Shown: one piece after another, positions 1-64,000 of the stretch | How the letters are laid out: every line of letters starts with the position of its first letter | How positions within the stretch are numbered: position 1 is the first letter of the stretch | The notes under the pieces: model-generated | Database searches by the model: none | What the model saw: the letters and a program-made list of their open reading frames with translations, nothing else | Told to the model about the DNA's origin: nothing | Translations under genes and position numbers: made by a program | Assembly (NCBI RefSeq): GCF_035975855.1 | Contig: NZ_CP109055.1 | Location: 6,076,001 to 6,140,000 of the forward strand | From: Streptomyces sp. NBC_01304 | GTDB lineage: Bacteria > Actinomycetota > Actinomycetes > Streptomycetales > Streptomycetaceae | Length of the DNA: 64,000 nt | Reading direction: 5' to 3'

Positions 1-1280
1 TGAACGCGGCGGTCGCCGCAGCGGCTGCGATCGCCGGAGTGTGCACCGGTGTCATCGCCATGCTGGCGTTCCGCTGGAGCGAGCGCGACCAGAAACGCCC
101 CACCCGGACCTCCCTGCACACCGACGCCGTACTCCCGCCGGGCGTGGACACGGTGCTCTCCGTGCTGCGCTCCTCCGCGGTGGTCCTGGACGAGGCCGAT
201 GCCGTCGTCAAGGCCAGCTCGGCGGCGTACGCACTCGGTCTCGTACGCGGCGGGAAGCTGGCGGTCGAACCGATGCTGCAGATGGCCCGCGACACCCGCC
301 GCGACGGCGAGATACGCCAGGTCGAGCTCGACCTGCCGCGCCGCGGCACCGGCCGGGGCGAGGCCCTCGCGGTGTCCGCCCGGGTGGCGCCCCTCGGCTC
401 CCGCCTGGTCCTCCTCCTGGTCGAGGACCTCACCGAGGCCCGCCGCATCGAGGCCGTACGCCGGGACTTCGTGGCCAATGTGAGCCACGAGCTGAAGACC
501 CCGGTGGGCGCCCTCAGCCTTCTCTCCGAGGCCGTGATGGACGCCTCCGACGACCCCGAGGCCGTCGAGCGCTTCGCGGGCCGGATGCAGATAGAGGCGA
601 CCCGCCTGACCAACCTGGTCCAGGAGCTCATCGACCTCTCCCGGGTGCAGAACGACGACCCGCTGGAGGACGCCGAGCCCGTCCGCGTGGACGAGCTGGT
701 CGCCGAGGCCGTCGACCGCTGCCGCCACCAGGCCGGCACCAAGCAGATCACCATGGCCGCCGGGGGCACCGCCGACCTGCGGATCTGGGGCAACCGAGGC
801 CAGCTCGCCGCCGCCCTCGGCAACCTCGTCGAGAACGCCGTGAACTACAGCCCGGCCCGTACGCGCGTGGGGATAGCCGCGCGACGGGTCAACGCCCCCG
901 GCGGCGACCTGATCGAGATAGCCGTCACCGACCAGGGCCTCGGCATCTCCGACAAGGACAAGGAGCGCATCTTCGAGCGCTTCTACCGCGTCGACCCGGC
1001 GCGCTCGCGAGCCACCGGAGGCACCGGCCTCGGACTCGCCATCGTCAAGCACGTGGCGGCCTCGCACGGCGGGGAAGTCACTGTCTGGAGCTCCGAGGGA
1101 CAGGGCTCCACCTTCACCTTGCGGCTGCCGGAAGCGGGCGCAGTCCGCGACCGTACGCCACTCAGCCCCGAAGGAACGGGTGCCCTCGACGAAGAGGACC
1201 ACGACCGGCCTTACGACACCCCGCCCCGCTCGGCCCGCGAGACCCGCGAGCCGATCCCTGCCCCGGAGGTCCTTCCGTGA
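1..1280 (+). CDS. phoR: PhoR-type sensor histidine kinase (5' end outside window)
   Basis: Membrane sensor kinase that phosphorylates the downstream response regulator, by family and position the phosphate-starvation sensor PhoR/SenX3. The reading frame is open from base 3, so the start lies upstream; a GTG at 39 is internal to the hydrophobic Ala-rich N-terminal membrane segment. Visible in order: one membrane helix, a degenerate PAS-like region, the H-box with the phospho-accepting His in NVSHELKTP, the N-box (NLVENAVNYS), the G1 box (DQGLGIS) and the G2 box (GTGLGLAIVKH), then a short acidic C-terminal tail. Its stop overlaps the phoP start by 4 bases (GTGA), implying translational coupling. 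The kinase class is certain; phosphate specificity is inferred from the PhoP partner and conserved Streptomyces gene order. Confidence 0.9.
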   Translation, partial: NAAVAAAAAIAGVCTGVIAMLAFRWSERDQKRPTRTSLHTDAVLPPGVDTVLSVLRSSAVVLDEADAVVKASSAAYALGLVRGGKLAVEPMLQMARDTRRDGEIRQVELDLPRRGTGRGEALAVSARVAPLGSRLVLLLVEDLTEARRIEAVRRDFVANVSHELKTPVGALSLLSEAVMDASDDPEAVERFAGRMQIEATRLTNLVQELIDLSRVQNDDPLEDAEPVRVDELVAEAVDRCRHQAGTKQITMAAGGTADLRIWGNRGQLAAALGNLVENAVNYSPARTRVGIAARRVNAPGGDLIEIAVTDQGLGISDKDKERIFERFYRVDPARSRATGGTGLGLAIVKHVAASHGGEVTVWSSEGQGSTFTLRLPEAGAVRDRTPLSPEGTGALDEEDHDRPYDTPPRSARETREPIPAPEVLP

Positions 1281-1957
1281 CCCGAGTGCTAGTCGTCGAG
1301 GACGAGGAATCCTTCTCCGACGCCCTTTCCTACATGCTCCGCAAGGAGGGCTTCGAGGTCGCCATCGCGGCCACCGGCCCCGACGGCCTGGACGAGTTCG
1401 AGCGCAACGGCGCCGACCTCGTGCTGCTCGACCTGATGCTGCCGGGCCTGCCCGGCACCGAGGTCTGCCGCCAGCTGCGCGGCCGCTCCAACGTCCCCGT
1501 CATCATGGTGACGGCCAAGGACAGCGAGATCGACAAGGTCGTCGGGCTGGAAATAGGAGCCGACGACTACGTCACCAAGCCCTTCTCCTCCCGTGAGCTG
1601 GTGGCCCGCATCCGCGCGGTCCTGCGCCGCCGCGGCGAGCCCGAGGAGGTCACCCCGGCCGCCCTGGAGGCGGGCCCGGTCCGGATGGACGTGGACCGCC
1701 ACGTCGTCACGGTCTCCGGCTCCAAGGTCGACCTGCCGCTCAAGGAGTTCGACCTCCTGGAGATGCTGCTGCGCAACGCGGGCCGCGTACTGACCCGCAT
1801 GCAGCTGATCGACCGGGTCTGGGGCGCGGACTACGTCGGCGACACCAAGACCCTGGACGTCCACGTGAAGCGCCTGCGCGCAAAGATCGAGCCGGACCCG
1901 GGCGCCCCGAGGTACCTGGTGACGGTCCGCGGTCTGGGCTACAAGTTCGAGCCGTAA
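1277..1957 (+). CDS. phoP: PhoP-type OmpR-family response regulator
   Basis: DNA-binding response regulator of 226 residues, full length for OmpR/PhoB proteins. The receiver domain spans about residues 1-120, with the acidic pocket E8/D9 and the phospho-acceptor D52 (LLDLMLPG). The C-terminal winged helix runs from about 130 to the end and closes with the typical GLGYKFEP. The GTG start at 1277 overlaps the phoR stop and is preceded by GGAGG. In Streptomyces PhoP activates pho genes and represses nitrogen and antibiotic genes; here the assignment rests on family and on the carD-ispD neighbourhood. The last 107 coding bases are repeated 274 bp downstream (see 2125-2243). Confidence 0.92.
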
Positions 1958-1969
1958 ACCGCGGGCCGG
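1851..1969 (+). repeat. Copy 1 of a 119-bp duplication of the phoP 3' end
   Basis: The last 107 bp of phoP plus 12 bp after the stop match 2125-2243 with two visible mismatches (near 1868 and in the GTCCGC/GTGCGC triplet). The spacing is 274 bp, with 155 unrelated bases between the copies. Confidence 0.92.
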
Positions 1970-2124
1970 ACTGGTCGACGTCGACGGGGCGGGGAGCCAT
2001 GGTGGTTCGCCGCCCCGCGCGGCTGCCCGACTGCTGTCGTGGGCACGCACGGGGTCGACGGACGGAGTCCGGCGCAGCGCTCCGAAGCCCGCGCAGCGGT
2101 GCGAGGGGTGCGTCGAAAAGGGGT

Positions 2125-2243
2125 CCCTGGACGTCCACGTCAAGCGCCTGCGCGCAAAGATCGAGCCGGACCCGGGCGCCCCGAGGTACCTGGTGACGGT
2201 GCGCGGTCTGGGCTACAAGTTCGAGCCGTAAACCGCGGGCCGG
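2125..2243 (+). pseudogene. phoP 3'-end fragment (second copy)
   Basis: Headless fragment encoding the last ~35 residues of PhoP, including the stop and 12 bp of 3' flank, about 98% identical to 1851-1969. It has no start codon or promoter of its own in frame. The strong terminator at 2256-2311 follows this copy, not the intact gene. This implies that DNA was inserted or duplicated between the original phoP end and its terminator. The 155-bp spacer (1970-2124) shows no coding signal and no transposase ends. Confidence 0.88.
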
Positions 2244-2255
2244 CCGGCTGACTGA

Positions 2256-2311
2256 GCAGGCATGACGAAGGGCGGGCACCCCACCGGGTGCCCGCCCTTC
2301 GCCATGCCTGC
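2256..2311. terminator. Bidirectional terminator between phoP region and lipoprotein gene
   Basis: Long stem with GGCGGGCACC (2271-2280) pairing with GGTGCCCGCC (2287-2296), extended by GAAG/CTTC and GCATG/CATGC. It lies between convergent genes. Confidence 0.85.
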
Positions 2312-2332
2312 TTGTTCAGCTGTACGCCGTGC

Positions 2333-3034
2333 TCAGTGGCCGGTGCCCGTGCTGTGGGAGGCCGACCCGGTCGGCGTGCCCGAGCCCGCGCTGTGCGAGG
2401 CGGAGCCGGACGCGTCCTCGTTGGGGTCGGGCTCGCCGGAGGCGATGCCGCCCGGCTTGCCGGACTCCGAGGAGCTCGCGCTCTCGGACGGCTTCGCGTC
2501 CGGGGCCTCGGGGATCTCGGACGGGCCCCACTTGTCGAAGTAGCCGGACGCCGGGACCACGAAGGTCCGCAGCGTGACGTTGCCGGACTCGCTGAAGCTG
2601 AAGGTGACGGCCTGGGCGTTGCCGTCCTTCACGGCCTCCCGGCTGCTGGGCAGCACCGCGGAGGGGTTGCCCTCGCCGCCGAGCACGATCGAACCGCCGG
2701 CCGGGATGGTGACGGGGCCGTTGCCCTTGGCGGCGCTGAGCTTGGCCTCCTTGGCGGTTCCGTCGATCTTCACCGAGTCGAGGGTCTGCGGCTTGTCGTC
2801 GTTGTTGAACACCGTCGCGGAGACCACGGCCGGGCCGGTGGACTCCAGCTCGGGCTGGGTGATCACCAGCGCGTTCTGAATCTTGATCTTGCCGTCGTCG
2901 GCGGAGGTCGCGGCGTTGTCCGGCCGGACACCGAGGGTCTGTGCGTCGTTGCCGGCACCGCACGCGGCGAGTGTGGCGATCGAGAACACGAGGGCGGTGG
3001 CGGCGAGGGCGCCGCGTCGAAGGCTGCGGCTCAC
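2333..3034 (-). CDS. Secreted lipoprotein, DUF461-like
   Basis: Exported lipoprotein of 233 residues. A signal peptide ends in a lipobox (LAAC, about residues 22-25). A mature beta-rich domain of about 130 residues follows, with features of the DUF461/copper-chaperone-like family: paired Val-rich strands, a Gly-Gly-rich loop and a TLRTFVVPA strand. The last 60 residues are a Ser/Gly/Pro-rich tail. I do not see the Met/His copper ligands expected of a true PCu(A)C chaperone, so function is open. It is convergent with phoP and divergent from carD. The start is ATG with an upstream purine-rich GGAGAT on the minus strand. Confidence 0.8.
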   Translation of the reverse strand: MSRSLRRGALAATALVFSIATLAACGAGNDAQTLGVRPDNAATSADDGKIKIQNALVITQPELESTGPAVVSATVFNNDDKPQTLDSVKIDGTAKEAKLSAAKGNGPVTIPAGGSIVLGGEGNPSAVLPSSREAVKDGNAQAVTFSFSESGNVTLRTFVVPASGYFDKWGPSEIPEAPDAKPSESASSSESGKPGGIASGEPDPNEDASGSASHSAGSGTPTGSASHSTGTGH

Positions 3035-3684
3035 GGCGGCGGCATCTCCTTGAACGTGGGCGAACTTGGGGTGGTGCGGACGACCGTAAGACGGTGCTAA
3101 AGGTCATCAGCGGGCATAGGTTACCGACCCGTCGTCGGCCCACCGCACCCGACCCGCCCCTACTGCCACACCCGACTCGTCGCTACCGCCGGACGGCGTC
3201 CGCCCGAACCCGCCCCGTGATGTGGCCGATTGCGATCTCGTACAGCATTCACATTTCCATCACGTCGACCGCATCCCCGATTTCGGGTAAGGAATGCGGG
3301 CGTCCCGGTGAGGGCCTCCGGTGAATTGATCATCGCCGTTCACTACAGGTTCAGTACAGCCGCAGTGATCAATTCCGGATTCCTCTCCCATCCGCCCCGT
3401 ACGCCTCTCCAGTCATCGAACGGAGTAGCGGAACCCCCTCTCTTGGAAGCGTGCAAAACGGGACGTTCGACCTCTTGGGGAGGGTGCGCGACGCTTGTAA
3501 CGTTCGCGTTTCTGCCTCCCCGGACAACCACTCCGACCTGCGAATACCCGCCTCCGCAAAGCCTCCGCAGCACGTTCCTGTTGCTGTTGTCAAGCCCCGA
3601 GATATGCCCTGACCTGCGAAAACGCCATTCAGAAGCCGCCGTTTCCGTGTTACCCTGGATAGCCACGGAAGGGGTACCTGTCAC
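3035..3684. other. 650-bp intergenic region upstream of carD
   Basis: Noticeably less G+C-rich than its surroundings. It carries the divergent promoters of the lipoprotein gene and carD, but I cannot fix hexamers with confidence. No convincing gene was found. The long antisense frame across 3343-4758 is a shadow of carD and this region. Confidence 0.6.
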
Positions 3685-4167
3685 ATGACGTTCAAGGTTG
3701 GCGACACCGTGGTCTATCCCCATCACGGGGCCGCGCTGATCGAGGCCATCGAAACTCGCCAGATCAAAGGCGTGGACAAGACCTACTTGGTGCTGAAGGT
3801 CGCCCAGGGCGACCTGACGGTTCGTGTGCCAGCGGACAATGCGGAGTTCGTCGGCGTACGCGACGTTGTTGGTCAGGACGGGCTCGACCGGGTCTTCGAG
3901 GTGCTGCGCGCACCGTATGCGGAGGAGCCCACTAACTGGTCCCGTCGCTACAAGGCAAATCTCGAGAAGCTCGCCTCCGGCGATGTCATCAAGGTCGCCG
4001 AAGTGGTGCGTGACCTGTGGCGTCGTGAGCGCGAGCGCGGTCTGTCGGCCGGTGAGAAGCGCATGCTCGCCAAGGCTCGTCAGATCCTGGTGAGCGAGCT
4101 CGCCCTCGCGGAGAACACCAACGAGGACAAGGCCGAGGCCCTGCTCGACGAAGTTCTCGCGTCCTGA
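3685..4167 (+). CDS. carD: CarD/CdnL RNA polymerase-binding transcription factor
   Basis: Essential actinobacterial regulator that binds the RNA polymerase beta subunit and stabilises the open complex, notably at rRNA promoters. The length of 160 residues is typical. The N-terminal Tudor-like RNAP-interaction domain starts [15 protein letters not shown]; the helical DNA-contacting C-terminal domain includes a conserved [10 protein letters not shown] stretch. ATG at 3685 follows GGAAGGGGT. Next downstream are ispD and ispF, the same order as in mycobacteria (carD-ispD-ispF-cysS), although a 350-bp gap with a hairpin separates carD from ispD here. Confidence 0.95.
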
Positions 4168-4209
4168 CGCGACGGCACTGAAACAGCAGTAAAAGCAGTA
4201 CAGCAACAC

Positions 4210-4272
4210 CATGCCGCGGTGCCCGCTGACCAGCTCTGTTCCACAGACTGTGTTGCCGGGCACTGCGGCATG
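4210..4272 (+). terminator. Hairpin after carD
   Basis: CATGCCGC (4210-4217) pairs with GCGGCATG (4265-4272) and GTGCCCG (4219-4225) with CGGGCAC (4257-4263), with a loop of about 30 bases. There is no U-tract. It probably separates carD transcription from ispD; a TAGGGT box at about 4336 could be an ispD promoter. Confidence 0.5.
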
Positions 4273-4519
4273 TCCGTACCCGAAAGTGTGCGTACGAGAC
4301 CCGAAAGATGTCCGTACGTGAAGATCTTCCCCGCATAGGGTGAGCCGGCCCCTATGGTGTGCCGGGCCCGGACAGCTGGCCCCTGGTGCCCGCGGGCGTG
4401 GCCCGCTATGGACAACAGCTCGACCGGATGTCACGGAAGGGTCCCGGTCAAGGCGTCGCGCCCGGCACGGTGTGGCCATACCCATGTCGCCCAAGGACAC
4501 AAACCTGAACGTGGACGTG

Positions 4520-5272
4520 ATGTCAGACGAATCCCCCGCAACCCGGCCCCCCGCCCGCACCGCCGCGGTCATCCCCGCGGCCGGACGCGGGGTCCGGCTC
4601 GGCCCCGGTGCCCCCAAGGCGCTGCGCGCGCTGAACGGCACCCCCATGCTCATCCACGCGATCCGGGCGATGGCCGCCTCGCGGGCCGTCTCGCTCGTGA
4701 TCGTGGTCGCGCCGTCGGACGGCGCCGCCGAGGTGAAGGCGCTGCTCGCCGAGCACACGCTGCCCGAGCGGACCGACTACCTGGTCGTGCCCGGCGGTGA
4801 GAGCCGCCAGGAGTCCGTGAAGGCCGGGCTCGACGTGCTGCCGCCCGGCATCGACACGGTGCTCGTGCACGACGCCGCCCGGCCGCTCGTGCCGGTCGAC
4901 ACGGTGGACGGGGTGATCGAGGCGGTGCGCGCCGGGGCCCCGGCGGTGGTTCCCGCGCTGCCCCTCGCGGACACCGTCAAGGAGGTCGAGCCGGCCGCGA
5001 CGCCGGGCGACCCGGAGCCGGTCGTGGCCACGCCCGCGCGGGCCCGGCTGCGGGCCGTACAGACCCCGCAGGGCTTCGACCGGGACCTGCTCGTACGCGC
5101 CCACGAGACGGTCACCGACAACGTCACGGACGACGCCAGCATGGTCGAGCAGCTGGGCCTGCCCGTGGTGGTCGTGCCCGGCCACGAAGAGGCGTTCAAG
5201 GTGACCCGCCCCCTCGACCTCGTCCTGGCCGAGGCCGTACTCGCCCGCAGGAGGGCCAACGATGGCTTCTGA
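4520..5272 (+). CDS. ispD: 2-C-methyl-D-erythritol 4-phosphate cytidylyltransferase IspD
   Basis: Third step of the MEP isoprenoid pathway: MEP + CTP gives CDP-ME. About 250 residues from the ATG at 4520. The nucleotide-binding motif [14 protein letters not shown] is near the N-terminus, and [16 protein letters not shown] and the C-terminal [16 protein letters not shown] motifs are all present. Alternative in-frame starts at 4484 (ATG), 4511 and 4517 (GTG) add at most 12 residues; no Shine-Dalgarno decides between them. It overlaps ispF by 11 bp. Confidence 0.93.
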
Positions 5273-5765
5273 GACTTCCGGGATTCCGCTGCTTCCGCAG
5301 GTCGGCATCGGCACCGACATCCACGCCTTCGAAGAGGGCCGCGAGCTGTGGTGCGCCGGCCTGAAGTGGGAGGGCGAGGGGCCCGGTCTCGCCGGGCACT
5401 CCGACGCCGACGTCGTCGCACACGCCGCCTGCAACGCGCTCTTCTCCGCCGCGGGCCTCGGCGACCTCGGGCAGCACTTCGGCACCGGGCGCCCGGAGTG
5501 GTCCGGCGCCTCCGGCCTGACCCTGCTCGCCGAGGCGGCCCGGATCGTGCGCGACGCGGGCTTCACCATCGGCAACGTCGCGGTCCAGGTCATCGGCCCG
5601 CGACCGAAGATCGGCAAGCGGCGCGACGAGGCGCAGAAGGTGCTCTCCGAGGCCGTGGGCGCGCCGGTGTCCGTGTCCGGGGCGACCACCGACGGCCTGG
5701 GCTTCCCCGGCCGGGGCGAGGGGCTGCAGGCGATCGCCACCGCCCTGGTCGTACGTACACGCTGA
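5262..5765 (+). CDS. ispF: 2-C-methyl-D-erythritol 2,4-cyclodiphosphate synthase IspF
   Basis: Cyclises CDP-ME 2-phosphate to MEcPP in the MEP pathway. The length of 167 residues is typical of this trimeric zinc enzyme. Visible motifs are GIGTDIHAF (metal-binding D/H), [11 protein letters not shown] with the second metal His and substrate contacts, and the [14 protein letters not shown]-terminal signature. ATG at 5262 lies inside the end of ispD after AGGAGG, so the two are translationally coupled. Confidence 0.95.
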
Positions 5766-5863
5766 GAAGGCCGGAAATGCGGGGGGCGAGCGGGGCGCTC
5801 GCGGAGTATCTGGGATATCTGGGTACTCGTACAGCCCTCAACAAAGCCTCGGGAGGCCCCCGC

Positions 5864-6268
5864 ATGTCCGCCGAACTCTCCGCCGAGCTCAAGGCGCTCC
5901 TCGACAGCCCCGTCTTCATCACCGTCGCCACCATCCAGCCCGACGGCAGCCCCCAGGTCTCGCCGGTCTGGGTGAAGCGGGACGGTGACGACGTGCTCTT
6001 CTCGACCACCGTCGGGCGGCAGAAGGAGAAGAACCTGCGCCGCGACCCGCGCCTCACGGTCGTCGTGCAGCCCGCCGACAACCCGTACGCCTACGCCGAG
6101 ATCCGTGGCTCCGTCGAGATGACCGAAGAGGGCGGGCAGGAGCTCATCGACGAGCTGGCCGTCAAGTACACCGGCAAGAAGTACGCCGAATTCAACCCGT
6201 CCTCCGCCAATGACGCCCCGCGCGTGGTCGTCCGGATCACCCCGCGCAAGGTCGTCGGGCGCATCTGA
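5864..6268 (+). CDS. PPOX-class (flavin/F420-binding split-barrel) oxidoreductase
   Basis: Small split-barrel protein of 134 residues, related to pyridoxamine-phosphate-oxidase-like F420- or flavin-dependent reductases. Seen: FITVATIQPDGSPQVSPVWV (strand-turn-strand of the cofactor barrel), KEKNLRRDPRLTV and AEIRGSVEM. The substrate is unknown. The ATG at 5864 has GGGAGG at 5851-5856. It interrupts the usual actinobacterial ispF-cysS adjacency, preceded by about 100 bp of non-coding DNA with a small direct repeat (TATCTGGG twice). F420 versus FMN use cannot be decided from the sequence. Confidence 0.85.
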   Translation: MSAELSAELKALLDSPVFITVATIQPDGSPQVSPVWVKRDGDDVLFSTTVGRQKEKNLRRDPRLTVVVQPADNPYAYAEIRGSVEMTEEGGQELIDELAVKYTGKKYAEFNPSSANDAPRVVVRITPRKVVGRI

Positions 6269-6358
6269 CAGGCGCCTCCACCGGCGCCTCGCTAAAGGCT
6301 CGGTCACAAAGTGGTCCCGCGGTCCCGGAAGGGTCGCGGGGCACTGCCCGAAGCCCAC

Positions 6359-6364
6359 TACCCT
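6359..6364 (+). promoter_or_regulatory. -10 box for leaderless cysS
   Basis: TACCCT followed by exactly 7 bases and the GTG start of cysS. AAGG overlaps this spacer, so a weak Shine-Dalgarno is also possible. Confidence 0.5.
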
Positions 6365-6371
6365 TGAAGGC

Positions 6372-7772
6372 GTGACCATTCGCCTGTACGACACCAGCGC
6401 CCGGCAGATCCGTGACTTCATCCCGCTCACGCAGGGCTGTGTCTCGATCTACCTGTGTGGCGCTACCGTCCAGGCGGCCCCGCACATCGGCCACATCCGG
6501 TCGGGGCTGAACTTCGACATCATGCGCCGCTGGTTCACGTACCGCGGCTACGACGTCACGTTCGTGCGGAACGTGACGGACATCGACGACAAGATCATCG
6601 CGAAGTCGGCCGAGCAGGGCCGGCCCTGGTGGTCGATCGGGTACGAGAACGAGCGCGCGTTCAACGCCGCCTACGACGGGCTCGGCTGCCTGCCGCCCAC
6701 CTATGAGCCGCGCGCGACCGGGCACATCACCGAGATGGTCGAGATGATGCGCGGCCTCATCGAGCGCGGTCACGCGTACGAGGCCGACGGCAGCGTCTAC
6801 TTCGACGTGCGCTCGTACGACGGCTATCTCGAGCTGTCCAACCAGGACCTCGACGAGATGCGTCAGCCCGCCGAGGACGGCATCACCGGCAAGCGCGACC
6901 CGCGCGACTTCGCCATGTGGAAGGCGACCAAGCCGGGGGAGCCCGACTGGGAGAGCCCCTGGGGACGCGGCCGTCCCGGCTGGCACCTGGAGTGCTCGGC
7001 GATGGCCCACAAGTACCTGGGCTCCGCCTTCGACATCCACGGCGGCGGGCTCGACCTCATTTTCCCGCACCACGAGAACGAGATCGCGCAGGCCAAGGCC
7101 TTCGGGGATGAGTTCGCCAAGTACTGGGTGCACAACGCCTGGGTGACCATGGCCGGCGACAAGATGTCCAAGTCGCTGGGCAACTCCGTGCTCGTCAGCG
7201 AGATGGTCAAGGCCTGGCGGCCCATCGTGCTCCGCTACTACCTCGGAACCCCGCACTACCGGTCGATGATCGAGTACAGCGAGGAGGCCCTGCGCGAGGC
7301 CGAGTCCGCGTTCGCGCGGATCGAGGGCTTCATCCAGCGCGTGGTCGAGAAGGCCGGGGGACCGGTCGAGGCCGCGGCCGAGGTGCCGCTCGCGTTCGCC
7401 GAGGCCATGGACGACGACCTCGGGGTGCCGCAGGCGCTCGCCGTCGTGCACACCACGGTCCGGCAGGGCAACAGCGCCCTGGCCGCCGACGACAAGGAAG
7501 CGGCGGTCGCCCGCCTCGCCGAGGTCCGGGCCATGCTCGGCGTCCTCGGCCTGGACCCGCTCGACGCGCACTGGGCCGGCGAGGGCAACGGGGGCGAGGA
7601 CCTGCACGGGGCCGTCGACACCCTCGTACGGCTCGTGCTCCAGCAGCGTGAGGCGGCCCGCGCCCGCAAGGACTGGGCCACCGCCGACGCCATCCGCGAC
7701 CAGCTCCAGCAGTCGGGCCTGGTCATCGAGGACAGCCCGGAAGGGCCGCGCTGGACGCTCGGCCCGCGCTGA
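6372..7772 (+). CDS. cysS: Cysteinyl-tRNA synthetase
   Basis: Charges tRNA-Cys. Class I synthetase of 466 residues. The HIGH-type motif is PHIGH (residues 37-41), Cys29 just before it is a likely zinc ligand with ECSAM and HHENE, and KMSKS lies at about 264-268. The C-terminal DALR-type anticodon region ends in the family-typical RDQLQQSGLVIEDSPEGPRW. GTG at 6372 is preferred over the upstream in-frame extension because it sits 7 bases after a -10 box and starts the conserved LYDT region. It belongs to the ispD-ispF-cysS-rlmB cluster. Confidence 0.95.
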   Translation: MTIRLYDTSARQIRDFIPLTQGCVSIYLCGATVQAAPHIGHIRSGLNFDIMRRWFTYRGYDVTFVRNVTDIDDKIIAKSAEQGRPWWSIGYENERAFNAAYDGLGCLPPTYEPRATGHITEMVEMMRGLIERGHAYEADGSVYFDVRSYDGYLELSNQDLDEMRQPAEDGITGKRDPRDFAMWKATKPGEPDWESPWGRGRPGWHLECSAMAHKYLGSAFDIHGGGLDLIFPHHENEIAQAKAFGDEFAKYWVHNAWVTMAGDKMSKSLGNSVLVSEMVKAWRPIVLRYYLGTPHYRSMIEYSEEALREAESAFARIEGFIQRVVEKAGGPVEAAAEVPLAFAEAMDDDLGVPQALAVVHTTVRQGNSALAADDKEAAVARLAEVRAMLGVLGLDPLDAHWAGEGNGGEDLHGAVDTLVRLVLQQREAARARKDWATADAIRDQLQQSGLVIEDSPEGPRWTLGPR

Positions 7773-7787
7773 GCCCGCACCTCGGCA

Positions 7788-7819
7788 AAGTGCCGCCCGG
7801 TCCGCCGGGCGGCACACTT
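7788..7819 (+). terminator. Terminator after cysS
   Basis: AAGTGCCGCCCGG (7788-7800) pairs with CCGGGCGGCACACTT (7805-7819) across a 4-base loop. Confidence 0.75.
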
Positions 7820-7872
7820 CATATACGTACGCACGCATGCAGTCAGTGCTGTCATTGAGAAACAGGTAGGTC

Positions 7873-8823
7873 ATGGCCGGGAACAGCCAGCGCAGGAACC
7901 GCCGCACCAGCAACAAGAAGGGTGCGACGGTCGGCAGCGGTGGCCAGCGGCGTCGCGGCCTCGAGGGCAAGGGTCCGACCCCGCCCGCCGAAGCGCGCAA
8001 GAAGCACAAGAAGAACCGCATCGCCAACGCCAAGGCCAAGCACGAGGCCCGGCGTCCCACGCCCCGCCGTGGCGGCAAGGGCTCGTCCGAGATGGTCGTC
8101 GGGCGCAACTCCGTCGTCGAGGCGCTGCGCGAGGGCGTACCGGCGAACACGCTGTACGTCCTGCAGTACATCGACAACGACGAGCGTGTGCGTGAGGCGC
8201 TGCAGCTCGTCGCCGAGCGCGGCGGCATCAACCTCATGGAGGCGCCGCGCGCCGAGCTCGACCGCATGACCAACGGGCTCAACCACCAGGGCCTCGTCCT
8301 GCAGGTCCCGCCGTACGAGTACGCGCACGCCGAGGACCTGGCGGCGGCCGCGTACGACGAGGGCGAGGACCCGCTGATCGTCGTCCTCGACGGCATCACC
8401 GACCCGCGCAACCTGGGCGCCATCGTGCGTTCCGCCTCGGCCTTCGGCGGCCACGGCGTGGTCGTGCCCGAGCGGCGCGCGGCCGGTATGACGGCCTCCG
8501 CCTGGAAGACCTCGGCCGGCGCCGCCGCCCGCACCCCGGTGGCCCGCGTCACGAACATCACCCGCGCCCTGGAGGCGTACAAGAAGGCGGGCGTCGCCAT
8601 CGTCGGCCTCGCCGCCGACGGCGAGCACGAGGTCGGCGACCTCGAAGCGCTCGGCGGCCCGGTCGCCATCGTGGTCGGCAGCGAGGGCAAGGGCCTGTCG
8701 CGGCTCGTCGGCGAGACCTGTGACTACCTGGTCAAGATTCCGATGCCGGGTGGCGCGGAGTCGCTGAACGCCGGTGTGGCTGCGGGAGTTGTGCTGTACG
8801 AGGCCGCTCGGCGTCGCGCCTAG
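7873..8823 (+). CDS. rlmB: 23S rRNA 2'-O-methyltransferase RlmB (SpoU/TrmH family)
   Basis: SAM-dependent ribose methyltransferase of 316 residues, normally acting on G2251 of 23S rRNA. A Lys/Arg-rich disordered N-terminus of about 75 residues is followed by the substrate-binding domain ([11 protein letters not shown]). The trefoil-knot SPOUT domain carries the three usual motifs: [24 protein letters not shown] and [22 protein letters not shown] at 7873 follows AGGTAGGT. The basic N-terminal extension is usual in Streptomyces homologues. Confidence 0.92.
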
Positions 8824-8837
8824 GATTTCTTGGGGAT

Positions 8838-8871
8838 CTTGACGGGGCCCGGACAGATCGGCCCCGTCAAG
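8838..8871 (+). terminator. Terminator after rlmB
   Basis: CTTGACGGGGCC (8838-8849) and GGCCCCGTCAAG (8860-8871) form a perfect 12-bp stem with a 10-base loop. Confidence 0.8.
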
Positions 8872-8902
8872 GCAGTGTCCTAAACACACATCACTCGGTT
8901 AG

Positions 8903-10522
8903 ATGAGTGTGGACACCAGAACACCGTCGGGATTCGACGACGCTCCCGCGCTGAGCATGGTGAAGGTGCCGTGCGACCCGGCCCAGGTCATCGTCAACCA
9001 CGCGAGCTTCCGCGTGCAGCTCCCCACCGCCAAACCGCCCCGATCCGCGCGCATCGCAAGGCAGTTGGCGAGTGCGGGGGCCGACGCGCAGACCGCGCTC
9101 ATGCCCCTCGTCGCAGGCGCGGCAGCCGGCGCGGGCGCGGGCGGGCGCCGTCGCGCGCCCGTCGTGTGGAGCGGGAAGTCCGCCCCCGGCGACCCCGGAG
9201 CGACCGGCCTGCTGCAGGCCGTGCGGAGCTCCGGGGTGCGCCACGGCGAGGAGTTCGAGACATCGGGCGGCCGCTTCGCCGGGGCCGACACCCAGGTCAT
9301 CCCGCGCATCGACCCGCGCATGGATCCCGACGAGACCACGGTGATCCCCCAGGTCGTCGCCCCCCGCGACCCCGGCGGCGACGAGACCCGGCTGCTGCCC
9401 GCGATGCAGCCCGTGGGCGGCGCGTACGACGAAGAGCCGTACGGGTACGACGAGTTCGACGAGTACGACGAGGACGGCGGCGACGAGAACGCCTCCCGGC
9501 GGCACGGCTCGGACGCGGTGCGCCACGCGTACTACCCCGGGCGCCGGATGAACCTCGGCGTTGTGCTCCTCCCGATGCGCGTCTTCCTCGGCTTCATCTC
9601 CATCTACGCCGGCATGGGCAAGCTCTGCGACCCCGTCTACTTCGACGGCGGCGAGCGCGGCTCCATGGTCAAGTGGCTGAATTCGCTGCACCCTTGGGGC
9701 CTCGCCGAGCCGCTGCGGGACTTCGCGCTGCAGCACCCGGTCGGCGCCGGACTGTGCATCGCGTTCCTTCAGGTCATCGTCGGCGTGCTGACCGTCTGCG
9801 GGCTCTGGCAGCGGGTCGCCGCCGTGGTCGGGGCGCTGCTCTCGGCCGCGCTGCTCGTGACCGTGAGCTGGAAGACCGTTCCGGCGTACGACGCGCCGGA
9901 CATCATCTACCTCGCCGCCTGGAGCCCGCTGATCATCGCGGGCGCACCCGTCTACTCGCTCGACGGACGCCTGGCCGGCGAGGCCTGGCGCACCCTCGGC
10001 CCGCGCGCCGAGCTCTGGGAGCTGCGCCGCCGAGTCCTTCGGCGCGGTCTGCTCCTCGGGACCGTCGTGGTCGGCCTGACGCTGCTGCTCGGGTCGCTGC
10101 TCGGCGGTGCGGTGCGCGACTCGGACAAGATCACCGTGCCGGGCCCGGACCAGGCGCCGCGCAACGAGCTGCCGGGCTCGCCGCTGCCGGAGGAGCCGGG
10201 CAAGCGGGGCGACGCCAAGCGAAAAGAGGACCCGACGGCCTCCGGGTCGCCGACGCAGGGCAGTTCGGCCTCCCCGTCGACCTCGTCCTCCGCGCCGGGG
10301 ACGGTCCGCGAGTCGGGCTCCGTGGGCGTCAGCCAGCCCAGCCAGACCCAGGGCTCGGGCCAGGCGCCCCCGCAGTCGCAGCCGCCGGCCGCTTCCAGCG
10401 GGCCTACGTCCAGCGGGGGTGGCTCCACGGGCGGAGGCGGGTCGACCGGCGGGTCCGGCGGCTCAGGCGGTTCGGGTGGCGGCGAGGAGGAGCCGGGGCT
10501 CGTGGGCGGTTTGCTCGGGTAG
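8903..10522 (+). CDS. Large DoxX-domain membrane protein
   Basis: Membrane protein of 539 residues. The first ~205 residues are soluble with an acidic Asp/Glu/Tyr-rich stretch before the membrane part. A DoxX-type domain with about four helices follows (from PMRVFLGFISIYAGMGKL to about residue 350), then one further helix (LLLGTVVVGLTLLLGSLLGG). The final 150 residues are Ser/Gly/Pro-rich and low-complexity, probably extracytoplasmic. DoxX proteins are linked to quinone or thiol redox chemistry, but no catalytic residues are evident here. No membrane partner lies next door. It follows rlmB in the same direction, after a terminator. Confidence 0.82.
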   Translation: MSVDTRTPSGFDDAPALSMVKVPCDPAQVIVNHASFRVQLPTAKPPRSARIARQLASAGADAQTALMPLVAGAAAGAGAGGRRRAPVVWSGKSAPGDPGATGLLQAVRSSGVRHGEEFETSGGRFAGADTQVIPRIDPRMDPDETTVIPQVVAPRDPGGDETRLLPAMQPVGGAYDEEPYGYDEFDEYDEDGGDENASRRHGSDAVRHAYYPGRRMNLGVVLLPMRVFLGFISIYAGMGKLCDPVYFDGGERGSMVKWLNSLHPWGLAEPLRDFALQHPVGAGLCIAFLQVIVGVLTVCGLWQRVAAVVGALLSAALLVTVSWKTVPAYDAPDIIYLAAWSPLIIAGAPVYSLDGRLAGEAWRTLGPRAELWELRRRVLRRGLLLGTVVVGLTLLLGSLLGGAVRDSDKITVPGPDQAPRNELPGSPLPEEPGKRGDAKRKEDPTASGSPTQGSSASPSTSSSAPGTVRESGSVGVSQPSQTQGSGQAPPQSQPPAASSGPTSSGGGSTGGGGSTGGSGGSGGSGGGEEEPGLVGGLLG

Positions 10523-10825
10523 GGGGCGCTGGGCTGAGCGGAGCGTCGGCCTGAGCGGGGCGCCGACCTGAGCGGAGCGCCGACCTGAGCGGGGGGCGGG
10601 GCGGGAGCGGCGGGGCGGCGGGCGGCGGAGAGGCCGCGAGCCGGGGGCGGCGGGGCGCCGGGGCGCCGGGGGAGCCGAGGAGCCGGGTCGGGGCCGGGAG
10701 CGGAGCGGGGGCCGGGCTGGGAGCGGGGAGCCGGGCTGGGAGCCGGGGCCGGGAGCGGGGAGCCGGAGCCGGGCTGGGAGCCGGGAGCCGGAGCCAGGCC
10801 GGGAGCGGGAGCCGGGGCCGGCAGC
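10523..10825. repeat. G-rich degenerate tandem repeats
   Basis: 10523-10597 contains about four ~17-bp units of the type CTGAGCGGAGCGCCGAC. From about 10640 to 10825 the pattern changes to short units built from GAGCCGGG, GGCTGGGAGC and GGAGCGG. Read on the minus strand this gives a Pro/Ala-rich frame that is almost certainly not a gene. The region is strongly purine-skewed and rich in G runs, so quadruplex formation is possible. Confidence 0.8.
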
Positions 10826-10849
10826 CGATGAGGCGAGCGTTATGTGGGG

Positions 10850-10901
10850 GGAAAGGGGCGGGGAAACGGGACAAAGTGCCCGGATTTCCGCCCCTTTTCC
10901 C
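10850..10901. terminator. Imperfect hairpin, likely terminator for the nucleotidyltransferase gene
   Basis: GGAAAGGGGCGGGGAAA (about 10850-10866) is nearly complementary to TTTCCGCCCCTTTTCC (10885-10900), with an inner CGGG...CCCG pairing. It lies between two convergent genes. Confidence 0.55.
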
Positions 10902-10909
10902 TCACTTGG

Positions 10910-11641
10910 CTAGTGGGCCTGAGCGGCTAGCTCTTTTGCCGCCTCGGTGAGGTCCTTGGCCGTGTCGATCGCCCGCCAGTACGCGCCCTGCGGCAGCGGG
11001 AAGCCGGCGAGCTTCTTCTCGCGGGCCAGGCGCGGGAACGTCGTGCGTTCGTGGTCGCCCAGGTCCGGCAGGAGTGTCGCGAAGGCCGAGGAGAAGACGT
11101 ACACGCCCGCGTTGATGAGATACGGCGACGGCGGGGACTCGATGAAGTCCGTGATGTGGCCGAACGCGTCCGTCTCGACGGCGCCCCACGGAATCCGGGG
11201 GCGGGCCAGGGCGAGGGTCGCGTGGGCGTCGCGTTCGGCGTGGAAGGCCGCCATGTCGCGCAGCGAGAAGCGGGTCCAGATGTCGCCGTTCGTCGCGTAC
11301 CAGGGGCGGTCGGCGTGCGGGAGGTGGGCGGCGGCGAACTTGAGGCCGCCGCCTCGGCCCAGCGGCTCCTTCTCGACGACCGTGGTGACGTTCAGCGGGA
11401 GGTCGGCGGAGTCCAGCCAGTCCTTGAGGACCTCGGCGAGATGGCCGCAGGAGACGACCGCGTCGGTCACGCCCTCCGCGGCGAGCCAGGAAAGCTGATG
11501 GCCGATGATCGGGGTCCCCGTGCCGGGGATCTCGACCATCGGCTTCGGCCGGTCGTCTGTGTACGGGCGCAGCCGGGACCCCTGGCCTCCGGCGAGGATC
11601 ACGGCCTGGGTCGGGTGGGCTGCTTCGGGTGCGGCGGTCAT
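10910..11641 (-). CDS. Sugar-phosphate nucleotidyltransferase
   Basis: NTP-transferase of 243 residues, like the catalytic domain of glucose-1-phosphate or mannose-1-phosphate nucleotidyltransferases. The signature AVILAGGQGSRLRPYT with RPKPMVEIPG is at the N-terminus, YATNGDIWTRF supplies the metal-binding Asp, and INAGVYVF is a late core strand. No C-terminal left-handed helix domain is present. It activates an unknown hexose-1-phosphate. The gene stands alone, upstream of a small secreted protein gene and msiK on the same strand. The start ATG at 11641 gives MTAAPEAAHPTQ before the core. Confidence 0.85.
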   Translation of the reverse strand: MTAAPEAAHPTQAVILAGGQGSRLRPYTDDRPKPMVEIPGTGTPIIGHQLSWLAAEGVTDAVVSCGHLAEVLKDWLDSADLPLNVTTVVEKEPLGRGGGLKFAAAHLPHADRPWYATNGDIWTRFSLRDMAAFHAERDAHATLALARPRIPWGAVETDAFGHITDFIESPPSPYLINAGVYVFSSAFATLLPDLGDHERTTFPRLAREKKLAGFPLPQGAYWRAIDTAKDLTEAAKELAAQAH

Positions 11642-11739
11642 GGCCGCACTCTATGCGGGGCGCTGCCTGCGGGGGCGAGCTGGGGCGTCGCCCCCGCAGC
11701 GGTCGGCGCGGCGGTCAGCGGGCGTCGCCCCAGCGGCGG

Positions 11740-12174
11740 TCAGCTCGCCCTGGAGACACCTGTGGCGAAGGCCGTGTCGCACACGGGGCGGGAGTAGGAC
11801 TGGGCCTTCGTCGGCCCGTAGTAGTGCACCGCCGCGCGGCCCAGGGCGCGGGCCAGGTCGACGCAGTGCTGCGCGAGCGAGGGGCGCTCGTCGACGGCCT
11901 GCTGGAGGTGCGTGAGGGCGACGCCCGGGTTCTTCTCCTGCAGCTCCTGGAGGAGCTTGTCGCGCAGAACGTCCTGCGGGGCGCGGGACTTGGCGCGCAC
12001 CGAGGCGTCCTCGGAGGAGGCGGCGAGCACCGATCCGGAGCTGCCCGACCAGTTGACTCGGGTGACCGCGAGCGTCCCGGAGAGCACCAGGACGACGGGG
12101 AGGACCATGGCGAGGGTTCGGCCGATCCGACGGGCGGGGCCACGTCGGTGCAGCGGCTTGTTGGAGGGCTTCAC
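11740..12174 (-). CDS. Small membrane-anchored or secreted protein, unknown function
   Basis: Protein of 144 residues with a basic N-terminus, one hydrophobic segment (about residues 19-38) and an extracytoplasmic helical part of about 100 residues with two Cys (QHCVDL and PVCDTA). I recognise no family. Codon usage matches neighbouring genes. It lies between msiK and the nucleotidyltransferase gene on the same strand. Confidence 0.7.
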   Translation of the reverse strand: MKPSNKPLHRRGPARRIGRTLAMVLPVVLVLSGTLAVTRVNWSGSSGSVLAASSEDASVRAKSRAPQDVLRDKLLQELQEKNPGVALTHLQQAVDERPSLAQHCVDLARALGRAAVHYYGPTKAQSYSRPVCDTAFATGVSRAS

Positions 12175-12375
12175 GCGAGTGAGCGTAGCGGTCGGTGATG
12201 ATTTGGCGACATTTGGTCACCGGAACGAGGGACGGTTCGAGGGCCCCTTTCGAATTCCGTGTTGACGTACAGGGGTCGAAATGGGCGGTGTGCCGGGGTA
12301 TTTGTCGACACCTGCGCGGGGGTGCGACGGGAGTTCGGCGGGAGTTAGGGCGGGGCCCGGTCCGGAACGCGAGAA

Positions 12376-12399
12376 GGCCCCGCACCGAAGTGCGGGGCC
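12376..12399 (-). terminator. Terminator of msiK
   Basis: GGCCCCGCAC (12376-12385) pairs with GTGCGGGGCC (12390-12399) across a 4-base loop, just past the msiK stop. Confidence 0.8.
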
Positions 12400-12435
12400 C
12401 CTCAAGGGAGTTCGGGGTACGAGTTGGTGTGTGCG

Positions 12436-13572
<1,137 letters not shown>

Positions 13573-13838
13573 GGCTGTGAAGCCCCCTTCACCGGCAGGA
13601 ACGTGCCGGACGATCCGAGTAAAGGTGGTGGCCCGCTCCGCTGGATCGCGGGGCGAGTGGTGTAGTCCAGTGCCTGGACTGCGGCTGACGGTACCTGGCG
13701 GGTGGGCCGGTGTCAGTAGGCGTGTGCGAATTTGTGGGATCCACCCGGTGTGGGCCGGGGCAACTCCGTGGCCGGTCACGAAGGGCTCTGTGTAGAGTGT
13801 TGAAGCCTCTTCCGTACGGGTTCGCCCATGCGTCGCAG
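13573..13838. promoter_or_regulatory. Divergent promoter region msiK / tRNA-Thr
   Basis: 266 bp between msiK and the tRNA. TAGAGT at 13793-13798 is a plausible -10 for the tRNA transcript. No clear operator was found for msiK. Confidence 0.45.
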
Positions 13839-13915
13839 GCCTCCTTAGCTCAGCTGGCCAGAGCAACGCACTTGTAATGCGTAGGTCATCGGTTCGAATC
13901 CGATAGGGGGCTCCA
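13839..13915 (+). tRNA. tRNA-Thr (anticodon UGU)
   Basis: Cloverleaf with acceptor GCCTCCT pairing AGGGGGC, the anticodon stem-loop with TGT at 13873-13875, the T-loop GGTTCGAATCC, discriminator T and an encoded CCA (13913-13915). It reads ACA codons. Confidence 0.96.
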
Positions 13916-13921
13916 GCAGGC

Positions 13922-13955
13922 AAAACGCCCCGGTCTCCAGGAGATCGGGGCGTTT
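13922..13955 (+). terminator. Terminator after tRNA-Thr
   Basis: AAACGCCCCGGTCTCC (13923-13938) pairs with GGAGATCGGGGCGTTT (13940-13955), with one G-T/G-A irregularity, and is followed by T-rich DNA. Confidence 0.8.
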
Positions 13956-14023
13956 GCTTTTGCGGGTGGTGGTGCTTCTGCCGGGCAGGTGGCGGTGCGT
14001 CTGCCGGGTAGGGAGCGGTGCTG

Positions 14024-16612
14024 CTACGCCGCCTGGATCGACTCCAGCATGTTCAGCCGGGCCGCCCGTCGGGCCGGCCAGATCGCGGCCAGTACGCCGA
14101 TCACCAGGGCGAGCAGCAGGAACAGTCCGAGGCGGCCCCAGGGCAGCACCATCTCGTAGCTCTTCATCGAGCCCGCAGCCAGGCTGCCGCCGGCCCAGGC
14201 GAGGAAGATGCCCGTGCCGATGCCGAGCACCGCGCCGAACAGGGAGATCACGACCGATTCGAGGCGGACCATCTGCTTGATGCCGGCGCGGTCGAGGCCG
14301 ATCGCGCGCAGCATCCCGATCTCCCGGGTGCGCTCGAAGACCGACATCGCCAGGGTGTTGATCACGCCGAGCACCGCGATGACGACGGCCATGCCGAGCA
14401 GCCCGTAGATCATGTTCAGCATCAGGTCGATGGTGCCGGCCTCGGCCTTGACCAGCTGGTCCTTGTTCTGGACCTTCAGCAGCGGGCTGTTGCCGAGGGC
14501 GTCCCGCAGGTCCTGCTCCAGGCCGGCTGCCTTGCCGGGCTCGGCCTTGACCAGGATGCTGTCGATCTTCTTCGGGGTGTACGAGTACGGCTGTACGTCG
14601 CTCGTCGCGCCGAGCAGTTCGTTCACGGTCGGGTTGGCCTCGTACACGCCGACGACGCGCAGCTTGTGCGTGCCCTTCGCCTTCTCGTCGCCGAAGGTGT
14701 ACTTCGCGTCGAGGGTGTCGCCCACGCCGACACCGTGCTTCTTCGCGTACTCGTCCGAGACCGCGATCCGGCCCGGGCCGACGTCGTCGAGCGAGCCGCC
14801 GGTGAACTTCAGGTCGGTGACCTTGCCGAGCTGGGCCGGGTCCGAGCCCGTCATCACCGCGAAGGTGCCGTTCACGTCGACCGGTGCGGAGGTCATCGGG
14901 TTCGACGCCACGACGCCCGGGACCTCTCCCAGCTTCTCGGCGGAGTCCGAACTCAGCCCGGAGTAGCTGGTGTTGTCGATGCGGTAGTCGGCGCTCATGC
15001 CCTGGGTGGAGCTCTTGGCCGCGGCCTCCTGGGTGGAGACGCCGGCCACGGTGATGCCGGTGATCAGGGTGAGGCCGATCATCAGGGCCGAGGCGGTGGC
15101 GGCGGTGCGGCGCGGGTTGCGCAGCGCGTTCTCCTTGGCGAGCTTGCCGCTCGCCCCGAACAGCCGGGTGGTGGCCTTGCCGGCCAGCTGGACCAGGGGG
15201 CGCGAGAGCAGCGGGGCCAGGATGATCACGCCGACCAGGGTGAGTCCCGAACCGAGCATGGCGATCATGAGGTTGCTCTCGGAGCCGTCCTTGAGCGTGG
15301 AGATGTACAGCATGACGAGCACGCCGAGGCCGCCGATGAGCGTGCCGATGATGTTGCGGATGATCAGGCCGCGCGGCGGCGTCGCGAGGTCGACGGAGCT
15401 CATCGCCTCGACCGGGGCGACCTTCGCGGCCTTGCGGGACGGCAGCCACGCCGACAGGACGGTCACGACGACGCCGACCGCGAGGGACGCGATCACCGCG
15501 CCGGGGCCGATCACCAGCGGGCCGTCGGGCAGGCCGGCGCCGCCCGCGTTGAGCAGCGCGGGCAGGAGCGAGGCGATGCCGAGGCCGAGTGCGAAGCCGG
15601 CCGCCGAGGCGCCGAGGCCGAGCAGTGCCGCCTCGATGAGGACGGAGCGTACGACCTGTCGGCGGGAGGCGCCGACCGCGCGCATCAGGGCGATCTCCCG
15701 GGTGCGCTGGGCGATCAGCATGGTGAAGGTGTTGGCGATGATGAAGATGCCGACGAACAGGGTGATCCCGGCGAACACCAGGAGCATCTTGGTCAGTGCC
15801 TTGGTGCTGTCGGCGATCTGCTGCGACTGCTGGGCGGCGAGTTGGGCGCCGCTCGTGGCCGTTGCCTTGTCCTTCGGGAGCACCGCCTGGACGGCGTTGG
15901 TCAGTGCCTGGTCGTCGGTGCCGGGAGTGGCGCGGACCACCAGCTCGTCGTACTGGCCGGGGCGCAGGTACAGCTTCTGTGCCGTCTTCGTGTCGAAGAG
16001 GGCGAGGCTGCCGCCCGCGGTCACGCGCGGGTCGTCGGTGTCGACGGTGCCGACCAGCTTCTTGGTGAACGCCGGGCCGTCGATGGCGAACCGCACGGTG
16101 TCGCCGGTCTTGTAGCCGGCCTTCTCGGCGGTCTTCGCGTCGAGCACGATCTCGTCGGCGGAGGCCGGGCCGCGGCCCGTCTTCAGGGGGTAGTGGGGGT
16201 CCTTGCCGTCCTTGCCGGGGACGTAGTTCGTCGCCAGGTTCTGCCAGCTGTTGTCGGCGTTGACCGGGCGGCCGTCCTTGTCGGCGAGGGTGGCGCGGCC
16301 GTTGACGGTGGGGCGTACGGACTCGACGCCGGGCAACTGGCCGATCTTGTCCGTGAGTTTGTCGTCGAGAGCGGTGGAGCGCTTCTCGTCGTCCTGCTGC
16401 CTGGGGGCCCCGTCGGTCGGGCCGTCCTGGGCCTGCACGGAGACCGCGACGCCGTCGAGGCTCTTGGCCGAGGCGTTGCGGAAGGAGTTGGTGACCGTGT
16501 CACCGAAGACGAGGGTGCCGGCGACGAAGGCGACGCCGAGCATGACCGCGAGCGCGGTCATGATCAATCGGGCTTTGTGCGCAAGGACGTTGCGCAGGGC
16601 TGTACGCAGCAT
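14024..16612 (-). CDS. FtsX/MacB-type ABC transporter permease
   Basis: Membrane protein of 862 residues with two FtsX-like permease units. A first helix (LIMTALAVMLGVAFVAGTLVF) and a periplasm-like domain of ~220 residues precede the first three-helix FtsX core (about 265-420). Another helix pair, a second extracytoplasmic domain (about 520-720) and a second FtsX core end the protein. This is the usual Streptomyces architecture for exporters or mechanotransmitters working with the ATPase encoded 56 bp upstream. The substrate is unknown; neighbouring two-component genes suggest cell-envelope or antibiotic-peptide response. Start ATG MLRTALRNVLAHK at 16612. Confidence 0.9.
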   Translation of the reverse strand: MLRTALRNVLAHKARLIMTALAVMLGVAFVAGTLVFGDTVTNSFRNASAKSLDGVAVSVQAQDGPTDGAPRQQDDEKRSTALDDKLTDKIGQLPGVESVRPTVNGRATLADKDGRPVNADNSWQNLATNYVPGKDGKDPHYPLKTGRGPASADEIVLDAKTAEKAGYKTGDTVRFAIDGPAFTKKLVGTVDTDDPRVTAGGSLALFDTKTAQKLYLRPGQYDELVVRATPGTDDQALTNAVQAVLPKDKATATSGAQLAAQQSQQIADSTKALTKMLLVFAGITLFVGIFIIANTFTMLIAQRTREIALMRAVGASRRQVVRSVLIEAALLGLGASAAGFALGLGIASLLPALLNAGGAGLPDGPLVIGPGAVIASLAVGVVVTVLSAWLPSRKAAKVAPVEAMSSVDLATPPRGLIIRNIIGTLIGGLGVLVMLYISTLKDGSESNLMIAMLGSGLTLVGVIILAPLLSRPLVQLAGKATTRLFGASGKLAKENALRNPRRTAATASALMIGLTLITGITVAGVSTQEAAAKSSTQGMSADYRIDNTSYSGLSSDSAEKLGEVPGVVASNPMTSAPVDVNGTFAVMTGSDPAQLGKVTDLKFTGGSLDDVGPGRIAVSDEYAKKHGVGVGDTLDAKYTFGDEKAKGTHKLRVVGVYEANPTVNELLGATSDVQPYSYTPKKIDSILVKAEPGKAAGLEQDLRDALGNSPLLKVQNKDQLVKAEAGTIDLMLNMIYGLLGMAVVIAVLGVINTLAMSVFERTREIGMLRAIGLDRAGIKQMVRLESVVISLFGAVLGIGTGIFLAWAGGSLAAGSMKSYEMVLPWGRLGLFLLLALVIGVLAAIWPARRAARLNMLESIQAA

Positions 16613-16668
16613 GGTGTGGTGTCAGTCCTGTTGTACGGAGGGGCGGCGGCCGGTGGTCTTGCGATGCG

Positions 16669-17454
16669 TCAGCTCGTACGGCCCTTGGCGTCGAAGAGCC
16701 GCATGCGGTCCAGGACGCCCTCGGCGGTCGGCTCCAGGAGCTCGTCGGTGAGGCGGCCGTCGGCGAGGAAGACCACGCGGTCCGCGTAGGCGGCGGCCAC
16801 CGGGTCGTGCGTGACCATCACCACGGTCTGGCCCAACTCCCGTACGGAGTCCCGCAGGAAGCCCAGGATCTCGGCGCCCGAGCGGGAGTCGAGGTTGCCG
16901 GTCGGCTCGTCCGCGAAGATGATCTCGGGCCGCGACGCGAGGGCGCGGGCCACGGCGACGCGCTGCTGCTGGCCGCCGGAGAGCTGGCTGGGGCGGTGGC
17001 CGAGCCGGCCGGACAGGCCGACCGTGTTCACGACCGTCTCGACCCACTGCTGATCGGGCTTGCGGCCCGCGATCGCCATCGGGAGCGTGATGTTCTCGTA
17101 CGCCGTGAGCGTGGGCAGCAGGTTGAACGCCTGGAAGACGAAGCCGACCTTGTCGCGGCGGATCCGGGTCAGCGCCCGGTCGTTCAGGCTCGTCAGCTCG
17201 GTGTCGCCGATCCGGGTGGAGCCCGAGGTGATGGAGTCGAGGCCCGCCATGCAGTGCATCAGCGTCGACTTGCCCGAGCCCGACGGCCCCATGATCGCGG
17301 TGAACCTGCCCCGGCCGAAGTCGACCGAGACCGAGTCGAGGGCGACCACCCGGGTCTCGCCCGCGCCGTAGACCTTGCTCAGATCGGTGGCGCGGGCGGC
17401 GGCGACGGTGGCGTTGTTCAGGGGAGCGTGGGCGGCTGCGGCTGCCTGCGACAT
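16669..17454 (-). CDS. MacB/LolD-type ABC transporter ATPase
   Basis: ATPase of 261 residues partnering the downstream FtsX-type permease. Walker A is GPSGSGKS, the signature is LSGGQQQR, Walker B is IIFADEPTGNLD, and the H-loop is MVTHDP. The ATG at 17454 (MSQAAAAAHAP) has AGGAG seven bases upstream and is preferred to the longer frame from 17490. The operon order ATPase-permease on the minus strand is typical. The NarL-type two-component genes lie just upstream on the same strand, separated by a hairpin, so they may control it. Confidence 0.92.
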   Translation of the reverse strand: MSQAAAAAHAPLNNATVAAARATDLSKVYGAGETRVVALDSVSVDFGRGRFTAIMGPSGSGKSTLMHCMAGLDSITSGSTRIGDTELTSLNDRALTRIRRDKVGFVFQAFNLLPTLTAYENITLPMAIAGRKPDQQWVETVVNTVGLSGRLGHRPSQLSGGQQQRVAVARALASRPEIIFADEPTGNLDSRSGAEILGFLRDSVRELGQTVVMVTHDPVAAAYADRVVFLADGRLTDELLEPTAEGVLDRMRLFDAKGRTS

Positions 17455-17590
17455 GGGGACTCCTGGAGGGGGACGGTCAACTCCCCTCAATGCTGGGCGC
17501 GGAGATCCCCCGATCCGTAGGCCTCAGGGCGTGAATGCCCGGCCGGTCGAAGGTCGGGCGGGGCCTTGCGGGGTAGTTCTCGGGGACTAC

Positions 17591-17618
17591 CCGGCCTCTT
17601 CCTTAGGGAAGAGGCCGG
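17591..17618 (-). terminator. Terminator after the NarL-type regulator
   Basis: CCGGCCTCTTCC (17591-17602) and GGAAGAGGCCGG (17607-17618) form a perfect 12-bp stem with a 4-base loop. Confidence 0.8.
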
Positions 17619-17656
17619 TTTCAGCTTCCTGAGGCCGGATTCGGCACAGGCGGCGC

Positions 17657-18349
17657 TCAGCGCGTGAGCCCCGCCTGATGCGCGAGAAGTGCCGCCTGTA
17701 CGCGGCTGCCGGAGCCCGTCTTCTCCAGGATGGACCCCACGTGCGTCTTGACCGTGCCGACGCCGATGCCGAGGCGCAGGCCGATCTCCAGGTTGGGCAG
17801 CCCGTCGCCGAGCAGGGCGAGCACCTGCCGTTCCCGGCCGGTGAGTTGGGCCAGGCGCTCATCGGCCGGGGCAGAGCTGCCGGCCGTGGCGCCGCCGCCC
17901 TGCAGCATGCGCTTGATGACGCTGCCGGTGACGCCGGGGGAGAGCACCGCGTCGCCGCCCGCGGCCGCGCGTACCGCGCTGATCAGTTCCTGCGGCCCGT
18001 CGTCCTTCAGCAGGAACCCGGTGGCCCCGGACTGCAGGGCGCGGGCGACGTTGTCGTCGTCGCCGAAGGTGGTCAGCATGACCACCTGGGGAGCGGGGTC
18101 CAGGGCGGTCAACGGCCCGATGGCGGCGAGCCCGTCGAGCACCGGCATGCGGATGTCGACGAGCGCGACGTCCGGGTGGTGCTCGGCGGCGAGGTCGATC
18201 GCCTCGGCGCCGTTGGTCGCCTCCGCCACCACCTCGATGCCCTCGGCATGGCGCAGGATCAGCCGGACGCCGTGCCGGATCATCTCCTCGTCGTCGGCGA
18301 GCAGGACGCGGATCGGCTGGCCCTGGGGCGTGGTGGCGCGGTCGGTCAT
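17657..18349 (-). CDS. NarL/LuxR-family response regulator
   Basis: Regulator of 230 residues. The receiver domain carries the acidic pair in LLADDEE, the phospho-acceptor Asp in VALVDIRMP, and the Thr/Lys switch residues (MLTTFG, LLKDDGP). The C-terminal LuxR-type helix-turn-helix (LTGRERQVLALLGDGLPN ... GTVKTHVGSIL) is intact. ATG at 18349 overlaps the kinase stop by 4 bp, so the pair is co-translated. The likely target is the adjacent ABC exporter, by position only. Confidence 0.92.
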   Translation of the reverse strand: MTDRATTPQGQPIRVLLADDEEMIRHGVRLILRHAEGIEVVAEATNGAEAIDLAAEHHPDVALVDIRMPVLDGLAAIGPLTALDPAPQVVMLTTFGDDDNVARALQSGATGFLLKDDGPQELISAVRAAAGGDAVLSPGVTGSVIKRMLQGGGATAGSSAPADERLAQLTGRERQVLALLGDGLPNLEIGLRLGIGVGTVKTHVGSILEKTGSGSRVQAALLAHQAGLTR

Positions 18350-20040
18350 GGTGTGCTCCCGGGAGAGGGGGTCGGGTCGGTGGTGGGTTCGGTGACCAGG
18401 GGCACCTTGAAGTGGTCGATGGAGATCAGGGTGTTGTCACGGAAGCAGTACCGGCTGAGCTCGATGTCGCCCTGGTCCGGCAGTACTTCGCCGTGTCCGG
18501 CGAACGGGTAGATGCAGCTGGTGGCGTCCTTCGGGCGGGCCGGCTCCCGGCCCTGTGCGGCCGCGCGGGACAGCTCGTTGTCGCCGTACACGGCCGCCGT
18601 GACCTGCGACCGGGAATCCCCGATCTTCGGCGGGTCCGGCGGCCGGTAGTCGGGCCCCGGCTTCGCCTGGTCGACCAGGAGCATCCCGAACAGCATCATC
18701 GCGCCGATCCCCGCGAGGCCGAGCAGCCCCGAGATGCCCCCGGCGACGCGTCGCTGGACGGCCGAGAGACTGCGGCGCTGACCGCCTGCCGGGTCCTGAA
18801 CCCAGTCCGCCCGCGCCGTCTCGTCCGAGGCGCCGGGCCCTGGCCCCGGGTCTGCGGGGATCGCCGCCTCCACCAGGAACCCGCCACTGGGCGTGGCCCC
18901 CGCCTCCAGGAACCCGCCGAGCAGCGTGACCCGCTCGCGCAGCCCGGTCAGACCGCGCCCGGAGCCGAGTCCGGTGGTGGCCGCGGGGGGCGTGGGCGGC
19001 AGGCCGTTGCGTACGCGGATGCCCACGTGCTCGTCGGTGTGCGTGACCGCGACGGTGACATGCGCCCCGGCCGCGTACCGGTGCACGTTCGTCAGCGATT
19101 CGCGCACCACCCGGTGCACCGCGCGCCGTACCCGGGCCTCGCGGATGTCGAGGTCGGGCCCGTCCCAGTCGAAGTCGACGGGGATGCCGCCGCGCCGGGA
19201 CTCCTCGACCAGGGCCTCGATGTCGGCGCGGGTGCCGGTCGCGTCGGTGAGCGTGTCGGTGCCGGTGTCGCGGCCCAACGGGCCGAGTACGCCGAGCACT
19301 TCACGCAGCTCGTTCATCGCGTCCTTGGTGGCGACACGTACCAGCGCCGCCTCTTCGCGGAGCTCGGGCGACTCCTTCTGCAGGGCCATCTCGAGTCCGC
19401 CGGCGTGCAGCGAGATCAGGCTGAGGCGGTGGCCGACCAGGTCGTGCATCTCGGCGGCGATCCGGGAGCGCTCATGGATCCGCGATTCGCTGTCCGCGAG
19501 CCGCTGGGCCTGCTCGGCGGCGGCGGTACGTTCCCGCAGGGCCTGCAGGAGGCGGCCCTGCTGTCCCGCCGAGGTGCCGACGAGGCCGGGCACGATCACC
19601 GTGGTCGCCGCGAGGACGGCACCGAGCGCGAGGCCGAAGAGCTGGCTGCCGATCGCCAGGCGGGGCGCGAGGGTGAAGCAGGTCAGCATGGCGAGGGCGG
19701 TTGCCGAGAGCAGCAGGGCGATCCGTCTGCGCGGTGCCACCAGCTGCTGGGTCGTGGTGTACGCGGCGATCGCGGTGACCAGGCCCACGGCGGGCAGTAC
19801 CGCCATCAGCGCGGCCAGGCCGAGGACGCTCAGGACCGGGTAGCTGCGGCGCACCACGAACAGGGCCAGCGCGATCATGCCGAGCAGCAGCACCTCCTTG
19901 TGGCCCAGGTCGCTGCCGAAGCCGTTCATGGCCATGAAGGTGACGATCATCAGCACCCCGGCGCCGAAGGCCTCGGCGAGGGCCCGCCCGGTGTGTGGGT
20001 CGCTCCGCGGGGGGTGCGGCGAAGGGGTGGGGGGTGGCAT
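18346..20040 (-). CDS. NarL-type sensor histidine kinase with C-terminal membrane-anchored extension
   Basis: Kinase of 564 residues. About five or six N-terminal membrane helices (20-190) and a HisKA_3 domain with phospho-acceptor His in EMHDLVGHRL are followed by a HATPase core with GSGRGLTGLRERV near residue 420. Unusually, the protein continues another ~110 residues: a membrane helix (ISGLLGLAGIGAMMLFGMLLV) and a presumably extracytoplasmic domain with two Cys (TSCIYPF and SRYCFRDN) and a Pro/Thr-rich tail. The ATG at 20040 starts just before the first helix; the longer open frame is a repeat-derived extension. It is paired with the regulator downstream. Confidence 0.88.
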   Translation of the reverse strand: MPPPTPSPHPPRSDPHTGRALAEAFGAGVLMIVTFMAMNGFGSDLGHKEVLLLGMIALALFVVRRSYPVLSVLGLAALMAVLPAVGLVTAIAAYTTTQQLVAPRRRIALLLSATALAMLTCFTLAPRLAIGSQLFGLALGAVLAATTVIVPGLVGTSAGQQGRLLQALRERTAAAEQAQRLADSESRIHERSRIAAEMHDLVGHRLSLISLHAGGLEMALQKESPELREEAALVRVATKDAMNELREVLGVLGPLGRDTGTDTLTDATGTRADIEALVEESRRGGIPVDFDWDGPDLDIREARVRRAVHRVVRESLTNVHRYAAGAHVTVAVTHTDEHVGIRVRNGLPPTPPAATTGLGSGRGLTGLRERVTLLGGFLEAGATPSGGFLVEAAIPADPGPGPGASDETARADWVQDPAGGQRRSLSAVQRRVAGGISGLLGLAGIGAMMLFGMLLVDQAKPGPDYRPPDPPKIGDSRSQVTAAVYGDNELSRAAAQGREPARPKDATSCIYPFAGHGEVLPDQGDIELSRYCFRDNTLISIDHFKVPLVTEPTTDPTPSPGSTP

Positions 20041-20120
20041 ACCGCCAATTATCGGTTGGGCCTTGTGGGAAACCCCTGCACCTTGCGGGCGATCCGCCCC
20101 TCTGCCGAAAGGAAGAGCTT

Positions 20121-20211
20121 TTCCCCTCCCCGCCCCTTCCCGAAAGTCCTGCGGACAGCCTGGGGCTTCGCCCCTGGCCCCCTTTGTCCTCAAACGCCGG
20201 ACGGGCTGATT
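20121..20211 (+). repeat. Dispersed intergenic repeat, forward copy 1
   Basis: C-rich arm (CCCCTCCCCGCCCCTTCCCG) at about 20123-20142, then a variable middle with a GGGGCTTCGCCCC hairpin, then the core box CAAACGCCGGACGGGCTGA ending at about 20209. Same family as the copies at 25850, 30397, 38703, 43455, 47803, 54073 and 57121. Confidence 0.88.
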
Positions 20212-20535
20212 TGTGCTGGCGGCAGCCTTACGGGAGGGGGCGGGGTGGGGAAAGGGGATGCCTCAGCACGGGCTGATTTGTGCTGGCGGCAGCCTTACGG
20301 GAGGGGGCGGGGTGGGGAAAGGGGATGCCTCAGCACGGGCTGATTTGTGCTGGCGGCAGCCTTACGGGAGGGGGCGGGGTGGGGAAAGGAGATGCCTCAG
20401 CACGGGCTGATTTGTGCCGACGGCAGCCCTACGGGAAGGGGCAGGGTGGGGAAAGGAGATGCCTCAGCACGGGCTGATTTGTGCCGACGGCAGCCCTACG
20501 GGAAGGGGCAGGGTGGGGAAAGGAGATGCCTCAGC
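20201..20535. repeat. Five tandem copies of a 67-bp unit
   Basis: Units start at 20201, 20268, 20335, 20402 and 20469. The first three are nearly identical; the last two share variants (GCCGACGGCAGCCC and GGCAGGG). Each unit joins GGGCTGATTTG, the right end of the dispersed repeat, to the reverse complement of its left arm (GGCAGCC, TACGGG, a G-rich run). Since 67 is not a multiple of three, all frames stay open over the array, producing spurious ORFs. The array ends at the 3' end of the oxidoreductase gene. Confidence 0.95.
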
Positions 20536-21919
20536 CACGTCCCGACATGCGGTCTGCCCACCGGGCGATGCGGTCCGTCGAGCCCATGTTGCCGGCGGCC
20601 TCCCTGCGGTCGGCCGCCCGGTACGCCGCGTACATGCCCTGAACCCCCAGCCACCGCAAGGGCTCCGGCTCCCAGCGTCGGACCCGGTGGTTGACCCAGG
20701 GGAGTTCGGTGAGGGGCGTGGCCAGCCCCTGACCGGAGTCCTGCTGCACCAGATCGCGCAACGTACGGGCCGCGAGGTTGGCCGTGGCCACGCCCGAGCC
20801 GACATAGCCGCCCGCCCAGCCGAGCCCCGTCGAGCGGTCCAGCGTGACCGTGGCGCACCAGTCGCGCGGCACCCCGAGCACCCCCGACCAGGCGTGGTCG
20901 ATGCGGGCTCCGGCGGTCGGGGGGAGGAGGCGGACCAGGAGGTCCTGGAGCGCGGCGATCGTCGACGGCTGCGTACGGCCGTCGTTGTCCGTCCGGGAGC
21001 CGTAGCGGTAGGGGACGCCGCGCCCGCCGAGGGCGACGCGGTCGTCGGCCGTGCGCTGGGCGTACATGTACGCGTGGGCCATGTCGCCGAGCGTCTCGCG
21101 GCCCTCCCAGCCGATGGACTCCCAGGTCGAGGCGGGCAGCGGCTCGGTGACGATCATCGAGGAGTTCATCGGGAGCCAGTCGCGGCGCCGGCCCTTGAGC
21201 GCGGCGGTGAAGCCTTCCGTGCAGCGCAGGATGTAGGGCGCGCGGACCGTGCCGTACGGGGTGACCGCGTGCTTCGGCTTGATCTCCGTGACCGGGGTCG
21301 ACTCGTGGATCGTCACGCCGAGCGCCTCGACGGCCCGCGCGAGACCGGTGGCGAGCTTGGCGGGATGCAGGCGGGCGCCGTGCGGTGTCCAGCTGGAGCC
21401 GACCGCGCCGAGGACGCGGATGCGGGCCGCGGTGTCGCGGGCGCCGAGGAGCAGCCGGTCCTTCTCGCCGTACGCCGCCTCCGCCTCGTGGAAGGCCTTC
21501 AGGCGGGCCAACTGGGCCGGGGTGTACGCCACTTCGAGTACGCCGCCGTGGTGGATGTCGGCGTCGATCTTCTCCTCGGCGGCGACGCGGATGACCTCGC
21601 TGACCGTGTCGTTCATGGCCTCCTGGAGGCGGACCGCCGCGTCGCGGCCGTGCAGCTTGGCGTAGCGGTCGCGGCCCGCGATGCCGTTGTAGAGCCAGCC
21701 GCCGTTGCGGCCCGAGGCGCCGTAGCCGCAGAACTTCTGCTCCAGGACCGTGATGCGCAGGAACGGCACGGCCTGCTTCAGGTAGTACGCGGTCCACAGG
21801 CCCGTGTATCCGCCGCCGACTATGCAGACGTCCGCGCTGCTGTCCCCGGGCAGGGGCTCGCGCGGCGTGGGGAGGCCTTGCTGTGCGTGCCAGAAGGAGA
21901 TGCCGCCGTTCGCTGTCAT
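20531..21919 (-). CDS. FAD-dependent oxidoreductase (DAO family)
   Basis: Amino-acid/amine oxidase-type flavoprotein of 462 residues, similar to gamma-glutamylputrescine oxidase-like DAO proteins. The dinucleotide-binding motif is CIVGGGYTGLWTAYYL near residue 30, followed by the DAO-specific GASGRNGG. A central substrate domain and the C-terminal FAD contact (GWAGGYVGSGVATANLAART) complete it. It oxidises an unidentified amine. The ATG at 21919 is chosen over a GTG six codons upstream. The stop codon abuts the last 67-bp repeat. Confidence 0.88.
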   Translation of the reverse strand: MTANGGISFWHAQQGLPTPREPLPGDSSADVCIVGGGYTGLWTAYYLKQAVPFLRITVLEQKFCGYGASGRNGGWLYNGIAGRDRYAKLHGRDAAVRLQEAMNDTVSEVIRVAAEEKIDADIHHGGVLEVAYTPAQLARLKAFHEAEAAYGEKDRLLLGARDTAARIRVLGAVGSSWTPHGARLHPAKLATGLARAVEALGVTIHESTPVTEIKPKHAVTPYGTVRAPYILRCTEGFTAALKGRRRDWLPMNSSMIVTEPLPASTWESIGWEGRETLGDMAHAYMYAQRTADDRVALGGRGVPYRYGSRTDNDGRTQPSTIAALQDLLVRLLPPTAGARIDHAWSGVLGVPRDWCATVTLDRSTGLGWAGGYVGSGVATANLAARTLRDLVQQDSGQGLATPLTELPWVNHRVRRWEPEPLRWLGVQGMYAAYRAADRREAAGNMGSTDRIARWADRMSGRG

Positions 21920-22014
21920 GGCGGGAAGGTACTGCACCCCTGTGGTGAGGGAACGGCGAGGGGGATTTCACCGTCTACATTGGATGGAATATCCCGTTTG
22001 GAAGGTTTTACTCC

Positions 22015-22740
22015 ATGGCTGTACGTCGCGTAGCCCGCACCCTCACCGCGGTGGCCGCCGCCGTCCTGATCGGCACGGGGGCCGCGGCCTGCTCCGGCGG
22101 GGACGGTGGCAAGGACAGCGGCTCGGCGGCGATGACCTTCAAGGCGCCCGCCGCGGCCGACGTCCTCGCCAAGCTGCCGGCCAAGCTCGCGGACGACGGG
22201 ACCACGGTGATCGTGGGCAAGCCGGACGCCCCGCACACGGTCAAGGTCTACCTCGACCCGCAGTGCATGTACTGCGCGAAGTTCGAGCTGGGCGGCGGCG
22301 AGGCCCTCGCCAAGGCGATCGAGGGCGGCAAGGTGAAGGCCGAGTACACCGTCGCGTCCTTCCTCGACCAGGGGGAGACGGGCGGCTCGACGCGCGCCGC
22401 CAACGCCATGCGGGCCGCGCTCGAGCAGGGCAAGTTCGCGGAGTTCGCCGCGGCCGTGTACGCGAACCAGCCCACCGAGGGCTCCAAGGGCGCCTTCGGC
22501 GAGGAAGATCTGCTGAAGATCGCCGACAAGGTGCCCGGCCTGCGCGGCGCCGCCTTCGACAAGGCCGTCAAGGAGCTCACGTACAAGGACTGGGTGACCA
22601 AGTCCAACAAGGCCTTCGTGGACAGCGGCCTGCAGGGCACGCCCGCGGTCCTGCTCGGCGACAAGCAGCTCCAGACGAAGGAAGGGCTGTTCACGGCGGA
22701 CGGCTTCGCCAAGGCCCTCAAGGACGCGGGCTTCAACTGA
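22015..22740 (+). CDS. DsbA-family thioredoxin-fold lipoprotein
   Basis: Exported thiol-disulfide protein of 241 residues. The signal peptide ends in a lipobox (AAAC, lipid Cys26), the active-site CxxC is C84-MY-C87 inside LDPQCMYCAKFE, and a cis-Pro loop (GTPAVLLG) lies near the C-terminus. It is the usual actinobacterial DsbA/Thioredoxin_4 layout with an inserted helical domain. It probably acts in extracytoplasmic disulfide formation. ATG at 22015 has GGAAGG upstream. Its end overlaps the convergent rhomboid-like gene by 8 bp. Confidence 0.9.
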   Translation: MAVRRVARTLTAVAAAVLIGTGAAACSGGDGGKDSGSAAMTFKAPAAADVLAKLPAKLADDGTTVIVGKPDAPHTVKVYLDPQCMYCAKFELGGGEALAKAIEGGKVKAEYTVASFLDQGETGGSTRAANAMRAALEQGKFAEFAAAVYANQPTEGSKGAFGEEDLLKIADKVPGLRGAAFDKAVKELTYKDWVTKSNKAFVDSGLQGTPAVLLGDKQLQTKEGLFTADGFAKALKDAGFN

Positions 22741-23425
22741 ACAGCGGGCGCCGCGGCCGGCCGCGTACCAGCAAGAAGCACCCGAGCCCGATCAGCGCCG
22801 CCGTGAAGTGGCCCAGGTCGGTGAAGGTCCTGCCGTTGATCAGCGGGGTGCCGTACACGACCAGGACCGCGAAGGCGTACGGATAGCGCCAGGGCGAAGG
22901 GATCCGGTACGCGAGCACCGCCGCCACCCCCGCGAGCGCGTAACTCACGCCCACATCAAGGGTGTTGACCGCCGAGGCGGGCGCGTGCCCGTGCCGGATC
23001 GCCCACAGCAGGGCGCCCTCGCTGATCAGCGTGGCAAGGACGTGCGAGGCCCCGCACACGGCGACCCAGCGGGCCGTGCCGAGCCAGCGTTCGGCCTGCG
23101 CGTGGAAGACCGTGTAGTACGCGGCGTACGGCAGCCAGCTGTCGCCGTCGATCCAGAACGCGCTGGAGATCAGCACCCGGACCGGGTTCCTGGACAGCTC
23201 ATGGATGTTGGTGGAGCGCTGCCGCAGGAACTCCTCCTCGAACTCCGGCGACATGTGGCGCACCGCGACGGTGGTCACGAACAGGGCGCCCAGCCAGATG
23301 TACGTCCCCGGGGCGCTGCGGACGTAGCGCCGCACGGGACCGAGGGCCCGGCCGACGGACCGGCCCACGGATCGGCCCACGGATCGGCCCTTGGACCGGC
23401 CCTTGGACCGGGGAGAAATACGCAT
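22733..23425 (-). CDS. Rhomboid-like membrane protein
   Basis: Polytopic protein of about 230 residues (200 if GTG 23335 is the start), with a rhomboid-like arrangement of about six helices. I do not see the GxSG catalytic serine motif of active rhomboid proteases; HVLATLISEGALLW and a late GHFTAALIGLG are the nearest equivalents. It is probably a proteolytically inactive family member. The N-terminus from ATG 23425 contains four- or five-fold GRS(V/K) repeats encoded by 12-bp tandem DNA, which makes the shorter start credible. It is divergent from the APH-type gene. Confidence 0.72.
   Translation of the reverse strand: MRISPRSKGRSKGRSVGRSVGRSVGRALGPVRRYVRSAPGTYIWLGALFVTTVAVRHMSPEFEEEFLRQRSTNIHELSRNPVRVLISSAFWIDGDSWLPYAAYYTVFHAQAERWLGTARWVAVCGASHVLATLISEGALLWAIRHGHAPASAVNTLDVGVSYALAGVAAVLAYRIPSPWRYPYAFAVLVVYGTPLINGRTFTDLGHFTAALIGLGCFLLVRGRPRRPLFS
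23350..23409. repeat. 12-bp minisatellite (5 units)
   Basis: Five units of GGCC(G/C)ACGGA(C/T)C or GGCCCTTGGACC type at 23350, 23362, 23374, 23386 and 23398. It keeps the rhomboid-like frame open as GRS(V/K) repeats. Confidence 0.85.
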
Positions 23426-23446
23426 GAAGGGATTGATGCACGCGCC

Positions 23447-23452
23447 TAGGAT
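23447..23452 (+). promoter_or_regulatory. -10 box for leaderless APH-type gene
   Basis: TAGGAT followed by 7 bases and the GTG at 23460; no independent Shine-Dalgarno. Confidence 0.6.
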
Positions 23453-23459
23453 CGGCGGC

Positions 23460-24347
23460 GTGATCGACATTCCGGAAGAGCTCGTCGAAACCCAGACCAA
23501 GTACAACGGCGAACCCGGCCGCGCGTTCATCGCCGCGCTCCCGGACCGCGCCGCCCACTTCCTCGACGCCTGGCAACTGACGCCCACCGGCCCCTCCATG
23601 TACGGAATGGCCTCGCTGGTACTCCCCGTCACCCGCGCCGACGGCACCCCCGCGGCGCTCAAGATGCAACTCCTCGACGAGGAGAGCGAAGGGGAGCCGG
23701 TCGCGCTGCGGATCTGGGACGGGGCGGGTGCCGTACGCCTCCTCGACGACGATCCGGCGACCAACACCATGCTGCTCGAACGGCTCGACGAGACCCGGCA
23801 CCTCTCGACGGTGGAGGACTCGCGCAAGGCCGTCCAGATCCTGGCCGAACTGCTCGCCCGGCTCACCGCCGTGCAGGCCCCGGCCGGGATGCGCACCCTC
23901 GGCGCCATCGCGCGGCGCATGCTCGACGGCGTACCGGCAGCGCTCGCATCGGTTCCCGAGCAGGCTCAGCGACAGGTGATCCTGGGGTGCGCGGCGGCCG
24001 TGCGGGAGGTCGCGGACGAGCCCGGGGACCGGCTCCTGCACTGGGACCTGCACTACGACAACATCCTGGCCGCCGACCGTGAGCCCTGGCTGGCCATCGA
24101 CCCCAAGCCGCTCGCCGGCGACCCGGGCTTCGATCTGATGCCCGCCCTCGACAACCGCTTCGACCTCGCCGAAGTCCCTTACCGCTTCGACCTGATGACC
24201 GAGGTCCTGGGCCTCGACCGGGACCGGGCCAGGGCCTGGGTCCTCGGCCGGGCGCTGCAGAACCTGCTGTGGGAGATCGAGGACGAGGAGTTGGACGGCC
24301 TTGAGGGGGAGCAGTTCGCCATTGCTCGGCTGTTCCTGGGGCGCTGA
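23460..24347 (+). CDS. Aminoglycoside/hydroxyurea phosphotransferase-like kinase
   Basis: Kinase of 295 residues of the APH(6)/hydroxyurea-type antibiotic phosphotransferase family. The catalytic loop LLHWDLHYDNIL (H-x-D-x4-N) and the metal-binding IDPKPLAGDPGFDL are clear; the N-terminal lobe has LKMQLLDEES where the ATP-binding Lys is expected. Such chromosomal genes are common in Streptomyces and their natural substrates are mostly unknown. GTG 23460 is preferred to ATG 23424 because of the -10 box 7 bases before it. Confidence 0.86.
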   Translation: MIDIPEELVETQTKYNGEPGRAFIAALPDRAAHFLDAWQLTPTGPSMYGMASLVLPVTRADGTPAALKMQLLDEESEGEPVALRIWDGAGAVRLLDDDPATNTMLLERLDETRHLSTVEDSRKAVQILAELLARLTAVQAPAGMRTLGAIARRMLDGVPAALASVPEQAQRQVILGCAAAVREVADEPGDRLLHWDLHYDNILAADREPWLAIDPKPLAGDPGFDLMPALDNRFDLAEVPYRFDLMTEVLGLDRDRARAWVLGRALQNLLWEIEDEELDGLEGEQFAIARLFLGR

Positions 24348-24349
24348 GC

Positions 24350-25315
24350 TCAGCTGTTCCCGCGGTTCTGAGCGTTCTGAGCGTTCTGAGCCAGGGCGCG
24401 CAGACCGTCGGCCGAGGAGGCGTACTGCGGGCTCCAGCCGAGCTCCTGCTTGGCCCGCTCGTTCGACACGTGCAGCGAGATGTTCATCATCGTGTGCGCG
24501 TACGACGCCGGCTTCATCAGCCACAGCGGCACGGTCATCGGCTTCGGTGTGCCGAACGCCTCGGCAACGGCCCGCACATGGGCACTGAATCCCATCGGGG
24601 AGTCGTCCACGATGTTGTACGCCCGGCCGGCGCGGCCCCGCTCCACGGCGGCCAGCGTCGCGGACGCGGCGTCGCTGAGGTTGATCCAGGGCAGGACGTG
24701 GCCCTTGTCGTTCGTGACCGGCAGCTTGCGGCCCTTGAGCATCTTCACCAGGTTCTCGGTGCCGCCCGCGCCGTAGAAGAGGCCGAAGCGCAGCGAGACG
24801 CCCTCGATGCCCTCGGTGCCGAAGGCGAGCTCTTCCTTGATCCGCATGCCGGCGAGGTGCGCCTCCAGCTTGGGCGCGCTGCCGCGCGGCGCGAACTCGT
24901 CCTTGTCCTCGACGAGTTCGTGGTCCCCGAAGTCCCGGTAGCCGTACCCGATCGCGATCGACTCGACCACGAGACGGCCCGCCCCCGTGGCCTGCGCGGC
25001 GGCGACCAGGTTCTTCATGCCGTCGATGCGCAGGGCGTTGGTGGCGTGCATGTCCTGGTGCCGCATGGGCGGCTTGCGCAGGGCCGTCGCCCCGTGGATC
25101 ACCGTGTCGTACGCCTTGCCGTCGACGGCGCGCAGCAGGGCGTCGCGGTTCATGAGGTCGGCGCTGACTTCGTTCCCGGCGCCCCGGCCCAGTGCGTCGA
25201 CCTGGTGGCCGGCCTCGGTGAGGGCGCGGGCGACGTGCTGCCCGAAGACGCCGCTGGCGCCGGCGAGGAGGATCTTCTGGCTCTGGCTCTTCTGCGTGCT
25301 CTGTATGTCGCTCAT
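24350..25315 (-). CDS. NAD(P)-dependent epimerase/dehydratase
   Basis: Short-chain-type Rossmann protein of 321 residues. The cofactor motif is ILLAGASGVFGQHVARAL (GxxGxxG) at about residues 15-32. An SIAIGYGYRD segment occupies the Ser-Tyr-Lys region, but the canonical YxxxK is not evident (GYGYRDFGD), so catalytic ability is uncertain. The C-terminus has an odd AQN repeat (LAQNAQNAQN). It is convergent with the APH-type gene (2-bp gap) and divergent from the acetyltransferase gene. Confidence 0.82.
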   Translation of the reverse strand: MSDIQSTQKSQSQKILLAGASGVFGQHVARALTEAGHQVDALGRGAGNEVSADLMNRDALLRAVDGKAYDTVIHGATALRKPPMRHQDMHATNALRIDGMKNLVAAAQATGAGRLVVESIAIGYGYRDFGDHELVEDKDEFAPRGSAPKLEAHLAGMRIKEELAFGTEGIEGVSLRFGLFYGAGGTENLVKMLKGRKLPVTNDKGHVLPWINLSDAASATLAAVERGRAGRAYNIVDDSPMGFSAHVRAVAEAFGTPKPMTVPLWLMKPASYAHTMMNISLHVSNERAKQELGWSPQYASSADGLRALAQNAQNAQNRGNS

Positions 25316-25364
25316 GACCGTCCCGACGTATGGACTGGCTGGAATGTGACATCACCGCGCGGGT

Positions 25365-25370
25365 TAGCTT
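25365..25370 (+). promoter_or_regulatory. -10 box for leaderless acetyltransferase gene
   Basis: TAGCTT followed by 7 bases and the ATG at 25378. Confidence 0.55.
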
Positions 25371-25377
25371 GTGCGGC

Positions 25378-25848
25378 ATGATCCGTCATGCAACAGCAGC
25401 CGATGTACCCGCGATTCACGCCATGATCTGTGAGCTCGCAGAGTACGAGAAGGCACTGCACGAGGTAAGGGCCACGGAGGCCCAGATCCACCAGGCCCTG
25501 TTCGGTCCGTCCCCGGCGGCGTACGCGCTGATCGCGGAGGACGAGGCGGGCGGGGTGGTCGGGTACACGCTCTGGTACCTGACGTTCTCCACGTGGCGTG
25601 GGGTGCACGGCATCTACATGGAGGACCTGTACGTACGGCCTTCGGCGCGGGGTGGGGGGCATGGGAAGGCGCTCATGGCTGAGCTTGCGCGGATTTGTGT
25701 GGAGCGGGGGTATCAGCGGCTTGAGTGGGCTGTGCTTGATTGGAATCAGCCGTCGATCGACTTCTACAAGTCGTTGGGGGCGCGGGGGCTGGATGAGTGG
25801 CCGACGTATCGGCTGACGGATGAGGCGTTGGTGCGGTTGGGGGCTTGA
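25378..25848 (+). CDS. GNAT-family N-acetyltransferase
   Basis: Acetyltransferase of 156 residues, similar to diamine/SSAT-like GNATs. Acetyl-CoA motif A is MEDLYVRPSARGGGHGKALM, with WAVLDWNQPSIDFYKSLGA at motif B. The substrate is unknown. Third-position G+C drops in the second half compared with neighbours (many GGG, TTG, GAT and GTG codons). The stop lies directly at the left end of a palindromic repeat pair. The upstream frame from 25330 is discarded in favour of the leaderless ATG. Confidence 0.88.
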   Translation: MIRHATAADVPAIHAMICELAEYEKALHEVRATEAQIHQALFGPSPAAYALIAEDEAGGVVGYTLWYLTFSTWRGVHGIYMEDLYVRPSARGGGHGKALMAELARICVERGYQRLEWAVLDWNQPSIDFYKSLGARGLDEWPTYRLTDEALVRLGA

Positions 25849-25849
25849 T

Positions 25850-25982
25850 TTTCTCCCCGCCCCGCCCCTTCCCGAAAGTCCTGCGGACGGCTTCAAAGAT
25901 TGTCCTCAAACGCCGGACGGGCTGATAAATCAGCCCGTCCGGCGTTTGAGGACTTTCGGGAAGGGGCGGGGCGGGGAAAAAG
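25850..25982. repeat. Dispersed repeat, palindromic pair (forward + reverse copy)
   Basis: A forward core box ending at 25925 faces a reverse box starting at 25930, giving a near-perfect stem of over 25 bp with a loop of about 5 bases. It is extended by C-rich and G-rich arms (CCCCGCCCCTTCCCGAAAG / CTTTCGGGAAGGGGCGGGG). It fills the gap between two convergent genes and should act as a bidirectional terminator. Confidence 0.92.
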
Positions 25983-25985
25983 TCC

Positions 25986-26999
25986 CTACGGCTCCAGCAC
26001 CACCTTGCCCACCGTCCCCCGGTTCTGCAGGGCCAGGTGGGCCGCAGCCGCCTCCGCCAGGGGGAAGCGGGTCACCGCCGGGGTGAGGCGGCCGGAGCCT
26101 GCCTCCTCCAGCGCGGCCAGCTCCAGTACCCGGACCGGGTTGTCGCCACCCCCGGCCTTCGCCATCATCGCCGGCCCGAGCACCGGCACCGAGCTGACGC
26201 CGCGAGCCGCGAACTCCGCCTCGGAGTAGACCGCGTCGCCCCCGCTGTCGATGCCCTCAGCCGTCCAGCCGAAGACGACATGCGTGCCGCCGGGGCCGAG
26301 CAGGTCGACCGCCGCGCGGGCCACGTCGCCGCCCACGCCGTCGAAGACGACCGTGGCCCGGCGGTCGGTGTCGGCGAGGAACTTCCCTGCAAGAGCAGCC
26401 CAGTTGGCGTCCTTGTAGTCGAGCGCGAGGTCGGCGCCGTATCCCTCGACGAGCGCGACCTTCGCCGGGCCGCCGGCCAGGCCGATGACCGTGGCACCCG
26501 CGTTCTTCGCGTACTGCACGATCAGCGAGCCGATGCCGCCCGCCGCGGCCGGCACGACGACCACCGAATCGGGGCCCAGATCAACGAAGTTGAGGATGCC
26601 CATCGTCGTACGCCCGGTGCCGATCATCGCGACGGCCGCCGCCTCGTCGAGCCGTTCCGGGATCTCGTGCAGCCGCTCGGCGCCGACCACCGCGAGCTCG
26701 GCGTACCCGCCGGGCGCGAAGCCGAGGTGGGTGACGACGCGCTTGCCGAGCCAGGCCGGGTCGGTGCCCTCGCCGAGTGCGTCGACGACGCCCGCGACCT
26801 CGCGGCCGGGGATGGTGGGCAGCTCGGGGAGCTGGGGCAGCGGGCCCTGCATGCCCTCGCGGATCGCGGTGTCGAGCAGGTGCACACCGGCCGCCTTCAC
26901 GGCTATGCGGACCTGGCCGGGGCCCGGCTCGGGTGCCTCGGTCTTCTCGTAGGTGAGGTTCTCGGCCGGGCCGAAGGCGTGCAGGCGGACGGCGTGCAT
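25986..26999 (-). CDS. Zinc-independent quinone oxidoreductase (MDR superfamily)
   Basis: Medium-chain dehydrogenase/reductase of 337 residues, of the quinone oxidoreductase/enoyl reductase type. The GroES-like fold carries the family motif GREVAGVVDALGEG; the NADPH-binding stretch VVVPAAAGGIGSLIVQYAK (AxxGGIG) follows. No structural zinc Cys cluster is present, so it is a zeta-crystallin-like enzyme. ATG at 26999 has GGGGAG nine bases upstream. The physiological substrate is unknown. Confidence 0.88.
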   Translation of the reverse strand: MHAVRLHAFGPAENLTYEKTEAPEPGPGQVRIAVKAAGVHLLDTAIREGMQGPLPQLPELPTIPGREVAGVVDALGEGTDPAWLGKRVVTHLGFAPGGYAELAVVGAERLHEIPERLDEAAAVAMIGTGRTTMGILNFVDLGPDSVVVVPAAAGGIGSLIVQYAKNAGATVIGLAGGPAKVALVEGYGADLALDYKDANWAALAGKFLADTDRRATVVFDGVGGDVARAAVDLLGPGGTHVVFGWTAEGIDSGGDAVYSEAEFAARGVSSVPVLGPAMMAKAGGGDNPVRVLELAALEEAGSGRLTPAVTRFPLAEAAAAHLALQNRGTVGKVVLEP

Positions 27000-27081
27000 G
27001 GTGACTCCCCTGGGTGCTTCTGCTTTTCCCTGTCAGTGCGTCGGTACGGGAGTCAGCCTGCTACCTCAAGCTTGGTCGAGG

Positions 27082-28251
27082 TCAAGCGGCGATCCGGTGG
27101 CCGGCCCGCAGGGCGAGCGTCGCCGCCTCGATGGCGCTGGTGAAGGACACCTCCGACAGGACGCCGGGCGCCGCCACTTGGTCGCCCGCGAGGTAGACGC
27201 CGTTGCCGCGGTCGATGGCCGGGCGGTCCCGCCAGGTGGTGCCCGGCCGGTCGACCGCCCCGGTCCGTCCTGCGGCGAGGGCTTCGCGACGCCACAGGAC
27301 GCGCTCGCGCCAGCCCGGGAAGCCGAGGTCGAGGAGGTGCTCGGCGCGCCGGACGCCGTCGGCCTTCGACTCGCCCGGGGCGATGGGGACTTGGCCCTGG
27401 ATCACCTGCTCGCCCCGGGGTGCGAGGGTGCGGTCGCCGGCGCTGAACCGTTCGATCCAGCCGGGCCGGTCGAGGTCCGACACGATGAAGGCGTCGCCCC
27501 TCCGGGAACGTACCGCCAGATCGATCAGCGCGGTCCGTCCGCTGTCCCAGCGCAGCGAGTCGTCGCCGAGCAGGGCGCGGGCGGCGGGGAGCGAAGTGGC
27601 CACGATGGTGGGGGTGTTGGCGGGTACGTCGGTGAGGCGGGCCCGCGTCTCGACCCGTACGCCGAGGTTCCACGCGCGTGCCACCATCCGCTCGATGACC
27701 GAGCTCCAGCCGCCGCGCGGGTAGTGCGCCTCCGGCGGCACCTTGGTGGCGCGGCGAAGGCGCTCGTGGACGAAGGCCGCGGAGAGCGCGCCCGGGTCGT
27801 GGTGGAAGAGCGCGACGGCCGCGAAGTTGGCGGCCGCCCTGGCTCCTTCCTCGCCGACCTCGGCGGTGGCCCAGGTGTGGAAGTCGACGTCCACGGGCGC
27901 CTGTTCGGGCTTGCGGCGCAGCAGCTTCAGCATGGCGAGGGGCGGTACGCGGCGGAGTTCGCCCTTGTGGTGGAGGCGGAGCCTGGCCGCCTGCAGCGGG
28001 GGGATCGGGGCGAGCGGGCCGATGAGGTCGCGCTGCTTGAGCCAGGCCCAGTGCGGGCCGCCGTTGTAGAGGGCGTGCGGGCCTTCGTTGGTGCGGTAGC
28101 CGTCGGTTTCGGTGGTGCGGGCACGGCCGCCGAGGGTGTCGTGCGACTCGCACAGCCGGACCCTGGCGCCCGCCTCGGCGGCGGTGATCGCCGCGGTGAG
28201 TCCGGCGAAGCCGCCGCCGATGACGGTGAGCTGGCGCGTGCGTTGGGGCAT
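27082..28251 (-). CDS. FAD-dependent amine-oxidase/phytoene-desaturase-like protein
   Basis: Flavoprotein of 389 residues. The FAD-binding start is LTVIGGGFAGLTAAITAAEAG, with the second glycine cluster LGGRARTTE typical of flavin amine oxidases and carotenoid desaturases. The C-terminal GVYLAGDQVAAPGVLSEVSF closes the FAD site. No carotenoid genes are nearby. It may be a CrtI/CrtU-like oxidase of unknown substrate. It follows the MDR gene's promoter on the same strand. Confidence 0.85.
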   Translation of the reverse strand: MPQRTRQLTVIGGGFAGLTAAITAAEAGARVRLCESHDTLGGRARTTETDGYRTNEGPHALYNGGPHWAWLKQRDLIGPLAPIPPLQAARLRLHHKGELRRVPPLAMLKLLRRKPEQAPVDVDFHTWATAEVGEEGARAAANFAAVALFHHDPGALSAAFVHERLRRATKVPPEAHYPRGGWSSVIERMVARAWNLGVRVETRARLTDVPANTPTIVATSLPAARALLGDDSLRWDSGRTALIDLAVRSRRGDAFIVSDLDRPGWIERFSAGDRTLAPRGEQVIQGQVPIAPGESKADGVRRAEHLLDLGFPGWRERVLWRREALAAGRTGAVDRPGTTWRDRPAIDRGNGVYLAGDQVAAPGVLSEVSFTSAIEAATLALRAGHRIAA

Positions 28252-28381
28252 GGGGCGTCTCCTTGCAGGTGCGGGCCCTCTTCGCGGGGGCGCTGCGGGT
28301 CCTTGTCAGGGAGACGGGTGAGGGGGGCGGGGATGTGACATCGCTGGGATTTGGGCATGAGGTGGTCCGTGGCCAGGCGCG

Positions 28382-28496
28382 CAGTTTCCCGCGCCCCTGA
28401 CGGGGAGCAGTTTCCCGCGCCTCTGACGGGGAGCAGTTCCCCGCGCCTCTGACGGGGAGCAGCTCGCCGCGCCTCTGACGGGGCGTAGCTCGCCGT
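28382..28496. repeat. 26-bp tandem repeat, 4.4 copies
   Basis: Units at 28382, 28408, 28434 and 28460 plus a partial one, each with CCGCGCC(C/T)CTGACGGGG. CCCCTGACGGGG folds into a small hairpin in the first unit. It lies between the 5' end of the flavoprotein gene and the 3' end of the pentapeptide gene. There is no spacer diversity, so it is not CRISPR. Confidence 0.88.
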
Positions 28497-28509
28497 GGTC
28501 CTTGTGGGG

Positions 28510-29187
28510 CTACAGAACCCGTACGCCGATCTGTGCCGCGAACACCGGGGCCAGGTCCAGTAGTTGGGCAGGGCTGATCACCGCGCCCGTCAGGCGCTCC
28601 ACGCCCCGCGCGATGCCCAGTTCGGCAGCCTGGCGCAGGTCGACGTCCTTCATGCGGACCCCGGTGAAGTCCGCCCCGCGCAGCACGCAGTCCACGAACT
28701 CGACCCGCTCCAGCGCGGCCCCGCCGAAGTCGGGCTCCAGCAGGACGCAGCCCTCGAAGACGACGTCGCGCAGCCGGGCCTCTCGCAGGTTGAGGTAATC
28801 GATCTTGCCGCCCCGGATCAGTACGCGCTCCAGGACCGCGCCGTGCAGCTGGACCCCGCCCATGCGCGCGTCCACGAGCTCGACATCGCGCAGCGAGGCC
28901 CCCGACAGATCGGTCCCCACGCCGCGCGGCCCGGTCAGTACGGAGTCGATGAAGCGGGCGCCGGCCAGCCCGGTCCCGTCCAGGGCGCATCCCTCGAACG
29001 CGCAGTCCAGGAAGCGTGCCCCGGGCCCGTCCTGCCGCCCCAGGTCGACCTCCGCGAAGACCAGGCCGTCGTAGTCCCCGTCCGGTTCGAGCTCCTCGCC
29101 CGCGCCGCCGAAGTCCCTGAGTGGCGGCAGCTGGATCTCCGGCCGCCGGGCCTGCTTCACCTGTTGGGCCTTGCCTTGTCGTGCCAT
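28510..29187 (-). CDS. Pentapeptide-repeat protein
   Basis: Protein of 225 residues. From about residue 45 to 200 it is built of A(D/N)LXX-type five-residue repeats (for example LSGASLRDVELVDARMGGV, LREARLRDVVFEGC, LRGADFTGVRMKDVD), predicting a right-handed quadrilateral beta helix. Some members mimic DNA and protect gyrase; nothing here identifies the partner. The ATG at 29187 (MARQGKAQQ) is preferred over a start six codons earlier. Confidence 0.87.
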   Translation of the reverse strand: MARQGKAQQVKQARRPEIQLPPLRDFGGAGEELEPDGDYDGLVFAEVDLGRQDGPGARFLDCAFEGCALDGTGLAGARFIDSVLTGPRGVGTDLSGASLRDVELVDARMGGVQLHGAVLERVLIRGGKIDYLNLREARLRDVVFEGCVLLEPDFGGAALERVEFVDCVLRGADFTGVRMKDVDLRQAAELGIARGVERLTGAVISPAQLLDLAPVFAAQIGVRVL

Positions 29188-29197
29188 GCCCCCATGG

Positions 29198-29698
29198 TTA
29201 CGCAACGCGCGGGAAGCGGGCCTGGAGGTCCCAGATCGCCGGGTTCTCCGCCAGGTCCTCGTGCAGATCGCACAGGTCCGCGATCACGTCCTGGAGGAAG
29301 TCGCGGGCCTCGCGGCGCAGGAGGCTGTGCGAGAACGTCAGCGGGGGCTCGCCCTCCGGCTGCCAGTCGGCCTCGATGTCCACCCAGCCGAAGCGGCGCT
29401 CGAAGACCATGCAGTCCGTGGACTCGGTGAAGTCGAGCTCCGCGAACTGCGGCCGGGCGGCGCGGCTGCCCCGCGGGTCCTGGTCGATGCGCTCGACGAT
29501 GTCGCACAGCGCCCACGCGAAGTCGAGGACCGGCACCCATCCCCAGGCTGTGGACAGCTCCCGGTCCGCCTTGGTGTCGGCGAGATAGACGTCGCCGCAG
29601 AACAGGTCGTGCCGCAGCGTGCGGACGTCCACGCTGCGGTAGTCGGTCTGCGGGGGGTCGGGGAAGCGGTTGGAGAGGGCGTAGCCGATGTCGAGCAC
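29198..29698 (-). CDS. Conserved hypothetical protein
   Basis: Soluble protein of 166 residues that I cannot assign to a family with confidence. Acidic and rich in Trp and Asp (WGWVPVLDFAWALCDIVERID, FGWVDIEADWQ), with no signal peptide or membrane helix. The start is GTG at 29698 without an obvious Shine-Dalgarno. It sits between the pentapeptide gene and the SenR-like regulator, all on the minus strand. Confidence 0.65.
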   Translation of the reverse strand: MLDIGYALSNRFPDPPQTDYRSVDVRTLRHDLFCGDVYLADTKADRELSTAWGWVPVLDFAWALCDIVERIDQDPRGSRAARPQFAELDFTESTDCMVFERRFGWVDIEADWQPEGEPPLTFSHSLLRREARDFLQDVIADLCDLHEDLAENPAIWDLQARFPRVA

Positions 29699-29752
29699 GT
29701 ATGTGATGGTGTCACGCCCCGTGGACGGAGCACGCCCTGTGGACGGGGGAGG

Positions 29753-30370
29753 TCAGGACAGCAGGCGCTGCTCCTTCGCCACCGCCACCGCGCCCGCGCG
29801 GGTGTCCACGCCGAGCTTGTCGTAGATCCGGCCCAGATGGGTCTTCACGGTGGCCTCGCTGATGAACAGGGCGCGGGCGATCTCGCGGTTGCCGAGGCCC
29901 CGGGCCAGCTCGCCGAGGATCTCCAGCTCGCGTTCGGTGAGGGTGGGCTGGGGGCTGCGCATGCGGGCCATGACGCGGCTCGCCACGGGCGCGGACAGGG
30001 TCGTACGGCCCTGCGCGGCGGCCTGGATCGCGGCGAAGAGCTCCTCCGGGCGCTCGGCCTTGAGGAGGTAGCCGGTGGCGCCGGCCTCGATGGCGCGGGT
30101 GATGTCGGCGTCCGTGTCGTACGTGGTCAGGACCAGGACGTGTACGCCGGTGGGGGCGATCTGGCGGGTGGCCTCGACGCCGTCGATGCCGGGGCCCAGC
30201 TGGAGGTCCATGAGGACCACGTCCGGCTTGAGTTTCGTGGCGAGGGCGACGGCTTCCTCGCCGGTGCCGGCCTCGCCGACGACCTCGATGTCTTCGGCGC
30301 TGCCCAGGAGGGCGAGCAGGCCTGCGCGGACCACTACGTGGTCGTCGCAGAGGAGGATGCGGACGGTCAT
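29753..30370 (-). CDS. senR: SenR-like NarL-family response regulator
   Basis: Regulator of 205 residues. The receiver has the acidic pair in LLCDDHV and the acceptor Asp in VVLMDLQLG; the LuxR-type helix-turn-helix (LTEREREILGELARGLGNREIA... TVKTHLGRIYDKLG) is at the C-terminus. GGAG lies 4-5 bases before ATG 30370. The partner kinase is encoded 140 bp upstream, and the kinase gene diverges from an HbpS-like gene. This is the arrangement of the HbpS-SenS-SenR redox/heme system described in S. reticuli; the name rests on that synteny. Confidence 0.82.
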   Translation of the reverse strand: MTVRILLCDDHVVVRAGLLALLGSAEDIEVVGEAGTGEEAVALATKLKPDVVLMDLQLGPGIDGVEATRQIAPTGVHVLVLTTYDTDADITRAIEAGATGYLLKAERPEELFAAIQAAAQGRTTLSAPVASRVMARMRSPQPTLTERELEILGELARGLGNREIARALFISEATVKTHLGRIYDKLGVDTRAGAVAVAKEQRLLS

Positions 30371-30396
30371 GGGGCTCCTTGCTGCGGCCGAGCTTG

Positions 30397-30487
30397 ATCA
30401 ATCAGCCCGTCCGGCGTTTGAGGACACCGCCCGGAGGGCGGAAGGCTTCGCCGAATTTCGGGAAGGGGCGGGGTGGGGGTGGGGAAC
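30397..30487 (-). repeat. Dispersed repeat, reverse copy, between senS and senR
   Basis: Reverse core box at 30402-30425, a CCGCCCGGAGGGCGG hairpin, then TTTCGGGAAGGGGCGGGG at about 30456-30473. It lies just past the senS stop, inside the senS-senR intergenic gap. Confidence 0.88.
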
Positions 30488-30510
30488 ATAAGGCGGGGTG
30501 GGGAACATAA

Positions 30511-31665
30511 CTACACGAACGGAACCTTCGCCGAGACCACTGTCCCCTCCCCGGCCCGGGACTCCACCATCAGGGCCCCGCCCAACTGCCGCACCCGCGC
30601 GCGCATCGCCGGCAGCCCATGCCCCCGTACGCCGCGCGCCACCGACCCGTCAGGGTCAAAGCCACGCCCGTCGTCCGCGACATCCAGGATCACCTGGTCC
30701 TCCAGATAGCTGAGCGTCAGCGCGACGAACTCCGCCCCCGAGTGCTCCCGCACATTCGCCAGCGCCCCCTGCGCGATCCGCAGCAGCGCCGACTCCACCC
30801 GGTCGGGCAGCGCCAGCGGCGTCCCGTCGACGCGCACCCGGACCTCGGGGCCGAGCCCCGCCCCCGACTCCCGCGAGGCCAGCCCGCGCAGGGCCGAGAC
30901 CAGGCCGCCCCCCGACGCGAGGTCGGCCGGTGCCAGGTCGTGGACGAAGCGGCGGGCCTCGGCCAGGTTCCGTTCGGCGAAGGACTCGGCCGTACGTACA
31001 TGCGCACGGGCCTTGTCCGGATTCGCGTCCCACACCCGGTCCGCGGCCTGCAGCAGCATCTGCTGGCTGGACAGTCCCTGCGCGAGCGAGTCGTGGATCT
31101 CCATGGCGAGGCGCTGGCGCTCGGCGAGCGTGCCCTCGCGGCGCTCGGTCGCGGCGAGGCGTTCGGCCTGGCGCTGCGTGTGGACGAAGACGGACACCGC
31201 GATCGCGGCGACCGCGGGCGGTGCGAGCACCTGGTTCGGGTCGAAGCCGTCTGCGAGGCGGAGCTGGGCGGCCACGACGAACGCGGTGAGCACGCCCACC
31301 AGGCCGAGCGCAGGACGCGACGGCAACGTACGCAGTCCGGTGTACAGCAGCGGCACCGCACACCACGCGAAGCTCGGCGCGAGGACGACGAGGACCATCC
31401 ACACCCCCACGACCGCCGCGAGCCACGCGACCCGGCGCGGTGTCGGACGGGAGCCGAGGGCCGGACCGAGCACGTGGAGCAGGGCGAGGCCGACGCTGAG
31501 CGCGATGATCCACGGCGTGCGGGTCTCGCCCGGGTGCCGGATCAGGAAGCGGGCCAGGGAGGCGCCGAGCAGCAGGAAGAACGCCATGTGCATGACGGGG
31601 GCGAGCCAGCGGGCATCGGGGTCGACGGGCCCGCTCCGCGCGTGCTGTGCCACCGGTCGCTCCAC
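30511..31665 (-). CDS. senS: SenS-like sensor histidine kinase
   Basis: Membrane kinase of 384 residues. About five N-terminal helices (25-175) precede a HisKA_3 dimerisation domain with phospho-acceptor His in MEIHDSLAQGLSSQQ, and a HATPase with DVADDGRGFDPDG and GHGLPAMRARV. The five-helix sensor and NarL-type catalytic part agree with SenS. The GTG at 31665 has GAAGGAG upstream and is preferred; the frame is open further upstream through the divergent promoter and is not coding there. It should signal to the regulator downstream. Confidence 0.82.
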   Translation of the reverse strand: MERPVAQHARSGPVDPDARWLAPVMHMAFFLLLGASLARFLIRHPGETRTPWIIALSVGLALLHVLGPALGSRPTPRRVAWLAAVVGVWMVLVVLAPSFAWCAVPLLYTGLRTLPSRPALGLVGVLTAFVVAAQLRLADGFDPNQVLAPPAVAAIAVSVFVHTQRQAERLAATERREGTLAERQRLAMEIHDSLAQGLSSQQMLLQAADRVWDANPDKARAHVRTAESFAERNLAEARRFVHDLAPADLASGGGLVSALRGLASRESGAGLGPEVRVRVDGTPLALPDRVESALLRIAQGALANVREHSGAEFVALTLSYLEDQVILDVADDGRGFDPDGSVARGVRGHGLPAMRARVRQLGGALMVESRAGEGTVVSAKVPFV

Positions 31666-31675
31666 GTCGCTCCTT

Positions 31676-31711
31676 CGTCGTACGCGCTGTCGCTCCTCGT
31701 CGTACGCGCTG
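31676..31711. promoter_or_regulatory. Direct repeat in the senS/hbpS divergent promoter
   Basis: CGTCGTACGCGCTG occurs at 31676-31689 and 31698-31711, 22 bp apart start to start (two helical turns). It is a candidate response-regulator site. Confidence 0.45.
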
Positions 31712-31866
31712 CCGAAGCTCGATCGTGTCCCCGTCCGGACCACCCCCGCATCAACCGATCGGATGACGGCCTTGTCGTCCATCGTGCGCGGCGACCGCAG
31801 CCGGTACGTCGACCGCCTGGGCCCGGTTCCGGCCGGAGGATCGAAGCAGAGCAAGCGAGCAGCACA

Positions 31867-31904
31867 CGCAGCAACGTGAGCCGCTCGCAGCAACGCGAAC
31901 CGCT
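31867..31904. repeat. Adjacent 19-bp direct repeats before hbpS
   Basis: CGCAGCAACGTGAGCCGCT (31867-31885) is followed immediately by a second copy with two changes (31886-31904), about 30 bp before the hbpS start. It may be an operator or part of the leader. Confidence 0.5.
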
Positions 31905-31935
31905 CACTCCGAGACTCACACCCGAAGGACCCACC

Positions 31936-32490
31936 ATGAAGAAGCTTTCGCTGCGCGCCCGTGTCCTCATCGGTACGGCCGTCGCCACCACCGTCGCCGC
32001 CGGCGCCTTCGGCAGCCTCTCCGCCAACGCGGCGGCCCCGGCCGCGGCCCCCGCCGCCGTGACCGCCGACGCCGGCAAGGGCAACCTGCAGCAGTCCACG
32101 CACCTGACCGTCGAGGCCGCGACCAAGGCCGCGCAGGTCACCCTGGACGCCGCGAAGAAGGAGAACCAGCGCGTCTCCGTCGCGGTCGTCGACCGCAACG
32201 GCAACACCATCGTCACCCTCCGCGGCGACGGTGCCGGCCCGCAGTCCTACGAGGCCGCGCAGAAGAAGGCGTTCACCGCCGTCTCCTGGAACGCCCCCAC
32301 CTCGGAGCTGGCCAAGCGCCTGGAGCAGGCCCCGACGCTGAAGGACATCCCCGGCACCCTCTTCCTCGCGGGCGGCGCCCCGGTCAAGGCCGACAACGCC
32401 CCGATCGCGGGCATCGGTGTCGCCGGCGCCCCGAGCGGCGACCTGGACGAGAAGTTCGCCCAGGCCGGCGTGGCCTCCCTCGCCAAGTAA
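31936..32490 (+). CDS. hbpS: HbpS-like extracellular heme/redox sensor (GlcG/HbpS family)
   Basis: Secreted protein of 184 residues. A Sec signal peptide (MKKLSLRARVLIGTAVATT...ANAA) is cleaved near residue 31. A GlcG/HbpS domain follows, seen in LTVEAATKAAQVTLDAAKKE, VSVAVVDRNGNTIVTLRGDGAG and the C-terminal IAGIGVAGAP. In S. reticuli this family binds heme and iron, oligomerises and controls SenS autophosphorylation under oxidative stress. GAAGGA precedes the ATG at 31936. The gene is divergent from senS, supporting a three-component system. Confidence 0.85.
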   Translation: MKKLSLRARVLIGTAVATTVAAGAFGSLSANAAAPAAAPAAVTADAGKGNLQQSTHLTVEAATKAAQVTLDAAKKENQRVSVAVVDRNGNTIVTLRGDGAGPQSYEAAQKKAFTAVSWNAPTSELAKRLEQAPTLKDIPGTLFLAGGAPVKADNAPIAGIGVAGAPSGDLDEKFAQAGVASLAK

Positions 32491-32580
32491 CACCGAGCAG
32501 CACCGAGCAACGCCGAGCTGCACCAAGCAACACCAGGTAATCGCGAGGGCGTGGAACCTCGCTGAGCCGGTTCGCATCTA

Positions 32581-32618
32581 GCCGGTGGAACGGCCCCCGT
32601 CCGGGCCGTTCCACCGGC
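32581..32618 (+). terminator. Terminator after hbpS
   Basis: GCCGGTGGAACGGCCC (32581-32596) pairs perfectly with GGGCCGTTCCACCGGC (32603-32618). Confidence 0.9.
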
Positions 32619-32676
32619 TTCGCGCGCAAAGCGGTAGGTAACTCCACAGACCTGTTCAAACCATGTATATGCCGCA

Positions 32677-32682
32677 TAAGAT
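32677..32682 (+). promoter_or_regulatory. -10 box for leaderless M1 peptidase gene
   Basis: TAAGAT followed by 7 bases and GTG 32690. Confidence 0.55.
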
Positions 32683-32689
32683 CCAGTCC

Positions 32690-34132
32690 GTGGAAAATCG
32701 ATCTCGCGTACGCATGGCCGGGGCGGCCGCGTTCACCGCGCTGGCCCTGACCGCCCTCACCGCCTGCTCCGGCTCCGCCGTCACGGGAAAGCCGGGCGAC
32801 GCGGGCGTACGCGATCCGTACTTCCCCAAGCTGGGCAACGGCGGCTATGACGTCGCGCACTACGGCCTGAAGGTCGACTACGACCCGGAGTCGAAGAAGC
32901 TCGCGGGCGAAGCGGAAATCACCGCCCGCGCGACACAGGACCTCAGCGCCTTCAACCTCGACCTCAAGGGCCTGAACGTCGACAAGGTCACCGTCGAGGG
33001 CAAGCCCGCCCGCTTCAACCGCGCGGCCCACGAGTTGACCGTCCGGCCGGACGACGACCTGCGCAAGGGCGAGACCTTCAAGGCCACCGTCCGCTACTCG
33101 GGCAAGCCCGAGACGATCACCGATGCGGACGACTCGACGGAGGGCTGGCTCTACACGGCCGACGGCGCGATCGGCCTCGGCGAGCCGACCGGCTCGATGG
33201 CCTGGTTCCCCGCCAACAATCACCCGAGCGACAAGGCCGCGTACGACATCGAGATCACGGTCCCGAAGGGCCTGACGGCGGTGTCCAACGGGGAGTTGAA
33301 GGAGACGCGGCCCGGCAAGAACGGCCGCTCCACGTTCGTCTGGCACAACGCCGAGCCGATGGCGAGCTATCTCGCGATGGCCGCGATCGGCAAGTACGAG
33401 GTCAAGAAGTCGGACGTGAAGCTGAAGGCCGGGCGGCTGCCCGTCTACACGGCCGTCGATCCGACGAGGGCGGAGGAGAGCGAGGAAGTCCTCGCCGTTA
33501 TCCCCGACGTCATGAAGTGGGGGGAGGACAACTTCGGCGCGTACCCGTTCTCCTCCACCGGTGCGGTCGTCGAGCGCGACGACGACATCGGCTATCACCT
33601 GGAGACCCAGACCAAGCCGGTCTTCGACGGCTCCCCCGACGAGTCGACCCTCGTCCACGAGCTGGCCCACCAGTGGTTCGGCGACTCCGTCACGCCCAAG
33701 TCGTGGCAGGACATGTGGCTCAACGAGGGCTTGGCGACGTACGCGGAGTGGCTGTGGGAGGAGGACACCTACGGCGACTACTCGGCGCAGGACATCTTCG
33801 ACCAGATCTACGCGGGCAAGGGCGACGCCCTCGAAGAATTCGAGATCGACCCCGAGGCTCTCTGGGAGTTCCCGCCCGCCAAGCCCACCAACGCCAAGGC
33901 CATTTCCGGGGATCCGGTCTACAACCGCGGCGCCATGGTGATCCACAAGATCCGCCAGGCCGTCGGCGACGACAAGTTCTACGACATCATCCAGGGCTGG
34001 ACCAAGAAGTACCGCCACTCCAACGCGAACACCGCGGACTTCACCGCGTACGTGGAGGAGAAGGCCGGCAAGAAGCTCGACTCGATCTGGGGCCCCTGGC
34101 TGTACGGCAACGGAAAGCCGAAGAAGCCGTAG
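32690..34132 (+). CDS. M1-family metallopeptidase lipoprotein
   Basis: Secreted zinc aminopeptidase-like lipoprotein of 480 residues. The lipobox is LTAC (lipid Cys26 counting from GTG 32690). An N-terminal beta domain is followed by the catalytic HELAHQW (H323, E324, H327) and the second zinc-ligand helix NEGLATYAEWLWEE. The usual GAMEN exopeptidase motif appears replaced (GAVVERDDDIGYHLE region), so specificity may differ. In-frame ATGs at 32663 and 32669 would add up to nine residues, but the -10 box overlaps that stretch. Confidence 0.87.
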   Translation: MENRSRVRMAGAAAFTALALTALTACSGSAVTGKPGDAGVRDPYFPKLGNGGYDVAHYGLKVDYDPESKKLAGEAEITARATQDLSAFNLDLKGLNVDKVTVEGKPARFNRAAHELTVRPDDDLRKGETFKATVRYSGKPETITDADDSTEGWLYTADGAIGLGEPTGSMAWFPANNHPSDKAAYDIEITVPKGLTAVSNGELKETRPGKNGRSTFVWHNAEPMASYLAMAAIGKYEVKKSDVKLKAGRLPVYTAVDPTRAEESEEVLAVIPDVMKWGEDNFGAYPFSSTGAVVERDDDIGYHLETQTKPVFDGSPDESTLVHELAHQWFGDSVTPKSWQDMWLNEGLATYAEWLWEEDTYGDYSAQDIFDQIYAGKGDALEEFEIDPEALWEFPPAKPTNAKAISGDPVYNRGAMVIHKIRQAVGDDKFYDIIQGWTKKYRHSNANTADFTAYVEEKAGKKLDSIWGPWLYGNGKPKKP

Positions 34133-34174
34133 GAGTCGGAGGAGTCGGAGGAGCCGCAGGAGTCGGGCAGCGGC

Positions 34175-34684
34175 TCAAAGCTCCTTGCGCATCAGCACGC
34201 AAGGCCGCTCCAGCGCCAAGTCCTCGGCGTACCCGATGAGTTCGTAGTCGAGGTTGGTCCAGAACCAGCCCGCCTGGTCGTTGTTCTCCAGGATGGCCAG
34301 GCGCACCGCCTCGCGGCCCGCCTCCCGCAGGCGCTCCTCGATCAGCCGGACCAACTCCCGCCCGATGCCCTTGCGGTGCACCCGCCCGTCGACCAGGAGC
34401 AGCCCGATCCACGGATCGGGGTCGCTGGGGTCCGGGTGCCGCCCGAGCAGGGCCACCAGGCCGACCAGCTTGCCCTCGTAACGGGCGAGCAGCACCTCGG
34501 CCGAGGGATGCGCGAGCTCGTCCGCGAGGGACTTCGCGACCTGCTCCTCGGTGATGTGCGCCGGGTCCGGGAAGTCGCCGCTGAGCGCGAAGAACGCGTG
34601 GTTGGAGGCGTAGAGCCGGGTCACCTCGGTGAGGACGGGGCCGGGCAGCGCGCCGTCGTGGACCGGGAGCGGTTCGAGGATCAT
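34175..34684 (-). CDS. GNAT-family N-acetyltransferase
   Basis: Acetyltransferase of 169 residues. The acetyl-CoA motif A is LLLVDGRVHRKGIGRELVRLIEERL, and LAILENNDQAGWFWTNLDYELIG is motif B. The substrate is unknown. It is transcribed toward the M1 peptidase gene (convergent); ATG 34684 is placed 7 bases after a TACGCT box. Confidence 0.88.
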   Translation of the reverse strand: MILEPLPVHDGALPGPVLTEVTRLYASNHAFFALSGDFPDPAHITEEQVAKSLADELAHPSAEVLLARYEGKLVGLVALLGRHPDPSDPDPWIGLLLVDGRVHRKGIGRELVRLIEERLREAGREAVRLAILENNDQAGWFWTNLDYELIGYAEDLALERPCVLMRKEL

Positions 34685-34691
34685 GTCTGGC

Positions 34692-34697
34692 AGCGTA
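34692..34697 (-). promoter_or_regulatory. -10 box for leaderless acetyltransferase gene (minus)
   Basis: Minus-strand TACGCT followed by 7 bases and the ATG at 34684. Confidence 0.5.
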
Positions 34698-34716
34698 CGA
34701 CTGTGCGACAGCGGAC

Positions 34717-34758
34717 GACGAAGGGCCCCGGCGACCGATGCCGCCGGGGCCCTTCGTC
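34717..34758 (-). terminator. Terminator of terD
   Basis: GACGAAGGGCCCCGGC (34717-34732) pairs with GCCGGGGCCCTTCGTC (34743-34758). Confidence 0.88.
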
Positions 34759-34783
34759 ATTGCACGCTCTGTGCGGACGTACG

Positions 34784-35359
34784 TCAGATGCTGACGCCGA
34801 AGTCCGAGGCGATGCCCGAGAGGCCCGAGGCGTAGCCCTGGCCGACCGCGCGGAACTTCCACTCCGCGCCGTTGCGGTACAGCTCGCCGAAGACCATCGC
34901 GGTCTCGGTGGCCGCGTCCTCGCTCAGGTCGTAGCGCGCGATCTCGGCGCCGCCGGCCTGGTTGATGATGCGGATGTACGCGTTGCGCACCTGGCCGAAG
35001 TTCTGCGCGCGGGTCTCGCCGTCGTAGATCGAGACCGGGAAGACGATCTTGTCGATGTCGGCGGGCAGGGCCGCGAGGTTCACGTTGATCTGCTCGTCGT
35101 CACCCTCGCCCTCACCGGAGCGGTTGTCGCCGGTGTGCACGATGGACTGGTCCGGCGTCGCCTTGTTGTTGAAGAAGACGAAGTGGCCGTCCGAGAAGAC
35201 CTTGCCGTCGGCCTTGAGCGCGATGGCGGAGGCGTCGAGGTCGAAGTCGGTGCCGGTGGTGGTGCGGACGTCCCAGCCGAGGCCCACGGTGACGGCGGTC
35301 AGACCCGGCGCCTCCTTGGTGAGCGAGACGTTGCCGCCCTTGGACAGGCTTACAGCCAT
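34784..35359 (-). CDS. TerD-family calcium-binding stress protein
   Basis: TerD/TerE-type protein of 191 residues, full length. Seen: the conserved start MAVSLSKGGNVSLTKEAPGLT, GWDVRTTTGTDFDLDASA with the Asp cluster that binds calcium, and NRSGEGEGDDEQINVNL with the second acidic loop. Streptomyces carry many paralogues implicated in stress, tellurite resistance and development; no other ter genes are nearby. The purine-rich GGGACCTCC lies before the ATG at 35359. Confidence 0.92.
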   Translation of the reverse strand: MAVSLSKGGNVSLTKEAPGLTAVTVGLGWDVRTTTGTDFDLDASAIALKADGKVFSDGHFVFFNNKATPDQSIVHTGDNRSGEGEGDDEQINVNLAALPADIDKIVFPVSIYDGETRAQNFGQVRNAYIRIINQAGGAEIARYDLSEDAATETAMVFGELYRNGAEWKFRAVGQGYASGLSGIASDFGVSI

Positions 35360-35505
35360 GGAGGTCCCTTTCCCCTAGGTGCTGCGTAGTACGGACTTCG
35401 TACTGGAGACGAAGCTACCGTCATCCCCCTTAACGCCAATGGGGGACTGTCAGGTTCCATCTCGCTTTACTTTCTTTGCAAAGCCCGCGATCACCGGATC
35501 CGGTG

Positions 35506-35521
35506 AGTGGACTAGACCTTT
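35506..35521. promoter_or_regulatory. DasR-type operator (dre) upstream of nagK
   Basis: AGTGGACTAGACCTTT agrees at 13 of 16 positions with the dre consensus A(C/G)TGGTCTAGACCA(C/G)T, 29 bp before the kinase start. In Streptomyces DasR represses amino-sugar genes and is released by glucosamine-6-phosphate. Confidence 0.75.
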
Positions 35522-35549
35522 CGAGGTCCGGCGCGCGACACTGTCCCCC

Positions 35550-36527
35550 GTGAGACATGTCATCGCCCTCGACGTGGGCGGCACCGGAATGAAGGCCGCC
35601 CTGGTCGGCACCGACGGCGCCCTGCTGCACGAAGCCCGCCGCGCCACCGGACGCGAGCGCGGCCCCGACGCCGTGGTCGAGTCGATCCTCGACTTCGCCG
35701 CCGAGCTGCGCGCGTACGGCGAGGAGCGCTTCGGCGAGCCCGCCGCGGCCGCCGGAGTCGCCATCCCGGGCATCGTCGACGCCGAGCGCGGCATCGCGGT
35801 GTACGCGGCCAATCTGGGCTGGAGCGACGTCCCGCTGCGCGCCCTGCTGAGCGAACGCCTCGGCGGCATCCCCGTGGCGCTCGGCCACGACGTCCGCACG
35901 GGCGGGCTCGCGGAGGGGCGGATCGGGGCGGGTCAGGGCGCCGACCGCTTCCTGTTCGTCCCGCTCGGCACCGGCATCGCCGGGGCCATCGGGATCAAGG
36001 GCGTCATCGAACCCGGCTCGCACGGCGGTGCGGGCGAGATCGGCCACATCGTCGTACGCCCGGATGGCCCCCCCTGCAGCTGCGGTCAGCGCGGCTGTCT
36101 GGAGCGGCTTGCCTCCGCCGCCGCGGTGAGCCGGGCCTGGGCCGAAGCGAGCGGTGACCCGGACGCGGACGCCGCGGACTGCGCGAAGGCCGTCGAGTCC
36201 GGCGACCCGCGGGCCCAGGAGGTCTGGCAGTACGCCATCGAGGCCCTTGCCGACGGCCTGCTCACGGCGCTCACCCTGCTTGACCCGCACACCCTGATCA
36301 TCGGTGGCGGGCTGGCCGAAGCCGGGGAAACCTTGTTCGTACCGCTGCGGGCGGCCGTGGAGCGCCGCATCGTGACCTTCCAGACGCTGCCCGAGATCGT
36401 CCCCGCCGCACTCGGGGACACCGCGGGCTGTCTGGGCGCGGGCCTGCTGGCCTGGGACCTGCTCAAGCTGCAAGAAGGGGCCGTCCCGGCCCAGCACCCC
36501 CACCCGTCCTCGGAGGTAACCACCTGA
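35550..36527 (+). CDS. nagK: ROK-family sugar kinase, probable N-acetylglucosamine kinase
   Basis: ATP-dependent hexose kinase of 325 residues. The phosphate-1 motif is ALDVGGTGMKAAL and the catalytic region includes LGHDVRTGG. The ROK signature (GTGIAGAIGIKGV ... HGGAGEIGHIVVRP) and the zinc motif CSCGQRGCLE are intact. GTG 35550 starts immediately before the VIALDVGGT strand; the longer frame contains the promoter and operator. The nagA start overlaps its stop by one base. GlcNAc is the likely substrate from the nagA partner and the DasR site. Confidence 0.9.
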   Translation: MRHVIALDVGGTGMKAALVGTDGALLHEARRATGRERGPDAVVESILDFAAELRAYGEERFGEPAAAAGVAIPGIVDAERGIAVYAANLGWSDVPLRALLSERLGGIPVALGHDVRTGGLAEGRIGAGQGADRFLFVPLGTGIAGAIGIKGVIEPGSHGGAGEIGHIVVRPDGPPCSCGQRGCLERLASAAAVSRAWAEASGDPDADAADCAKAVESGDPRAQEVWQYAIEALADGLLTALTLLDPHTLIIGGGLAEAGETLFVPLRAAVERRIVTFQTLPEIVPAALGDTAGCLGAGLLAWDLLKLQEGAVPAQHPHPSSEVTT

Positions 36528-37684
36528 TGGCCGCACGCAAGGTACTCACCGGCGCCCGGGTGGTGCTGCCCACCGGAACCCTCACCGACGGCCGGGTCAT
36601 CGTCGACGGCACGAAGATCGCGGGCCACGCCCCCGACGACGCCTCCACCGTCGACCTCACCGGACACTGGCTGGTCCCCGGCTTCGTGGACATCCACAAC
36701 CACGGCGGCGGCGGCGCCTCCTTCACCTCCGGCACCGCGGACGACGTACTCAAGGGCGTGCGTACGCACCAGGAGCACGGCACCACCACCCTCGTCGCCT
36801 CCACCGTCACCGGCTCCATGGACTTCCTCGCCGAACGCGCGGGCTTCCTCTCCGAGCTGGCCGAGCAGGGCGACCTCGCGGGCATCCACTTCGAGGGCCC
36901 CTTCATCTCGCCGTGCCGCAAGGGCGCCCACGACGAGACCCTGCTGCGCGACCCCGACCCGGCCGACGTGCGCAAGCTGATGGACGCGGCGCGCGGCCAG
37001 GCCCGGATGTTCACGCTTGCCACCGAGATGCGCGGCGGCATCGACTCGGTGCGCCTGCTGGCCGAGCACGGCGTGATCGCCGCGATCGGGCACACGGACG
37101 CGACGTACGAGCAGACCGTGGAGGCCATCGACGCGGGCGCCACCGTCGCCACGCACCTCTTCAACGCGATGCCGCACCTGGAGCACCGCACCCCGGGCCC
37201 GATCGCCGCCCTCCTGGAGGACGAGCGGGTCACCGTCGAGCTGATCAACGACGGCACGCACCTGCACCCCGCCGCCTTCCAGCTGGCCTTCCACCACGCG
37301 GGCGCCAAGCGGGTCGCCCTGATCACCGACGCGATGGACGCGGCCGGCTTCGGCGACGGCGAGTACATGCTCGGCCCGCTCGCCGTCGAGGTGAAGGACT
37401 CCGTGGCCCGCCTCGTCACCGAGGACGGGACCCCCGGCTCCATCGCGGGCTCCACGCTCACCCTGGACCGCGCCTTCAAGCGCGCGGCCACGATCGACAA
37501 GCTGCCGGTCGAGTCGATCGTCCAGGCGATCTCGGTGAACCCGGCGAAGCTGCTCGGCGCCTATGACCGGATCGGTTCCCTCGAACCCGGCAAGGACGCC
37601 GACCTGGTGGTCCTGGACTCCGAGTTCGCCCTCGTCGGCGTCATGCGCAAGGGCGAATGGGTTATTGAGCCCCAACTTGGGTGA
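36527..37684 (+). CDS. nagA: N-acetylglucosamine-6-phosphate deacetylase
   Basis: Amidohydrolase of 385 residues converting GlcNAc-6-P to GlcN-6-P and acetate. Metal ligands and catalytic residues are visible: DIHNHGGGG, HFEGPF (Glu), GHTDATYEQ, THLFNAMPHLEHRTPG and ALITDAMDAAG (catalytic Asp). It overlaps nagK (TGATG). Its product GlcN-6-P is the effector that releases DasR, so the operon sits in its own feedback loop. A strong hairpin follows. Confidence 0.95.
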   Translation: MAARKVLTGARVVLPTGTLTDGRVIVDGTKIAGHAPDDASTVDLTGHWLVPGFVDIHNHGGGGASFTSGTADDVLKGVRTHQEHGTTTLVASTVTGSMDFLAERAGFLSELAEQGDLAGIHFEGPFISPCRKGAHDETLLRDPDPADVRKLMDAARGQARMFTLATEMRGGIDSVRLLAEHGVIAAIGHTDATYEQTVEAIDAGATVATHLFNAMPHLEHRTPGPIAALLEDERVTVELINDGTHLHPAAFQLAFHHAGAKRVALITDAMDAAGFGDGEYMLGPLAVEVKDSVARLVTEDGTPGSIAGSTLTLDRAFKRAATIDKLPVESIVQAISVNPAKLLGAYDRIGSLEPGKDADLVVLDSEFALVGVMRKGEWVIEPQLG

Positions 37685-37705
37685 TTTAGGCGTACGTTGC
37701 TGAGC

Positions 37706-37739
37706 AGGCGGTTGGTCCGGAGGTCTGGGCCAGCCGCCT
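37706..37739 (+). terminator. Terminator after nagKA
   Basis: AGGCGGTTGGTCC (37706-37718) pairs with GGGCCAGCCGCCT (37727-37739) and is followed by a T-rich stretch. Confidence 0.8.
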
Positions 37740-37792
37740 TCTCTTTGGCATGATCAGCTCCGGCACGCGCACCTATTGTTGGTCATCCGGGG

Positions 37793-38779
37793 GTGGAACC
37801 CGTGATTCTCACGGTCACGCTGAACACCGCCCTGGACCTCACCTATCGCGTCCCGCGCCTCACGGCCCACTCCTCGCACCGCGTCACCGACGTCACCGAG
37901 CGCCCCGGCGGCAAGGGCCTCAACGTGGCCCGGGTGCTCGCCTCGCTCGGCCACGAGGCGACGGTCTGCGGCTTCGCGGGCGGCTCGACCGGCCGGGTCC
38001 TGAGCGAGCAGCTCGCCGCCTTCGCCGGCATCCGGGACGCGCTGACCCCGTGCGCGGGCGCCACCCGCCGCACGATCGCCGTCGTGGACGACGCCACCGG
38101 CGACACGACCCAGCTCAACGAACCCGGCCCGCTGGTCTCGGCCGCCGAGTGGCGGACCTTCCTCACCTCGTACGAGGAACTCCTGCGCGGCGCCTCCGCG
38201 GTGGCCCTGTGCGGCAGCCTGCCGCCGGGGGTCCCGGTCGGCGCGTACGCCCATCTCATACGTGCCGCGCGCACGGTCGGCGTCCCGGTCCTGCTCGACA
38301 CGAGCGGCGAACCGCTGCGGCGCGGGATCGCCGCCCGCCCCGACATCGTCAAGCCGAACGCGGACGAGCTGGCCGAACTCACGGGCTCCCACGACCCCTT
38401 GCAGGCCACGCGGGACGCCCGGCGTCGCGGGGCCCATGCGGTGGTTGCCTCGCTCGGCCCCGGAGGGCTGCTCGCGGCGACCCCCGACGGGGCTTGGCGG
38501 GTGGCCCCGCCGGCCCGGGTGCAGGGCAATCCGACGGGTGCCGGTGACTCGGCGGTGGCGGGTCTGCTGGCCGGCCTGGTCGAGGGCGAGCCCTGGCCGG
38601 CCCGACTGGCCCGCGCGGTCGCCCTGTCGGTGGCGACCGTACTGGCGCCTGCGGCGGGCGAGTTCGACGCGTCGGCGTACGCGGAGCTGCTGGCTCAGAT
38701 TTCTTCCTTCCCCACCCCGCCCCTTCCCGAAAGTCCTGCGGACGGCTCAAAGGATGTCCTCAAACGCCGGACGGGCTGA
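37793..38779 (+). CDS. PfkB-family sugar-phosphate kinase (1-phosphofructokinase/tagatose-6-phosphate kinase type)
   Basis: Kinase of the FruK/LacC group, about 328 residues as read. The N-terminal TLNTALDLTYRVPRL and GGKGLNVARVLASLG motifs and the C-terminal anion-hole signature NPTGAGDSAVAGLLAG are intact. The last ~25 residues (from SSFPTPPLPESP to KRRTG) and the stop codon are encoded by the dispersed repeat, so the original terminus after AELLAQIS has been replaced. Start GTG 37793, with a second GTG three codons on. With the aldolase downstream it fits tagatose- or fructose-type phosphate catabolism. Confidence 0.87.
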   Translation: MEPVILTVTLNTALDLTYRVPRLTAHSSHRVTDVTERPGGKGLNVARVLASLGHEATVCGFAGGSTGRVLSEQLAAFAGIRDALTPCAGATRRTIAVVDDATGDTTQLNEPGPLVSAAEWRTFLTSYEELLRGASAVALCGSLPPGVPVGAYAHLIRAARTVGVPVLLDTSGEPLRRGIAARPDIVKPNADELAELTGSHDPLQATRDARRRGAHAVVASLGPGGLLAATPDGAWRVAPPARVQGNPTGAGDSAVAGLLAGLVEGEPWPARLARAVALSVATVLAPAAGEFDASAYAELLAQISSFPTPPLPESPADGSKDVLKRRTG

Positions 38780-38893
38780 TTTGCCAGGACTGACGTATCA
38801 GGGCTCATCAATCAGCCCGTCCGGCGTTTGAGGACACCGCCCGAAGGGCGGAAGGCTCCGCAGGATTTCGGGAAGGGGCGGGGTGGGGAAACA
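38703..38893. repeat. Dispersed repeat, forward and reverse copies with 32-bp spacer
   Basis: Forward copy 38703-38779 (C-rich arm, AAAGTCCTGCGGACGGCT, core box) overlaps the pfkB 3' end. Reverse copy 38812-38893 starts with the reverse core box, has a CCGCCCGAAGGGCGG hairpin and ends in GGGAAGGGGCGGGG. The two boxes can pair as a long stem. Confidence 0.92.
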
Positions 38894-38913
38894 AAACGGA
38901 ACTGGGGAGCAAC

Positions 38914-39762
38914 GTGCCACTCGTAAACACCGCTGAGCTCATAGCGGCAGCGCAGGCCGCAGGCCAGGGAATCGCCGCCTTCAACGTGATCACACTGGAG
39001 CACGCCGAAGCCATCGCCGAAGGCGCCGCCCGGGCAGGCAGGCCCGCGATCCTGCAAATCTCCGAGAACGCCGTGAAGTTCCACGGCGGCAACCTGTCCC
39101 CGATAGCCGCAGCCACCGCAGCCGTCGCCCGCGCCTCAAAGGCAAGGCTCTCCCTCCACCTCGACCACGTCGAATCCGTCGACCTCCTCCGCCAGGCCCA
39201 CCCCGCAGGGTTCAGCTCCGCCATGTTCGACGCGTCGAAGCTGACCTACGGCGACAACGTCAAGGCCACGGCGGAAGCCGTACGTTGGGGCCACGAGCGC
39301 GGCATCTGGATCGAGGCCGAACTCGGCAAGGTCGGCGGCAAGGAGGGCGAGCCCCCGCTCGACGCCCACGCGCCCGGCGTCCGCACCGACCCGGCCGAGG
39401 CGGCGGCGTACGTCCGGGACACCGGCGTGGACGCCCTCGCCGTGGCGGTCGGCTCCTCGCACGCCATGACGGAACGTACGGCGGCCCTGGACCACGAGTT
39501 GATCGCCGCACTCAAGACGGCCGTCCCCGTCCCGCTCGTGCTGCACGGCTCAAGTGGCGTACCGGACAAGGAGATACGCGAGGCCGTCGCCTCCGGCATG
39601 GTGAAGATCAATGTGGGCACGGCCCTCAACACGGCCTTCACGGGCGCGGCCCGCGCCTACCTGGAGGCACACCCCTCGGCGGTCGACCCCCGCAAATACC
39701 TCGTCCCGGCTCGCGAGGCGATGGCCGGGACGGTGGCGCACTTCTTGGGGCTGCTGGGCTGA
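38914..39762 (+). CDS. Class II aldolase (fructose/tagatose-bisphosphate type)
   Basis: Zinc-dependent aldolase of 282 residues, nearer to GatY/KbaY-type tagatose-1,6-bisphosphate aldolases than to the glycolytic Fba by its length. LHLDHVESVDL carries the catalytic Asp and a zinc His; IEAELGKVGGKEGE, VAVGSSHAM, LHGSSGV and KINVGTALN follow in order. GTG 38914 has GGGGAG upstream. It stands just after the PfkB gene, which would supply the bisphosphate substrate, with the repeat pair between them. Confidence 0.87.
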   Translation: MPLVNTAELIAAAQAAGQGIAAFNVITLEHAEAIAEGAARAGRPAILQISENAVKFHGGNLSPIAAATAAVARASKARLSLHLDHVESVDLLRQAHPAGFSSAMFDASKLTYGDNVKATAEAVRWGHERGIWIEAELGKVGGKEGEPPLDAHAPGVRTDPAEAAAYVRDTGVDALAVAVGSSHAMTERTAALDHELIAALKTAVPVPLVLHGSSGVPDKEIREAVASGMVKINVGTALNTAFTGAARAYLEAHPSAVDPRKYLVPAREAMAGTVAHFLGLLG

Positions 39763-39804
39763 ACGTGGGACCGCTGAGCTGAAAGGGAACGGGGGAGGGC
39801 GGGA

Positions 39805-40731
39805 CTACTTCCAGCCCTTCACCAGCTCCACCTGGTCGAGGTTCACGTCGCACGTGTCTCCGGTCTCGCAGGAGATCTTGATCGTGTTGGTGCCCTTGTT
39901 GAGGAGGATGTTGGCCCAGGTGTTGGTCCAGCCCTTTTCCCAGTCGCCCTCGGGGCCGTGGCCGAAGTTGTCCAGGTTCAGCTTGCGGTCCTGCATCTTG
40001 CCGTTGATGGACAGCGTGGTGGACATCTTCTTGCCGGGCACGCCGTAGTACACCTTCAGCCTGTACTTGCCGTCCTTCGGGATGCCGTTGACGGTCCAAG
40101 TCGCCGAGGCGCCCGGGTTGTTGAGGCCCGCGACATACGTGCCTGACCTGGAGCCCGGAATGGTGCTGTCGGGGGCCGTCCCACCAGCCAGCTGCAGCGC
40201 CTTCGCGTCGTCCTTCGGCAGCTCGACGTCCTCCGCGGGCTTCGACGGCTCCTCGCTGGGCTTGACGCTCTGGCCCGCGGTGGTGCCGCCGCTGGTGTCG
40301 CCGCCGGCCTCGTCGCCCTTGTCGTCGTCCCCGGTGATCAGCGCGACACCGATGCCGACGACGACCACGGCCACGACCGCGATCGCGCCGATCAGCAGGC
40401 CCTTGGTGTTGGGGCCGCCGCCACGACCGCGGCCGCCGCCCTGGTCGCCCGGCAGCGGCTGCTGGCGCGTGGTCTGGCCGCCGGGGAAGGTCTCGGGTGC
40501 CGCGTAGTGGCCCTGGTCGTAGGCGGGCGCGGGCGGCTGCTGGGGCGGGACCCCGTACTGGCGCTCGCCCACCGTGCGCACCTGGTTGTAGGTGCGGCCC
40601 TGCCCCGGGTAGCCGTAGCCACCGCCGCCGCTCGGCGGGGTCGCGCCGTTCGCCCGACCGTCCTCGTACAGATAGCCGAACGGGTCGTCGTCCTCGGGCG
40701 TGCTCGCGCCGTTGTTACCGGGCGTGGTCAT
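39805..40731 (-). CDS. Membrane-anchored protein with C-terminal carbohydrate-binding-like domain
   Basis: Protein of 308 residues. A Gly/Pro/Gln-rich cytoplasmic N-terminus (about 1-110) is followed by one membrane helix (LLIGAIAVVAVVVVGIGVALI), an acidic linker and a beta-sandwich of about 120 residues. The sandwich resembles CBM35/CBM6-type modules (GTYVAGLNNPGASATWTVNG, YRLKVYYGVPG, NILLNKGTNTIKIS, VNLDQVELV). The ligand is unknown; a role at the cell surface near the amino-sugar genes is speculative. Confidence 0.78.
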   Translation of the reverse strand: MTTPGNNGASTPEDDDPFGYLYEDGRANGATPPSGGGGYGYPGQGRTYNQVRTVGERQYGVPPQQPPAPAYDQGHYAAPETFPGGQTTRQQPLPGDQGGGRGRGGGPNTKGLLIGAIAVVAVVVVGIGVALITGDDDKGDEAGGDTSGGTTAGQSVKPSEEPSKPAEDVELPKDDAKALQLAGGTAPDSTIPGSRSGTYVAGLNNPGASATWTVNGIPKDGKYRLKVYYGVPGKKMSTTLSINGKMQDRKLNLDNFGHGPEGDWEKGWTNTWANILLNKGTNTIKISCETGDTCDVNLDQVELVKGWK

Positions 40732-40867
40732 CCCCAGGGCCTCCTCAGGCAGGTCGCGTACGTGGATCAGGTCAGCGATCAGGTCAGCGGACTTCGATCC
40801 GGCGAGCCTACCCGCTCGGGGTGACCCAAACGGGTGGCGTTGACCTCACTGACAGGCTGACCTGCGA

Positions 40868-42586
40868 CTATCCAGCGCGCCTGTGCTGTTTGGCACGAGA
40901 TCGTTTCTCGATGTACATCCGTTGGTCGGCGGATTGCAGCACTTCGTCGGCCGTCATGCCGCAGTGTGCCCACCCGATGCCGAAGCTGGCGCCGACCCGG
41001 ACCGCGCGGCCGTCGACCCGGATGGGCGGAATGATCGCGTTCCGCAGCCGGACCGCGAGGTCCTGCGCATCGGCCCGCCCCAGTCCGTCGGCGAGGACGA
41101 CGAACTCGTCGCCGCCGAGTCGGGCGACCGTGTCCCCGTCCCGCACCACGCTCGTCAGCCGGCGCGCGACCTCGATGAGCACCGCGTCCCCGGTGTGGTG
41201 CCCGAACCGGTCGTTGATGGACTTGAACCCGTCCAGGTCGCAGAAGAGAACGGCAAGCCCCTTGGTGCCGTCGTCCGTCTCGCCCTCGGGCGCGACCGTG
41301 TGCACGTGGTGGTCGTAGCCGGAGTCGTACATGCCTTGGCCGATCGCGGAGGGACCGTGCCCGCTCCCGACCCCGTTCCCGTAGTCGAAACCGTGACCAT
41401 TGCTGTCGTACGTGGGTGATCCGGTCAAAGTGCCGTCGAACGCGGGCCCCGCGCCGTACGCCGCGTCCAGTGAGTCGATCGCGCTGAGCTGCTCGGACTG
41501 CGGCTTGCTGCACAGCCGGGAGCTGAGCCGGGCGCGCAGCTCGGCGGAGTTGGGCAGGCCGGTCAGCGAGTCGTGCGAGGCGCGGTGGGCGAGCTGCAGC
41601 TCGCGGCGCTTGCGCTCCTCGATGTCCTCGACGTGGGTGAGCAGAAACCGGGGGCCGTCCGCGGCGTCCGCCACGACGGAGTTCCTGAGCGAGACCCAGA
41701 GGTACGTCCCGTCGCGCCGCCCGAGCCGCAGCTCCGCGCGCCCGCCCTCGGCGGAGGTGCGCAGGAGCGTCCCGATGTCTTCGGGATGCACGAGATCCGA
41801 GAACGAATAGCGCCGCATGGCGGAAGCGGGCCGCCCCAGAAGACGGCACAAAGCGTCATTCGTACGCAGAATCCGCCCGTGCTGATCACCGCCCATCTCG
41901 GCGATGGCCATGCCCGAAGGGGCGTACTCGAAGGCCTGCCGGAAGGACTCCTCGCTCGCCCTGAGCGCCTGCTGCTCGCGTTCGAGCCTGACCAGGGCGC
42001 GCTGCATGTTTGCTCGAAGTCGCGCGTTGCTGATTGCAATGGCGGCCTGGAACGCGTACATCTGCAGCGCCTCGCGGCCCCAGGCGCCGGGGAGGCGGCC
42101 GTTGCGCGGGCGGTCGACCGAGATGACGCCGAGCAGCTCGCCGCCGGACGATCCGGTGGCGTACATCGGTGCGTAGAGCCGGTCCCGGGGGTGCCATTCG
42201 TCCTCGAAGCGGGGCTCCGGGCCGTCCGTGTGCCACTGCGGTACGTCGTCCTCTATGAGGACCCAGCCCTCGGTGTGCGGGACGAAGCGGAGCGAGCCCC
42301 AGCCCTCGCCCATGGAGAGCCGGCGTTCCCAGGAGGCGCGGGATCCCACGCGTCCGGTGATGAGGGCCTCGGCGGCGGCGCTGCCCGCGAAGGCGGCAAC
42401 GACGAGATCACCGTCAGGACGTACGAGATTGACGCATGCCAGCTCATAACCGAGGCCGCCCACGACGCCGTCGGCGACGGTCTGCAGCGTGTCCGCCAGG
42501 CTCCGTGCCGTATTCAGGTCCGCGACTACCTGATGCAGCTGCCGCAGGGTCGCAAGACGGACATAAGGCTCCGACTCGGTCTCCAT
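40868..42586 (-). CDS. cdgB: GAF-PAS-GGDEF diguanylate cyclase, CdgB-like
   Basis: Makes cyclic di-GMP, the brake on Streptomyces sporulation. Protein of 572 residues: a GAF domain (about 15-190), a coiled region, a PAS domain (ESFRQAFEYAPSGMAI... to ~330), then the GGDEF domain with an intact RLGGDEF active site and an RxxD inhibitory site (RDGD) five residues before it. About 80 low-complexity Gly/Asp/Ser/His residues are inserted between DSLTGLPN and FCDLDGFKS. ATG 42586 (METESEPYV) has GGGGAG upstream; a GTG at 42679 is possible. Domain order and chromosomal position match S. coelicolor CdgB. Confidence 0.85.
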   Translation of the reverse strand: METESEPYVRLATLRQLHQVVADLNTARSLADTLQTVADGVVGGLGYELACVNLVRPDGDLVVAAFAGSAAAEALITGRVGSRASWERRLSMGEGWGSLRFVPHTEGWVLIEDDVPQWHTDGPEPRFEDEWHPRDRLYAPMYATGSSGGELLGVISVDRPRNGRLPGAWGREALQMYAFQAAIAISNARLRANMQRALVRLEREQQALRASEESFRQAFEYAPSGMAIAEMGGDQHGRILRTNDALCRLLGRPASAMRRYSFSDLVHPEDIGTLLRTSAEGGRAELRLGRRDGTYLWVSLRNSVVADAADGPRFLLTHVEDIEERKRRELQLAHRASHDSLTGLPNSAELRARLSSRLCSKPQSEQLSAIDSLDAAYGAGPAFDGTLTGSPTYDSNGHGFDYGNGVGSGHGPSAIGQGMYDSGYDHHVHTVAPEGETDDGTKGLAVLFCDLDGFKSINDRFGHHTGDAVLIEVARRLTSVVRDGDTVARLGGDEFVVLADGLGRADAQDLAVRLRNAIIPPIRVDGRAVRVGASFGIGWAHCGMTADEVLQSADQRMYIEKRSRAKQHRRAG

Positions 42587-42723
42587 GCTCGCTCTCCCCG
42601 AGACCTCGACAGCAACTCCAGGATTCGCAGCTTCCTCAGTGTCGTCCTCAGTGTCTGATTGCCTCAGCCACTGAATCACAGCGAGCTGCCCACTCGGTAC
42701 ACAGGGTCAACAAAATATGAGTC

Positions 42724-42741
42724 CTGTGACTCAAGTCACAG
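42724..42741. promoter_or_regulatory. Perfect 18-bp palindrome upstream of cdgB
   Basis: CTGTGACTCAAGTCACAG lies 138 bp upstream of the cdgB start. CdgB genes are known BldD targets; the half-site TGACTC fits the BldD half-site TNACNC, although the spacing differs from the usual consensus. The regulator's identity is uncertain. Confidence 0.5.
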
Positions 42742-42899
42742 CGGGGGTGAAGGGGGTGCGTGCGGAATGGTGATCTCTGCGTACGTTTCCTGAACGCAAA
42801 GCGTGTGCGGTGCGTGTGCGGTCAGCATACGGAACCGGGACTCGGGGCCTAGGACTTGGCTCGGGCTGTGGCCCGATGCGGGGGTGTGCGGGGCGGCAC

Positions 42900-42905
42900 T
42901 AGCGT
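42900..42905 (+). promoter_or_regulatory. -10 box for leaderless flavin reductase gene
   Basis: TAGCGT followed by 7 bases and GTG 42913. Confidence 0.55.
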
Positions 42906-42912
42906 CTTGGTC

Positions 42913-43455
42913 GTGTCCACCGCTGCGAAGACTCATCCTGTTGGGGTGAGCAACGAAGAGTTCCGCGCCGCCATGTCCCGCCTCGCCGCGGGTGTGGTCC
43001 TGGTGACGGCGACAGAGGCCCCGCTGGGCGAGGACGGTCCGGTCAGCGAGGACGTCGGCATGACGGCGACGGCCTTCATGTCCGTGTCCCTCGACCCGCC
43101 CCTCGTCCTGGTCAGCCTGCGTGACGGCTCCCGCATGGACGACCTCCTCGCGGAGCGGCCCCGCTGGGGCGTCTCGGTCCTGTCCGAGTCCCAGCGGCAC
43201 ATCGCCGGCCGCTTCGCGATGAAGGGGCGGATCAGCGACCGGTTGCTCTTCGAGGACATCCCGTACGCGCGGGGGCCGCTGTCCGGGGCGCCGCTGGTTC
43301 GCGGTGCGCTGGCGACGCTGGAGTGCGAGACGGAGTCCCGCGTCCCCGCCGGGGACCACACGCTGGTCATCGGCCGAGTGCTGACCGCGTCCCTGCAGAG
43401 CGCGGAGGGTGGGCCCTTGACGTACTTCCGGGGCCGGTACCGGCAGTTGGGCTGA
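42913..43455 (+). CDS. Flavin reductase (FMN-binding split barrel)
   Basis: Flavin:NAD(P)H reductase-like protein of 180 residues. The start FRAAMSRLAAGVVLVTA, the flavin-binding GMTATAFMSVSLDPPLVLVSL and the late GDHTLVIGRVL are typical of the family that supplies reduced flavin to monooxygenases or acts alone. No monooxygenase gene adjoins it. GTG 42913 is preferred over the longer frame because of the -10 box. Its stop is followed at once by the dispersed repeat. Confidence 0.85.
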   Translation: MSTAAKTHPVGVSNEEFRAAMSRLAAGVVLVTATEAPLGEDGPVSEDVGMTATAFMSVSLDPPLVLVSLRDGSRMDDLLAERPRWGVSVLSESQRHIAGRFAMKGRISDRLLFEDIPYARGPLSGAPLVRGALATLECETESRVPAGDHTLVIGRVLTASLQSAEGGPLTYFRGRYRQLG

Positions 43456-43612
43456 TTTTGCCCCCTCCCCGCCCCTTCCCGTAAGGCTGCCGTCGGCTTC
43501 AAAGACTGTCCTCAAGCGCCGGACGGGCTGATTCATGGTTGATGAATCAGCCCGTCCGGCGTTTGAGGACACAGCTCCGCAGGATTTCGGGAAGGGGCGG
43601 GGAGGGGCAAAA
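43455..43612. repeat. Dispersed repeat, palindromic pair
   Basis: Forward copy with its box ending at 43531 (one change, CAAGCGCC) faces a reverse box at 43547-43570. It occupies the whole gap between the convergent flavin reductase and ArfB-like genes. The forward copy belongs to the GTAAGGCTGCCG subtype and the reverse copy to the AATCCTGCGGAG subtype. Confidence 0.92.
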
Positions 43613-43616
43613 GCAG

Positions 43617-44045
43617 TTAGCCCCAGTCACGTCCGGAACGGCCCCGCTTGGTGTCCGAGCGTGCCTTCTTCTGGCGCAGCCGGCGCTCATTGATCCCGCG
43701 GGGGATCTTCGTCGCGCGGCGAGGACGGGGAGGCGGCGCAGTCGCCTCGGCAAGCAGCGCCGCGAGCCGCGTCGCAGCCATCTCCCGGTTCCGCCACTGC
43801 GACCGATGCTCGGACGCCCGGACCGACACCACCCCGTCGACGAGGCGGGACGCGAGCCGCTCCAGGGCCCGCTCCTTCCACACATCCGGCAGCGCGGACG
43901 TCTTCGCCAGGTCGAAGCGGAGCTCCACCTGCGAGTCCGACGTATTCACATGCTGGCCCCCCGGCCCGGACGACCGGGAGAAACGCCACATGAGCTCGGC
44001 CTCGGGCAGGGAGACGGAGCCGCGGATGACGTAGGGACCAGGCAT
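43617..44045 (-). CDS. arfB: Peptidyl-tRNA hydrolase-type rescue factor (ArfB/YaeJ-like)
   Basis: Release-factor-like protein of 142 residues that hydrolyses peptidyl-tRNA on stalled ribosomes. The catalytic GGQ motif is in RSSGPGGQHVNTSDSQVEL near residue 30, and the basic C-terminal tail (RRLRQKKARSDTKRGR) that inserts into the mRNA channel is present. ATG 44045 (MPGPYVIRGSV) is chosen over a start seven codons earlier. It lies downstream of the SIS-domain gene on the same strand, 50 bp away. Confidence 0.9.
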   Translation of the reverse strand: MPGPYVIRGSVSLPEAELMWRFSRSSGPGGQHVNTSDSQVELRFDLAKTSALPDVWKERALERLASRLVDGVVSVRASEHRSQWRNREMAATRLAALLAEATAPPPRPRRATKIPRGINERRLRQKKARSDTKRGRSGRDWG

Positions 44046-44098
44046 GCGCCCATGATCCCGCGTCACCCGCGCCCCGTCACCCCGATTTCCGGTGCGGA

Positions 44099-44992
44099 TC
44101 AGGCGAGGATCACGCTCCGCGTGAGGTTCCGCGGCCGGTCCGGGTCGAACCCGCGCGCCTCGGCCAGCGCCACGGCGAGCCGCTGCGCCCGCACCAACTC
44201 GGCCAGCGGGTCCGCATCCTGGCGTGCCACGAGATGCCCGCCGACCCGGTCGACATCCCCCGCGAGCCCCTCCGGCAGCTCACCGAACATCCAGGCCACC
44301 CGGCCGGGGCCGGTGATGGAGATCGGCCCGTGCCGGTACTCCATCGCCGGGTACGACTCGGTCCACGCCCCCGCCGCCTCGCGCATCTTCAGGCCCGCCT
44401 CGAGCGCGAGACCGTACGTCCAGCCGCGCCCCAGGAACGTCCACTGCTCCGCGCCGACCACGGCGTCCGGCAGCGGCTCGGTGACCGCGAGCTCCGCGTC
44501 GAGGGCCGCCTCGGCGACCGACTTGACCCCCGCGATGTCGCCAAGTCCCGCCCGCAGGAAGGCCAGCGCGGTCGTCGCGAAGCGGGTTTGGACCACCGAC
44601 TCCTCGTCGGCGAAGTCGAGCACCGCGACGGTGTCGGCGGCCTCCATGACCGGAGTCTTGGGATCGGCGGTCAGGGCGAGGGTCGGGACCTTGCCGCGCA
44701 CCGCGCCGAGCAGGTCAAGGACCTCCGTCGTCGTGCCGGAACGGGTGATCGCCACGACCCGGTCGTACGTCCGGCCCACCGGGAACTCCGACGACGCGAA
44801 GGCGTCCGTCTCGCCTTGACCTGCGGCTTCCCGCAGCGCCGCGTACGCGATCGCCATGAACCACGAGGTCCCGCAGCCGGTCACGGCGACCCGCTCACCG
44901 GGCTGCGGCAGCCCCTCGAAGTCGGCGGCGAACTCGGCGGCCCGGCGCCAACAGGCGGGCTGGGTGGCTATTTCTGCGGCGGTACGTGACAT
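44099..44992 (-). CDS. SIS-domain sugar isomerase/deaminase (AgaS/GlmS-like)
   Basis: Protein of 297 residues with two SIS domains (motifs VAVTGCGTSWFMAIAYAAL and VVAITRSGTTTEVLDLL; second half YGLALEAGLKMREAAGAWTESYPAMEYRHGP). The Glu-rich ending of that motif matches GlmS/AgaS-type isomerases and deaminases acting on amino-sugar phosphates. It would convert GlcN-6-P or GalN-6-P to a ketose phosphate. ATG 44992 has AAGGAG upstream. It is divergent from the sugar-binding protein gene and shares a DasR-type site with it. Confidence 0.84.
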   Translation of the reverse strand: MSRTAAEIATQPACWRRAAEFAADFEGLPQPGERVAVTGCGTSWFMAIAYAALREAAGQGETDAFASSEFPVGRTYDRVVAITRSGTTTEVLDLLGAVRGKVPTLALTADPKTPVMEAADTVAVLDFADEESVVQTRFATTALAFLRAGLGDIAGVKSVAEAALDAELAVTEPLPDAVVGAEQWTFLGRGWTYGLALEAGLKMREAAGAWTESYPAMEYRHGPISITGPGRVAWMFGELPEGLAGDVDRVGGHLVARQDADPLAELVRAQRLAVALAEARGFDPDRPRNLTRSVILA

Positions 44993-45160
44993 GCGCGGCG
45001 GCTCCTTGAGCGGAACGTACGGAACGTAAGAGCAGGGTGCCGACCCGTCACCCGGCGCGTCACCCGATGTGTGCGAGCAGGGTGTCGATCGACGTGATGT
45101 GCATAGCAGTCGGGGCCGTGGGCGGGCAATGGCTGCCCTTCGTTGCACAAGCGATATGTG

Positions 45161-45176
45161 AGTGGTGTAGACCTTG
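45161..45176. promoter_or_regulatory. Second DasR-type operator (dre)
   Basis: AGTGGTGTAGACCTTG agrees with the dre consensus at 12 of 16 positions, including the GGT-TAGACC core. It lies between the divergent SIS and sugar-binding protein genes, 62 bp before the latter's start. Confidence 0.6.
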
Positions 45177-45237
45177 TGCGAGGACGTTGGGGAAACTCGC
45201 CGCGTCCGGAACGGAACCAGCAAGGGTGGGAACAGCG

Positions 45238-46512
45238 GTGCAGCGGCGCATTACGGGGCTGACGGCGGCGGCAGCCGCACTGGGCATGACGGTGACGCTG
45301 GCCGGCTGCGGCTCGTCCGGCGACTCCGACGAGGTGACACTCAAGCTCGTCGCGGCCAACTACGGCGACAGCTCCGCCAACAGCTCGCAGAAGTACTGGG
45401 ACGGGCTCGTCGCCGACTTCGAGGCCAAGAACCCGAAGATCAAGGTCGACGTCGACGTCTACTCCTGGAGCGACGTGGACGCCAAGGTCGCCGAGATGGT
45501 CAAGGACGACAAGGCGCCCGACCTCGCGCAGATCGGCGCGTACGCCGACTACGCCGCGCAGGACAAGCTGTACGCCGCGGACGACGTGCTCTCCATCCGT
45601 ACCCAGTCCGACTTCCTCCCGCAGCTGACCGACGCGGGCGAGTACCGGCGCAATCAGTACGGCATGCCCTTCGGTTCCTCGACCCGGCTGCTCTTCTTCA
45701 ACAAGGACCTGTTCGCCAAGGCCGGCATCTCCGACGCCCCCGAGAGCTGGACGGAACTCGCGGCCGACGCCGCGCGGCTGAAGAGCCAGGGGCACGCCAA
45801 GTACCCGTTCGCGCTGCCGCTCGGACGCGAGGAGGCGCAGGCCGAGGCGATGATCTGGATGCTCGCGGGCGGCGGTGGCTACACCGACAGATCCGGGACG
45901 TACCGGATCAACTCGCAGGAGAACATCAAGACCTTCGAGTGGCTGCGGGACGACCTGGTCGGCGCGGACCTCACCGGTCCGGTGGCCCCCGGCAAGCTCA
46001 ACCGGCAGGACGCCTTCGACGCCTTCGCGAAGGGCGAGGTCGGCATGCTCAGCGGGCACCCCGCGCTACTCAAGCAGGCCAAGGAGGCCGGCCTGAACTT
46101 CGACACGGCGCCGATGCCCGGCATCAACGGGAACGCCAAGGGCACGCTGGGCGTCGCCGACTGGATGATGGCCTTCAAGCAGAACGGCCACCAGAAGGAG
46201 ATCGGCACGTTCCTCGACTTCGTCTACGAGCAGAAGAACGTCGTCGACTGGTCCGAGCGCTACGGCATCCCGCCCGTCACCGTCTCGGCGGCCGAGGCGA
46301 TCGGCGCCGACCCCAAGCAGAAGCACCTCAAGGAATTCCTCGACGAGCTGCCGACGTCGGAGTTCTACCCGGTGGGCGAGACGTCCTGGGCGCGGGTGAA
46401 CGCGGACATCAAGCAGCAGATCGGCAAGACCGTCGAGAAGGGCGGCAACCCGAGGTCGGTGCTGACCGAGCTGCAGAACGAGGCGGTGGCGGCGCAGAGC
46501 GAGGAGGAGTAG
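45238..46512 (+). CDS. Extracellular sugar-binding lipoprotein of an ABC importer
   Basis: Family 1 solute-binding protein of 424 residues. The signal peptide ends in the lipobox LAGC (about residue 24). The mature fold has typical sugar-binding stretches (LVADFEAKNPKIKVDVDVYSW, YGMPFGSSTRLLFFNKDLF, FAKGEVGMLSGHPAL). GTG 45238 is chosen; GTG 45226 is possible. No permease genes follow, so it must use distant permeases, with ATP hydrolysis probably by MsiK. The dre site and SIS neighbour suggest an amino-sugar ligand. Confidence 0.88.
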   Translation: MQRRITGLTAAAAALGMTVTLAGCGSSGDSDEVTLKLVAANYGDSSANSSQKYWDGLVADFEAKNPKIKVDVDVYSWSDVDAKVAEMVKDDKAPDLAQIGAYADYAAQDKLYAADDVLSIRTQSDFLPQLTDAGEYRRNQYGMPFGSSTRLLFFNKDLFAKAGISDAPESWTELAADAARLKSQGHAKYPFALPLGREEAQAEAMIWMLAGGGGYTDRSGTYRINSQENIKTFEWLRDDLVGADLTGPVAPGKLNRQDAFDAFAKGEVGMLSGHPALLKQAKEAGLNFDTAPMPGINGNAKGTLGVADWMMAFKQNGHQKEIGTFLDFVYEQKNVVDWSERYGIPPVTVSAAEAIGADPKQKHLKEFLDELPTSEFYPVGETSWARVNADIKQQIGKTVEKGGNPRSVLTELQNEAVAAQSEEE

Positions 46513-46560
46513 GCCTCGCCTGCTCCCCGTGGGGCCGCGCCCGTTGTCAGTGGGCGCGGC

Positions 46561-46566
46561 TAGGGT
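46561..46566 (+). promoter_or_regulatory. -10 box for leaderless DUF3263 gene
   Basis: TAGGGT followed by 7 bases and ATG 46574. Confidence 0.6.
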
Positions 46567-46573
46567 TTTTCGC

Positions 46574-46804
46574 ATGACCGAGCTCAGCGACCGTGACCTT
46601 GCCGTTCTTGCCGTGGAGCGGCGCGGCTGGCCCTCGGCCGGCGTCAAGGAGCGGACGATCCGGGAGCAGCTGGGTATATCGCCCACCCGCTACTACCAGT
46701 TGCTGAACGCGCTGCTCGACGATCCGCGCGCCCTGGCCCACGACCCGGTGACGGTCAACCGGCTGCGCCGGATCAGGGACGAGCGGCGCGAGCGCCGCCA
46801 GTGA
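46574..46804 (+). CDS. Small DUF3263-family helix-turn-helix-like protein
   Basis: Protein of 76 residues conserved in actinobacteria. The sequence VKERTIREQLGISPTRYYQLLNALLDD reads as a helix-turn-helix, so DNA binding is plausible; the C-terminus is very basic (RRIRDERRERRQ). Target and role are unknown. The ATG 46574 fits a leaderless transcript; the open frame from 46529 includes the -10 box. otsB follows after a short minisatellite. Confidence 0.82.
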   Translation: MTELSDRDLAVLAVERRGWPSAGVKERTIREQLGISPTRYYQLLNALLDDPRALAHDPVTVNRLRRIRDERRERRQ

Positions 46805-46809
46805 CGCGG

Positions 46810-46892
46810 GCGCGAGTGCGCATGCGAGTACGGACACGGGTGCGGATGCGAGTGCAGATGCGAGTACGGATGCGAGTACGGATACAGCGTCG
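46810..46892. repeat. 12-bp minisatellite before otsB
   Basis: About seven degenerate units of GATGCGAGTACG or GGTGCGGATGCG type. It creates a spurious Tyr-Ser-His-Pro repeat frame on the minus strand. Confidence 0.8.
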
Positions 46893-46935
46893 ATCGTGAC
46901 CCGATAGAGCATGGGTGCGCCCCGCCCCCGCTCGA

Positions 46936-46941
46936 TAGGGT
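46936..46941 (+). promoter_or_regulatory. -10 box for leaderless otsB
   Basis: TAGGGT followed by 6 bases and ATG 46948. Confidence 0.6.
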
Positions 46942-46947
46942 CAAGCC

Positions 46948-47802
46948 ATGGCCAGCCATCCGCACCCGCGCACGCCTGACCTGCCGTCCCCTTCGACGCC
47001 CGCCGGCCGCGAGGGCCTCGCCGCGCTCCTGGCGCGGCCCGAACGGGCCCTGATCGCCCTGGACTTCGACGGCACCCTCGCCGAGATCGTCCCCGACCCC
47101 GAGCAGGCCCGCGCCCACCCCGGCGCGGTCCCGGCCCTCGCCGCGCTCGCCCCGCGCGTGGCCTCGGTGGCGGTGGTCACGGGGCGGCCCGCCGGGGTGG
47201 CCGTGCGGTACGGCGGCTTCGCGGGGGTGCCGGGCCTTGAGCACCTGGTCGTCCTCGGCCATTACGGCGCCGAGCGCTGGGACGCCGTGTCCGGCGTGGT
47301 GACCGCGCCGGACGTACCGTCCGGGGTTGCCGCCGTGCGGGCCGAACTCCCCGGGTTCCTGGAGGAGTTGGGGGCGTGGCGGGGGACGTGGATCGAGGAG
47401 AAGGGGCGGGCGGTCGCCGTGCACACGCGCCGCGCGGACGACCCTTCCGAGGTGTTCGAGACGGTACGCGGGCCGCTGGCCGAGCTGGCCTCCCGGCATG
47501 GGCTGATCGCTGAACCCGGGCGGTTCGTGGTGGAGTTGCGGCCGCCGGGGATGGACAAGGGGGTCGCCCTTGCCGCGTACGCGCGGGAGGTGGGGGCGGA
47601 GTCGGTGTTGTACGCCGGGGACGATCTGGGCGATCTGCCGGCGTTCGCGGCGGTGGAGAAGCTTCGCTCCGATGGGATGGCCGGGCTGTTGCTGTGCAGC
47701 GGCAGCGTGGATGTGCCGGAGCTCGCGGAGCGGGCGGATCTGGCCCTTGCCGGGCCGGGGGCGGTGGTCGGCTTTCTGTCCGCGCTGGCTGAGCGCCTTT
47801 AG
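46948..47802 (+). CDS. otsB: Trehalose-6-phosphate phosphatase
   Basis: HAD-superfamily phosphatase of 284 residues completing trehalose synthesis. Motif I is LDFDGTLAEIV (nucleophile and acid Asp pair), motif II is VVTGRP, WIEEKGRAVAVHTRR is the cap signature and VLYAGDDLGDLPAF is motif IV. It is convergent with otsA across the dispersed repeat, instead of the otsA-otsB operon found in many bacteria. Both genes appear leaderless, so they may be controlled at transcription start. Confidence 0.93.
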   Translation: MASHPHPRTPDLPSPSTPAGREGLAALLARPERALIALDFDGTLAEIVPDPEQARAHPGAVPALAALAPRVASVAVVTGRPAGVAVRYGGFAGVPGLEHLVVLGHYGAERWDAVSGVVTAPDVPSGVAAVRAELPGFLEELGAWRGTWIEEKGRAVAVHTRRADDPSEVFETVRGPLAELASRHGLIAEPGRFVVELRPPGMDKGVALAAYAREVGAESVLYAGDDLGDLPAFAAVEKLRSDGMAGLLLCSGSVDVPELAERADLALAGPGAVVGFLSALAERL

Positions 47803-47876
47803 TTCCCCACCCCGCCCCTTCCCGTAAGGCTGCCGCCGGCTTCAAAGACTGTCCTCAAACGCCGGACGGGCTGACT
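47803..47876 (+). repeat. Dispersed repeat, forward copy between otsB and otsA
   Basis: C-rich arm CCCCACCCCGCCCCTTCCCG at about 47804-47823, the GTAAGGCTGCCGCCGGC subtype middle, and a core box ending at 47874. It fills the gap between the two convergent stop codons. A short GGGCTGACTAAGTCAGCCC stem at the right end overlaps the otsA stop. Confidence 0.92.
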
Positions 47877-47879
47877 AAG

Positions 47880-49268
47880 TCAGCCCCGCAACGCCTCCAG
47901 CTGATCCAGGAACCACGCGGCAGGCGGCAACGCGGTGGACGCGGCAGCGAGCCGCTTCGTCCGGGAGGCCCGCTCCTCCGGAGCCATGAGGAGCGCCTCA
48001 TGCAGAGCCTCACAAGTCCCGGAAACGTCATACGGGTTGACCACGAGCGCGTCCTCACCCAGCTCCGCACACGCCCCTGCCTCCCGCGAAAGCACCAGCA
48101 CACACCCCTCGTCGGACACGACCGGCACCTCCTTGGCCACCAGGTTCATGCCGTCCCGAATCGGATTCACCAGCGCCACATCGGCCAGCCGGTACGCCGC
48201 GAGCGACCGCGCGAAGTCGTCCTTCACATGGAGCAGGACCGGGGTCCAATCAGCCGTCCCGTACGAGGAGTTGATCGCTTCGGCGAGCCGCGAGACCTCC
48301 TCCGTGTACTCCCGGTACACCGCCAGATCCTGCCGCGACGGGTACGCGAACGCGATGTGCACCACCCGCCCCCGCCACTCGGGCCGGGAGTCGAGCAGCA
48401 GCCGGTACGCGTGCAGCCCGCGCACGATGTTCTTGGACAGCTCGGTCCGGTCGACCCGCACGACGGTCCGCCGGTCGGGCCCGCCCACTTGCGCCCGCAG
48501 ATCCGCGAGCCGCGACTCCACATCGGCCTGCCGCGACCGCTCCCGCAGGAAGTCCGCGTCGGCGCCGAGCCCGTGCACCCCGATCCGGGTGTCCCCGACC
48601 CCGCCGACCACCTCCGAGGCGCACGCCACGAACGCGTCGGCCCAGCGCCGGGTCAGGAAGGCCAGCCGGTCCGCCCCGAGCATCCCGCGCAGCAGCTCCT
48701 CGGCGACGGAGTCCGGCAGCATCCGGAAGTAGTCCACCGGCGCCCACGGCGTGTGCGAGAAGTGCCCGATCCGCAGGTCGGCCCGCAACTCCCGCAGCAT
48801 GCCGGGGACGAGGGCCAGGTGGTAGTCCTGCACGAGCACCGCCGCATCCGGCGCGGCCTCCGCCGCGAGCGCCTCGGCGAAGGCCCGGTTGTAGGCGCGG
48901 TACGACTCCCACTGGCGCTGGAACTCCGGCCCGAAGGCGGGCTCCAGGGGGGTCTGGTAGAGCAGGTGGTGGACGAACCAGAGCGTCGAGTTGGCGACGC
49001 CGTTGTACGCGTCGGCGTATACGTCCGGGTCGATCGCGAGCATCCGCACGCCGGGCTCCGCCACCCCGCGCCGCACGGCCTCCCGGTCGCCCTCGCCGAG
49101 CGCCGCGCAGATCCACAGCGAGTCCGCGTCGGAGCCGATCGCAGACAGGCCGGACACCAGACCGCCGCCGCCCCGCCTCGCGTCGAGGCCGCCGTCGTCG
49201 CGTACGGCATACGTCACCGGGCCGCGATTGGACGCGACAAGAACCGTTGCACCGTGCTCGGAAGCCAT
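47880..49268 (-). CDS. otsA: Trehalose-6-phosphate synthase
   Basis: GT20 glycosyltransferase of 462 residues making trehalose-6-P from UDP-glucose and glucose-6-P. The N-terminal VLVASNRGPVTY with GGLVSGL (GG loop), WVHH-like WFVHHLLYQTP, VLVQDYHLALVPGMLRE, GHFSHTPW and the donor-site PIRDGMNLVAKE...VLSREAGA motifs are all present. Leaderless start ATG 49268. Neighbours otsB and gpgS point to an osmolyte/glucosyl-metabolite block. Confidence 0.94.
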   Translation of the reverse strand: MASEHGATVLVASNRGPVTYAVRDDGGLDARRGGGGLVSGLSAIGSDADSLWICAALGEGDREAVRRGVAEPGVRMLAIDPDVYADAYNGVANSTLWFVHHLLYQTPLEPAFGPEFQRQWESYRAYNRAFAEALAAEAAPDAAVLVQDYHLALVPGMLRELRADLRIGHFSHTPWAPVDYFRMLPDSVAEELLRGMLGADRLAFLTRRWADAFVACASEVVGGVGDTRIGVHGLGADADFLRERSRQADVESRLADLRAQVGGPDRRTVVRVDRTELSKNIVRGLHAYRLLLDSRPEWRGRVVHIAFAYPSRQDLAVYREYTEEVSRLAEAINSSYGTADWTPVLLHVKDDFARSLAAYRLADVALVNPIRDGMNLVAKEVPVVSDEGCVLVLSREAGACAELGEDALVVNPYDVSGTCEALHEALLMAPEERASRTKRLAAASTALPPAAWFLDQLEALRG

Positions 49269-49274
49269 GACGCG

Positions 49275-49280
49275 AACCTA
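49275..49280 (-). promoter_or_regulatory. -10 box for leaderless otsA (minus)
   Basis: Minus-strand TAGGTT followed by 6 bases and ATG 49268. Confidence 0.6.
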
Positions 49281-49304
49281 GCCCGTGCCGTAAACGCTCA
49301 AACG

Positions 49305-49337
49305 TACGGCCGGGCTCCAGGAGGGAGCCCGGCCGTA
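49305..49337 (-). terminator. Terminator after the surface-protein gene
   Basis: TACGGCCGGGCTCC (49305-49318) pairs perfectly with GGAGCCCGGCCGTA (49324-49337). Confidence 0.85.
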
Positions 49338-49374
49338 TCGATCAAGCCAGTGGATCAGTGGCGATCAGACGGGA

Positions 49375-51468
49375 TCAGTCGCGATCACGCCCACGCGCGG
49401 CAGCCAGCGCCAGTGCGCCGAGTCCGCACAGGACCACCGCGAGCCCGCCGTACAACAGCGTCCGCTCGTCGCCGCCGGTCTCGGCCAGCTGGGGCGGGAC
49501 GGCGCGACCCTGGACGCGCTTGCTGATGATGACCGAGGTGCACGGGTCGGTGCCGCCGCCCGCCCGCTTGGTCATCGGGCAGGTGGTCTTCGGCACGTCA
49601 CCCGTCACCGTGATCACCACGACGCCGCCGGGCGTGCAGGACGCCTTCACCAGCTGCTTGATGGTGACCTTGCCGTGCGCGGGGACATCGCCCTTCCAGA
49701 TGTAGAACCCGCCCGACTTGGTGATCGTCCCGCTGCTCGGCTTCGGGGTGCCGCCGGGCTTGACCGGGAAGCGGATCTGCGCGGCCTTGCGCGGGTAGGC
49801 GGACTTGTTGGTGAGGGTGATGGTGTTGGTGACCGAGGAGCACGGCGGGACCACCGGATCGCTGGGTCTGTTGATGATCTGGAGCTGCGGCACCACCGGC
49901 GGCTTCGGGTCGACGATCTGCGGGGTGCTGCCACAGCTCGGATCGGTGGAGCCGTTCTCGCAGTTGGAGCGCGGCGACTCGACGTCGACGTTGTTCTTCA
50001 GCTTGCCGTCGCCGGTCTTCGGGTCGTTGACCTTCACCGAGTAGGTGATGGTCGCGGTCTGACCGGCCGGGATGTCCCCGAGATAGCTGATCTTGGGTTC
50101 GCTGTACGAGACGTCGCCCATGGACGCCTTCGCGTCATTGTTGTACGTCGCGTCGTCCAGGTTGTCCGTCAGGTCGTCCGAGAACTTGGCGCCGGGGTAC
50201 GGCAGTTTGCTGATGTTCTTCGCCTTGACCGTGTAGGTCAGGGTGCCACCCGGGGCGACCTTCGCGGGGCTGGCGGTCTTGGTGACCTCCAGGTCCGGCA
50301 CCGGCACGGAGAGGGCCAGCTGCGAGGGGACGTAGACGTCGCCGGTGCTGGTGAAGGTGAGCGTGGCCGATCTGGCGCCCTCCGGGATCGCGCCGTCCGG
50401 CACCTCGAAGGCCTTGGCGTCGACGCTCAGGTTGTTCTTGTACTTCGGACTGACCGCGCCGTCGTCCTCGCTGACGAAGAAGTTGTCCTTCCTGCCATTG
50501 GACGGTTCGGTGACGGGCTGGCCGTCGACCAGGAACTGGTCGCCCCTGGTGTTCCAGTCGCCTTCGTACGCCGTCACGGCGGCGTGGATCTCGCCCTCGG
50601 TCCGCAGGAAGCCGTCGACCGGAATCGTCGTGGCGGCCTCCGCCCGCGTGCGCACCGAGCGCTGGATGACATGGCCGCCCCAGATGTAGACGTTGCGGCG
50701 GTCGGGTGCGTACTGGTCATTGGGGGCGTCGTACTTGTAGACGACGGTCAGCGACCAGCCGCCGACACAGCCCTGCCCGGTGGGCGCCCAGACGTTGCCG
50801 ACGGCGACCTCGACGGGGCTGCCGGTGGGCGCGCCCGCGAAGGAGCTGGTGACGTTGGCCTCGGCGGTGTAGTAGTGCGGGCCCTGGGTGGCGTTGGGGG
50901 TGCGGACCGCGTTCTCGACGTTCACCTCGGACTGCGTACCGCCACCGACCCGGATGATCGGGCGAGTGGTGAGCGGGTCGCCGGGAGCGTAGTCGACCGG
51001 CAGGTTGCCCTCGCGGTTGAGGTCACAGATGTTCCGCACGGTCCTGCCGAAGCGGTGCGTGCCGGCGTTGCCGCCCCAGAAGAGGCGCGCGTAGTCGACC
51101 TTCGCGCCGGGCGGGATGGTCACCTGGCCGGTGCTGGAGTCGAAGGTGCCCGTCAGGCTGGAGGCGTTGATGCGCCGCTCGACGAAGTTGTTGTTGTTCT
51201 TGGTGCCCTGGGCCGCCTGGGTCTCCTTGCAGGCGGCGACCACGTCGGGCGGGCTGGTCGGGCAGTCGAGGACCGTGTTGCCGATGGTCTTGAAGTCCCC
51301 GTAGAGGGATTCGTCGTAGCGCTTCGCGAAGGGCTCGATCACCTCCGCCGACGCGGGGTTCGCCGCACCCAGGCCGGTGATGGCGGTTGCGAGGGCGATC
51401 GCCGCACCGGCGATCCGGGTAGCGGCGCTGCGGCGCCGCGGCCTTCCTGTCTGATGTCTGAGCCACAT
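49375..51468 (-). CDS. Sortase-anchored cell-surface protein with DUF11-type repeats
   Basis: Exported protein of 697 residues. A signal peptide (about 1-41, cut after NPASA) and an N-terminal beta domain of about 330 residues (GAKVDYARLFWGGNAG, GWSLTVVYKYD) come first. Two immunoglobulin-like DUF11 units follow (LEVTKTASPAKVAPGGTLTYTVKAKN and LQIINRPSDP...SVTNTITLTNKS). The sorting signal is LAETGG, then a membrane helix and RGRDRD. LAETG is the pentapeptide used by actinobacterial class E sortases, so covalent wall attachment is expected. Role unknown; perhaps adhesion or aerial-hypha surface. Confidence 0.88.
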   Translation of the reverse strand: MWLRHQTGRPRRRSAATRIAGAAIALATAITGLGAANPASAEVIEPFAKRYDESLYGDFKTIGNTVLDCPTSPPDVVAACKETQAAQGTKNNNNFVERRINASSLTGTFDSSTGQVTIPPGAKVDYARLFWGGNAGTHRFGRTVRNICDLNREGNLPVDYAPGDPLTTRPIIRVGGGTQSEVNVENAVRTPNATQGPHYYTAEANVTSSFAGAPTGSPVEVAVGNVWAPTGQGCVGGWSLTVVYKYDAPNDQYAPDRRNVYIWGGHVIQRSVRTRAEAATTIPVDGFLRTEGEIHAAVTAYEGDWNTRGDQFLVDGQPVTEPSNGRKDNFFVSEDDGAVSPKYKNNLSVDAKAFEVPDGAIPEGARSATLTFTSTGDVYVPSQLALSVPVPDLEVTKTASPAKVAPGGTLTYTVKAKNISKLPYPGAKFSDDLTDNLDDATYNNDAKASMGDVSYSEPKISYLGDIPAGQTATITYSVKVNDPKTGDGKLKNNVDVESPRSNCENGSTDPSCGSTPQIVDPKPPVVPQLQIINRPSDPVVPPCSSVTNTITLTNKSAYPRKAAQIRFPVKPGGTPKPSSGTITKSGGFYIWKGDVPAHGKVTIKQLVKASCTPGGVVVITVTGDVPKTTCPMTKRAGGGTDPCTSVIISKRVQGRAVPPQLAETGGDERTLLYGGLAVVLCGLGALALAAARGRDRD

Positions 51469-51506
51469 AAGTGGTAAAGCTAGACAAATGCTCCGAATTG
51501 CCTAGC

Positions 51507-52448
51507 CTATGCAGCGCGACGCGCCGCGTACTCACTGATATCGCGCATCGGAGGCCGCTCTTCCGTATCCACGGGATGCGTCTGTGGTACGAAGCCGTCC
51601 TCGCCCCGCTCGAACTGGGTGAGCGCGGGCCGTACGAGATGACCTCGGGAGAGCCGCAGCTGGGCGGTGCGGTAGATCGCCGCGGCCATCCGCCCCAGCG
51701 CCTGCCCGTCCTGGTGCCGGTGCTTCCTGACCCCCACGTCGACCTGCGCGAGAGCGTCCAGGCCCACGGTGTGCAGGGCGTCGACGAGCAGGCCCAGCTC
51801 GACGCCGTACCCGACGGGGAACGGCAGCCGCTCGAGGAGCTCCCGGCGGGCCGCGTACTCGCCGCCCAACGGCTGGACGAATCCGGCGAGTTGGGGCCAG
51901 TGGAGATTGAGCAGCGGGCGGGCCACCAGCTCGGTGACCCGGCCGCCCTGACCGGGGGCGTCCCCCAGCGGGCGGTCGTACATCGCCTTGACGAACTGCA
52001 CCTCGGGGTCGGTGAGCAGCGGGCCCACGATCCCCGAGACGAAGTCGGGCGAGAAGTCCTTCAGGTCCGCGTCGACGAAGCAGACGATGTCACCGCCGGT
52101 GACCATGAGCGAGCGCCACAGCACCTCGCCCTTGCCGGGCACGGCCGGTATCCGGGGCAGTACCGAGTCCCGCGCAACCACCCGCGCCCCGGCCTCGGCC
52201 GCGATCTTCGCGGTGCCGTCGGTGGAGCCCGAGTCGAGTACGACCAGTTCGTCGACCAGCGGAGCGGCGGGCGTCATCAGCTCGCTCCGGATCGTCCGGA
52301 CGATGTCGCCGACCGTCTCCTCCTCGTTCAGCGCGGGCAGCACGACGCTCACCGTCGTGCCGCGCTTGGCCGCGATGACCTGCGCAAGCGGGCGGTCAGC
52401 TGCCGACCAGGAGCGCTTCTCGAGCCAGCGCTCCACCTCTTCCAGCAC
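51507..52448 (-). CDS. gpgS: Glucosyl-3-phosphoglycerate synthase
   Basis: GT81/GT2-fold glycosyltransferase of 313 residues joining glucose to 3-phosphoglycerate, the first step to glucosylglycerate or methylglucose polysaccharides. Visible: VSVVLPALNEEETV (donor site), VVLDSGSTDGT, the DXD metal motif in CFVDADLKDFSP, VKAMYDRPL, and the late YGVELGLLVDA and KHRHQDGQALG. GTG 52448 is preceded by GGGAG. A phosphatase partner (GpgP) is not seen nearby. Trehalose genes next door support an osmolyte context. Confidence 0.9.
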   Translation of the reverse strand: MLEEVERWLEKRSWSAADRPLAQVIAAKRGTTVSVVLPALNEEETVGDIVRTIRSELMTPAAPLVDELVVLDSGSTDGTAKIAAEAGARVVARDSVLPRIPAVPGKGEVLWRSLMVTGGDIVCFVDADLKDFSPDFVSGIVGPLLTDPEVQFVKAMYDRPLGDAPGQGGRVTELVARPLLNLHWPQLAGFVQPLGGEYAARRELLERLPFPVGYGVELGLLVDALHTVGLDALAQVDVGVRKHRHQDGQALGRMAAAIYRTAQLRLSRGHLVRPALTQFERGEDGFVPQTHPVDTEERPPMRDISEYAARRAA

Positions 52449-52602
52449 GTCTGCCTACTCCCAGGGGTGTGGTCCGGTGTGGTCCGGTGTGATCCATCTC
52501 GCGGTTCGGACGACTATCTCAACGGTTGGGGCCTTCGGTTACAGTCTTGAACAACGCAGATGACCACCGCATGCCGGGGGTCCCTGCTGACAACCGAATA
52601 CC

Positions 52603-52713
52603 GCTCATCCAGAGGGGCAGAGGGAAACGGCCCGTTGAAGCCCCGGCAACCCTCCAGTCAGTACTCGCTGCGCGACGCGAGGCCCTGACTCGGGAAGGTG
52701 CCAAATCCGTCTC
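52603..52713 (+). ncRNA. SAM-I (S-box) riboswitch
   Basis: S-box leader with the conserved elements in order: TCATCCAGAGGGGCAGAGGGA (start at 52604, kink-turn region), CGGCCCGTTGAAGCCCCGGC at about 52628-52647, a variable hairpin GTCAG...CTGAC (P3/P4 side), then GGGAAGGTGCCAAATCC at about 52692-52708. It lies directly upstream of the threonine-synthase-family gene. SAM binding should lower expression. The hairpin at 52714-52730 and the spacing to the start suggest control of translation or short-range termination. The 5' boundary is approximate. Confidence 0.92.
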
Positions 52714-52730
52714 ATGGCGACGTTCGCCAT
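52714..52730 (+). promoter_or_regulatory. Hairpin between riboswitch and start codon
   Basis: ATGGCGA (52714-52720) pairs with TCGCCAT (52724-52730), right after the aptamer; it could be part of the expression platform. There is no U-tract, so it is unlikely to be a classical terminator. Confidence 0.5.
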
Positions 52731-52761
52731 GAGGAAGATGAGGAGAAAGGGCCTCGCCATC

Positions 52762-54072
52762 ATGGCTGTACAGACTGTTGAAGCCGCTACGACCTCCGTC
52801 GAAGGCGCTGCGAACACCGTCGATCTCGGACCTGCCTCCGGACTCTCCTGTCGCGAATGCGGCGAGCGCTTCGCGCTCGGTCCCATTTTCGCCTGTGAAC
52901 TGTGTTTCGGCCCGCTCGAGGTCGCGTACGACCTCCCCGTCGGTGACCCCGAGGCGCTGCGCAAGAAGATCGAGTCCGGCCCGGAGAACATCTGGCGCTA
53001 CGCGCCGCTCCTGCCCGTCCCCGCGGACGTCACCGACAAGCCGAACCTGAACCCGGGCTGGACCAAGCTGGTCAAGGCCGACAACCTCGGGCGCGAACTC
53101 GGCGTCGAGCCGGGCAAGTTGTTCGTCAAGGACGACTCCGGCAACCCGACGCACTCCTTCAAGGACCGCGTCGTCGCCCAGGCCCTCGAGGCCGCCCGCG
53201 CCTTCGGATTCACCACGCTCTCCTGCTCCTCCACGGGCAACCTCGCGGGTGCCGTCGGCGCCGCGGCCGCCCGCGCCGGATTCCGCTCCTGCGTCTTCAT
53301 CCCGCACGACCTGGAGCAGGGCAAGGTCGTCAGCGCCGCGGTGTACGGCGGCGAGCTCGTCGCCATCGACGGCAACTACGACGACGTGAACCGCTTCTGC
53401 TCCGAGCTCATCGGCGACCCGCTGGGCGAGGGCTGGGGCTTCGTCAACGTCAATCTGCGCCCGTACTACGGCGAGGGCTCCAAGACCCTCGCGTACGAGA
53501 TCTGCGAGCAGCTCGGCTGGCAGCTGCCCGACCAGCTGGTCATCCCGATCGCCTCGGGCTCCCAGCTCACGAAGATCGACAAGGGTCTGCAGGAGCTCAT
53601 CAAGCTGGGCCTCGTCGAGGACAAGCCGTACAAGATCTTCGGTGCCCAGGCCGAGGGCTGCTCGCCGGTGTCCGTCGCCTTCAAGGCCGGCCACGACGTC
53701 GTACGGCCGCAGAAGCCGAACACCATCGCCAAGTCCCTCGCGATCGGCAACCCGGCGGACGGTCCGTACGTCCTGGACATCGCGCGCCGCACGGGTGGTG
53801 CGATCGAGGACGTGAACGACGAGCAGGTCGTCGAGGCGGTCAAGCTGCTCGCCCGGACCGAGGGGATCTTCGCGGAGACCGCCGGTGGTGTGACGGTGGG
53901 CGTGACCAAGAAGCTGGTCGAGGCCGGGCTCATCGACCCGACCCTCACGACGGTCGTGCTGAACACGGGTGACGGGCTCAAGACCCTCGACGCCGTTGCC
54001 GAGACCTCGCAGGCCACTGCCGTGATCAAGCCTTCGCTGGACGCGTTCCGTGCGGCTGGTCTCGACAGCTGA
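52762..54072 (+). CDS. thrC: Threonine-synthase-family PLP enzyme, riboswitch-controlled; possible homocysteine synthase
   Basis: Fold-type II PLP enzyme of 436 residues annotated by family as threonine synthase (O-phosphohomoserine to threonine). A zinc-ribbon-like start has C30/C33 and C45/C48; the PLP Lys is K134 in NPTHSFKDRV; the phosphate loop is SSTGNLAGAVGA. The product may not be threonine: the gene is under a SAM riboswitch, which normally controls methionine genes, and its partner is a sulfur carrier. O-phosphohomoserine could then be the acceptor for carrier sulfide, giving homocysteine. ATG 52762 is preferred to in-frame ATG 52714, which lies in the riboswitch hairpin. The symbol names the family only. 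Confidence 0.85.
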   Translation: MAVQTVEAATTSVEGAANTVDLGPASGLSCRECGERFALGPIFACELCFGPLEVAYDLPVGDPEALRKKIESGPENIWRYAPLLPVPADVTDKPNLNPGWTKLVKADNLGRELGVEPGKLFVKDDSGNPTHSFKDRVVAQALEAARAFGFTTLSCSSTGNLAGAVGAAAARAGFRSCVFIPHDLEQGKVVSAAVYGGELVAIDGNYDDVNRFCSELIGDPLGEGWGFVNVNLRPYYGEGSKTLAYEICEQLGWQLPDQLVIPIASGSQLTKIDKGLQELIKLGLVEDKPYKIFGAQAEGCSPVSVAFKAGHDVVRPQKPNTIAKSLAIGNPADGPYVLDIARRTGGAIEDVNDEQVVEAVKLLARTEGIFAETAGGVTVGVTKKLVEAGLIDPTLTTVVLNTGDGLKTLDAVAETSQATAVIKPSLDAFRAAGLDS

Positions 54073-54148
54073 TTTTTCCCCCACCCCGCCCCTTCCCGTA
54101 AGGCTGCCGCCGGCTTCAAAAGATGTCCTCAAACGCCGGACGGGCTGG
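54073..54148 (+). repeat. Dispersed repeat inside the thrC-like/sulfur-carrier operon
   Basis: TTTTTCCCCCACCCCGCCCC begins one base after the stop; GTAAGGCTGCCGCCGGC subtype; core box 54126-54148 ending in GGGCTGG. The copy separates the two genes of the riboswitch operon by about 95 bp. Confidence 0.92.
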
Positions 54149-54167
54149 ATCTAGACAGGTGAACACC

Positions 54168-54446
54168 ATGAGCGTGAACGTCCGCATCCCCACCATCCTG
54201 CGCACCTACACCGGCGGCCGGGCCGAGGTCGCGGCCGAGGGGGCCACCCTCGCCGATGTCATCGCCGACCTGGAGAAGAACCACTCCGGGATCGCCGCCC
54301 GCGTCCTGGACGACCAGGGCAAGCTGCGTCGCTTCGTGAACGTGTACGTGAACGACGACGACGTCCGCTTCGAGCAGGGCCTCGCCACCGCGACCCCGGA
54401 CGGTGCGGGCGTCTCGATCATCCCCGCGGTCGCCGGCGGTTGCTGA
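54168..54446 (+). CDS. MoaD/ThiS-family sulfur-carrier protein ending Gly-Gly-Cys
   Basis: Ubiquitin-fold carrier of 92 residues: VRIPTILRTYTGGRAEV start, TLADVIADLEKNHSGI helix, FVNVYVNDDDVRFEQGLAT, then IIPAVAGGC. Carriers work through a C-terminal Gly-Gly thiocarboxylate; the extra Cys means it must first be trimmed, as for QbsE/PdtH-type carriers processed by a JAMM protease. ATG 54168 has AGGTG 7 bases upstream; GTG 54159 is possible. Position after the thrC-like gene and the shared SAM riboswitch suggest sulfide delivery for methionine synthesis, not molybdopterin. Confidence 0.87.
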   Translation: MSVNVRIPTILRTYTGGRAEVAAEGATLADVIADLEKNHSGIAARVLDDQGKLRRFVNVYVNDDDVRFEQGLATATPDGAGVSIIPAVAGGC

Positions 54447-54462
54447 TCACCCTCAGTTATCC

Positions 54463-54499
54463 GAATTGCCCTCTCCACGAGAAGTGGAGGGGGCAATTC
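54463..54499 (+). terminator. Terminator of the sulfur-carrier operon
   Basis: GAATTGCCCTCTCCAC (54463-54478) pairs with GTGGAGGGGGCAATTC (54484-54499) with one mismatch-like offset. Confidence 0.88.
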
Positions 54500-54872
54500 T
54501 GCATGGTTGAGCGCGGTACAGTTGGGAATACAGGTTCGCCATTGGCGCAGAGCGTGCATGGAGAGTGCCGGGAGCATATGAGAACTCTCCGCGTGCACGG
54601 TGAGAAGTAGCCAAAGTGCTCACGCTATTTGCGCTATTCATTCCCTTTGTCAGGCCCGAGTTGCCCTGAGTCGGGCCAAATTCTCCACATATTACCGATC
54701 AGGCGTGCCCAGAATTCTCGTCCGATTGACCTGTTGCAGACGGCAGTTGGACAGATACATTCAGCGGCGGTCGACGCGTTCCGGCGCACACCCCCACCTG
54801 TCGGGGGGTGAGGTCTGACCCGGATCCGCGAAGTGCGGATCTGTGCAAGGGCCAGTAATAGGGGAGTTAGGC
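54500..54872 (+). promoter_or_regulatory. A+T-richer leader region of cspA
   Basis: 373 bp without a gene, lower in G+C than its surroundings. Near the gene are two hairpins: CACCCCC/GGGGGTG (54789-54795, 54804-54810) and GATCCGC/GCGGATC (54823-54829, 54835-54841). Long structured leaders are typical of cold-shock genes. No promoter hexamers are assigned. Confidence 0.55.
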
Positions 54873-55076
54873 ATGGCTCAGGGCACCGTCAAGTGGTTCA
54901 ACGCGGAGAAGGGGTACGGCTTCATCGCGGTCGACGGTGGTGCGGATGTATTCGTCCACTACAGCGCGATCCAGATGGACGGATACCGCACCCTTGAAGA
55001 GGGTCAGCGAGTTGAATTCGAGATCTCGCAGGGCCAGAAGGGGCCGCAGGCGGACATGGTCCGCGTAGCAGCCTAG
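54873..55076 (+). CDS. cspA: Cold-shock protein
   Basis: Single cold-shock domain of 67 residues, full length. The RNA-binding motifs [12 protein letters not shown] (RNP1) and DVFVHYSAI (RNP2) are intact. RNA chaperone acting in the cytoplasm. ATG 54873 follows AGGGGAG. It is very similar to the well-known Streptomyces 7-kDa cold-shock proteins found next to groEL2. Confidence 0.96.
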
Positions 55077-55107
55077 ATCGCGCCGGCGCGCTTCTGCAAC
55101 GACGTGA

Positions 55108-55144
55108 CGGAGGGTCCGCATCCCATAGGGGTGCGGACCCTCCG
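55108..55144 (+). terminator. Terminator after cspA
   Basis: CGGAGGGTCCGCATCCC (55108-55124) pairs with GGGGTGCGGACCCTCCG (55128-55144), a stem of about 17 bp. Confidence 0.88.
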
Positions 55145-55201
55145 CTGTGTCCGGGGTCTGTTGTGTCCGGACCCCTCTGAGCTGGGGATCTTCGAGACTC
55201 G

Positions 55202-55228
55202 CTTGCACTCGGCATAGGCGAGTGCTAA
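55202..55228. promoter_or_regulatory. CIRCE element 1 (HrcA operator)
   Basis: CTTGCACTC-N9-GAGTGCTAA, close to the consensus TTAGCACTC-N9-GAGTGCTAA. Confidence 0.85.
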
Positions 55229-55237
55229 TCATTGGCG

Positions 55238-57032
<1,795 letters not shown>

Positions 57033-57073
57033 TCCTCGCGGATCGGGCGTTCATAGCTAGCTCGCTGGCTGTA

Positions 57074-57126
57074 CGCGAGGGCGGTGCCTTCCCTTTCGGG
57101 GGAGGGTGCCGCCCTCGCGGTTTTTT
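57074..57126 (+). terminator. Rho-independent terminator of groEL
   Basis: CGCGAGGGCGGTGCCTTCCC (57074-57093) pairs with GGGAGGGTGCCGCCCTCGCG (about 57100-57119) and is followed by TTTTTT. Confidence 0.92.
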
Positions 57127-57286
57127 GCCCCTCCCCGCCCCTTCCCTAAATCCTGCGGAGCTGGGGTGGGTGCGGGTCAATGATCGGGGGCTGTGCCCCC
57201 GGACCCCCATCGCGCTTCGCGCTCGTCCTCAAACGCCGGACGGGCTGGTTTGGGCGGCCTCAAACGCCGGACGGGCTGGTTTGGGT
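57121..57286 (+). repeat. Dispersed repeat, forward copy with duplicated right end
   Basis: TTTTTTGCCCCTCCCCGCCC starts at 57121. The middle carries GGGGGCTGTGCCCCC and GCGCTTCGCGC hairpins. The core box occurs twice, ending at 57248 and 57279 (31-bp tandem, TGGTTTGGG). The right end touches the kinase stop codon. Confidence 0.9.
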
Positions 57287-57289
57287 AGC

Positions 57290-58906
57290 TCAGTCCGGGA
57301 TGGCCGCCAGGGCCGCGCGGGCAATCTCCGCGGCATCCGCCTTGCAGGTCGACTCCGGGTGCTCGTCGCCGCCCAGTCTCACCCAGACGATCATGTTGCC
57401 GTCACGCACGCGCAGTTCGCAGTGCTCGTCGGGGGCGGGGTTGCTCCCTTCCCAGTACGCCTCGTCGCCGATGCCGAGTCCGCTGTCGCGGGTGCCGTCG
57501 GCCGCGTCCTCTGCGAACTCCTCGCGCTGCAGGCCGGTCGCGTTCTTGTCGTCTCCGACGGTGCGCTCCAGGGTCCACCTGACGTGGGCGAGCGTATAGG
57601 CGTTCTCCAGGACATAGCCGTTCCCGAGATCCTGCGTGCCCATCCAGGTGCAGCCCGTCGACGCCGCCTTGGTGCTGTCTCCGGACGAGTCTTGGTTCTT
57701 ATCCCGCTCGGGCAGCCCCAGTTGACCGGCCGCCTCCGCGCAGGTCGGGATCTTCGTGTACTTGTCGGGCGGCCCGGACGAGGCGTCCGTGTCGTCGCCG
57801 CGATTCGTCAGTACGTACGCGCCGACGCCGATGCCCGCGACGGCGAGCACGCCCGCGAGCACGAGGGCCGTGATCTTCATTTTGCGTCCGCGTGGGGGCG
57901 TACCCGCGAAAGGCAGCGGTGGCCCGAAGCCTGGGCCAGGAGCAGGAGCAGGAGCAGGAGCAGGGGGAGAGACCCAGGTGGGGGAGTACGGGTCCGGGGC
58001 GGGGGCGCGGTCCGTGGCGTCGAGCAGCCGGTCGATCTCGGTCTGCTGGGTGGCGATCAGGCCGTGTACCGAGGGCGGCCAGGGCCGTTCGGCGGGTGTG
58101 ATCGGGCCGAGGAGCGCGAGGAGTTGCTGCGGGGTCGGCCGGTCGGCGGGGGCCTTGGCCAGGCACGGTCCGATGAGGGCGGCAAGCCCCGGCGGCAGCG
58201 TCGTCAGGTCGGGCTCGGCGTGGACGACGTTGTAGAGGGTCCCCGCCATCGAGGTGCCCGAGAACGGGCTGTCGCCGGTGGCCGCCATCGCGAGGACCGC
58301 GCCGAGCGCGAACACATCGCTCGCCGGGGTGAGTTCCTGGCCCTCCGCCTGCTCCGGCGACATGAAGGAGGGTGAGCCGACCATCCAGCCGGTGTGGGTG
58401 AGGGCGGTGGCCTCCGCGCCCTCGGCGACCCGGGCGATGCCGAAGTCGATGACGCGTACGCCGTCCGCGGCGAGCAGCACGTTCTCCGGCTTGAGGTCGC
58501 GGTGGACGATGCCGGCGCGGTGGATCTCGACCAGTGCCGTGGCCAGACCCGCGGCGAGCCGGCGCACCGCCGCCTCGGGCAGCACCCCGGCGTCCTCCAC
58601 CGCCGAGCCCAGTGACGGGCCGCCCACGAACGCCGAGGCCAGCCAAGGCAGTTGGGCCTCGGTGTCGGCATCCAGGACCGCCGCCGTGTAGGCGCCGGAC
58701 ACCTGGCGCGATGCGGCGACCTCGCGGCGGAAGCGGGCGCGGAACCCGTCGTCGGCGGCGAACCGGGCGTGCACCTGCTTGACCGCGACGAGGCGGCCGT
58801 CCGGTGCGGCGCCGAGCAGCACCCGGCCCATGCCGCCCTGGCCGAGCTCGGCGAGCAGCCGGTACGGTCCGGCCGTGGCCGGGTCGGCCGGGCCCAGTGG
58901 CTTCAT
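57290..58906 (-). CDS. Receptor-like Ser/Thr protein kinase (second of pair)
   Basis: Membrane kinase of 538 residues. The kinase domain at about 14-265 has LLAELGQGGMGRVLLG (Gly loop), VAVKQVH (ATP Lys), HRDLKPENVLL and DFGIARV. A Pro/Ala linker, one membrane helix (ITALVLAGVLAVAGIGVGAYVL) and an extracytoplasmic domain of about 170 residues with paired Cys (PTCAEAA, TGCTWMG, EHCELRV, STCKADA) follow. This is a typical PknB-like layout without PASTA repeats. ATG 58906 overlaps the preceding stop (TGATG). Confidence 0.92.
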   Translation of the reverse strand: MKPLGPADPATAGPYRLLAELGQGGMGRVLLGAAPDGRLVAVKQVHARFAADDGFRARFRREVAASRQVSGAYTAAVLDADTEAQLPWLASAFVGGPSLGSAVEDAGVLPEAAVRRLAAGLATALVEIHRAGIVHRDLKPENVLLAADGVRVIDFGIARVAEGAEATALTHTGWMVGSPSFMSPEQAEGQELTPASDVFALGAVLAMAATGDSPFSGTSMAGTLYNVVHAEPDLTTLPPGLAALIGPCLAKAPADRPTPQQLLALLGPITPAERPWPPSVHGLIATQQTEIDRLLDATDRAPAPDPYSPTWVSPPAPAPAPAPGPGFGPPLPFAGTPPRGRKMKITALVLAGVLAVAGIGVGAYVLTNRGDDTDASSGPPDKYTKIPTCAEAAGQLGLPERDKNQDSSGDSTKAASTGCTWMGTQDLGNGYVLENAYTLAHVRWTLERTVGDDKNATGLQREEFAEDAADGTRDSGLGIGDEAYWEGSNPAPDEHCELRVRDGNMIVWVRLGGDEHPESTCKADAAEIARAALAAIPD

Positions 58907-60711
58907 CACGCCGCCGCCTTGAAGGTGCCCTTGGCGACGTCTACGGCGAGGGCCTCGCACTTGTCGCCGTTGGGGTAGGCGGAGCCCTCCACGGCGAGGA
59001 ACACGTTGAAGTTGACGTCCCGTACGTACAGCACACAGTTGCTGGGATTCGGGTCGCCGTGCCAGAACGCCTCCTGGCCGGCCCCGACGTCCTCGCGGTG
59101 GGTGGTGCCGGTGATGTAGAGGCCCTCGTGGTGCTTCTTCGACCGCTCCGCGCCGGTCTTGCCCTTCGCCGTCCGGAACCGGTCCCACGTGAGGTCGATC
59201 TTGTCGCCGGAGCGGCTCTGCCAGATGCAGCGGCCCTCCTGGTAAGGGGCCTTGTCGTCGTAGTCCTCCTGGTCCGAGACTTCGGTGCCGGGTTGGTTGG
59301 GCAAGAGCGCGAACTCGGCCGGCACCTTCACCTCACCCGCGATCTCCTTGCAAGACGCGGGGCGGTCGGTGAACTTGTCGGCGACTTCGGAAAGCGGCTT
59401 GTTGCCCGGCGTCGGGACGACCTCCGTGTGGAACGGGTTCAACTCCGGCGGCAGGAACGTCGCGAGCAGCGCGATGACGGTGGCCAGCGCGGCGACGGAT
59501 CCTCCGGCGATCCATGCGAGGCGCTTGCGCCGTGAGCCGGGGGCGGGCGGGGGCGCGGGTGGCGACGGATACCCCTGATGCCCTTGATACCCCTGATACG
59601 CCGGGTGCGGGGGAGCGGCGGGCAGGTGCGAGGCCTGGGCGGCCGCCGTCATGGTGGGGGCGTGGTGGGGGGAAGCGGGGCCGAAGGGGGTGGCGCTGGG
59701 CGCTGTGGGGCTGAACGGGGCGGCATCGGCGGGCGAGGCAACGGTGGCTGGGGCATGAGGAGATGCGGCATGAGGAGGTGCGGCATGAGGGGGCGCGGCG
59801 CCGGTGAACGTCGTGCTGCCGCCCGCCCCGGTGACGTACCGATCGATCTCGGTCCGCTGTGCGAGCGCGAGTTGGTGCACCGCCTCCGGCCACGGCCGCG
59901 CCGCGGGCCGCACCGGCCCGATCATCGAGAGCAGGTCCTGCGGGGACGGACGCTGCGCCGGATCCTTGGCCAGGCACGGCTCGATCAGCGTCAGCATGCC
60001 GGGCGGCACCGCGCTCAGGTCGGGCTCGGAGTGTGCGACGTTGTAGAGGATGCCCGGCACCGAGGTGCCCGCGAACGGCGGCCTTCCGGTGCAGGCCATG
60101 ACGAGGGTCGAGCCCAGCGAGAACACATCGGCGGCAGCGGTCAGTTGGCGTCCGTCCACCTGCTCCGGGGCCATGAACGGGGGCGAGCCCACCATGACGC
60201 CGGTGTGCGTGAGCTTCGTCTGCCCCTCCGCCGCCCGCGCGATGCCGAAGTCGATGACGCGTACGCCGTCCTCGGCGAGCAGCACGTTGGACGGCTTGAG
60301 GTCCCGGTGGACGAGTCCGGCCCGGTGCACGTCGACCAGCGCCTGCGCGAGCCCGGCCGCGAGCAGCCGGCTCGACTCCAGCGGCAGCGCGCCCACGGCG
60401 TCCAGGGCCTGGCTCAGCGAGGGCCCCGCCACGAACTGCGCGGCGAACCACGGCGTCGCCGCGTCCGGGTCGGCGTCGACCACGGGTGCGGTGTAGGCGC
60501 CGGACACCTGCCGGGAGGCCATTACCTCGCGCCGGAACCGGGTCCGGAAGCCGTCGTCCCCGGCCAGTTCGGCGTGCACCTGCTTGACCGCGACGAGGCG
60601 GCCGTCGGGGGCGATGCCCAGGAGCACCCGGCCCATACCGCCCTGTCCGAGCTCGGCCACCACCCGGAATGGTCCGATCTGCGCCGGGCCTGACACTCCG
60701 GAAACCCCCAT
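58906..60711 (-). CDS. Receptor-like Ser/Thr protein kinase (first of pair)
   Basis: Kinase of 601 residues, a tandem paralogue of the next gene. VVAELGQGGMGRVLLG, VAVKQVHAEL, HRDLKPSNVLL and DFGIARAA lie in the first 270 residues. A long Pro/Ala/His-rich linker (~270-395) leads to the membrane helix (IAGGSVAALATVIALLATFL) and an extracytoplasmic domain of ~180 residues with Cys pairs (PASCKEIA, GRCIWQS, SNCVLYV). Extracellular ligands are unknown. Both kinase domains are closely alike while the sensor domains differ more, suggesting duplication with divergence of input. Confidence 0.92.
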   Translation of the reverse strand: MGVSGVSGPAQIGPFRVVAELGQGGMGRVLLGIAPDGRLVAVKQVHAELAGDDGFRTRFRREVMASRQVSGAYTAPVVDADPDAATPWFAAQFVAGPSLSQALDAVGALPLESSRLLAAGLAQALVDVHRAGLVHRDLKPSNVLLAEDGVRVIDFGIARAAEGQTKLTHTGVMVGSPPFMAPEQVDGRQLTAAADVFSLGSTLVMACTGRPPFAGTSVPGILYNVAHSEPDLSAVPPGMLTLIEPCLAKDPAQRPSPQDLLSMIGPVRPAARPWPEAVHQLALAQRTEIDRYVTGAGGSTTFTGAAPPHAAPPHAASPHAPATVASPADAAPFSPTAPSATPFGPASPHHAPTMTAAAQASHLPAAPPHPAYQGYQGHQGYPSPPAPPPAPGSRRKRLAWIAGGSVAALATVIALLATFLPPELNPFHTEVVPTPGNKPLSEVADKFTDRPASCKEIAGEVKVPAEFALLPNQPGTEVSDQEDYDDKAPYQEGRCIWQSRSGDKIDLTWDRFRTAKGKTGAERSKKHHEGLYITGTTHREDVGAGQEAFWHGDPNPSNCVLYVRDVNFNVFLAVEGSAYPNGDKCEALAVDVAKGTFKAAA

Positions 60712-60808
60712 GCCGCCCCGTCCTCCCCGTCGACCCTCGAAGCGAGGTGATCATACGGGTAACGCAAGGGAGGGGAGCGGCAGTTGAGGAGAGCTTGAGG
60801 GTGTCTGC

Positions 60809-62281
60809 TTACACCGTCGCCGGTGCCTTTTCCTCGGCCGGCGCCGCCGCGACCGCAGACGGCTCCGCCACGTTCAGCTCCGCCAGCATCTGCTTGCTGA
60901 AGCCGAAGAAGTACGTCGCCACGAAGCCCACCGTGTAGCCGACCAGCAGGCCGCCCGCGTAGATCGCGATCGTCGTGCCCAGGCCGTGGTTGCCGTCCAG
61001 GAGGGGGAACAGGGCCCAGCCGGACGGGCCGATGGCCGTCGAGCCGACCTTGTCGCCCAGCATCGAGAACATCCCGATGAACGCGCCGCCCGCCGCGCCG
61101 CCCGCGCACGCCGTGATGAAGGGGCGGCCGAGGGGCAGCGAGACGCCGTAGATGAGGGGCTCGCCGACGCCCAGGAAGCCTGCGGGGAGAGCCGACTTGA
61201 TGGTCGTACGGATCGAGGTGTTCCGCTTCAGCCGGAGGTAGACCGCGATCGCGCAGCCGACCTGGCCCGCGCCCGCCATCGCCAGGACCGGCAGCAGGAC
61301 GGTGTAGCCCTGCTGCTCGATGAGCGTGGTGTGGATGGGGATCAGGGCCTGGTGCAGGCCCAGCATGACCAGGGGCAGGAAGAAGGCGCCGAGGACGAGG
61401 CCCGCGAAGGCGCCGGTGTTGTCGAGGAGCCAGTTGGCCGCCGTGCCGATGCCCGTGGAGACCTCGCCCGCCAGGAACATCAGGCCGAAGATCGTGACCA
61501 GGCCGGAGATCAGGACCGTGAGGGTGGGCGTGACGAGGACGTCCACCGCCTCCGGGACCCACTTCCTGCACCACTTCTCGACGTACGTCGCCAGGACCGC
61601 GGCGCCGAGCGCGCCGAGGACGCCGCCCTGGCCGGGGGAGAGCTTCTGGCCGAAGGCCTCGATGTTCGCGACGCCGGGGAAGACGATGATCGCGGCGACG
61701 GCTCCGCCGAGGATGGGGGTGCCGCCGAATTCCTTCGCCGTGTTGAAGCCGACGAAGACCGCGATCAGGGCCATGAAGCCGGAGGCCATGGCGGCGAGGG
61801 CCGGGGTCACGGTCGGGAGCCAACCCAGGTTGACCAGGAGGCCGTTGAAGCCGGCGATGATGCCGCAGCCGATCAGGGCGGGGATCAGGGGGACGAAGAT
61901 GTTGGCGATGCGGCGCAGGAAGAGCTTGAAGGGGGTGGCGTTCTTGGCCTTCTGGGCCGCCTTCAGGGCTGTGCCCTGTTTCGCGAGGTCTTCGGCGGAG
62001 GTCGGGTGGGCCGTCGCCCTCCCCTCCTCGACCAACTGCTCGAACTCCGGGGTCACTCGGGCTACCGTGCCCGGGCCCAGGACGATCTGGTACGTGTCGT
62101 CCTCGACGACGCCCATCACGGCGGGGAGGGCCTTCAGGGCCTCGTCCTGGACCTTTGCGCGGTCGCGCAGGGTCAGGCGGAGCCTGGTCATGCAGTGGGC
62201 GATGGAGGTGACGTTGGCTGCGCCGCCCACGAGGGGGAGGATCGCGGCTGCGGTGTCGCGGTTCTTGTTCTCGGTGCTCAT
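60809..62281 (-). CDS. murP: PTS EIIBC component, MurNAc type
   Basis: Phosphotransferase permease of 490 residues in B-C order. The EIIB active-site Cys is C30 in SIAHCMTRLRL; the EIIC part from about residue 115 has ten or so helices with the substrate motif GVGEPLIYGVSLPL and a His-containing LHQALIPIHTTLI. No EIIA domain, as in MurP, so it borrows a general EIIA. MurNAc is inferred from murQ and the RpiR regulator upstream in the same operon; other amino or beta-glucosides cannot be excluded. Confidence 0.88.
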   Translation of the reverse strand: MSTENKNRDTAAAILPLVGGAANVTSIAHCMTRLRLTLRDRAKVQDEALKALPAVMGVVEDDTYQIVLGPGTVARVTPEFEQLVEEGRATAHPTSAEDLAKQGTALKAAQKAKNATPFKLFLRRIANIFVPLIPALIGCGIIAGFNGLLVNLGWLPTVTPALAAMASGFMALIAVFVGFNTAKEFGGTPILGGAVAAIIVFPGVANIEAFGQKLSPGQGGVLGALGAAVLATYVEKWCRKWVPEAVDVLVTPTLTVLISGLVTIFGLMFLAGEVSTGIGTAANWLLDNTGAFAGLVLGAFFLPLVMLGLHQALIPIHTTLIEQQGYTVLLPVLAMAGAGQVGCAIAVYLRLKRNTSIRTTIKSALPAGFLGVGEPLIYGVSLPLGRPFITACAGGAAGGAFIGMFSMLGDKVGSTAIGPSGWALFPLLDGNHGLGTTIAIYAGGLLVGYTVGFVATYFFGFSKQMLAELNVAEPSAVAAAPAEEKAPATV

Positions 62282-62424
62282 GTGGTGCGGCCTTGCTGTG
62301 CGGGGGGCTTGTGCGGTGGCTTTGGCTGGGCGGGGCTGTCGTTCAGCGCGTGCTGTACGTGGGCGGGGCTAGCCATACGTTCAGCGCACTCGGCGCCTTC
62401 GGGCTGTGCCCACCCGTTCCGCCC

Positions 62425-62505
62425 TGCGGAACGACTGCCCACAGCGGTGCGGTGCGGAACGACTGTCCACAGCGGTGCGGTGCGGAACGACTGCCCACAG
62501 CGCGC
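62425..62505. repeat. 28-bp tandem repeat between murQ and murP
   Basis: Three units of TGCGGAACGACTG(C/T)CCACAGCG type at 62425, 62453 and 62481. It lies in the 228-bp gap inside the operon. No gene there. Confidence 0.85.
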
Positions 62506-62509
62506 GGGG

Positions 62510-63451
62510 CTAGTTGTCGGTAGAGGCCAAGGCCGCGCGGAGGTGGCCCTTGGACTCGGCGAGGAGTTGGGCCGCCGTGGGGCCGTCCACCTGGCCCAGG
62601 ATCGTGAGGATCGCGTTCTTGACCTCGCCGTCCGTCGCCGCGAGGGCCGCCTCGATCTCCTCGTCGGAGGCCCCCGTCGCCAGCGCCACGATGCGGCGTG
62701 AGCGGGCCTGGAGCTTTTCGTTGGAGGCGCGTACGTCGACCATCAGGTTCCCGTACGTCTTGCCGAGGCGGATCATCGTGATCGTCGAGAGCATGTTGAG
62801 GACCAGCTTCTGGGCCGTGCCCGCCTTCAACCGGGTGGATCCGGTGAGGAGTTCGGGCCCGACCACGACCTCGATGCCGTGCTCGGCCGCCGCCGCGAGC
62901 GCGCTGTCCGCGTTGCAGGACAGGCCGATCGTCAGCGCCCCGCCCGCCCGCGCATGCTCGACCGCGCCGATCGCGTACGGGGTGCGGCCGGAGGCGGAGA
63001 TGCCCACCACCGTGTCGTCGGGGGTGAGGGAAAGGGAGTCCAGGTCGGCCGCCGCGAGCTCCTTGGAGTCCTCGGCGCCCTCGACCGCCGTGACCATCGC
63101 CGTGGGCCCGCCCGCGATCAGGCCGACCACCTCGGACGGGTCCGTGTTGAAGGTCGGCGGGCACTCGCTCGCGTCGAGCACGCCGAGCCGGCCCGCCGTG
63201 CCCGCGCCCGCGTAGATCAGGCGGCCGCCGCGGGCCATCCGCTCGGCGGTGGCGTCGATCGCGGCGGAGATGGCGGGCAGCTGCTCGGCGACCGCGGTCG
63301 GGACGGAGGCGTCCTCGCCGTTCATCGTGCGGGCGATCTCCAGCGTGGAGAGGCGGTCGATCTCGGCGAGCTCAGGGCGGAACGCCTCGGTGGTGAGGGT
63401 GGCCAACTGGGCGCGCAGCGCACCGTAGTTGTCAGGGGTGGTGGAGGTCAT
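62510..63451 (-). CDS. murQ: N-acetylmuramic acid 6-phosphate etherase
   Basis: Cleaves the lactyl ether of MurNAc-6-P to give GlcNAc-6-P and D-lactate, in peptidoglycan recycling. 313 residues: the SIS fold with IYAGAGTAGRLGVLDASECPP (catalytic Glu in the SEC region), GISASGRTPYAIGAVE and the C-terminal UBA-like domain (GASDEEIEAALAATDGEVKNAIL). Its product GlcNAc-6-P feeds NagA encoded at 36527. ATG 63451; murP downstream, RpiR upstream. Confidence 0.95.
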   Translation of the reverse strand: MTSTTPDNYGALRAQLATLTTEAFRPELAEIDRLSTLEIARTMNGEDASVPTAVAEQLPAISAAIDATAERMARGGRLIYAGAGTAGRLGVLDASECPPTFNTDPSEVVGLIAGGPTAMVTAVEGAEDSKELAAADLDSLSLTPDDTVVGISASGRTPYAIGAVEHARAGGALTIGLSCNADSALAAAAEHGIEVVVGPELLTGSTRLKAGTAQKLVLNMLSTITMIRLGKTYGNLMVDVRASNEKLQARSRRIVALATGASDEEIEAALAATDGEVKNAILTILGQVDGPTAAQLLAESKGHLRAALASTDN

Positions 63452-63505
63452 GAGGGTTGCGGCTCTTTCGTGTACGGGGTGCGGCGGGGGGTTGGGGCGA
63501 GGTGG

Positions 63506-64000
63506 CTAGCGGTTGCTGCTGCGTGGGCTGTGGCGGTGCGCGAGGGCCTCGTAGGACGCGGCGAGGGCGGGCGCCGCGGACTCGTACGTACGCTGGGCGA
63601 CGCCGACGAACAGGCAGTCCACGACCAGGAGTTGGGACGTACGGGAGGACATCGCGGCCGGGCGGAGTTCGCTCTCGCGGGCCGTGGAAGTGGTCAATAT
63701 GTGGTCGGCGTACTGCGAGACCGGACCGTCCGGGCGGCCGGTGATCGCGATCGTCGTCGCGCCGTGCTCGAAGGCGACCCGCAGCGGCTCGATGACGTCG
63801 CCCGTCGAACCGGAGTGGGTGATCGCGATGGCCACGTCCTTGGCCTTCAGGGTCACGGCGTTCGTCACGGCCAGGTGCGGGTCGGAGTGGGCGTGCGCGA
63901 TGTGGCCGATGCGGAGCAGCTTCTGCGCCAGGTCCTGGGCGACCAGGCCGGAGGCGGCGACGCCGTAGATCTCCGCGCGGCGGGCGGTGGCCAGGGCGGC
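63506..64000 (-). CDS. RpiR/MurR-family transcriptional regulator (N-terminus outside window)
   Basis: C-terminal SIS effector domain of an RpiR-type regulator; the frame is open to the window edge, so the helix-turn-helix half lies beyond 64000. Visible: IYGVAASGLVAQDLAQKL, DVAIAITHSGSTGDVIEPL and ATTIAITGRPDGPVSQYAD, the sugar-phosphate binding loops. As first gene of the murQ-murP operon it probably senses MurNAc-6-P or GlcNAc-6-P. Confidence 0.9.
   Translation of the reverse strand, partial: AALATARRAEIYGVAASGLVAQDLAQKLLRIGHIAHAHSDPHLAVTNAVTLKAKDVAIAITHSGSTGDVIEPLRVAFEHGATTIAITGRPDGPVSQYADHILTTSTARESELRPAAMSSRTSQLLVVDCLFVGVAQRTYESAAPALAASYEALAHRHSPRSSNR

Follow-up and report, generated by a model that had tools for sequence, protein, structure and literature searches.

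The closest described system is the MetM/MetO route of Streptomyces, in which, according to what Hasebe and colleagues are said to have found in 2024, metO lies downstream of metM and the MetO thiocarboxylate is the sulfur donor. The passages of PMC12172450 on this route describe the Streptomyces MetM of Hasebe et al. as a homocysteine synthase that converts O-phosphohomoserine to homocysteine; in S. albulus, a SAM riboswitch lies upstream of metM, metO is a gene of the sulfur-carrier family, and MetM prevents methionine auxotrophy. The original report cited there is that of Hasebe, Adachi, Maruyama and Hamano (2024, Appl Environ Microbiol 90:e01247-24), and the suspicion of an earlier, sequence-only reading of the present DNA that such a route had recently been reported in Streptomyces was thus well founded. 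According to the same passages, a homologue from Microcystis with 51.6% identity to MetM of S. albulus formed threonine in vitro, and methionine in cells was not increased by it. One function should therefore not be assumed for every distant MetM relative.

A second related system is CysO/CysM/Mec of Mycobacterium tuberculosis (3dwg, 3dwm). Its structure 3dwg contains the nearest solved relative, by sequence, of the carrier described here, namely chain C (E 9e-31), which is named "9.5 kDa culture filtrate antigen cfp10A" and which we take to be CysO; in that entry, cysteine synthase B is chain A. The system includes the JAMM protease Mec, which acts on CysO-Cys. It follows a logic similar to that of the present locus, pairing a PLP enzyme of fold II and a phosphorylated amino acid with the thiocarboxylate of a carrier. 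However, CysM makes cysteine from O-phosphoserine, and the genome studied here has its own cysM, cysO and Prok-JAB gene together in one separate region. A protein-thiocarboxylate methionine pathway with a JAMM-trimmed carrier was reportedly found in Wolinella succinogenes by Krishnamoorthy and Begley in 2011. That pathway is said to use O-acetylhomoserine and a fold-I MetY enzyme, whereas here the enzyme is of fold II and, by resemblance to MetM, would use O-phosphohomoserine; the likeness is that a protein thiocarboxylate donates the sulfur for homocysteine. Finally, canonical threonine synthase, ThrC (2zsj, 6cgq, 1uim, 2d1f), whose acceptor substrate is O-phosphohomoserine, is of the same sequence family as MetM and has the same SFKDR lysine motif.

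We analysed a 64,000-nt window of contig NZ_CP109055.1 of Streptomyces sp. NBC_01304, in which three elements follow one another on the forward strand. The first is a SAM (S-box, SAM-I) riboswitch aptamer at 52602–52744, a full-length match to RF00162 (model positions 1–108 of 108) that scored 77.4 bits against a gathering score of 44.4 (E 1.8e-16). The second is metM (52762–54072), which encodes a 436-residue protein assigned by profile and structure-database sequence matches as a homocysteine synthase of threonine-synthase ancestry, its function being read from its resemblance to S. albulus MetM. The protein passes the NCBIfam thrC model TIGR00260 (272.6 bits, cut-off 167.1), matches PF00291 and resembles the solved ThrCs 2zsj and 6cgq. 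After a 95-nt spacer, metO (54168–54446, starting with ATG) encodes a ThiS/CysO-like sulfur carrier of 92 residues that matches Pfam ThiS with 61.4 bits and ends in IIPAVAGGC, that is, in AVAGG plus one cysteine. The sequence-only reading had proposed an S-box aptamer, a fold-II PLP enzyme with threonine-synthase likeness and a MoaD/ThiS-like carrier ending GGC; these scores bear out all three, and the positions it gave for them were correct within one base.

These results indicate, with a high degree of confidence, that the locus is the metM-metO pair of Streptomyces, a SAM-controlled homocysteine route with MetO thiocarboxylate as the donor. The locus is real and was correctly read, and its route is already known: it shares with the published system the threonine-synthase-like homocysteine synthase, the metO carrier, the riboswitch before metM as in S. 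albulus, and the Streptomyces host, and no difference of substance was found from that system as PMC12172450 presents it. What is observed at the locus and in the genome comprises the genes, the riboswitch, a separate thrC, the failure to find metX or metA, clade-specific residues and a recurrent gene order. MetM was 76–87% identical by tblastn to its counterparts in the 11 other same-genus genomes drawn and at most 93% identical to those in the tree set, figures that refer to these two samples.

The reading frame of the enzyme is mechanically open from 52714, i.e., from within the aptamer, and the likely start of metM is ATG 52762 (MAVQTVEA...). SCO4293 and SCO4294 are, by gene order, presumably the S. 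coelicolor counterparts of this pair. A table in PMC5839063 gives for SCO4293 an ARG-box containing ATGGCTGTGCAGAC at position −7, which fits a start at ATG 52762 if SCO4293 is the metM orthologue. A paper on AfsS (PMC2267785) also tabulates the two genes together among those of sulfate assimilation, in keeping with the homocysteine reading.

When 150 of the 613 first-look candidates in the 10.99 Mb genome were scored, this riboswitch, which stands in front of metM, was the single match to RF00162. The 5′ strand of its P1 helix (CTCATC, 52604–52609, forward strand) was read from the sequence, and its 3′ strand (GATGAG) runs into a candidate Shine-Dalgarno sequence, GAGGAG, the two together spanning 52737–52745 on the same strand. 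In all 12 same-genus leaders, both P1 strands are present and the 3′ strand enters GAGGAG in this way, and the motif pair was found in 72 of 78 named Streptomyces loci with a full-length metM. P1 stabilised by SAM would mask part of the candidate Shine-Dalgarno sequence and so act as a translational off-switch, a shut-off suggested by the continuity of the P1 3′ strand with GAGGAG in the 12 leaders. The 16 nt between this sequence and ATG 52762 are a long spacing.

Within that spacing, GGGCCTCGC (52749–52757, forward strand) is complementary to GCGAGGCCC at 52677–52685 on the P3 side of the aptamer, and the two could form an alternative helix. This nine-base complementarity recurs in the same or a near form in most of 74 Streptomyces leaders. 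The mean longest match was 9, compared with 6.6 in shuffled spacers, and 5.7% of the shuffles reached at least 9, the rows being related to one another.

To see how the locus is distributed, we surveyed 396 Actinomycetota genomes, with scoring limited in each genome to a few top first-look candidates. MetM-type genes were called in 139 of these genomes (E ≤ 1e-60, three genomes with only 35–37% matches, G034, G179 and G304, having been dropped before counting), a JAMM gene in 264 (E ≤ 1e-3; 240 of these pass the cut-off) and an S-box in 199. A metX-like gene was called in 150 genomes at E ≤ 1e-40, a threshold that may take in other acyltransferases; TIGR01392 exceeded its own cut-off in none of the 396 genomes and in none of 14 controls. 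The S-box was present in 110 of the 139 metM genomes. With kinship ignored, metM and metX occurred together more rarely than expected by chance (both in 37 genomes, metM alone in 102, metX alone in 113; odds ratio 0.46, p 7e-4). A JAMM gene accompanied metM in 132 of 139 genomes and was present in 132 of the 257 without metM (odds ratio 17.9, kinship again ignored), but JAMM goes with CysO/CysM too. All 12 same-genus genomes drawn, our own included, had metM, a JAMM gene and exactly one S-box, and 4 of them had metX. Against the homocysteine reading of metM-metO stands the fact that metX is found in those 37 metM genomes as well, the 4 same-genus ones among them.

Loci from 112 of the 139 metM genomes were taken for closer comparison. 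An S-box lies directly upstream of metM on the same strand in 85 of them, at a distance of 8 to 269 nt from where the metM match begins. One of the 27 loci without an S-box at the gathering score (L070, genome G233) has a T-box instead, at 2693–2991 with 102.9 bits. The usual T-box specifier register lies one base after GAA. In this T-box, the specifier loop is GAACAUGCUCC (GAA-C-AUG-C), so that in the usual register the specifier is AUG, for methionine, while a shift of one base would give ACA, for threonine. The carrier downstream of metM at the same locus has a broken-looking end, AVAWG, which may be an assembly fault.

Could MetM in the cell draw mostly on free sulfide or on CysO, the adjacent carrier being dispensable or having another client? 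By tblastn at E 1e-3, 22 of the 112 metM loci, including L144 (genome G204), have no adjacent carrier, some of them lying near contig ends, and this count also weighs against the metM-metO homocysteine reading itself. In addition, the genome encodes a second, similar carrier: cysO (L023, 6920–7255), which ends in GGSV, sits beside a cysM that matches 3dwg_A with E 1e-148. On the other hand, 90 of the 112 loci keep a same-strand carrier immediately after metM, most of them with an S-box before metM, and we consider it unlikely that sulfide or CysO supplies most of the sulfur.

The sequence-only reading considered a trimming of the GGC tail to be of interest. In this genome, the last glycine codon, the extra cysteine codon and the stop (GGT TGC TGA) occupy 54438–54446 on the forward strand. 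Among 80 named Streptomyces loci, which were the top-ranking 80 of 247 with a GGC-ended query and are biased accordingly, the carrier ends in bare GG in 53 and in GGC in 27, with no other end; the commonest end codons are GGC TGA and GGC TGC TGA. Across the 90 Actinomycetota metM loci with a carrier, the tail is bare GG in 63, with A added in 5, C in 5 (our own included) and R in 2; a further 12 tails were seen once each, and 3 were unclear (L070, L097 and L120). In a quickly built MetM tree with 79 rows, seven changes of tail state occur, and at least five of them are forced by starred branches. The Gly-Gly-Cys end is no hallmark: it was rejected as a defining, conserved signature because of the 53 bare ends and the at least five state changes, and it is instead a one-codon extension that comes and goes. 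A single CTG slippage, GGCTGA to GGCTGCTGA, would explain the switching between GG and GGC. One CTG added at GGCTGA yields a cysteine codon, which would account for the extra residue always being cysteine in Streptomyces with no function needed.

It might still be argued that the Gly-Gly-Cys end is itself functional, for example through a cysteine thiol in sulfur transfer, and is not a removable extension. Cysteine is, after all, the sole extension in the (biased) set of 80 Streptomyces loci, and 86 of the 120 best carrier matches end in GGC, a proportion to be read with the GGC end of the query in mind. Against this idea, bare GG predominates in the same 80 loci and the state changes repeatedly on the tree, other Actinomycetota have tails that include A, R, S, AA, QA and STDDGV, and the Streptomyces pattern is what one slippage event would produce. 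We regard a functional cysteine as very improbable.

We favour a removable extension for MetO, and the question then arises of what would remove it. Sulfur carriers of the QbsE/HcyS/PdtH type are trimmed by JAMM proteases, and MetO, with one cysteine after GG, has an extended tail as in those carriers. A PF14464 search found one Prok-JAB (JAMM) gene in the genome, with an intact HxHx7SxxD metal motif; it lies 3.7 kb from cysO, in the same region as cysM and far from metO in the chromosome. CysO would also need trimming to form a thiocarboxylate end, as Ser-Val follows its GG, and the single Prok-JAB protease may trim both carriers. The distribution of tails does not prove trimming, because JAMM is near-universal with extended and bare tails alike (23 of 24 and 60 of 63 genomes, respectively, with L070, L097 and L120 left out) and does not discriminate between them; it is compatible with a protease that CysO requires in any case and that may also act in product release. 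In the open literature on sulfur carriers together with Streptomyces, phosphohomoserine or JAMM, most subscription journals lying outside it, we found no GGC tail and no JAMM step for MetO. We tentatively suggest, as a conjecture that falls somewhat short of an even bet, that the GGC end of MetO is a slippage-switchable pro-form, chemically the same as a carrier with an attached cysteine, which a Mec-type JAMM protease would accept without new specificity, and that the one such protease found in the genome matures both CysO and MetO and releases both products.

The spacer between metM and metO also holds a copy (54128–54149, forward strand) of a dispersed 22-nt repeat, CTCAAACGCCGGACGGGCTGGA and near copies, detected by a repeat scan of the window. 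At up to 3 mismatches, the window contains 12 copies, compared with 0.01 expected, at 20189, 25905, 25929, 30401, 38759, 38811, 43511, 43546, 47854, 54128, 57228 and 57259, among which there are three facing pairs. Exact 20-nt copies occurred in 7 of 245 loci compared, all from this same genome, and the repeat was not found in the metM-metO spacers of 80 named Streptomyces loci. Elsewhere in the window, an msiK RNA motif (RF01747, 50.4 bits) lies at 13578–13633 on the reverse strand, beside a tRNA gene at 13839–13912.

Is MetM perhaps a second threonine synthase, an isoenzyme whose riboswitch merely balances threonine against methionine? It does score well above the thrC cut-off, and the passages of PMC12172450 already mentioned report threonine formation by the cyanobacterial homologue; they also present the Streptomyces MetM as a homocysteine synthase. 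A check proposed by the sequence-only reading, the search for a second canonical thrC, was positive: a separate thrC (314 bits) adjoins hom (560 bits) and a GHMP-family kinase that is likely thrB (L024), and metM as the sole threonine synthase was rejected on this ground. We also aligned 112 MetM relatives from distinct Actinomycetota genomes with three ThrCs, namely the genome's own and the matching segments of 2zsj and 6cgq. Both groups have SFKDR and many glycines in common. At 24 columns, however, one residue is shared by the three ThrCs and a different one by at least 95% of the 112 MetM rows, so that the residue comparison with true ThrC, which the earlier reading had also suggested, separates the two. 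The changes from ThrC to MetM include STGNT to STGNL, N to R at 233, R to Y at 236 and GNA to ASG at 264–266. Moreover, four N-terminal cysteines (C30, C33, C45 and C48), each kept in at least 99% of the MetM rows, belong to a segment that has no counterpart in any of the three aligned ThrCs. MetM-type proteins are, by sequence, a separate clade with changed motifs, and these changes may alter substrate use. Finally, metM leaders sense SAM or, in one genome, probably tRNA-Met, and the isoenzyme explanation strikes us as highly improbable.

The genome's methionine genes agree with a homocysteine synthase. A metX model gave only two weak local matches of about 55 positions in the genome, so the metX search that the earlier reading called for yielded no metX beyond these, and a metA model gave no match. 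Its proposal that the enzyme turns O-phosphohomoserine into homocysteine is supported by the account of Streptomyces MetM in PMC12172450, by the separate thrC, by the failure to find metX or metA and by the residue differences from ThrC. The search for alternative homocysteine routes covered metX, metA and the cystathionine enzymes; cystathionine gamma-synthase and gamma-lyase are both present above their cut-offs, and the genome may hold another homocysteine route, through these enzymes or the DUF39 pathway.

That the carrier serves molybdopterin synthesis only, as its membership of the ThiS/MoaD family might suggest, was rejected and deserves hardly any credence, since four ThiS-family genes were found, of which two, besides metO (GGC) and cysO (GGSV), lie elsewhere with bare GG ends (PPFAGG and VQGG), the solved structure most similar to the carrier belongs to an entry that also contains cysteine synthase B, and metO sits behind metM and an S-box.

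For the metM-metO route, we propose the following sequence of events. The extra cysteine of MetO would be removed first, most likely by the Prok-JAB protease encoded near cysO-cysM. MetO would then be activated, probably by a ThiF-rhodanese protein of the MoeZ type; ThiF has three matches in the genome, of which the strongest bears a rhodanese domain. MetM, a diverged threonine synthase, would swap the phosphate of O-phosphohomoserine for the sulfur of MetO thiocarboxylate to give homocysteine. The Prok-JAB protease may also free carrier-bound homocysteine, as Mec is said to do for CysO-Cys in M. tuberculosis. SAM, the end product, would act on the S-box to shut the operon, with P1 probably formed so as to occlude the ribosome-binding site.

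The MetM/MetO route explains how Streptomyces without a recognised homoserine acyltransferase of the usual kind can form methionine. Since this metM passes a threonine-synthase model, such genes are easily misnamed, and the residue differences at the 24 columns could separate them. To the published route, the present analysis adds the slippage account of the GGC tail, a possible methionine T-box on a metM orthologue, and the finding of one JAMM gene in a genome with two carriers, both extended. With the tail result, it can be tested cheaply whether cysteine and methionine are served by a single JAMM protease; if they are, the shared protease would tie cysteine and homocysteine synthesis to one enzyme.
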